In this document: positions 1-26,127 of the stretch, piece by piece | Layout: the number at the start of each line of letters is the position of its first letter | Numbering within the stretch: the first letter of the stretch is position 1 | IMG/VR virus record: IMGVR_UViG_3300037086_000072 | Location: 1-26,127 of that record | DNA: 26,127 bases | DNA from: a virus | Direction: 5' to 3' (one strand) | Notes under the pieces: model-generated | The model's input: the letters and a program-made list of their open reading frames with translations, nothing else | What the model was told of the DNA's origin: nothing | Databases searched by the model: none | Position numbers and translations under genes: made by a program

Positions 1-2
1 CT

Positions 3-83
3 GGCATGGCGGCCGCCGGGTGCGAGTTGGCCGGAGGGTGCTACCTGGCGAAATTTATGGACACGGCGCGGGCCGGTGTGTAG
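3..83 (+). CDS. 3' end of an upstream gene, partial
   Basis: Reading frame 3 is open from the left edge to TAG at 81-83 and encodes about 26 residues that end in ...FMDTARAGV. Nearly every third codon position is G or C, as in the real genes of this window; the other two frames lack this bias here. An ATG at 6 exists, so a very small complete gene cannot be excluded, but a C-terminal fragment of a gene lying off the window is more likely. The visible part is Ala/Gly-rich with two cysteines. No function can be assigned. Confidence 0.4.
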   Translation, partial: GMAAAGCELAGGCYLAKFMDTARAGV

Positions 84-104
84 AGTGGCAAGGCTGGCCG
101 CGGT

Positions 105-254
105 GTGGCAACCGGGCTGGCAGCAAGGACAGCCCGTGCAAGTTCCCGTTTCCTCTTCATCCCATGCAGTCTGTCGCCGTCGGAAGCCCGCGCGGTCGCT
201 GTCCGCCGTTCGGGCGAGCCACCCGCCGGCGGCAGTCTGGATGGGGCGAGGTAG
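105..254 (+). CDS. Possible small protein, 49 aa
   Basis: Frame 3 reopens after the stop at 81-83 and runs to TAG at 252-254, three bases before the ATG of the next gene (TAGCCCATG). The same stop-to-start junction occurs at 8325 and 10977. The only usual start is GTG at 105, with no good ribosome site. The C-terminal half (EARAVAVRRSGEPPAGG region) looks protein-like. GC3 is only moderate, and the competing frame 76-261, which would overlap the next ATG as ATGA, scores about the same by eye. This is the better guess of two weak ones. No family was recognised. Confidence 0.25.
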   Translation: MATGLAARTARASSRFLFIPCSLSPSEARAVAVRRSGEPPAGGSLDGAR

Positions 255-257
255 CCC

Positions 258-485
258 ATGACCAAGTACGAGAAGATCCCAGGTCCAGTTCTAGACGTGT
301 ACGAGTCCCTTCTCCTCTCAGCGGAGCGCATCAAAGCCGGGACGTGGGTTGTCTGCACCGTCGGGAAAGACGGCACGTTGACGCCTGACGAGAAGGCCCG
401 CGCCGAGATCCTCGACAACCTCGGCGGTTCGGCCTGGGTCACGCGAGAGATCATCGCCGACAACACCGACACGCTGGAACCCTAA
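258..485 (+). CDS. Hypothetical protein, 75 aa
   Basis: This is a small acidic soluble protein with no signal peptide or membrane segment. The ATG at 258 follows a GGGCGAGG ribosome site about 8 nt upstream. It ends with TAA two bases before the GTG of the CoiA-like gene, so the two are almost certainly cotranscribed and translationally coupled. The sequence is predicted mostly helical, with a central WVVCTVGKDG strand-turn, a DEKARAEIL helix and an Asp/Thr-rich tail. No motif gives a function. Its place ahead of the replication genes suggests an early gene, which is inference from order only. Confidence 0.7.
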   Translation: MTKYEKIPGPVLDVYESLLLSAERIKAGTWVVCTVGKDGTLTPDEKARAEILDNLGGSAWVTREIIADNTDTLEP

Positions 486-487
486 CC

Positions 488-1141
488 GTGTTACTCGCGG
501 CGACAACGGCCGGTGATCGGGTCAGGGCGAACCCAGGCGGGCAGGCCTTCTGTCCGTCTTGCAAGGCGGACCTGATCCCGAAGTGCGGCGAGATCAAGGT
601 CTGGCACTGGGCACACCGCACCGACGATTGCGACCCTTGGAGCGAACCGGAAAGCCAGTGGCACATCGACTGGAAAACCCGCTTTGGCCTCCAGAACTGC
701 GAGGTGGTCATGGGACCGCACCGGGCAGACGTGGTGGCCCGGGATGGGCTTGTCATCGAGTTGCAGCATTCGCACATCTCGCCCGAGGAGATCGCCGAGC
801 GGCAACGGTTCTACCGTCGGATGATATGGGTTGTCGACGCGGGCGAGTTTCGGGAACACGTTGATCTCCGTCTGGCATCTATCCGAACCGACCCCTATCG
901 ACAGCAACCCACGACCTACCGCAGTTTCCGCTGGCGGTGGCCGCGCCCAACACACGCCCGTTTCACATCTCCTCTCTTCTGGGACTTCGGCGACGGCACG
1001 ATGCTGAACGTCAGGAAGATCCACCCCGAGACTCCATGCGGCGGCTGGGGCTACCTGTGGACGAAGCCTCAGTTCGTGAGGCGCTTTGCTGTGCATGTCG
1101 ACGAACTGGGCGACGCGTTGGAAGATGGAGCGACGGCCTAG
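488..1141 (+). CDS. CoiA-like zinc-finger/PD-(D/E)XK nuclease
   Basis: A 217-residue protein resembling competence protein CoiA. Residues 20-45 form the typical N-terminal metal finger: CPSC at 22-25 and a WHWAH element with His40 and His43. A restriction-endonuclease-like core follows, with ExxWHxxWK at 55-63, RADVV at 79-83, and IELQHS at 90-95, where Glu91 and Gln93 are the expected ExQ metal/catalytic pair. Arg/Lys residues around 104-111 continue the fold. CoiA family members process DNA during transformation and recombination; phage homologues are often found near replication or recombination genes. Here it directly precedes the replication initiator, whose ATG abuts its TAG stop. The start is GTG, since no ATG lies upstream. 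Acting on branched or replicating phage DNA, or on host DNA, is inference. Confidence 0.75.
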   Translation: MLLAATTAGDRVRANPGGQAFCPSCKADLIPKCGEIKVWHWAHRTDDCDPWSEPESQWHIDWKTRFGLQNCEVVMGPHRADVVARDGLVIELQHSHISPEEIAERQRFYRRMIWVVDAGEFREHVDLRLASIRTDPYRQQPTTYRSFRWRWPRPTHARFTSPLFWDFGDGTMLNVRKIHPETPCGGWGYLWTKPQFVRRFAVHVDELGDALEDGATA

Positions 1142-2272
1142 ATGGGGCGCCCCGGGCTGACCAAGCATCGGAAGTTCAAGCGTCTCGCCCACGCGCTTGA
1201 GCCTGTCCTGCCGGGCATGGGCGAGTTGCTGGCCCGGGGTTGCCTCGAAACCATCTGGGAGTCCGCCTACGAAACAGGAAACGACTACGTGGGCACGGCC
1301 GAGGATGTCGAGTCCCTGGCCGGCTGGCAGGGCAAGCGAGGCCTACTCTGCGCGGCCATGGAGTCGGCCGGCTTCCTTGACCCGCTGGACGAAGACGCGG
1401 CCCGCTACCGGGTGCATGACCTCTACGACCATGCGCCCGAGTACGTCCGCAAGCGGATGGACCGGGAAGCGGCACGGCGGGATCGCGGGGTCACGCTCTC
1501 TGAGGTCCGAGCGGCGGCCGTCCGGGTCAGGTGGGAGAAGCGGAAGCAAGCGGCTACAAACGGCAGTCAGTTGCAGGCGCCTAAGTCCGCCGCAGTCGAC
1601 GTTGCACCTGTCATACAAAAGGAAGCCGCTTGTATTGGGCACTATTCAATGGTTACGCCTACTTCTATACAAACGGCTACAAACGGCACTACTCCCGCTC
1701 CCGCACCCTCTGATCTTCTTCAGAAAGAAGATCTTGCGCATGTCACCGCAGCAGAAGCCGCCCTGGATCTCTTCGGCCAACCGCCATCGGCCCACCCGCT
1801 CAAGCCTCCCCGCAAGCCGCGCAAGCGCAAGACGGACAACCCCATGCCAGAGGGATGCGTGACCCGCGAACAAGCCGAGGAAGCCATCGCAGCTGCCAGC
1901 CGAGGCCGCTACCTGTCTCCCGGCCGGACGGTGAAGGGAACGCTGGCCCTTGATGCAGCCCGACGCGCCAACCCAGACGGCGCGATCTTCAAGCGGGTGG
2001 GCGAATGGCTGGCAGCCGGCGGGGACGGCTTCAAGGGCACCATGGACGGGCGTTCTCTTCACTGCCTGACCGCGTGGATCGCGCAGTCCCAGGCCTGGAA
2101 CGGCAAACCCATTCCGGTCAAGCCGTCCAACGGCAACGGCCGGCCGCCAGAACCAACCAGCGGAGTCCCGGACGCCGCGGAAACCAGGCGCAGGGCGGAA
2201 GCGGCCCGCGCCGAGTACGAGGCTGAGATGGCCAAGGTCAAGAAGATCAGCGGCGGCGAGGCTTCGTCGTGA
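1142..2272 (+). CDS. Replication initiator / helicase-loader-like protein
   Basis: 376 residues; the ATG abuts the preceding TAG stop. Residues 1-110 look like a DNA-binding domain of the phage replisome-organiser type: helices, then LVLP-like core strands, a GLLCAAMESAGFLD helix and a YRVHDLYDHAPEYVRKRM segment similar to winged-helix replication proteins. Residues 110-245 are a low-complexity linker rich in Ala, Thr, Pro and basic residues. Residues 250-340 form a second helical domain that could contact helicase. The stop overlaps the start of the DnaB helicase gene (GTGA). In lambda-like phages initiator and helicase or loader genes are adjacent, and the origin sits inside the initiator gene. 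An iteron cluster in the linker-coding region here supports that role. The family assignment rests on context and partial resemblance, not on a decisive motif. Confidence 0.6.
   Translation: MGRPGLTKHRKFKRLAHALEPVLPGMGELLARGCLETIWESAYETGNDYVGTAEDVESLAGWQGKRGLLCAAMESAGFLDPLDEDAARYRVHDLYDHAPEYVRKRMDREAARRDRGVTLSEVRAAAVRVRWEKRKQAATNGSQLQAPKSAAVDVAPVIQKEAACIGHYSMVTPTSIQTATNGTTPAPAPSDLLQKEDLAHVTAAEAALDLFGQPPSAHPLKPPRKPRKRKTDNPMPEGCVTREQAEEAIAAASRGRYLSPGRTVKGTLALDAARRANPDGAIFKRVGEWLAAGGDGFKGTMDGRSLHCLTAWIAQSQAWNGKPIPVKPSNGNGRPPEPTSGVPDAAETRRRAEAARAEYEAEMAKVKKISGGEASS
1549..1733 (+). other. Putative replication origin inside the initiator gene
   Basis: This is a local AT-richer patch in an otherwise very GC-rich gene. 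TACAAACGGC occurs at 1555-1564 and as two head-to-tail copies at 1668-1677 and 1678-1687. A weaker copy, TACAAAAGGA, is at 1614-1623 and an inverted 9/10 copy is at 1625-1634 (GCCGCTTGTA). The last two form a dyad, TACAA...TTGTA. A perfect 9-bp inverted repeat, GATCTTCTT/AAGAAGATC with a 4-nt loop, follows at 1712-1733. Iterons plus a dyad within the initiator's linker-coding region recall the lambda O/ori arrangement. Origin function is inferred. Confidence 0.5.
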
Positions 2273-3657
2273 CCACCGCGATCCTGCCGCACTCCATCGA
2301 AGCCGAGCGCACGGTGCTAGGCTCGCTGTTCCTGTCCGGGCAGGCGATCGACGAGGTTGCGCCCGTGCTGTCCGCGCCCGACTTCTTCCACCCGGGACAC
2401 TCGGCGATCTACGCCGCGTCGCTGTCCCTTTCGGCTGCGTCCCTGCCCGTCACGCCGATCAGCGTGGGCGAGAAGATGCGCGCGGACGGGACGGCGCACG
2501 CTCTGGCAGCCATGGGCGGCGAGGCCTACTTCTCCGAGCTGATGACCGCCGTTGTCACCGTCGAAAACGTCGGCTATCACGCGAAGATCATCGCCAGCAA
2601 GGCCTTGCGTCGCCGGGTCATGGAAGCAGCTCGGGAAGTTGCGCAGCAAGGCTTTGAGCCCACCACGGACGATGCCGAGTTCGTCGAGGCGGCCGAGGTA
2701 GGGATGCTGGCCGCCCTGGTCAGGAAGCACGACCGCGGGCCGCTGCACGTCCGGGGTGGCTTCAAGGCCTTGTCCGGGGCCTTGGAACGCAGGCGAGACG
2801 CTCCGGGCGGGGTGATCGGCGTGCCCACGGGCCTCGTCGACCTGGACGCGCTGCTACACGGACTCCGCGGGTCGACGCTGACCGTCGTGGCCGGCCGCCC
2901 CGGCATGGGCAAGTCGGCCCTTGCCGCGCAACTCGCGCTCCATGCCGCCGTCGAGTGCAAGATCCCGGTCCTCTTCGTGTCCCTCGAAATGGAGGGTGTC
3001 AACGCCGAGGAGGGAGGCGAGTTGATCGAGCGTCTGGCCGCTGCCCACGGGAGGGTCAAGGGCGAATCCATGAAGTCGGGCAAGTTGACCCCGGGCGACT
3101 GGATGCGGCTCACCCGAGCGTCGACGGAGATCGCCACGTCGCCGATCTGGATTGACGACGAACCGGGGCAGAGCATGGTCAAGATCCGGTCCAAGGTCCG
3201 GCGCTGGCGGGCACGAGAAGGTGCAGGCGACGGGATGGCCTTGATCCTGGTCGACTACATCCAACTCATCCACGGTGAGCGAGCCAACCGTGAGGCGAAC
3301 CGCGAACAGGAGATCGCCGAGATCAGCCGCGCGCTCAAGGAACTAGCCAAGGAACTTCGCTGCCCAGTCGTGGCGCTGGCCCAACTCAACCGCGAGCCAG
3401 ACAAGCGCACGAACCATCGGCCTATGCTCTCCGACTTGCGCGAGTCAGGCGCCATCGAGCAGGATGCCGACGTGGTGGCATTCCTGTACCGGGACGAGTT
3501 CTACAACCGCCAGTCGGACAAGCGCGGCGTGGCAGAGGTCATCATCGCCAAGCACAGGTCAGGCGCCACGGGCGCGGTTGAAGTCGCGTGGCAAGAGGAG
3601 TTCTGCCGGTTTGAGGATCTTTCTCGACGAGAGGAGACGCCGCGCTATGGCGACTGA
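2269..3657 (+). CDS. dnaB: Replicative DNA helicase, DnaB family
   Basis: 462 residues, the normal length for DnaB. Residues 1-105 are the N-terminal DnaB helical domain, beginning PHSIEAERTVLGSLFL. Residues 180-450 are the RecA-like hexameric helicase core. Walker A is GRPGMGKS at 209-216; Walker B is LILVDYIQ at 325-332; the VALAQLNREP segment and the LRESGAIEQDAD segment are the conserved DnaB motifs that follow. The protein unwinds the phage replication fork as a ring. The GTG start at 2269 overlaps the initiator's TGA by four bases (GTGA), giving translational coupling. An insertion of Glu/Gly residues after LEM (EGVNAEEGGEL) is slightly unusual. All catalytic residues appear present. 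Confidence 0.95.
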   Translation: MTTAILPHSIEAERTVLGSLFLSGQAIDEVAPVLSAPDFFHPGHSAIYAASLSLSAASLPVTPISVGEKMRADGTAHALAAMGGEAYFSELMTAVVTVENVGYHAKIIASKALRRRVMEAAREVAQQGFEPTTDDAEFVEAAEVGMLAALVRKHDRGPLHVRGGFKALSGALERRRDAPGGVIGVPTGLVDLDALLHGLRGSTLTVVAGRPGMGKSALAAQLALHAAVECKIPVLFVSLEMEGVNAEEGGELIERLAAAHGRVKGESMKSGKLTPGDWMRLTRASTEIATSPIWIDDEPGQSMVKIRSKVRRWRAREGAGDGMALILVDYIQLIHGERANREANREQEIAEISRALKELAKELRCPVVALAQLNREPDKRTNHRPMLSDLRESGAIEQDADVVAFLYRDEFYNRQSDKRGVAEVIIAKHRSGATGAVEVAWQEEFCRFEDLSRREETPRYGD

Positions 3658-3862
3658 GACGGTAGCGATCACCTGTGCGGCCTGCCGCGTTCAAGGGCCG
3701 TCGACGTGCGACGCATCGGAGTGGGGGTTGCTCATGCTCCGCATGGCCGCCCGTGGGCAGAGATGGACCGTCGATTCGTCGGACATGAGCGCGGCCCTCT
3801 GTCCGTCGTGTTCAGGTCATCACGGGAAGCAGGCCTCGTTGCCGCTTGGAGGTGCACCATGA
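3647..3862 (+). CDS. Small zinc-ribbon-like protein, 71 aa
   Basis: The ATG at 3647 follows a GAGGAGA ribosome site and lies 11 bases inside the helicase gene in another frame. The protein has two cysteine pairs, C10-A-A-C13 and C52-P-S-C55, which would bind one zinc ion as a zinc ribbon or treble clef, with a short Trp/Leu/Arg helix between them. Such small phage proteins are often transcription or nucleic-acid-binding accessories; nothing here proves that. The stop overlaps the next ATG (ATGA). The longer open frame reaching back into the helicase gene is an out-of-frame shadow. Confidence 0.65.
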   Translation: MATETVAITCAACRVQGPSTCDASEWGLLMLRMAARGQRWTVDSSDMSAALCPSCSGHHGKQASLPLGGAP

Positions 3863-4341
3863 CCGCCCGCCGCACGCCCCCCTCCGTCCCCCTCCCGAGC
3901 GACTGCGAGCCGCAGAAGCCCCACGGCTCCCGCAACTGCGAGCGCCGCTACCCAGACCCCCAAACCCTCTGCGACGCCCGACCCGCAACCCCCGACGAGT
4001 CCGCCGAGTTCCGCCGCCTCGCATCCCAAACCCGCCCGCTCAACCCGCACCCCGGAGAGGATCGGGTCAAACGCCTGGCCCACCAACTCGCCAAGGCAGA
4101 GGCCACGCTGCATGGCTGGCCCGCTACCAGGGCCGCCAGGGCCTCGCAGGCACCACACGGGCAACCCAAGGCACCCCGGGTCCTCTCGCGCAGCCTGGGG
4201 CCTCCTGGCGCGGAAATGCGGCTGCCCTTCCCCGTGCTGCCGATCGACCATCCGGCCGTGCGCGGGCTGACCACGCTGGTAGTGCTACCCCTGACCCGCA
4301 CCGTGGCGGACCGGGATGAAGACATCGGCGTGGCGTCATAG
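3859..4341 (+). CDS. Hypothetical basic Pro/Arg-rich protein, 160 aa
   Basis: The ATG at 3859 overlaps the preceding stop (ATGA) and has GGAGG seven bases upstream. The N-terminal half is low-complexity (Pro, Arg, Ala) with three cysteines around residues 15-40; a helix DRVKRLAHQLAKAEATLHGW lies in the middle; the C-terminal third (LPFPVLPIDHPAVRGLTTLVVLPL) is more ordered. The frames on both strands are open over long stretches because of composition, so some uncertainty remains about the true frame; this one is favoured by its ribosome site and coupling. No family was recognised. It is the last gene before the packaging module. Confidence 0.5.
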   Translation: MTARRTPPSVPLPSDCEPQKPHGSRNCERRYPDPQTLCDARPATPDESAEFRRLASQTRPLNPHPGEDRVKRLAHQLAKAEATLHGWPATRAARASQAPHGQPKAPRVLSRSLGPPGAEMRLPFPVLPIDHPAVRGLTTLVVLPLTRTVADRDEDIGVAS

Positions 4342-4352
4342 ACGGGAAATCG

Positions 4353-4361
4353 TGGTATTCT
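4353..4361 (+). promoter_or_regulatory. Extended -10 promoter for terminase genes
   Basis: TG-g-TATTCT lies in the 33-bp gap before the small terminase gene. Transcription would start near 4368, only about 6-7 nt before the ATG at 4375, so the message would be nearly leaderless; no clear ribosome site is present. It belongs to the TGnTAnnnT set seen across the window. Confidence 0.4.
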
Positions 4362-4374
4362 GAGAACAGACACG

Positions 4375-4728
4375 ATGCAGACGAAGCCGAAAAAACCGGC
4401 ACCGAGTTCAGCGTGGAAGAAGGGCCAGAGCGGAAACCCGGGAGGCCGGAAGCCGATCCCACGGGACGTGCTCGAAATGGCGCGCGCCGCGTGCCCAGAG
4501 GCTGTGCAGCGTCTCGTCACGGCCATGCGCGAGGACTGCGGAAAGGTTGCCGTCACAGCCGCCGTCGCCCTGCTCAACCGCGCCTATGGTGCGCCGACGC
4601 AGCCACTCACGGGCGCCGACGGTGCGCCGCTGATCCCGCCGCGGCCGGACCTCTCGCGTCTCACGTCCGAGGAGTTGGCCGTCTACGTCGCTCTCGCGGA
4701 GAAGACCGCCCGTGGCGCTGCCCGCTGA
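4375..4728 (+). CDS. Terminase small subunit-like, DUF5681
   Basis: 117 residues. Residues 13-27 carry the diagnostic WKKGQSGNPGGRKP signature of DUF5681 proteins, which sit immediately before large terminase genes in many phages. A helical DNA-binding-type segment follows (residues 30-75, VLEMARAACPEAVQRLVTAM onward). The small subunit recognises the packaging site and stimulates the large subunit. The end overlaps the start of the large subunit gene by 17 bases, which indicates coupling. The role is inferred from the signature and from position; a direct helix-turn-helix assignment was not possible by eye. Confidence 0.8.
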   Translation: MQTKPKKPAPSSAWKKGQSGNPGGRKPIPRDVLEMARAACPEAVQRLVTAMREDCGKVAVTAAVALLNRAYGAPTQPLTGADGAPLIPPRPDLSRLTSEELAVYVALAEKTARGAAR

Positions 4729-6262
4729 CCTGCCGCCGCTCGACGTGGACGAGGGGCACGCAGAGGAGTGCAGGCGCTCCTTCGCAGCGTTCGTCAGGAG
4801 GGCATGGCCGCTGGCCGGCACGACGGAGCCGCTCATCTGGGGCTGGCACCTCGACGCGCTGTGCTCTCACATCCAAGCCGTCGAGGAAGGCCAGATCCGC
4901 AAGTTGTTGATCAACATCGCACCGGGTATGGGGAAGTCGAAACTCGTGTCGGTGCTCTATCCTGCGTGGTCGTGGACGCGCACGCCGACGCGGCAATTTC
5001 TCTGCGCCTCGTACGCCTACGATCTCGCCGAACGCGACTCGGTTTACTGTCGCCAGTTGGTGGAGTCGGAGTGGTACACGCGGCTGTTCATGCACGGCGA
5101 CTGGCGGCTGAAGCCGGATCAGAACACCAAGAGTTTCTGGTCCAACACCGTCGAGGGGCATCGGATTTCAACGGGCGTGGGGGGGACTGGAAAGCGCGCC
5201 GACCGCATCGTGATCGATGACCCATTGTCTGCCGTCGATGCTCACAGCAAGGCGGCGCGCGAGACGGCAATAGGGTGGATCGGCCAGACTCTCGTGACGC
5301 GGTTCAACGACCAGGCGACGAGCGGCATGGTGATGATCATGCAGCGGCTCCACGAGGAAGACCCGTCTGCGTTCGTTCTGGCCGGCGGGGACTGGGAGCA
5401 TCTTTGCTTGCCGTCGGAGTTCGAGTCTGACCGACGGTGCGTCACCTATCGCAGCGTCAAGGTGCCCGCCAACGGAACGCCGGCGCACGTCGAGCGGGAA
5501 GAGTTCTGGCGCGACCCGCGCACGGTGCCCGGGGAGTTGTTGTTCCCCGAGAAGTTCCCTCAGTCGGTGCTCGACGATGCGAAGCGGCCCAACGCCCTCG
5601 GGGCCTACGGCTTCGCCGGGCAGCATCAACAGCGGCCCTCCCCGGCCGGCGGGGGCATGTTCCGCGCGGAGGACTGGCGCTTCTGGAAGCCCGACGGGAC
5701 GGCTGCTAGCGTCTCTCCTCGCCCCGCCGGCTGCTACGATGGGCCAGCTCGCCCGCTCCCCGAGTTGGACAGCGTGATCATCTCCGTTGACGCGAACTTC
5801 AAGGCGAAGGCCACCGCCGACCCGGTGGCGATGCTGGTCATCGGTTCGTCAGGCGCCGACCGTTTCATCCTGGACCGCCGGTGGGGGCCGTTCGGCTTCG
5901 CTCGGTCGGTGTCCATCCTGCGCGATCTCGTTGCCGCGTGGCCGGCGGTGTCCAAGGTGCTCGTCGAGGACGCGGCTAACGGATCGGCCATCATCGAGTC
6001 GCTGCAACGGGAAATCGTGGGTATCGTCGCCGTGAAGCCAGAGGGCGGCAAGGAGTCGCGGGCGTGGGCGGTGCAAGCGCAGGTGGAAGCTGGGCAGTGC
6101 TACCTGCCAGACGGCGCGCCGTGGCTGGGCGAGTTCATCGAGGAGTTTTCGGCGTTCCCCAAGGGCAGACACGACGATCAAGTCGACGCCTGGAGCCAGG
6201 GCCTGCTTGAACTGCGCCACCCGCTTGGGGTGCTAGACGCATGGGCGCGGGTAACTGGCTAG
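4712..6262 (+). CDS. terL: Terminase large subunit
   Basis: 516 residues. This is the DNA-packaging motor. The ATPase half has Walker A NIAPGMGKS at 68-76 and Walker B RIVIDDP at 165-171, with a GVGGTGKRAD loop just before it. The nuclease half is RNase H-like: VDANFK with Asp360, LVEDAANG with Glu419/Asp420, and HDDQVDA at 487-493 with Asp488/Asp489/Asp492. These match the Terminase_6C type (phage uncharacterised C-terminal domain family). It cuts concatemers and drives DNA through the portal encoded next. The GTG start at 4712 overlaps the small subunit gene. Length and motifs are complete. Confidence 0.95.
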   Translation: MALPADLPPLDVDEGHAEECRRSFAAFVRRAWPLAGTTEPLIWGWHLDALCSHIQAVEEGQIRKLLINIAPGMGKSKLVSVLYPAWSWTRTPTRQFLCASYAYDLAERDSVYCRQLVESEWYTRLFMHGDWRLKPDQNTKSFWSNTVEGHRISTGVGGTGKRADRIVIDDPLSAVDAHSKAARETAIGWIGQTLVTRFNDQATSGMVMIMQRLHEEDPSAFVLAGGDWEHLCLPSEFESDRRCVTYRSVKVPANGTPAHVEREEFWRDPRTVPGELLFPEKFPQSVLDDAKRPNALGAYGFAGQHQQRPSPAGGGMFRAEDWRFWKPDGTAASVSPRPAGCYDGPARPLPELDSVIISVDANFKAKATADPVAMLVIGSSGADRFILDRRWGPFGFARSVSILRDLVAAWPAVSKVLVEDAANGSAIIESLQREIVGIVAVKPEGGKESRAWAVQAQVEAGQCYLPDGAPWLGEFIEEFSAFPKGRHDDQVDAWSQGLLELRHPLGVLDAWARVTG

Positions 6263-6264
6263 CG

Positions 6265-6273
6265 TGATAGACT
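6265..6273 (+). promoter_or_regulatory. Extended -10 promoter before portal
   Basis: TG-a-TAGACT begins three bases after the terminase stop codon. The start site would be near 6280, followed by a GGAGG ribosome site at 6285-6289 and the portal ATG at 6295. There is no TTGACA at the usual distance, so it would rely on the TG extension. Confidence 0.45.
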
Positions 6274-6294
6274 GTCCGCACATCGGAGGCGTCC

Positions 6295-8325
6295 ATGCTC
6301 GTTGACTCAAGCGGCCGTCCCATCGCAACCGGGCGCGAGGCTGCGCCCGACCCTATCGACGGCTACGTTCCGCGGACGGACGACGGCTTCTCGCCGGGGC
6401 TGATCGCGCAGATCAAGGCCGACGTGGCGCAGGTGCAGCAGACACGGGCGGACCAGTCGGCGGGCGTCGAGGTGCCGCACATGGACGCGGCGTGGGCGCA
6501 AGGCGTGGAACTCGACGGCTACGTCAACGAGGTCAGCGGCCTCGGCGTGCTCGGCTATGACAAGACGCTGGGCACCGGGCCCACGGGCGTCTCGTTCGCC
6601 GTCCACCGCTTCTCGGGCATCGAGGCCGAGATGCGGATCCGGGGCTCCGACCTAGGCAACCGGATCGTGTCGGTCATCCCCGACGAGATGACGCGCGAAG
6701 GCTGGGACCTCCAGGTGCAGCCGACGGACGAAGCCGAGGCGGACGCGCTGGAACCGCGCCAGCAGCTCGACGCGAGCATGAAGGCCCCGCGACGCGCGGC
6801 GGCCGGATGGCGGCAGATGGCCAAGGCGACGATGGACCGCGGCCGGCGGATGGACGCGCTCAGGAACGCGGCGCGGTGGGATGCGTTCGGCGCTCCCGGG
6901 GCGCCGATGATGGCCGGCCCGCCGCCGGCGCCCCCGCCTCCCGGGCCGCTGCCTCACCTGTCCGACGAGGGCATCGAACTGTCCGAGGCCATGACCGACC
7001 GCATGGACAAGCTCGACCTGCTGGGCGCCGTCAACCAGGCGCTGCGGTACGAGCGGGCCTTTGGCGGCGGGGCGATCATGATCGGTGCCGACGATGGGGC
7101 AACGGACCTGACGCAGCCGCTCGACGAGAAGAACGTCAAGAGCATCCAGCATCTCACGCCGTACTTCGGCGGCTACGACGGTGAGGTGGTCGCGTGGCGC
7201 TGGTACGCTGACCCGCGCAAGCCGCTGTACGGCCAGCCCGAGGTCTACCAACTCCGCAACTTGGGAGTGCCGATCTCGCGCCCGCCGGCACCGGGCGAGA
7301 CGCATCCGACGCCGACGATCCTGCCCACCGGACCAGGCGGCCCCTACGTCTGGTACGTCCACGAGTCGCGGCTGCTCTTGTTCCCGGGCGACGCGCCGAC
7401 GCGCCGGACCCGGGTCGAGATGCGCGGATGGGGCGATAGCGTGTTCACCAGGGCCGATCAGGTGCTCTCGCAGTTCGATCAGTCGTGGTCGGGGCTCGCC
7501 ATCCTGCTGCAAGAACTCAGCGTGGCGACGCTGAAGATCAAGAACCTCGCCGTCACGCTGGCCGACCCGAAGAAGAAGGGCGTCGTGCTGGAGCGCGCGC
7601 GGCAGATCGCCATCTCCAAGAGCATCGCCAGGATCGCGCTCCTCGACTCCGAGGAAGAATTTGGGCGCGTGACGGCTTCGCTCGCCGGCGCGCCGGAACT
7701 CATGGGGCAGTTCCTTCTGCGCCTGGCCGGCGCCGTCGACATGCCCGTCTCTCTCCTCGTCGGGCAGGTGCAGGGAGGCCTGGGGAACACGGGCAACACC
7801 GACGTCCGATTCTTCTACGACAAGATCAAGTCTTACATCGCCCGCCGGCTCATCCCGAGGGTGTTGAAGATCTACCGGCTAGCCTGGCTGGCCAAGGACT
7901 CGCCCACGCGCGGCGTGCTGCCCGAGCGCTGGTCCATCGTGCCGCGTGAACTCTGGCAACTCACGGCCAGCGAGACGGCCACGCTTCGGGAGACCTACGC
8001 GAAGATCGACGCCTCGAACATCACGGCGGGGATCTACTCGCCCGAGGAGGCGGCGGCTTCGCGGTACGGCGGCGCCGAGTTCGGGACCGAGATCGTGCTC
8101 GACATCGAAGGGCGCAACGCGCTCGCGGCGAAGGAAGAGGAGGAGCGCAAGGCGGCGCCCCCGCCCGAACAGGTACAGCCGACTCCCACGCCTGCGGCCA
8201 AGGCGCCAGACGGGACTGGCAGCGTGACGACGATCCCGGCGATGCACGCCATGCCCGTTGACCCGATCTCGGGCGACCCGCAGGGCACGCCGTCCACAGT
8301 GGCAGAGCCTCCCAAGGAGAAGTAG
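6295..8325 (+). CDS. Portal protein, DUF1073
   Basis: 676 residues. The core (about 105-620) matches DUF1073 portals: DLGNRIVSVIPDEMTREGWD, then ALRYERAFGGGAIMIGADDG, FDQSWSGLAILLQELSVATL, and SLLVGQVQGGLGNTGNTDVRFFYDKI. The protein forms the twelve-fold ring at the head vertex through which terminase packages DNA and to which MuF protein and neck attach. Residues 1-100 are an acidic extension, and the last 60 residues are Pro/Ala/Glu-rich and probably disordered. A Pro-rich insert, PPPAPPPPGP, lies near 205-216. The ATG has GGAGG six bases upstream. The MuF-type gene follows three bases after the stop, the usual order. Confidence 0.92.
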   Translation: MLVDSSGRPIATGREAAPDPIDGYVPRTDDGFSPGLIAQIKADVAQVQQTRADQSAGVEVPHMDAAWAQGVELDGYVNEVSGLGVLGYDKTLGTGPTGVSFAVHRFSGIEAEMRIRGSDLGNRIVSVIPDEMTREGWDLQVQPTDEAEADALEPRQQLDASMKAPRRAAAGWRQMAKATMDRGRRMDALRNAARWDAFGAPGAPMMAGPPPAPPPPGPLPHLSDEGIELSEAMTDRMDKLDLLGAVNQALRYERAFGGGAIMIGADDGATDLTQPLDEKNVKSIQHLTPYFGGYDGEVVAWRWYADPRKPLYGQPEVYQLRNLGVPISRPPAPGETHPTPTILPTGPGGPYVWYVHESRLLLFPGDAPTRRTRVEMRGWGDSVFTRADQVLSQFDQSWSGLAILLQELSVATLKIKNLAVTLADPKKKGVVLERARQIAISKSIARIALLDSEEEFGRVTASLAGAPELMGQFLLRLAGAVDMPVSLLVGQVQGGLGNTGNTDVRFFYDKIKSYIARRLIPRVLKIYRLAWLAKDSPTRGVLPERWSIVPRELWQLTASETATLRETYAKIDASNITAGIYSPEEAAASRYGGAEFGTEIVLDIEGRNALAAKEEEERKAAPPPEQVQPTPTPAAKAPDGTGSVTTIPAMHAMPVDPISGDPQGTPSTVAEPPKEK

Positions 8326-8328
8326 CCC

Positions 8329-10068
8329 ATGCCGCTCCGCGCGACGAACATCCGCCGCACGCGCGCCCTCATCCGCCAGTGGCGCGCCCTGGCTCCCCGG
8401 CGCAAGCGCGGGCGTCTGCCACGGCAGCAACAGCCCGACCAACTGCGCCGGGAATACTGGCGCGCGATCCTGCCGATCTGCCGCCGGGCGCGCGATATGG
8501 TGGCCCCGGTCATCGAGGAGATCCTGGCCGAGTTGCGCGCGCACCGGCCAGAGCAAGACGCAGCCGAGCCGCCGCCGGCCGAGGTGGGCACCTACGGCGC
8601 GCTTCTCGCCGAGATCATGGTCCAGGCCGAGAAGTGCGGCGCCGCGGTGCGGACCTACGGCACCACGGCTGCCGGGCCGCTGGTCTGCGTCGAGGTAGAG
8701 GGGCCGCGCGCGGTGGTCATCGTCACGGGGCAGCATGGCGAGGAGCAGGCCGGCCCGCGCATGGTGGCCAGGTTCCTGCCGGCGCTCGCGGCGCGCGCGC
8801 GTTCGCGGGGTCTCGGGCTGCGCGTCTATCCGTGCGTCAACCCCGAAGGCTTCAACTCGGGCACCAGGCGGGACCGCAAGGGCGACACGCGAGCCAACGC
8901 CTTCCTCGACTACATGGTCGGCGGTGCGTGGGTCGGCGAGCTCCAACCGGGGCAGGTGGCAACGGCCACCCGCCGTCCGGCGCAGGCTCCCGAGACGCGG
9001 GCGCTGTACGACGACCTCGTGCCGTGGGCCTCGACGCATCCCGTGGCCGCGCTGGTAGACCTGCACCAAGACGCCTGCCTTCGCCCCGGCTACGCCTTCG
9101 CTTACGTGACCAAGACATGCCGAGACGTGGCCGCGCGCGCGCTTGCCCGTGCTGCTCTCCCCTACGCCTCTCGCAAGCTCGCCAACGCCTCTTGGTCCAA
9201 GGTCGCGCTACGCACCGGCCCTGACGGATGCTGCCTGCTCGAGGACGGCTCCATCACGGCATGGGCCGACCACGCGGGCATCCCGATCAGCGTCGCGCTC
9301 GAGGTGGACCTCTGGGACGTGCCATCCGCAGCGCGCGTCCACCGGGCGTTCGTCTGCGGCATCCTCGATGCTGCGTCGCAGCAAGCCGAGGGACACGCCG
9401 ACGCCGGAGGCGGGGGCATGGGCGGCCGGCAGGCGGCGCACGAAATCCGGCGCGTGGCCGAGAAGTTCGCCGCGACGCTCAAGACCAGCGCGATCGCAGA
9501 CGTGGCCGCGCAGTTCGGCAAGCGCACCGCGGACTGGCAGAAGGGGCAACTCGACGCGCAGGTCCGCGCTGCGTTCGGCGTCCAGTACGAGGCCATCGAG
9601 CAGCCGACGCGCGACCGCGTGCCCGGGTTCGTCGCGGAGAACGTGGCGCTGATCGTGACCGTTCCCGAGAGATACCTAGAGCGCGTGGCCGTCGACGTCG
9701 AGGACGCCTACGCCTCGGGCATGCACCCCTCGACGCTCGCCGAGGACCTGCAAGACGACTACGACATGAGCGAGCGGGACGCCATGCGGATCGCTCGGGA
9801 CCAAGTGTCAAAGCTCAATGCCGCCGTGAATCAGGATCGCCTGGAGTCGCTGGGTGTCACCGAATACTACTGGCGGTGCAGCAACGATAACAGGGTCCGC
9901 GACAACCACCAGGCGCTCGATGGGCAGCGGTGTTCATGGGCTGATCCACCGATGGGCGGCGGCACAGGCCCAGACGACACGGGCAATGCAGGGGAAGGAA
10001 TTTGCTGCCGCTGTTTTTGCGAGGGAATCCTCGACGATCTTCTCGGCACCCCCGACGAGGCCGAGTGA
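8329..10068 (+). CDS. MuF head morphogenesis protein with inserted M14 carboxypeptidase domain
   Basis: 579 residues in one uninterrupted frame. Residues 1-95 (very basic, then helical) and 360-579 together look like a complete MuF/SPP1 gp7-type minor head protein. The latter part carries AHEIRRVAEKFAATL, RIARDQVSKLN, YWRCSNDNRVRDNHQALDG (ending near 540) and a Cys-rich CCRC tail. Between them, about 105-345, sits an M14 zinc carboxypeptidase/deacylase-like domain: zinc ligands His136 and Glu139 in QHGEEQ, NPEG at 171-174, an Arg/Asp/Asn segment at 180-190 resembling the substrate-binding DxNR region, the third ligand His246 in DLHQD, and the catalytic Glu325 in LEVDLW. All key residues are kept, so an active enzyme is predicted. 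AAGGAG lies 10-15 bases upstream of the ATG. A few MuF proteins normally enter the head with the portal; delivery of a peptidase with the DNA is inference. Confidence 0.85.
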   Translation: MPLRATNIRRTRALIRQWRALAPRRKRGRLPRQQQPDQLRREYWRAILPICRRARDMVAPVIEEILAELRAHRPEQDAAEPPPAEVGTYGALLAEIMVQAEKCGAAVRTYGTTAAGPLVCVEVEGPRAVVIVTGQHGEEQAGPRMVARFLPALAARARSRGLGLRVYPCVNPEGFNSGTRRDRKGDTRANAFLDYMVGGAWVGELQPGQVATATRRPAQAPETRALYDDLVPWASTHPVAALVDLHQDACLRPGYAFAYVTKTCRDVAARALARAALPYASRKLANASWSKVALRTGPDGCCLLEDGSITAWADHAGIPISVALEVDLWDVPSAARVHRAFVCGILDAASQQAEGHADAGGGGMGGRQAAHEIRRVAEKFAATLKTSAIADVAAQFGKRTADWQKGQLDAQVRAAFGVQYEAIEQPTRDRVPGFVAENVALIVTVPERYLERVAVDVEDAYASGMHPSTLAEDLQDDYDMSERDAMRIARDQVSKLNAAVNQDRLESLGVTEYYWRCSNDNRVRDNHQALDGQRCSWADPPMGGGTGPDDTGNAGEGICCRCFCEGILDDLLGTPDEAE

Positions 10069-10283
10069 CGAACCCGCGTCCCGAGCACGTGCTACTCGCC
10101 GCGGACGCTGCCCGCTGGACGAAGGGTTCCCCGCCGGTGGTGTGCGAGGTGACGACGGAGCGCGGCCATTTCCAGATCACGATCAAGCGTGGCCACCCGT
10201 CCCTGCTGTTCAACGGGGTACTCATCGCCACCCACCGCTGCTGGCTTGCGCCGCTCATGCGCACCGCGGCAGTGCTCTGGTAG
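10065..10283 (+). CDS. Hypothetical protein, 72 aa
   Basis: The GTG at 10065 overlaps the stop of the MuF gene (GTGA), so it is translationally coupled. The protein is small and basic. CEVTTERGHFQITIKRGHPSLLFNGVL suggests alternating beta strands, followed by a hydrophobic CWLAPLMRTAAVLW end that is too short and too charged to be a confident membrane segment. No family was recognised. A longer version starting at 10002 runs inside the MuF gene and is not supported by a ribosome site. Its place in the head cluster suggests a virion or assembly role, but nothing proves it. Confidence 0.55.
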   Translation: MTNPRPEHVLLAADAARWTKGSPPVVCEVTTERGHFQITIKRGHPSLLFNGVLIATHRCWLAPLMRTAAVLW

Positions 10284-10329
10284 TGTCAACCGCTTGACAG
10301 CGTGCCCGTTTCGCGCGCAGGCTTTCCCC
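10284..10329 (+). promoter_or_regulatory. TTGACA promoter with dyad, leaderless
   Basis: TTGACA at 10294-10299, an 18-bp spacer, CAGGCT at 10318-10323, then ttcccc and the ATG at 10330. A start site seven bases after the -10 would fall on the A of ATG, giving a leaderless message; no ribosome site is present. The -35 is the right arm of a perfect dyad, TGTCAA-ccgc-TTGACA (10284-10299), a possible operator. A TGgTAGTGT match at 10278 overlaps the stop codon just upstream. Confidence 0.45.
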
Positions 10330-10977
10330 ATGCTGAACTTCTTGGGCAAGGTGGTTGTCCCCCCGGGCACGTCGCGCAACAACACGAACAACACCGCGGC
10401 GTACCTGGCCGGCACCGGCAACTACAACGCCACCGTGGCGGCCTACCCGGCAAGCGCGGCGGACGGAGCGGCCGGCAACCTGTGGACCTTCGCCCTCACG
10501 GGCGACTCGGGCACGGGCGTCCGCATCACGGTCAACCCCACGGCCAAGACGATCTCGGTCCTGTACCAGTCGGGAGTGTCGACCGTGACGCTGGTCAACG
10601 CGGCCATCGCCGCGCTCACCGGCGCCAACAAGGTGCTCCGCGTCGAGATCGCCGGCACGGGCGCGAACGTCCTGACCGCCCCTGGCCACGACATCGCGGC
10701 CACCCCGCTCGCCGGCGGCGCCGATGATGCGTTCGTCCTGCGCCCCACCACGCGGGCGTTCCAGGCGCAGACCACGGGCGATGACCTCGTGGCGGAACTC
10801 TCCTGCGACACCGTGAGCCCCTCGACGTTCGCCACCGCGGCGGCAACGGGCAAGGCGCTGTTCTCCGCCGGCACCGCCGACTTCCCCTCGGGCCCCCCGG
10901 GCTGCGCGCCCGTCTTCGCGGCCTTCAACTCGCACGCGACGGCGCGCGAGACGGTCCTGATCTTCGCCAACTCGTAG
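10330..10977 (+). CDS. Putative virion protein, beta-rich, 215 aa
   Basis: Ala/Gly/Thr-rich protein. GDSGTGVRITVN, TISVLYQSG, VTLVNAAIAAL, LRVEIAGTGANVL and TPLAGGADDAF resemble the domain found in several phage tail and head decoration proteins where a beta-sandwich ends in LaGGaDg. No catalytic motif, signal peptide or membrane segment is seen. The start at 10330 was chosen over an upstream frame at 10189 because that frame runs through the preceding gene and the promoter. The message is probably leaderless. It lies between the MuF protein and the prohead protease, so a head decoration or minor capsid role is likely by position. Confidence 0.6.
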   Translation: MLNFLGKVVVPPGTSRNNTNNTAAYLAGTGNYNATVAAYPASAADGAAGNLWTFALTGDSGTGVRITVNPTAKTISVLYQSGVSTVTLVNAAIAALTGANKVLRVEIAGTGANVLTAPGHDIAATPLAGGADDAFVLRPTTRAFQAQTTGDDLVAELSCDTVSPSTFATAAATGKALFSAGTADFPSGPPGCAPVFAAFNSHATARETVLIFANS

Positions 10978-10980
10978 CCC

Positions 10981-12594
10981 ATGGCCAAGCCAGCCGACAA
11001 GCCGATTCCGCCCGCGCCAGTGCCGCCGGACGCAGTGCAGCCATCACCGCCCGCGCCAGTGGCCACGCCGACCGAGGACGAGGCGCCGCACGTTGACGCC
11101 GCGCCCATCATGCGCCGCGCCGTCATGCACTACGACCTGGCCACGCTCGCACCGCCCGAGAGGCTGGCCAACGGCTTCCTCCGCGCCCAGGGCAGGATCG
11201 CCCGCATCGGCCCGCAGGTCTACGTCGACGTGGACGGCAAGCAGCACACCGAACTCAGGCTTCCCGAGGACGTGTTCGACGCGGCCAGCCTGCACTCCTT
11301 CGCCATGGTCCCCTTGACCAACGGTCACCCGCCCGTGCTGCTCGATGCGACGAACTCCAAGGCGTACCAGGTCGGCTCGCTCGGCGAGCATTTGACGCAC
11401 GACGAGGAGCACGTGATCGCGCCGCTCATGGTGACAGACAAGGTGGCGATCGACGCCATCGAGCGCGGGCGCCAGCAACTCTCGAACGGTTATCAGTGCG
11501 ACCTGGACCCGACGCAGGCGCCGGACCTGATCGCCAAGTGGGGGCCGTACGACTTCATCCAGCGGAACATCCGCGGCAACCACGTGGCGCTCGTGGACGT
11601 GGCCCGCGCTGGTCCGACCGCCGCGCTCCGGTTGGACGGTGGTGCAGAAACCATGCAATCCGTGATAGCCTTTCAGGCAACCAAGGAGAATCCGATGCCC
11701 GTGAAGATCAAGATTGCCGGACGCGAGATCGAAGTTCTCGACGGCACCGCCGCGACCGTGCAGTCCATGGTCGACGAGCAGCAGGTCAAGCTCGACGCCG
11801 CGCTGGCGACCATCGCCCGCGTCAAGGGCGCCACCGCGAAGCTCCGCGCCTCGGTCACCGCCCGCGCCGACGCCATGAAGGCCCGCATGATGGGCTGCGA
11901 CGAGTGCGGCGGGTCAGGCAAGATCGCTGGCGACGCCGGCGCCGAGAAGCCCTGCGAGTACTGCCACGGCAAGGGCTCCGTGCGCATGCACGACGCCATC
12001 AAGGGCGCCCCGGCCCCGGTCGAGGAAGCCCCGGACGCCGACGAACCGGTCGAGGACGCCGTGACGGAGATCGAAGTGGCGCAGGCCACCGAGGAAGAGG
12101 CCGGCAAGGCGCACAAGGACCAGGCGGCCCGCAAGGTGACCCGCGAGCAGGCGCGCAAGGACGAGGCGGCCCGCGTGCCCGCGCTGCGTCAGGCGCGGCT
12201 GGACAGCTACGATCGCATGGCCAAGCGGCGCTCGGCCGCCCGCGACGCGCTCGTCTCGCTGGCCCGCAAGGTGCTCGGCGCCGACGAGAATCTCGACAGC
12301 AAGACCGACGCCGAGGTGGTGGCCATGACCATCGCCAAGCGGTTCCCGGACCTGAAGCTCGACGGCCGCAGCGCCGACTACATCCGCGCGCGCTTCGACG
12401 CCGCGGTCGAGTCGCCGGCCCCGGCCGCGCCCGCGCTGTCGGCCATCGACGCCGCCCGCGCCGGCATGAAGCCGACCCCGGCCACGCAGGCGGCCCCCCG
12501 CGGCACCCGCGCCGCGCTCGAGCAGTCCAGGGTGGCCTTCGCCAAGTCGCGCTCCGACGCCTGGAAGCCGGCGCCGGTGGAGGCAAAGAAGTAG
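10981..12594 (+). CDS. DUF2213 prohead protease fused to scaffold-like region
   Basis: 537 residues. Residues 1-42 are Pro/Ala-rich. Residues 43-230 match DUF2213, the phage prohead protease-like family: RRAVMHYDLATL, TNGHPP with His116, SNGYQCD with Ser168, and NHVALVDVARAG. His116 and Ser168 are candidate catalytic residues (inference). Residues 239-537 are helical, charged and Ala-rich, like an assembly scaffold, with a DnaJ-type zinc motif, CDECGGSG at 306-313 and CEYCHGKG at 325-332, and a long KARKVTREQARKDEAARV-type coil. The TAG of the previous gene is three bases upstream; no clear ribosome site is visible, so coupling is likely. A nested start produces the scaffold half alone. Confidence 0.85.
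   Translation: MAKPADKPIPPAPVPPDAVQPSPPAPVATPTEDEAPHVDAAPIMRRAVMHYDLATLAPPERLANGFLRAQGRIARIGPQVYVDVDGKQHTELRLPEDVFDAASLHSFAMVPLTNGHPPVLLDATNSKAYQVGSLGEHLTHDEEHVIAPLMVTDKVAIDAIERGRQQLSNGYQCDLDPTQAPDLIAKWGPYDFIQRNIRGNHVALVDVARAGPTAALRLDGGAETMQSVIAFQATKENPMPVKIKIAGREIEVLDGTAATVQSMVDEQQVKLDAALATIARVKGATAKLRASVTARADAMKARMMGCDECGGSGKIAGDAGAEKPCEYCHGKGSVRMHDAIKGAPAPVEEAPDADEPVEDAVTEIEVAQATEEEAGKAHKDQAARKVTREQARKDEAARVPALRQARLDSYDRMAKRRSAARDALVSLARKVLGADENLDSKTDAEVVAMTIAKRFPDLKLDGRSADYIRARFDAAVESPAPAAPALSAIDAARAGMKPTPATQAAPRGTRAALEQSRVAFAKSRSDAWKPAPVEAKK
11663..11688 (+). promoter_or_regulatory. Internal promoter and ribosome site for nested scaffold
   Basis: Inside the protease gene lie TG-a-TAGCCT at 11663-11671 (start site near 11678) and AAGGAG at 11683-11688, seven bases ahead of the in-frame ATG at 11695. 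Neither element is needed for the full-length protein. Confidence 0.55.
11695..12594 (+). CDS. Nested scaffold protein, 299 aa
   Basis: In-frame internal start of the protease gene. The product begins MPVKIKIAGREIEVL, has a coiled segment at its residues 20-60, then the paired CxxCxGxG zinc motif (about residues 68-94), an acidic linker, and a long Ala/Arg/Lys/Glu helical region. A strong AAGGAG and a matching extended -10 box precede it. Lambda C/Nu3 has the same logic: one gene makes a protease with a scaffold tail and, in excess, the scaffold alone. The scaffold would fill the prohead and be digested by the attached protease; this is inferred. Confidence 0.6.
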   Translation: MPVKIKIAGREIEVLDGTAATVQSMVDEQQVKLDAALATIARVKGATAKLRASVTARADAMKARMMGCDECGGSGKIAGDAGAEKPCEYCHGKGSVRMHDAIKGAPAPVEEAPDADEPVEDAVTEIEVAQATEEEAGKAHKDQAARKVTREQARKDEAARVPALRQARLDSYDRMAKRRSAARDALVSLARKVLGADENLDSKTDAEVVAMTIAKRFPDLKLDGRSADYIRARFDAAVESPAPAAPALSAIDAARAGMKPTPATQAAPRGTRAALEQSRVAFAKSRSDAWKPAPVEAKK

Positions 12595-12598
12595 GCAG

Positions 12599-12733
12599 AT
12601 GGTGGCCAGGCTCATCAAGTTTCTGGAGGGGCTCGTCGCTCAGCGGTTCTTCGGCCGCGTGACGATCTGTTTCCAGAACGGCAAGATGGGCGAGGTCAAG
12701 GTCGAGCAGACGAGGAAGATCGAAGAACTCTAG
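12599..12733 (+). CDS. Small phage protein, 44 aa
   Basis: ATG at 12599, four bases after the preceding stop; TAG at 12731-12733. The sequence has an N-terminal amphipathic helix (ARLIKFLEGLVAQRF) then FGRVTICFQNGKMGEVKVEQT, a two-strand beta hairpin around an NGK turn. Very short proteins with this FxGxVxIxFxxGKI pattern are common in phage gene clusters; no function is established to my knowledge. Codon use fits the neighbours. The conserved hairpin leader begins about 12 bases after its stop. Confidence 0.6.
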   Translation: MVARLIKFLEGLVAQRFFGRVTICFQNGKMGEVKVEQTRKIEEL

Positions 12734-12744
12734 ACCCATCACAC

Positions 12745-12813
12745 AGGGTCGTCGGAATAACCGAGCCCGGCACGAGGATGACATCCTCTGCCGGGCTTTT
12801 TGCATTCAAGGAG
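12745..12813 (+). promoter_or_regulatory. Conserved hairpin leader, copy A
   Basis: AGGGTCGTCGGAAT-AACC leads into a nested hairpin: outer stem AGCCCGGC (12764-12771) with GCCGGGCT (12790-12797), inner stem GAGGAT (12774-12779) with ATCCTC (12783-12788), then T5, GCATTCAAGG and the cement ATG at 12820. The second copy is at 20684. The outer arms and flanks are conserved while the inner stem differs with compensating changes. By shape it is an intrinsic terminator or attenuator in the leader of a highly expressed gene. Confidence 0.75.
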
Positions 12814-12819
12814 TCCAAG

Positions 12820-13371
12820 ATGAGCGGTCAGACGGCAGTGAACGCAGCGGGCCAGCCTCAGGCGGTTGCCGGCCAGGTGTCCCAGGCCATGGAGGGGATG
12901 GACATCGTTTCGCGCTTCAACGCGGAGACGGTGACCTGCCTCGCGTTCGGCACGGGCGTCAAGAACGGGACGAACGACCACGAGTGCAAGATCCTGACGG
13001 CCAACAGCGAGACCGTCCAGGGCGTCGTGAAGTGGGGCAACAACCACACCCCGGGCGCCACGGGCGATGTGGACCAGACGGCTACCCCGCCAGGCCTCAA
13101 GCCCGCGGCCGGGTTCGGGCTGGTCCGCAAGGGCCGCGTGTGGGTCGCGGTGGACGCGGGCGTGACGAGCATCGCGGCGAACGTGGATCGCGCGTACTGC
13201 CGCTGCGCGAGCAACGGCGGCAACACCAAGGTCGGCTACTTCTCGAACGCGAGTGACTCGTCCTACAGCATCGACATCCGCAAGGCGGCGGTGTTCGTCT
13301 CGGGCCTGCGCTACAGCGCCGACGGCCTGAAGATGGCCGAGCTGGAAGTCGACTTCACGAATCAGGTCTGA
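12820..13371 (+). CDS. Structural cement (capsid decoration) protein
   Basis: 183 residues, beginning MSGQTAVNAAG. Ordered beta-rich sequence with GNNHTPGATGDVDQT, GFGLVRKGRVWVAVDAGVT and YFSNASDSS segments typical of the small phage cement/gp24-like proteins encoded directly before DUF2184 major capsid genes. Such proteins sit on the capsid surface and stabilise the expanded head. The start at 12820 is set by AAGGAG at 12808-12813; an upstream in-frame ATG at 12778 lies inside the leader hairpin and is rejected. The family call rests on pattern and gene order. Confidence 0.75.
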   Translation: MSGQTAVNAAGQPQAVAGQVSQAMEGMDIVSRFNAETVTCLAFGTGVKNGTNDHECKILTANSETVQGVVKWGNNHTPGATGDVDQTATPPGLKPAAGFGLVRKGRVWVAVDAGVTSIAANVDRAYCRCASNGGNTKVGYFSNASDSSYSIDIRKAAVFVSGLRYSADGLKMAELEVDFTNQV

Positions 13372-13396
13372 TTGGTAGCCAGATAACCGTCAACGT

Positions 13397-13411
13397 GCCG
13401 TGAAACACGGC
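13397..13411 (+). other. Hairpin in capsid gene leader
   Basis: GCCGTG-aaa-CACGGC, a six-pair stem with a three-base loop in the 73-bp gap before the capsid gene. There is no T-run, so it is not a terminator; it could stabilise the capsid message or mark a processing site. Confidence 0.35.
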
Positions 13412-13444
13412 CCGACGATGCACAAGGATTAGAGAGGAGATCAC

Positions 13445-14500
13445 ATGGGCCGAACGGTGTTTCGCGCAGACAGCACCAACCATTTCGCCGAGCGCTACCT
13501 CCCGCCCCAGTGGCGGGCGGAGACCGGCTTCAACCCGCGGTACGACGCGGCCGAGACGGTGTTCGTCGAGCGCGCGCTGCTCGAGATCGAGGCGCAGCCC
13601 TACAACACGCTGATCCCGCCGCTCAAGAGCCGCAAGTTCATCCCGACGGACAACACCAGCCACGCCGGCGCGAAGTTCACCGGCTACCGGCGCTACACCC
13701 GCACGGGAGTCGCGCGCCTGATCACCGAGTCGGGCCTGGACCTGCCGACCGTGGGCGTGTTTGTCCAGGAGGACATCCATCAGTTCTACTGCGTGGCCGC
13801 TGCCTACCAGTACAGCTACCTGGACCTCCTCGCCATCGGCTTCGCGCTCCAGAACGGCCAGAGCATCAACCTCGACCTCGAGCTGAGCATCGCAGCGCGC
13901 GAGGCCATCGAGAAGAAGCTCGACCTCATCGCGGCGTGGGGCTCGGCCTCGGCCGGCACCTTCGCGCTGGAGAACGAGGAGGACGTGGGTTTGCTGGGCC
14001 TGATCAACCTGACCAGCGCCCTCTCCTACACCCCGGCCGCCGGAGACTCGGGGCACACCGACTGGGCGCGCAAGACGCCCGACGAAGTGCTGGCCGACCT
14101 GAACGGGATCGTCGCCTACCAGGTGAACTCGACGTACGAGGTTCACCGGCCGGACACCATCCTGGTCCCGACCCTGCAGTACGAGGGGCAGCTCACCCGC
14201 TCGATGGGTGACGGCCGCAGCGACACGATCCTGAGCTACTTCATGCGGACCCACCGCGAGAGCGGGAACCCGATCGACGTGCAGAGCTGGCCGTACCTGG
14301 CCGGCGCTGGCGCTGGCGCCGCGGACATGATGATCGCGTTCAAGCGCGACCCCCGCATGATCCGCCACATGATCAGCATGGAGGCCACCGCCCTGCCCCA
14401 GCAGCAGGAGGGCCTCGTGATCACCGTGCCGCTCATCGCCAAGACCGCGGGCGTCGTGGCACCCTATCCCCTCTCGATCGTTAGGGGAATCGGAATTTGA
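13445..14500 (+). CDS. Major capsid protein, DUF2184
   Basis: 351 residues. The sequence matches DUF2184 capsid proteins throughout: FAERYLPPQW near the start, PQYN-like QPYNTLIPPLKSRKFIP, FTGYRRYTRTGVARLITESG, QYSYLDLLAIGFALQNGQSINL, LGLINL, and the C-terminal ALPQQQEGLVITVPLIAKTAGVV. These proteins adopt the HK97 fold and build the icosahedral shell. AGAGGAG lies a few bases before the ATG. It follows the protease, scaffold and cement genes in the usual order. No delta-domain is attached, consistent with a separate scaffold. Confidence 0.93.
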   Translation: MGRTVFRADSTNHFAERYLPPQWRAETGFNPRYDAAETVFVERALLEIEAQPYNTLIPPLKSRKFIPTDNTSHAGAKFTGYRRYTRTGVARLITESGLDLPTVGVFVQEDIHQFYCVAAAYQYSYLDLLAIGFALQNGQSINLDLELSIAAREAIEKKLDLIAAWGSASAGTFALENEEDVGLLGLINLTSALSYTPAAGDSGHTDWARKTPDEVLADLNGIVAYQVNSTYEVHRPDTILVPTLQYEGQLTRSMGDGRSDTILSYFMRTHRESGNPIDVQSWPYLAGAGAGAADMMIAFKRDPRMIRHMISMEATALPQQQEGLVITVPLIAKTAGVVAPYPLSIVRGIGI

Positions 14501-14565
14501 GGGTTGACCAAGCAGTCGGCATCTAGCGTCCCGCAGTAGCCCCCCTTTCCAACCCCCCGCGGCGG

Positions 14566-14590
14566 TGTTACCTTGGGCCTCACAAGGAGG
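14566..14590 (+). promoter_or_regulatory. Extended -10 promoter after capsid gene
   Basis: TG-t-TACCTT at 14566-14574, start site near 14581, AAGGAGG at 14584-14590 and ATG at 14599. It lies in a 98-bp C-rich gap (14501-14598) that also contains TTGACC at 14504 with no matching -10. Confidence 0.4.
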
Positions 14591-14598
14591 CCACCACC

Positions 14599-15105
14599 AT
14601 GCCACGACCTGACACGACTCCGACCGAGACGGCTGCCACCACCGGCGAGCCGCGGAGCATCTTCATCCTGAACAACATGAGCGGGGCTCACGGGATCCAG
14701 CTCGCCGGGATGCGCGAGAAGATCAGCGGCACCCAGCGGCCGGGAAAGTGCCTGCAGCTCGTCCCGGGTTGGTCGCTGCAGGATCCGGCGCTGTGGGCCG
14801 AGGCGAAGAAGAACGAGCAGGTCGTGGTCATGCTCGGCACGCGCATCACGGCCACGGCGGCGCCCGAGGCCAAGACGGAGCGCGTGGGCGAGAAGATGAT
14901 CGTCGAGGGGCCGGTTGTGCCGACGGCGGCGCCGCTGCGCGACCTGGGCATCGATCAGGCACTCGACATGATCCAGGAGATCCACGTGCTCAAGATGCTG
15001 CGCGACCTGCTGCGCGACGAGAAGCGGGAAGTGGTGGCGAAGGAACTGCGCGTCAGGCTGGAGCGGCTGGAGAAGTCCGGCACGACCCGGGGGCAACTCT
15101 CGTGA
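14599..15105 (+). CDS. Hypothetical head/neck-region protein, 168 aa
   Basis: ATG with AAGGAGG eight bases upstream. Residues 1-20 are Thr/Pro/Glu-rich; residues 20-75 contain FILNNMSGAHGIQLAG and CLQLVPGWSLQDPALWAEAKKN, a compact fold resembling phage proteins with an RxxLxPGxSxxv... pattern found next to capsid genes; residues 110-168 are strongly helical (IDQALDMIQEIHVLKMLRDLL and KELRVRLERLEK), probably a coiled coil. The last four bases overlap the next start (GTGA). It is likely a minor virion or connector-associated protein by position; no named family. Confidence 0.7.
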   Translation: MPRPDTTPTETAATTGEPRSIFILNNMSGAHGIQLAGMREKISGTQRPGKCLQLVPGWSLQDPALWAEAKKNEQVVVMLGTRITATAAPEAKTERVGEKMIVEGPVVPTAAPLRDLGIDQALDMIQEIHVLKMLRDLLRDEKREVVAKELRVRLERLEKSGTTRGQLS

Positions 15106-15620
15106 TCACCTGGGCGGGAACTGCATGGGCCCGGGTGACGGCCTACGCGGTCGGGCAGCGGGTCGTGAACGGGGCGAACGTCTACCGGGCATCGGCGGCC
15201 GGAACGAGCGCGGCCAGCCCGGCCACGGGGCCGAGCGGCACCGGAACGGCCATCACGGACGGCGGCGTGACGTGGGACTATTCTGGCCCTGTGTCGGCGC
15301 TTACCGTCGTGGCCGTGGCGCCGGAACTGTCGACGGCGGCGGCTGCCTCGCAGGTCGCGCTGCTGGATCTGGCGGTCGGGCACTGCGACGCGGCGGAGTT
15401 CGGGGACGACTACGACGCGGCGGTGGCGTACCTGGCCGCGCACGCGGCGACGGTGGCGCGGCTTGAGGGAGCGGGTCCTGTGACGGCCGAGGGGGTTGGC
15501 CCGCTGTCCAGGTCTTACGCATCGTTGATCTCGTTCGGGACGCTGGGGCTGTCCAGCTACGGGATCATGTTCAAGGATCTCGTGAGCCGGACTCCCGGGG
15601 CTCTCGGGATCGTCGCCTAG
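15102..15620 (+). CDS. DUF4054 head-completion protein with N-terminal accessory domain
   Basis: 172 residues, GTG start overlapping the previous stop. Residues 2-62 are a small beta module (TAYAVGQRVVNGANVYRA, GTSA, TDGGVTWDYSG) of the type often appended to phage tail proteins. Residues 66-172 match DUF4054: ALLDLAVGHCDAAEFGDD-like core, AVAYLAAHAATVARLEGAGP, then SRSYAS, SSYGIMFKDLV. DUF4054 proteins act at the head-tail joint, as head completion or adaptor proteins. The same N-terminal module recurs inside the sheath. The gene's stop overlaps the stop of the opposing minus-strand gene in CTAG (15617-15620). Confidence 0.8.
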   Translation: MITWAGTAWARVTAYAVGQRVVNGANVYRASAAGTSAASPATGPSGTGTAITDGGVTWDYSGPVSALTVVAVAPELSTAAAASQVALLDLAVGHCDAAEFGDDYDAAVAYLAAHAATVARLEGAGPVTAEGVGPLSRSYASLISFGTLGLSSYGIMFKDLVSRTPGALGIVA

Positions 15621-16396
15621 TCGCAGTCCGCACTCCTCTCCGCTGCGCGACGCGCGGCGGCCTCCCCCCGGTGTCCCTCCAACGCACGCATGGCGCTGTA
15701 GAGGTTCGTGAGCCGTTCCGGCGTGGCCTCTGCCGGCTTGCGCGGGGCCGCTTCCAGGACGCGCTTGATGATCTGCCACTCCAACTGCGCATCGTGCCGC
15801 TGCGACTCCGTGGCTTCATGCCAGCGAGCGCGGCGCTGGAGTTCGCCGCCGCGCTGTTCAACGGACATCTCGAGCAGTGTCAGCCCGGTCAGCGTCTCGC
15901 GCTTGGCCGCGATCTCGGCTTCAATGGCAGTCTCGGCCGCGCGCATGTCGGCGAGCAGGTTCTCCTGCCGGGCCTGTAGGTCGGCGATGTTGTAGGGCTT
16001 GTCGGCGGGCGCTGCGTTGAAGTCCACGACGCCGACCTTCTCGCCGATCGGTAGCGGCTCGCCGCATCGGTAGGCGGCAAAGTTTTTGCTGATGGCCGCT
16101 TCAACGTCTGCCGGGTTCTCCCCTGCTGCCAGGTTCACGGAAACGTCCACGCGGCTGACCTTGCCCGGCTCGACGAACTCCAGCCACCGATTCTCGTCTC
16201 GTCGCATCTCGATATACGCCGGCAGGATGCCGCGCAACATCGAGATGTCGGAGATCGAGACGGCGAGATAGTCAATCCAAGGGGTGGACTCTCCAACGCG
16301 CAGGATGATCTTTTCTTCGCTGGTGGCATGGAGCCACGGCGCCGGCGGCAGCCGCTTGTCGAGGGCTTCCAGTTTGTCGAGCGTCAGCGCGGGCAT
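15617..16396 (-). CDS. Hypothetical coiled-coil protein, 259 aa
   Basis: The last gene of the leftward operon. The ATG at 16396 has AAGGAAGGAAGATAGGA just upstream; an ATG at 16441 overlaps the previous gene and is rejected. Residues 1-110 look globular (IILRVGESTPWIDYLAVSIS, WLEFVEPGKVSRVDVSVNLA, DVEAAISKNFAAY). Residues 120-215 are a coiled coil (ADLQARQENLLADMRAAETA, IEAEIAAKRETLTGLTLL). The end is Ala/Arg-rich and ends with Cys-Asp. No family was recognised. Its reverse strand and regulator-led operon set it apart from the virion genes. Confidence 0.65.
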   Translation of the reverse strand: MPALTLDKLEALDKRLPPAPWLHATSEEKIILRVGESTPWIDYLAVSISDISMLRGILPAYIEMRRDENRWLEFVEPGKVSRVDVSVNLAAGENPADVEAAISKNFAAYRCGEPLPIGEKVGVVDFNAAPADKPYNIADLQARQENLLADMRAAETAIEAEIAAKRETLTGLTLLEMSVEQRGGELQRRARWHEATESQRHDAQLEWQIIKRVLEAAPRKPAEATPERLTNLYSAMRALEGHRGEAAARRAAERSADCD

Positions 16397-16400
16397 GGTC

Positions 16401-16595
16401 CTATCTTCCTTCCTTGGCGACTTGAGCGACCAAACCGGCAACCACCTCGCTCAGTTCAACGTCGATGACGAGATCGGCAGGACGGCTATTGCGCGTCGTT
16501 TTCTTCCCCGGCAATGGGACCAACTCATAGATCCCATTGATGGCCGGGTCGCACTGATTGATGAGAAGCACCGTCAGCGAGCGGCGACGTTTCAT
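16401..16595 (-). CDS. Hypothetical protein, 64 aa
   Basis: The ATG at 16595 overlaps the stop of the ribbon-helix-helix gene (TGATG) and has AAGGGGGA upstream. The sequence begins MKRRRSLTVLLINQCDPAIN, continues with GIYELVPLPGKKTTRN and ends in an acidic amphipathic helix (VIDVELSEVVAGLVAQVAKEG). It is mixed alpha/beta and soluble. No family was recognised. Its tight coupling to a small DNA-binding protein could mean a partner in regulation; this is inference from gene order only. Confidence 0.55.
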   Translation of the reverse strand: MKRRRSLTVLLINQCDPAINGIYELVPLPGKKTTRNSRPADLVIDVELSEVVAGLVAQVAKEGR

Positions 16596-16744
16596 CACTC
16601 CCCCTTCCGCTGCAGCGCAGCGACGATAAGCGCACGAATCCAAGCGGACACCGGCTGGCCCGCGCGGCGTGCCGCGGCTTTGACGCGGAGCACGAACGGG
16701 GCCGGAATCCGCACCTTGATCACCGAGTCGAGTAGGATGGCCAT
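16595..16744 (-). CDS. Ribbon-helix-helix regulator, 49 aa
   Basis: MAILLDSVIKVRIPAPFVLR and then VKAAARRAGQPVSAWIRALI: one beta strand (VIKVRIP) followed by two helices with the PVSxWIR turn typical of CopG/Arc-like dimeric DNA-binding proteins. It heads a three-gene leftward operon (16744 to 15617) and is expected to bind a short palindrome near its own promoter. The message appears leaderless, with the -10 ending seven bases before the ATG. Too short to contain anything beyond the DNA-binding fold. Confidence 0.7.
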   Translation of the reverse strand: MAILLDSVIKVRIPAPFVLRVKAAARRAGQPVSAWIRALIVAALQRKGE

Positions 16745-16750
16745 GGGGCG

Positions 16751-16780
16751 AATATGGCCCTAATGCGGCCCGGGTGTCAA
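16751..16780 (-). promoter_or_regulatory. Leftward leaderless promoter
   Basis: Reading leftward: TTGACA (16780-16775), 18-bp spacer, CATATT (16756-16751), cgcccc, then the ATG at 16744. Transcription starting seven bases past the -10 would begin on the start codon; no ribosome site exists. Confidence 0.55.
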
Positions 16781-16781
16781 G

Positions 16782-16824
16782 CGGTAAAACGAAGGCCCCG
16801 CGCGCCACCACACGCCCGGGGCCT
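16782..16824 (-). terminator. Probable leftward terminator
   Basis: On the minus strand AGGCCCCG (16824-16817) pairs with CGGGGCCT (16800-16793) across a 16-base loop, followed by TCGTTTTA. It would end transcription from the upstream leftward operon just before the next TTGACA promoter. The T-run is short, so termination may be partial. Confidence 0.5.
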
Positions 16825-16872
16825 CCTGCCGGTGTTCTGGCAGACGGGAGCGTAACACGATCCCCGCATGGT

Positions 16873-16902
16873 GCCCCGCCGAAGTGTCACCTCCGGCGGG
16901 GC
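16873..16902. other. Nine-pair inverted repeat
   Basis: GCCCCGCCG (16873-16881) and CGGCGGGGC (16894-16902) with a 12-base loop, no T-run on either side. It lies between the period-5 array and the terminator and could be a stability hairpin in the untranslated 3' region of the leftward operon. Confidence 0.4.
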
Positions 16903-16918
16903 GGTGCTTCTTCTCCTG

Positions 16919-17310
16919 CCCAACCTTGCATCGCCAGTCCCCGGCTAGCCTTGACTGCCAGACCCACAACGCCCGACCTCGCCAGGCCGAGCCCAGACTG
17001 CCAGACCGCGCCCGGCCTCACCACGCATAGACTGGCCGAACCTAGACTGCCCAACCCTTCCATTCCCGACCGTACCCGAGCCCTGCCCCGCCCACCTAGA
17101 CTGCCACGCCTCGCCCATCCCGGCCGCACCATTCCTTTCCCCACCTCGCCACGACTGCCGAACCCGACCCGACCAAGACCCGGCCTCTCCACGCCTTGCC
17201 TAGACTGCCCGGCCCCACCATTCCTTGCCAGACCCCGCCGCGCCTTGACTGCCATGCCCGGCCGCGCCCGTCCTTGCCAGACCCCGCCGCGCCTTGACTG
17301 CCATGCCTCG
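16919..17310. repeat. Period-5 CC/GG array punctuated by TAGACTG units
   Basis: A non-coding stretch of about 390 bp. On the plus strand CC recurs every five bases (CCnnn) almost without a break. The run is interrupted by CC-TAGACTG-CC or CC-TTGACTG-CC, where the CC-to-CC step is nine. GACTG starts at 16953, 16996, 17030, 17045, 17099, 17153, 17203, 17247 and 17296. Five of the eight spacings (34, 54, 54, 44, 49) equal 9 plus a multiple of five; the others are one base off. A 37-bp exact duplication lies at 17222-17258 and 17271-17307 (offset 49). On the leftward RNA this is GGnnn repeated, in the 3' untranslated region of the operon ending at 17317. Confidence 0.85.
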
Positions 17311-17316
17311 GCGACT

Positions 17317-17829
17317 TCAACCGTGCGCCGCCGCCTCGCGCACTTCCAACAGGCCCGTGAGATGGGCCAGCGCCCCGCGCGCCAACTCACACGCCGTCAG
17401 AAATTCCTCGTAGACCTCGTAGCGGGCCAACCACGCCTCCAGGTCCGACTGCGCACGGGCAAGGATCTGCTCGTTCAACTCGGGCGTGCGCCGGATCTCG
17501 GTCAGCGGGTGATAGCCTCGCTCCGCGTCCTCATCATCACCCGTCACCACCGACATCATGGCGCGGGCGTACTGCGGTTCAGCCTCCGTGCCGACGTTGA
17601 CATGCACGGCGCACATCATGTCGCGGGCCTGGTGAAGCCGCCACTTCTCGGCCGCCGCCGTGTCATCCCACTCGAAGAAGCCGTGCAGCGGGCTGCTGTT
17701 GTGCCTCGCATCGTCCAGGATGATCTCGGCCGTGAGCCGGCCGCGGCTGTGGCGCAGCGCCTTGAACCGCTCCAGCACGATCCGCATCGTCTGGCGGTTC
17801 CAGCGCCCACGGGGCTTGAACTCAGCCAT
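17317..17829 (-). CDS. Conserved phage hypothetical protein, 170 aa
   Basis: The ATG at 17829 overlaps the end of the upstream gene by eight bases, with GAGGTGAT as ribosome site. The N-terminal half has LTAEIILDDARHNSSPLHGF then FEWDDTAAAEKWRLHQARDM, a pattern I recognise from many phage and prophage proteins of unknown function. Residues 85-170 are helical (LNEQILARAQSDLEAWLARY, FLTACELARGALAHLTGLL). No catalytic motif is seen. It usually accompanies early-type genes such as the 238-residue gene upstream, so finding it antisense in the virion cluster is unusual. Confidence 0.7.
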   Translation of the reverse strand: MAEFKPRGRWNRQTMRIVLERFKALRHSRGRLTAEIILDDARHNSSPLHGFFEWDDTAAAEKWRLHQARDMMCAVHVNVGTEAEPQYARAMMSVVTGDDEDAERGYHPLTEIRRTPELNEQILARAQSDLEAWLARYEVYEEFLTACELARGALAHLTGLLEVREAAAHG

Positions 17830-18538
17830 TGATCACCTCGAAAGTGCCGTGCTGGCCGTTCTTCTCGACGCGCCACTCGCCGACGCCGACCGAGAAGCCG
17901 GCGTTCTGCGCGAGCGCCACGACTTGCTCAGCCGTCAGGAGGTCATCGCGGTAGATGATCTGCAACGTCACGCGCCAGTTGGGATACTCGGGGCGGTAGC
18001 GCAGATCTGCCACTCGATTGTTGTAGGGGCCGACGCGCACGGGGTCCTCACGCATCACGCACTTGTCGCTCTTGATCTCGACGAACTCCGTCGAGATGGC
18101 ACTCTTGACGAACACCGCAGCGCGGATCGCGGGCTTCGGGATTCCCAGCAGTGCACCGGCGTTCACCATGGCCAACTTGAAGGCCAACGTCGGGAAGGCA
18201 GGCTTGCCCTTGAACATGCACTTCGCGTCCTCAAAGTCTGCCTTGGGGTCTTTCTTCTCGCGGTGCTTCTTGGCCAGGCGCTTCTCCTCCGTCGTCATCT
18301 GCTGTTGCAGCAGCATCTCCTTGATTGCCTTCGGCCCCCATGCGTGGACGATCAACGAGTCACCACCGACAGTGATCTCGATGGTGCGGCGCGTGATCGG
18401 CTTGAGCGCGACGTTGATCACCGTCCGCGCCTTGTTGAACGACTCGACCGTGATCTCCTTCGGCTCGGCTGGCGCTGTGGCGTCATCGGCGAGCTGCACT
18501 TCGACCTTCGTCTCGGGCTTCTTCTTGGACGTTGCCAT
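17822..18538 (-). CDS. Conserved phage hypothetical protein, 238 aa
   Basis: The ATG at 18538 has GAAGGAG seven bases upstream. Residues 1-40 are charged. The core contains IEITVGGDSLIVHAWGPKAI, KEMLLQQQ, FPTLAFKLAMVNAG, VMREDPVRVG, DLRYRPEYPNWRVTLQIIY and ends VGVGEWRVEKNGQHGTFEV. This pattern (GxSxLIVHxW ... MREDxVRVG ... VGEWRPExxGxxGxF) is shared by a widespread phage protein of unknown function. The glycine-rich end recalls ferredoxin-like RAMP proteins, but that is only an impression. It is cotranscribed with the 170-residue gene and led by a ribbon-helix-helix protein. Confidence 0.75.
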   Translation of the reverse strand: MATSKKKPETKVEVQLADDATAPAEPKEITVESFNKARTVINVALKPITRRTIEITVGGDSLIVHAWGPKAIKEMLLQQQMTTEEKRLAKKHREKKDPKADFEDAKCMFKGKPAFPTLAFKLAMVNAGALLGIPKPAIRAAVFVKSAISTEFVEIKSDKCVMREDPVRVGPYNNRVADLRYRPEYPNWRVTLQIIYRDDLLTAEQVVALAQNAGFSVGVGEWRVEKNGQHGTFEVING

Positions 18539-18565
18539 GGTGGGCTCCTTCTTCGTTGGACGCTT

Positions 18566-18724
18566 CTACTTGGGGATGGCCGAGATAGCCGTCTTGCGAA
18601 TCCAGACGGCCAACGGCAAACCTTCCCTGTCGGCAGCGGCCTGCATGTTTTTGCGCTCGTCGGCGGTCAGCGAGATCGCCAGCGGAGCGCGCCTCAGACT
18701 CGGTTTCATCTTTCGCGGTGTCAT
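18566..18724 (-). CDS. Ribbon-helix-helix-like regulator, 52 aa
   Basis: Sequence: MTPRKMKPSLRRAPLAISLT, then ADERKNMQAAADREGLPLAV and WIRKTAISAIPK. The strand (PLAISLT), the helix (ADERKNMQAAADREG) and the PLAVWIRKTA second helix match Arc/CopG/MetJ-type small regulators. It opens the second leftward operon (18724 to 17317). It is similar in plan to the 49-residue regulator at 16744, sharing the P(L/V)xxWIR turn, which suggests paralogues or independent acquisitions. The message appears leaderless. It is too short for standard gene callers. Confidence 0.7.
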   Translation of the reverse strand: MTPRKMKPSLRRAPLAISLTADERKNMQAAADREGLPLAVWIRKTAISAIPK

Positions 18725-18730
18725 GCGGCT

Positions 18731-18759
18731 AACATATGCGGCTCATACGTATCTGTCAA
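18731..18759 (-). promoter_or_regulatory. Leftward leaderless promoter with dyad operator
   Basis: Reading leftward: TTGACA (18759-18754), 17-bp spacer, TATGTT (18736-18731), agccgc, ATG at 18724. This is the best sigma-70-type promoter in the window. The spacer contains the palindrome ATACGTAT (18745-18752), and CATATG (18733-18738) overlaps the -10; both are plausible sites for the regulator encoded immediately downstream. Confidence 0.65.
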
Positions 18760-18794
18760 GCGTTTTATGCTGGGGAAATACATTGCCGTCGCCA

Positions 18795-18803
18795 TGCTAG
18801 ACT
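18795..18803 (+). promoter_or_regulatory. Rightward extended -10, leaderless
   Basis: TG-c-TAGACT, then tccccc and the ATG at 18810. No ribosome site is present, and the expected start site coincides with the start codon. It restarts rightward transcription of the structural cluster after the leftward cassette. Confidence 0.55.
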
Positions 18804-18809
18804 TCCCCC

Positions 18810-19367
18810 ATGTCGAGCAAGAACAAGATCGTCGACGTTGACCACGGCTTCGCGCGCCTGATGTCGCTGGGCGAGGCGCTCAAGGGCGGCAGCTTCGTCA
18901 AGGTCGGCATCCTGGCCGACTCGGCGAAGGGCGGGCTGCACGTCCCGGGGGCGGCGCTTACCGTCGCCGAGATCGCGGCGGTCCTGGAGTACGGCACCGA
19001 GGACGGCCACATCCCGTCGCGGCCCTTCCTGCGGCAGACGTTCGACAAGCAGGTCGACGAGATGGCCCGGCTCGCCAAGGCTGCCGTGCTCAAGATCCTG
19101 GCAGGCAACATGACCGTTGGGCAGGCGCTCGGCCTCATGGGTGCCAAGTTCGCCGCGGAGATCAAGAAGACGATCACCGCAGGGCCAGAGGTGCCGCCGA
19201 CCAACGCGGACTCGACGAAGGCGGCAAAGGAAGCCAAGCGGGCCAAGGGCAACGTCGCCGACGTGCGGACGTTGGTGGACACCGGACGCATGGTCAACGC
19301 CGTGACGTGGGAGGTGGTCATGGGCGCCCTCGCGCGCAGCCTAGGCGCCAAGTCCGCAGGAAAGTGA
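18810..19367 (+). CDS. HK97 gp10-like neck/tail completion protein
   Basis: 185 residues. FVKVGILADSAKGG, then TVAEIAAVLEYGTEDGHIPSRPFLRQTF is the hallmark of the HK97 gp10 / virion morphogenesis family (EYGT...IPxRPFLR). The rest is helical with an Ala/Lys-rich stretch, ending in LVDTGRMVNAVTWEV, again typical of the family (LVDTGxLxxSIt). These proteins act in joining head and tail or in tail maturation. The ATG at 18810 is the first codon of a probably leaderless message. The gene ends in TGA, which is followed by TAG and forms the next promoter. Confidence 0.85.
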   Translation: MSSKNKIVDVDHGFARLMSLGEALKGGSFVKVGILADSAKGGLHVPGAALTVAEIAAVLEYGTEDGHIPSRPFLRQTFDKQVDEMARLAKAAVLKILAGNMTVGQALGLMGAKFAAEIKKTITAGPEVPPTNADSTKAAKEAKRAKGNVADVRTLVDTGRMVNAVTWEVVMGALARSLGAKSAGK

Positions 19368-19373
19368 TAGGAT
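19365..19373 (+). promoter_or_regulatory. Extended -10 on the stop codon, leaderless
   Basis: TG-a-TAGGAT begins with the TGA stop of the preceding gene. It is followed by tccccct and the GTG at 19381, so a start site seven or eight bases downstream falls on the start codon. No ribosome site is visible. Confidence 0.5.
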
Positions 19374-19380
19374 TCCCCCT

Positions 19381-19743
19381 GTGGATGTGGCCAGCCTGAT
19401 CCAGCGACTCTCGACCGGCTCCTACACGGTGACGCACCGGGCGGCGCCGACTACGGACGGCCACGGGCGCACGGTGGCAGGCGCAGCCACGACCGAGACT
19501 GCGGTGGCAGCCGTCTACCCGGCCAGCGGGCGCGACCTCCTGCGGCTGCCCGAGGGGCGGCGCTCGACCGAGACGCGAGTGGTGATCACCACGACGGCGC
19601 TCACCACCGGCGCGCAGGGTGGCGTGAACGCCGACCAAGTGACGCTCGACGGCCTGCTCTGGGAAGTGCAGAACTGCGAGCCGTGGCAGACGCCGGGCGC
19701 GACGGGCACCGGCTACAAGGCACTCGTCCAGGTGGCTGCCTGA
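19381..19743 (+). CDS. Head-tail connector/stopper-like protein, 120 aa
   Basis: GTG start. The protein is small and beta-rich: YTVTHRAAPTTDGHGRTVAG, AAVYPASGRDLLRLPEGRR, TETRVVITTTAL, QVTLDGLLWEVQNCEPWQTP and YKALVQVA. Size, the strand pattern and place between the gp10-like and terminator genes fit the head-closure or connector class (SPP1 gp16 / FII-like), in which a GxxLLxLPEGxRxxxxxxVxT segment is common. The stop overlaps the next ATG (TGATG). Confidence 0.7.
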   Translation: MDVASLIQRLSTGSYTVTHRAAPTTDGHGRTVAGAATTETAVAAVYPASGRDLLRLPEGRRSTETRVVITTTALTTGAQGGVNADQVTLDGLLWEVQNCEPWQTPGATGTGYKALVQVAA

Positions 19744-20648
19744 TGGCGACCTGGGCGGCCATCGCGAACGCCGTGCAGGCGGCCATCGTCTCGGCCTCGG
19801 GTCTGACGGCGGGCGCCGTGCGCTGGCGCTTTCAAGACTCACCGCAGCCGGCGCTGTCCTTCATCGATCTGTCCCTCGGCCCGTCCGTCGAGGTTGGACA
19901 GCCCTACGTCATCGACGACTACGACGCGACCCGGGCGGCCGGAGCGGAAATCCGAATCCAGGTCAAGGGGCTGCGCGAGATCGCGCTGGAACTCGAAGCC
20001 TTCACGTCGACCACGACGCCGGACGAGGGTTCGGCCATCGCTCTGTGCGAAGCGGCCAAGTTCTCGCTTTGGCTGCCGACCATCCGGGATGCGCTGGGCG
20101 CTCTCGGCTTCGTCCCGTTCGACGCCGGCCCTGTGCAGTTCGTCCCGGCCATCGTGGCGGTAGGCTTCCGCGGCCGGGCGACCTGCACGATCCGCTGCGC
20201 CATGCCGGCGCAGGTCGTGGCCGAGTACACGACCTGGATCGAGACGGTGAGCGGGACGATCCAGGGCAAGACGAGCGCGCCCCCGTGGCCGGTTGCGCCT
20301 GCCGCGCCGACCGTCACGCCGCACGGGACAGCGGGAACCACTGCCTACTCCTACAAGGGAGTGGCCCACTACCCGGACGGCACTCGCTCGGGCGCCGGGG
20401 CCGCGGGGTCGACAGCCCTTGGCGCCGCGACCCTGACCGGGACGAACTTCAACCGCACCGCCTGGACGCTGCCCTACAGCTGCGCGACCATGGGCGTCTA
20501 CCGGACGACGGGAGGGGCAACGAGCGGGCTCATCGCCACCCTGACGGCGCCGACGGCCACCCTGGACGATACGGGCCTGGCAGGCGACGGCGCTACCCCA
20601 CCGCCCTACGACAGCGAGACGGCTATCGCGCGAGACTTCTCAGCGTGA
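19743..20648 (+). CDS. Tail terminator-like protein with Ig-like C-terminal extension
   Basis: 301 residues. Residues 1-170 resemble the phage neck terminator/LIC_12616 type (VRWRFQDSPQPALSFIDLSL, YDATRAAGAEIRIQVKGLRE, and a domain of about 150 residues ending in the IRCAM strand). Residues 195-300 are an added beta-sandwich: AAPTVTPHGTAGTTAYSYKG, NRTAWTLPY, MGVYRTTGG and DDTGLAGDG match the Gt(t)xYxYxVxA...Wt...vYRt...DtGl motif of modules found on phage tail proteins. Terminators cap the tail tube; the extra module probably projects outward. ATG at 19743 was chosen because it overlaps the previous stop; the longer frame at 19683 is inside the previous gene. Confidence 0.75.
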   Translation: MATWAAIANAVQAAIVSASGLTAGAVRWRFQDSPQPALSFIDLSLGPSVEVGQPYVIDDYDATRAAGAEIRIQVKGLREIALELEAFTSTTTPDEGSAIALCEAAKFSLWLPTIRDALGALGFVPFDAGPVQFVPAIVAVGFRGRATCTIRCAMPAQVVAEYTTWIETVSGTIQGKTSAPPWPVAPAAPTVTPHGTAGTTAYSYKGVAHYPDGTRSGAGAAGSTALGAATLTGTNFNRTAWTLPYSCATMGVYRTTGGATSGLIATLTAPTATLDDTGLAGDGATPPPYDSETAIARDFSA

Positions 20649-20654
20649 TAGGCT
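20646..20654 (+). promoter_or_regulatory. Extended -10 upstream of sheath leader
   Basis: TG-a-TAGGCT starts on the TGA stop of the terminator gene. A start site near 20661 would place the conserved hairpin leader in the first hundred bases of the sheath message. The 19 bases at 20643-20661 are repeated exactly at 25253-25271. Confidence 0.5.
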
Positions 20655-20683
20655 TGCAGCCAGCCATGTAGCGCAGCGAGCAT

Positions 20684-20751
20684 AGGGTCGTCAGAACAAC
20701 TGAGCCCGGTCGGGACCAAGCGTCCCCGCCGGGCTTTTGCGTTCAAGGGAG
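20684..20751 (+). promoter_or_regulatory. Conserved hairpin leader, copy B
   Basis: AGGGTCGTCAGAAC-AACT leads to an outer stem AGCCCGG (20703-20709) with CCGGGCT (20729-20735) and an inner stem GGGAC (20712-20716) with GTCCC (20722-20726), then TTTT, GCGTTCAAGG and the sheath ATG at 20759. The inner stem differs from copy A at 12745 on both sides so that pairing is kept. Confidence 0.75.
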
Positions 20752-20758
20752 CTAGCCG

Positions 20759-22324
20759 ATGTCCAACAGCTTCGTCACCGTCAACGTCAGCCTCCAGAAC
20801 CCGGCCATCACCGCCGAGAGTTTCAACATCCCGCTCCTGCTCTCGCACCGGGTCACCTGGACCGAGCGGGTGCGGACGTACGCGAACCTGCTGGCCGTGG
20901 CGGCGGATTTCGCCACCACGACCCCCGAGTACGCGGCGGCCTCGGCCATGTTCGCGCAGGACCCCCCGCTGCCGAGCCTCAAGATCGGCCGCTGCGCGCT
21001 CAAGCCGACGATGATCAAGAAGATCAACCTGGAAGTCGTGGGCAGCGGGCACTACAAGATCAACGCGAACTGCCTCGGGGTCACGCAACTCGTCGACGTG
21101 CTTCCGGTGGCGGCGGTGGCGTGGACCAATGGGCACGGCTACACCCTCGGGCAGCGGGTCATCAACGACACGGCGCCGGTGAAGGTCTACCAGTGCATCA
21201 CCGGCGGCACCTCGGCCGGCTCGGGAGGCCCGACGGGGACGGCCGCGGACATCACCGACAACACCGCGCACTGGGAGTACCTCGGCACGTCGGACGCGGG
21301 CGTCTGCAACGACTCCATCATCCTGGACATCGTGACCGCGATCAACGCGCTGGCGGCCCCGGCCTTCAGCGCGACGGCGACGGCGACCGGCACCCCCGGC
21401 GCGCTGGTCTGCACCGTCACGGGCAACCTGGCTGGAAACTGGTTCGCACTCGAACCGCTGAACACCTCGACGCCCACGGCTCTGCCGACCCTCATGTCGG
21501 TCATCGAGACGACGCTCGACCCTGGCGTGGCCACCGACCTGACGGCCATCGCTGCCGAGGACAACACCTGGTATGGCCTGCTGTCCTGCTTCAAGTCGGC
21601 GGCCATGGTCTCGACGGCGAGCACGGGCATGGCGGCGTGGTGCGAGGCGAACAAGAAGCAGCTCATCGCGTCGCTGTCGGACACGGTGATCGCCAACGTG
21701 GCCTACGCGGGCGCGACCGACGCGGCCAAGGTGCTCAAGGCGGCGGCCTACGACCGCACCGGACCCTTCTTCCACCCGCGGGACTATGAGTGGGCGGACG
21801 CGGCCGAGATGGGCGTGTTCTTCGCCGTCACCCCGGGTCAGGACGATTGGCGCCTGCGCACGCTCTCGGGCGTGACCCCGGTCTCCTACACCGGAACGCA
21901 GGAAACGAACCTCAAGGCCAAGAGCTGCAACTACTACGGCACGCTCGGCGGGCAGTCGACCATCCTTGGCAACGGGCAGGAATCTTCGGGCCAGTACATC
22001 GATGTCATTCGGGACACCGACCAGATGGCGGCCTGGTACACCGAGGAGATCACCAACCTCGCGCTCGGGCTCCAGTCGCAGGGCAAGAAGTTGCCGTACA
22101 CCGACGAGGGGATCGCCATGGTGGAATCCAAGATGCGCGCGGTCGACCGGCGCGGCATGGACGCCGGGATCGTGGTCGAGGGTTCCAGCGTGATCACGGT
22201 GCCCAAGGTGGCCGACGTATCGAGCACGGACAAGAGCACCCGGCACCTGGGCGGCATGAACGACCAGTGGCAGCTCCAGGGCACGATCCACGACGTGACG
22301 GTCAACGTGGCGGTCACCTACTAG
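20759..22324 (+). CDS. Tail sheath protein, DUF3383, with inserted module
   Basis: 521 residues. The sequence follows DUF3383 sheath proteins: SFVTVNVSLQNPAIT at the start; the middle region with MVSTASTGMAAWCEANKKQL; HPRDYEWADAAEMGVFFAVTPG; ETNLKAKSCNYYGTLGG; DQMAAWYTEEITNLALGL; and MRAVDRRGMDAGIVVEG near the end. The sheath contracts around the tube to drive it through the cell envelope, which shows a contractile tail. Residues 119-177 (W122 to Y174) are an insertion that looks like the N-terminal module of the DUF4054 protein. Ribosome site TTCAAGGGAG precedes the ATG. Confidence 0.9.
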   Translation: MSNSFVTVNVSLQNPAITAESFNIPLLLSHRVTWTERVRTYANLLAVAADFATTTPEYAAASAMFAQDPPLPSLKIGRCALKPTMIKKINLEVVGSGHYKINANCLGVTQLVDVLPVAAVAWTNGHGYTLGQRVINDTAPVKVYQCITGGTSAGSGGPTGTAADITDNTAHWEYLGTSDAGVCNDSIILDIVTAINALAAPAFSATATATGTPGALVCTVTGNLAGNWFALEPLNTSTPTALPTLMSVIETTLDPGVATDLTAIAAEDNTWYGLLSCFKSAAMVSTASTGMAAWCEANKKQLIASLSDTVIANVAYAGATDAAKVLKAAAYDRTGPFFHPRDYEWADAAEMGVFFAVTPGQDDWRLRTLSGVTPVSYTGTQETNLKAKSCNYYGTLGGQSTILGNGQESSGQYIDVIRDTDQMAAWYTEEITNLALGLQSQGKKLPYTDEGIAMVESKMRAVDRRGMDAGIVVEGSSVITVPKVADVSSTDKSTRHLGGMNDQWQLQGTIHDVTVNVAVTY

Positions 22325-22359
22325 CCCCAGGCGGGGCGCACGAACCGAGGAGTTGAACC

Positions 22360-22800
22360 ATGGGCGAGCAGCAGACCCACGACCCCGCGAAGGTGAGCCT
22401 CATCTTCGACGACATCTCCGTCAAGCAGTTCGCCAAGGGCACCATGATCAAGGTGGCCTACGACGAGGATCAGTTCACCGACGCAGTGGGGGGGGACGGC
22501 AGAGCGGTCAGGATGAGGAACGCCAACCGCGCCGGGAAGATCGAGTTCACGCTCATGGCGGCCTCGCCCTCGAACGATGCGCTGTCCAACAAGGCCATCG
22601 CCGACTTCCTGGACGGCACGGGCGTTGCGTCCGTGCAGGTCAAGGACGGCACCGGGACCACGCTGGCCCACGACGCGAACGCCTGGATTCTGAAGGTCGC
22701 GGACGCCGAGCATTCGAGCGAGCCGGGCATGGAGCGCGCCTGGACGATCCGCTGCCCGCATCTGGAGTCCTTCGTCGGCGGCACCACGGCGCTCGGCTAA
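22360..22800 (+). CDS. Tail tube protein, DUF3277
   Basis: 146 residues. Features of DUF3277 (KPP10_ORF10-like) tail tube proteins: FDDISVKQFAKGTMIKVAYD, FTDAVGGDGRAVR, GKIEFTLMAASPSNDALSNK, VQVKDGTGTTLAHDANAWIL and ERAWTIRC. It polymerises inside the sheath to form the DNA-conducting tube. GAGGAG lies seven to twelve bases before the ATG. It follows the sheath gene, the expected order, separated by 35 bases with a small CCCC/GGGG hairpin. Confidence 0.88.
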   Translation: MGEQQTHDPAKVSLIFDDISVKQFAKGTMIKVAYDEDQFTDAVGGDGRAVRMRNANRAGKIEFTLMAASPSNDALSNKAIADFLDGTGVASVQVKDGTGTTLAHDANAWILKVADAEHSSEPGMERAWTIRCPHLESFVGGTTALG

Positions 22801-22833
22801 CGTACTTCTCCTCTCGCGCGGAAGGCCACCACC

Positions 22834-23322
22834 ATGCCGCAACCAGCTACCTGCAAGATCGACGGCAGCAGCTTCACGATCCCCCTGATCGACCCCTGGG
22901 AGTCCTTCCTACTCGCGCCGGAACTCGCGCCAGTCGTGGCCGAGTTGGCGCCGCTCATCGCGTGGGGCGCGCGGCAGTTGGGCGAGGTCGCGGCGGCCAA
23001 GGGCGCAGCGATCGGCGACCTGGACACGGCCGACGTGTTGCCTCTCATCGAGGGCCTTGCGCCACACGTCGCCCGCATCTGCGCCACCCTGCCGAGGGAG
23101 AAGCTCGACCGCATCGCCCGGACGCTGCTCATGGACGTGCAGATGGACGGCAAGCCACTCTTCAAGGACGGGGCCATGCCGCTCAACGTCTTCCTCAAGG
23201 GGCGGCCCTTCGTTCTCTGGCAACTCCTGATCCGCTCGGTAGTGACGAACTTCGCGGATTTTTCCAGCGCCGTCCGCGCGAGCGTCGCCGCAGCGCCGAC
23301 GGCAAGCACCTCCGCGACGTAG
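22834..23322 (+). CDS. Tail assembly chaperone, short form
   Basis: 162 residues, ATG with GGAAGG upstream. Sequence: CKIDGSSFTIPLIDPWESF, then helical regions APVVAELAPLIAWGARQLGE, PLIEGLAPHVARICATL, and MPLNVFLKGRPFVLWQLLIR, with a SVVTNFADF end before a low-complexity tail. Position between tube and tape measure, and helical composition, match gpG-like chaperones that coat the tape measure during tail assembly. A second frame continues the protein beyond its stop. Confidence 0.75.
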   Translation: MPQPATCKIDGSSFTIPLIDPWESFLLAPELAPVVAELAPLIAWGARQLGEVAAAKGAAIGDLDTADVLPLIEGLAPHVARICATLPREKLDRIARTLLMDVQMDGKPLFKDGAMPLNVFLKGRPFVLWQLLIRSVVTNFADFSSAVRASVAAAPTASTSAT

Positions 23323-23489
23323 ACCACGTGCAGCCGTGGGCGTGCTGGCGGCTGGTCATGGAAGGCTGGGCGACCGTGCCCGACCTGTCCACGGCCGGCG
23401 GCGGCTGGACACGGGCGCGCGTGCTGGACGCGAACGACCTCCTCGACGCGATAGCCGAAGTACAAGCCAAGCCGCCGCAGTCCGGTTGA
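23262..23489 (+). CDS. -1 frameshift extension of the tail chaperone
   Basis: After codon 143 (TTT, 23260-23262) in GAT TTT TCC, slipping back one base on the five Ts at 23259-23263 gives TTC and enters a frame that ends at 23489. It adds about 75 residues: RRPRERRRSADGKHLRDV, then HVQPWACWRLVMEGWATVPD and LLDAIAEVQAKPP. This tail looks like real protein (W-x-x-V-M-x-G-W pattern seen in chaperone C-terminal parts), and the zero-frame end ASVAAAPTASTSAT is low-complexity. The fused product would have about 218 residues, analogous to lambda gpGT. An independent start at GTG 23327 is the alternative. Confidence 0.55.
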   Translation, partial: FQRRPRERRRSADGKHLRDVDHVQPWACWRLVMEGWATVPDLSTAGGGWTRARVLDANDLLDAIAEVQAKPPQSG

Positions 23490-23515
23490 CAGGCGCCCCG
23501 GAATCGGCGCACGCT
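23486..23515 (+). promoter_or_regulatory. TTGACA promoter before fibre-like gene
   Basis: TTGACA (23486-23491) overlaps the stop of the frameshift product; 18-bp spacer; CACGCT (23510-23515); then tccccc. The architecture repeats that at 10294. The leader of about 38 bases contains AAGGAG (23549-23554) before the ATG at 23560. Confidence 0.45.
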
Positions 23516-23559
23516 TCCCCCATCGTCCTGGCTGGTTTGTGGCAGGGCAAGGAGACCAC

Positions 23560-25212
23560 ATGAGCAACAACTTCCCGACCAACAAGCATGAGTGGCTGGC
23601 CCCGACGTACAACTTCCTTCGCGCGCTGTGGGCCTGGATCTCGGGCTCGCCGAACGTCGACTTCTGGCAGGCCGACGCCTACGTGGCCAGCAACGTCGCG
23701 GCGACCTACGCCAACGGGACCGTAGGCGTTGGCGCGACGCTGACCAAGGCGACCGCGGGCGCGTTCCCGACCGTCGACGGCGTGGTGGCCAAGCTCGGCA
23801 ACGTCTACTTGCTCGGCGGACAGACCACGAAGTACCAGAACGGACTCTACCAGCTCACCACGCTTGGCTCGACGAGCACGGCTTTCGTCCTGACCCGCGT
23901 CTCGGGCTTCGACGTGGCGGCGGACTTCACCATCACCCCGGCCAGCCCCGTCGTGTTCGTCCGACTCGGCGCCACGACCTACGGCGGCACCGTGTGGGAG
24001 TACACCGGCGGCGCGTCGCCGACCATGGGCTCGACCTCGCTCACCTTCGCGCAGGCGCAGATCCAGCGCGAGTCGCGGCAGGAGTGGGATCCCTGCAAGG
24101 TGCTCGACGCGACGGTGCTCAACCTGACCGACTACACCTACACGGCCGCGACGCAGATCCTGACGGCCAACGCGACCGGAGCGCTGGGCACCATGGACGG
24201 CCAGACGATGGCCGTTGGCGACCGCGCGGTGCGCAACGTGGGCGACCTGAGGGACGGCATCTATTCGATCACGAACCTGGGCGGCGGGTCCGACTATGCG
24301 GTCTTCACGCGCGCGGCGGACGCCAACACCTCGGCCGAGTTCACCGACGGCAAGATCGTGAGCATCGCGCGCGGCAGTGTCTACGGCGGCACCCTGTACG
24401 AGTGCAACGTGTCCTCGACATTCACACTGGACACCGACACGCCGACCTGGACCAAGACGGCGGTGGGCGTGACGTTCGCCTCGGTGCAGACGGCGCTCAA
24501 CGCGGCCTCGGGCACGGTGGGCCTGAACGGCCAGGCGCTCACCAACGCGGCCTCGGTGGCCATCTACAACGCGGCCAAGACGTTCAAGTCGACCATCACC
24601 AGCCTGGCCTCGCAGGCGCGCTCTGTGGTGTTCCCGGACGGCGCCGGCAATGTGATGCTCGACGCGATGGCCGCGTCGGTGTCAGCGCTGTACTCCTTCG
24701 GCGCCGCGACGCTCAAGCAGATGAACGGCGCCGGCACGTTCGGCCACACTCTCGCGTCGCTGGCGACCAGCAACCAGACGATCACGCTCCCGGACGTGGC
24801 GGGCACGGTGGCGATCGTGGGCCAGAACATGGTCCGGTCCAAGGTGACGGGCGCGGCCTCCGACGCGGCAGGCGCCGCGACCAAGTACCTGACCTCCCCG
24901 GGCGGCGTCCACGCTGCGGCGCAGGTCAAACTCTGCGTCATCGGCGCGACGGGCGTTCTCCAGAACCTCAACGCCAGCCTCGGCACGGCCCCGGGCGGCG
25001 CGGACACCTACGCCGTCACCGTCCAGAAGTCGAGCGACAACGGCTCGAGCTGGGCCGACACCACGCTGACCTGCACGATCAGCGCGGCCGGGAAGTCGGC
25101 CAGCGACGTGACGCACCTTCCGGCCGTCGCGGCTGGCGACCTCATCGCCATCAAGGTCATCTCCTCGGGCGTCACAGCGGCAGCCGCCTGCGTCTCCTGC
25201 GAGTTCTGCTAG
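23560..25212 (+). CDS. Tail fibre-like virion protein with tandem modules
   Basis: 550 residues. The start at 23560 is set by AAGGAG; an in-frame GTG at 23539 is upstream of it. Residues 67-153 and 207-290 are two copies of a beta module (VDG/MDG, xxGNVYLLGGQTT or VGDRAVRN, NGLYQLTTLG or DGIYSITNLG, FVLTRVSGFD or AVFTRAADAN, GGTVWEY or GGTLYEC). This module is common in phage tail fibre and collar proteins. Residues 330-430 have repeats ending in PDGAGNVML and PDVAGTVAIVG, as in fibre shafts. The C-terminal 90 residues form a beta-rich head. A surface or receptor-contact role is likely. Its place between chaperone and tape measure is unusual. Confidence 0.75.
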   Translation: MSNNFPTNKHEWLAPTYNFLRALWAWISGSPNVDFWQADAYVASNVAATYANGTVGVGATLTKATAGAFPTVDGVVAKLGNVYLLGGQTTKYQNGLYQLTTLGSTSTAFVLTRVSGFDVAADFTITPASPVVFVRLGATTYGGTVWEYTGGASPTMGSTSLTFAQAQIQRESRQEWDPCKVLDATVLNLTDYTYTAATQILTANATGALGTMDGQTMAVGDRAVRNVGDLRDGIYSITNLGGGSDYAVFTRAADANTSAEFTDGKIVSIARGSVYGGTLYECNVSSTFTLDTDTPTWTKTAVGVTFASVQTALNAASGTVGLNGQALTNAASVAIYNAAKTFKSTITSLASQARSVVFPDGAGNVMLDAMAASVSALYSFGAATLKQMNGAGTFGHTLASLATSNQTITLPDVAGTVAIVGQNMVRSKVTGAASDAAGAATKYLTSPGGVHAAAQVKLCVIGATGVLQNLNASLGTAPGGADTYAVTVQKSSDNGSSWADTTLTCTISAAGKSASDVTHLPAVAAGDLIAIKVISSGVTAAAACVSCEFC

Positions 25213-25255
25213 CCTTCTCGTCTCCCCCTCCCGCATAGCCGCCCGCCGCCGGGCG

Positions 25256-25264
25256 TGATAGGCT
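25256..25264 (+). promoter_or_regulatory. Extended -10 before tape measure
   Basis: TG-a-TAGGCT inside a 19-base block (25253-25271) identical to 20643-20661. The start site would be near 25271, giving a leader of about 25 bases containing GAGGTG (25286-25291). Confidence 0.5.
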
Positions 25265-25295
25265 TGCAGCCGGATCCCCTGCTGCGAGGTGTCCC

Positions 25296-26127
25296 ACGAC
25301 CATCCGTGAGCTGTTCGTAAAATTGGGTCTGGACACCGACGCGGCATCGTTCGCCACGGGCCAGGCGGCCGTCGACGGCCTCAAGTGGGGGTTAGGCAAG
25401 CTCATCGCCGGCGCCGAGGCGATGGTCCACAAGTTCGTCGAGATGGTCGAGGGCCAGGCCGAGGCGGGTAAGGAGATCGAGGAGACGGCCGTGGCCGTTG
25501 GCATGTCGACCGACGAGTTGCAGCGGTGGCGCAAGGCAGCGGCGCAGAGCGGGGTAGACGCCGAGACGTTCTCCGCCGGCCAGAACCGCCTGATCATGTC
25601 CATGGGGGCCGCAAGCAAGGGGGCCAAGGAACAGGCGGCGGTTTTCGCCAAGATGGGGATCAAGGTCAAGGACTCGGAAGGGCACTTGCGCGACACGGGT
25701 GACGTCATGCTCGACATGACGGACCATTTCTCCAAGATGGCCGACGGGACAGACAAGGTGAGGCTCGCCCAGGAGATATTCGGGCGCAACCTCGGCGGAC
25801 GGTTCATCCCGCTTCTGAACGAATCGCGCGTCGCGCTACAGGCCCGCATGGACGCCGCGGTGGTCATGTCCGAGGAGGAGATCAAGGCGGGCAAGGATCT
25901 GGTGATTTCGTGGACGAAGTTGGCGAACACGGGCAAGAACATGCTCAAGGAGGCTATCTCACCCCTCCTTCCCGAGATCAACAAGATCGTCAAGCAGATC
26001 ACAGGATGGGTGAACGCGAACAAGCCGCTGCTGCGTCAGTGGCTCAAGTCCGGGTTCGGGATCATTCTGACCGTGCTCAAGGGCGTGGGAGTCGCGCTAC
26101 AGGTAGTGATCCCCATCGTCGAGGGCT
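25296..26127 (+). CDS. Tape measure protein, partial, probable ACG start
   Basis: Open to the right edge; about 277 residues are visible. The beginning TIRELFVKLGLDTDAASFAT and the later segments EEIKAGKDLVISWTKLANTG, QEIFGRNLGGRFIPLLN and a Gln/Ala/Lys-rich helical body are typical of tape measure proteins with the MxIRELFVKLGLDxDxxSF start. No ATG, GTG or TTG precedes this conserved start in frame; the codon in the right place is ACG at 25296, five bases after GAGGTG. TTG at 25323 is the only later candidate and would remove conserved residues. The protein sets tail length and would be ejected with the DNA. ACG initiation, or a sequencing error of ATG, are the two readings. Confidence 0.82.

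Follow-up and report, generated by a model that had tools for sequence, protein, structure and literature searches.

The locus analyzed here raises the question of how a zinc hydrolase of the M14 fold comes to lie inside a phage head protein, and what such an enzyme would do there. Tailed phages may load effectors into their heads by way of MuF proteins, the known route for such cargo, and the effectors described so far are C-terminal. Short and C-terminally extended forms are the two major MuF architectures (Jamet et al., 2017; PMC5576092); the effectors of MuF polymorphic toxins are C-terminal, about 20% of these toxins carry a metallopeptidase, and injection with the DNA has been proposed for MuF proteins with C-terminal toxins (PMC5576092). 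In phage SPP1, the MuF protein gp7 is bound to the portal, reaches the procapsid interior in few copies and supports the start of infection; only about 25% of the virions that form without it are infectious (PMC6316719).

The MuF protein considered here is encoded in a GC-rich 26 kb fragment of an uncultured bacterial virus, IMGVR_UViG_3300037086_000072. The whole stretch that was analyzed, 26,127 nucleotides in length, is hereinafter called the window.

The MuF gene and its neighborhood

As stated in the original prediction, positions 8329-10068 of the forward strand form one continuous open frame, which encodes 579 amino acids (63 kDa) and starts with an ATG preceded by a strong AAGGAG ribosome site. 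The portal frame ends at 8325, directly upstream of the MuF start at 8329, and neck and tail sheath genes follow further downstream of the major capsid gene; given the encoded tail sheath protein, the phage is assigned to the contractile-tailed viruses. The relevant features of the window are as follows.

4712-6262, forward strand: terminase large subunit (PF17289, phrog_38)
6295-8325, forward strand: portal protein, immediately 5' of the MuF-M14 gene (PF06381, E = 6e-52; phrog_146)
8329-8553, forward strand: N-terminal MuF arm, residues 1-75 (HMM match at residues 24-62; alignment)
8569-9396, forward strand: inserted, predicted M14-fold zinc hydrolase domain, residues ~81-356 (Pfam, AlphaFold, Foldseek, VIA)
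9403-10065, forward strand: MuF core, residues 359-579 (PF04233 and phrog_324, head morphogenesis)
10065-10283, forward strand: 72-residue frame with a GTG start, overlapping the MuF stop codon (GTGA); coding-like, GC3 0.88
10981-12594, forward strand: DUF2213 head-maturation protease, a separate gene (PF09979, E = 7e-37; phrog_530, E = 1.5e-76)
13445-14500: major capsid protein

The 72-residue frame, possibly an accessory gene or one of the immunity type, matched no PHROG or Pfam family, and no relative of it was found. A PADLOC search yielded no defense-related match.

The position of the gene within the head cluster invites the idea, included in the original prediction, that the enzyme processes head proteins during prohead maturation. 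The phage, however, encodes a dedicated maturation protease of the DUF2213 family, which makes such a role unlikely for the insert; moreover, M14 enzymes of the branch to which the insert belongs are exo-acting or attack small amides and are not endoproteases. This explanation therefore appears highly improbable. The DUF2213 protease itself contains a DnaJ-type CxxCxGxG zinc-finger segment (CDECGGSGK...CEYCHGKG; residues 306-338, window positions 11896-11994), for which the match to the Pfam DnaJ_CXXCXGXG family (E = 5e-4) is below the cut-off.

Position and authenticity of the insertion

The C-terminal part of the protein is readily identified as a MuF core: PF04233 matches residues 453-563 (E = 2.3e-18; 67.4 bits against a cut-off of 29.6), TIGR01641 scores 58.4 bits against a cut-off of 39.65, and PHROG_324 extends over residues 369-571 (E = 3.3e-50). 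For the N-terminal part, MuF relatives were taken from 80 related loci in IMG/VR. Residues 24-75 align with the N-termini of the closest relatives, and an HMM built from the N-termini of the relatives matches residues 24-62 with a score that none of 2000 shuffled sequences attained. The distance between Y43 and Q407 is 365 residues in the protein as it stands and 91 once residues 83-356 are removed, as compared to 75-108 in the 57 aligned relatives that are long enough for comparison (three partial rows have less). Because a MuF-type N-terminus precedes the enzyme and its excision restores the spacing typical of the family, the enzyme can be placed within the head protein, between the N-terminal arm and the core, in agreement with the original claim of two MuF halves. 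By these sequence comparisons, the M14-fold enzyme is shown to be inserted in frame into a loop of the MuF N-terminal helical region, one that is short in the 57 aligned relatives. The protein ends shortly after the core (the PF04233 match ends at residue 563 of 579), so that the enzyme lies N-terminal to the core and not C-terminal to it as do the effectors of MuF polymorphic toxins. An AlphaFold model of the whole protein, computed from the single sequence, had a pLDDT of 37.

A short duplicated DNA repeat bounding the insert was considered and rejected: the best match scored 8.0, with a shuffle mean of 7.6. As a separate observation, an intein-like segment (PF14890, E = 1.5e-6, below the cut-off) interrupts the MuF protein of Aggregatibacter phage S1249 (L004, 2393-4666) where the conserved NCRC motif lies; this is another internal MuF insertion, of the self-splicing kind.

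The window derives from a metagenomic contig, so an assembly chimera or a frameshift error that joined two genes has to be considered. An identical MuF-M14 protein is, however, encoded in a fen-derived contig, PMZR01000001.1, which was binned with an Acidobacteria MAG; the two records are 99.99% identical over 8552 bp, with one mismatch and the same insert junctions, which makes a chimera of one assembly unlikely. Yet they differ elsewhere: 80 bases of the window upstream of the gene (positions 4254-4333) are missing from PMZR01000001.1. Both junctions are in frame and within one loop, excision gives back the family length, and the codon use and GC3 of the insert are those of the flanking MuF parts. 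An artifactual join is thus scarcely credible. The two records represent one phage type, not independent fusions, and may share reads.

The search for other MuF proteins with the same insertion returned only this identical protein. About 140 other MuF loci (86 from phages or viral contigs and 60 from prophages, the latter drawn from 754 genomes belonging to two proteobacterial classes) yielded no M14 domain. In 396 genomes of the phylum of the Acidobacteria MAG, no second MuF-M14 protein was found, with weak M14-region matches only. Similarly, a tblastn search of annotated phages and plasmids with the insert and single-protein scans of viral contigs produced no match. No published counterpart of a MuF protein with an internal M14 domain was found either, and, to our knowledge, this architecture is undescribed, as the original prediction surmised for an internal hydrolase.

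Fold, active site and relatives of the inserted enzyme

Two Pfam families match the insert above their cut-offs: AstE_AspA_cat (PF24827), by a narrow pass, with 25.8 bits for the full protein and 28.4 bits for the insert against 25, and Peptidase_M14 (PF00246), with 22.4 bits for the insert against 21.6. In a phmmer search of the PDB, the insert matches 2qvp (E = 1.6e-6), along with 3b2y and 3ieh, all from Shewanella. When the insert was folded with an alignment that included 28 relatives from viral and bacterial contigs, the AlphaFold model had a pLDDT of 82.7 and a pTM of 0.84. The best PDB match of this model in Foldseek is 2qvp (E = 3.6e-13), with the murein tripeptide amidase MpaA (4axv) also among the matches; VIA gives Z scores of 25.3 for REP34, 25.0 for 2qvp and 22.6 for carboxypeptidase A4 (CPA4), and the PDB neighbors listed for the model are M14 enzymes. 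By its predicted structure, then, the insert has the M14 fold.

Conservation of the active site was counted in an L-INS-i alignment of 47 homologues, and the residues named in the original prediction (H136, E139, N171-P-E-G174, R188-A-N190, H246 and E325) are located where it put them.

8734-8745, forward strand: HGEE, with zinc ligands His136 and Glu139 (His in 46/47 homologues, Glu in 46/47)
8839-8850, forward strand: NPEG motif, residues 171-174 (P in 46/47, G in 47/47)
8890-8898, forward strand: R188-A189-N190, replacing the canonical N-R clamp for the substrate carboxylate (N in 44/47, R in 40/47)
9064-9066, forward strand: His246, third zinc ligand (46/47)
9301-9303, forward strand: Glu325, catalytic base (45/47)

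The HxxE and His zinc ligands and the catalytic glutamate, which are characteristic of the M14/AstE-AspA superfamily, are thus all present in the alignment, the catalytic set (His136/Glu139, His246, Glu325) being conserved in 45-46 of the 47 homologues. Given that these residues are intact, the insert is probably an active enzyme. M14 carboxypeptidases proper grip the substrate carboxylate with an N-R pair (N144-R145 in CPA). In two alignments, A189-N190 occupies these positions; R188 could substitute for the missing pair. In the absence of N-R, "carboxypeptidase" is not a safe label for the insert. Accordingly, the part of the original prediction that concerns the M14 fold and the zinc site stands, whereas the carboxypeptidase assignment does not, AstE/AspA and deacetylase matches being better.

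SO_3749, an N-acetylornithine deacetylase of Shewanella (PMC3219624), is the closest characterized relative by family model, although the insert cannot be assigned to that type because its score in NF052223 (N-acetylornithine deacetylase, Shewanella type) is 28-30 bits, far below the equivalog cut-off of 400. Judging from these matches, the insert is nearer to N-acyl-amino-acid deacylases than to carboxypeptidases. Of the two activities put forward in the original prediction, peptidoglycan peptidase and amino-acid deacylase, the deacylases are thus the closer by family; a peptidoglycan role is possible, with weaker sequence support. Under the latter, the M14 domain would be virion-associated and trim stem peptides in the envelope during DNA entry, in the manner of MpaA or of virion-associated lysins. 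This explanation gains from the presence of MpaA among the Foldseek matches, from a weak match to the NCBIfam MpaA model (NF007897, E = 0.003-0.015) and from the fact that the fold-matching phage proteins include some annotated as carboxypeptidases or peptidases (Bacillus phage Moonbeam, Clostridium phage phi24R). The MpaA score, however, is far below the equivalog cut-off (14-16.5 against 157 bits), the carboxylate-binding N-R pair is absent, the closest characterized relatives are cytosolic amino-acid deacylases (PMC3219624), and a protein located inside the head is badly placed for periplasmic action. On balance, we consider this explanation unlikely.

The closest enzyme relative of the insert (35% identity over 240 residues, E = 2e-36) is L138, a HAD-M14 gene of phage IMGVR_UViG_3300032053_000032. 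L138 has P-T-N where the insert has R188-A189-N190, that is, T-N in the N-R columns, and the two enzymes share the loop N[AS]FL[DE]Y..-GA-WVGE..PG.VA. They pair in the tree with support of 99/97, subject to a long-branch warning, and on sequence grounds we take them to form a distinct M14 branch. The loss of N-R and the unusual shared loop suggest that the substrate of this branch is likely to differ from those of ordinary M14 carboxypeptidases. The L138 gene lies at the end of its 85,027-base contig and crosses the contig joint; an exact 127-base repeat shared by the two contig ends suggests that the genome is circular and about 84.9 kb long, whereas IMG/VR classes the record as linear. The product has 413 residues and a HAD-like N-terminus, and stops just past the M14 domain. 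An SPP1-type portal gene is found upstream and, after a few genes, a weak but recognizable MuF gene downstream. Since L138 sits between portal and MuF, the enzyme branch appears to belong to the portal/MuF locus in two unlike phages.

In the circular phage that carries this sister enzyme (G397; L142, 1896-4363), the portal-MuF interval also holds a fusion of an AMP-binding ligase with a methyltransferase and a MaoC-like gene; together these may constitute a small cassette for modification or biosynthesis. A third M14 gene, from the wider group, is located ~3 kb upstream of a terminase gene (L139). A tblastn search of annotated phages with the sister enzyme gave one weak match only (E = 0.02), and two pattern scans, for the shared loop and the motifs, identified no contig beyond that of L138. 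Free-standing M14 or acetylornithine-deacetylase-like genes are also present on viral contigs without a recognizable MuF gene (L008, L009, L010, L011, L012); these are possible auxiliary metabolic genes.

The sister enzyme bears on a further alternative, namely that the insert is cargo that does nothing in the host. Whether or not it is catalytically active, it could be retained to plug or space the head structure, or it could have been inserted recently and be neutral. The insertion was found in one phage lineage only, and N-R, which is among the most conserved motifs of the family, has changed. The catalytic residues and the open frame, however, are retained and the codon use is native; moreover, the same altered motif recurs in the sister enzyme, in the same neighborhood of an unrelated phage, a recurrence more in keeping with an enzyme in use than with one in decay. 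We regard this alternative as quite unlikely.

Proposed role and comparison with known systems

The best explanation, to which we assign a probability of roughly 55%, is that the phage encodes a MuF protein with an M14-fold zinc amidohydrolase in its N-terminal loop, which is loaded at the portal, delivered with the DNA and acts in the new host. Specifically, the MuF part would bind the portal and bring a few copies into the capsid, as in SPP1 gp7; the enzyme would then exit with the DNA and act in the newly infected cell, where it would most likely cleave a small molecule or peptide at an amide or N-acyl bond. Loading at the portal and delivery are probable by analogy with SPP1 gp7, with the MuF toxins, and with the protein that best matches the MuF core among GenBank phages (L002), which carries a C-terminal ADP-ribosyltransferase (PF03496, E = 4e-18). 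Ejection with the DNA is plausible from the precedent of SPP1 gp7, and the insert most likely serves as a virion-loaded effector, its internal position being new. In favor of this explanation, we count the single frame, the MuF parts on both sides, the M14 fold, the conserved catalytic residues, the native codon use, the second record, the L138 locus and the effector-carrying MuF relatives; against it, we count the occurrence of the fusion in only two near-identical records, the C-terminal location of known MuF effectors, the pLDDT of 37 for the whole protein and the 26 kb length of the fragment.

More tentatively, and less likely than not, the N-terminal loop of MuF might be a second, previously unrecognized cargo site besides the C-terminal position. 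In this view, the loop here holds the first member of a phage branch of M14-fold amidohydrolases whose substrate clamp has changed and which otherwise has its own gene between portal and MuF; the enzyme would be loaded at the portal and, at an early stage of infection, act on a small molecule or peptide of the host. If true, an enzyme in the N-terminal loop would represent a second way of loading cargo beside the portal, and enzyme packaging in phage heads could naturally be modeled on it. The location of L138 between portal and MuF shows that the branch recurs at this locus, so that its substrate and the gain to the phage at entry become testable.

Among known systems, the free-standing Shewanella proteins 2qvp, 3b2y and 3ieh and the N-acetylornithine deacetylase type are the best fold and sequence match and have the same zinc site and catalytic glutamate, but they keep the N-R motif, which the fused insert lacks. 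The M14 proteins of Bacillus phage Moonbeam (carboxypeptidase) and Clostridium phage phi24R (zinc carboxypeptidase) are likewise phage-encoded and of the M14 fold but only about 14-15% identical to the insert by fold alignment, and we know of no MuF fusion in either. L138 combines the altered motif and the WVGE..PG loop with a place in the portal-MuF interval, as does the insert, but is a free-standing gene with a HAD-like N-terminal domain, whereas the insert is fused within MuF. SPP1 gp7 and Mu gpF (PF04233) share with the present protein the MuF core and the gene position right after the portal, and portal binding and a location in the head interior are presumed here; these proteins are, however, single-domain, whereas here an enzyme interrupts the N-terminal region. 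The MuF polymorphic toxins similarly combine MuF with an enzymatic domain and have a small frame after the gene, as in the window, but their effector is C-terminal, whereas in the present protein the enzymatic domain is internal and of the M14 fold, and the chain ends just past the MuF core.
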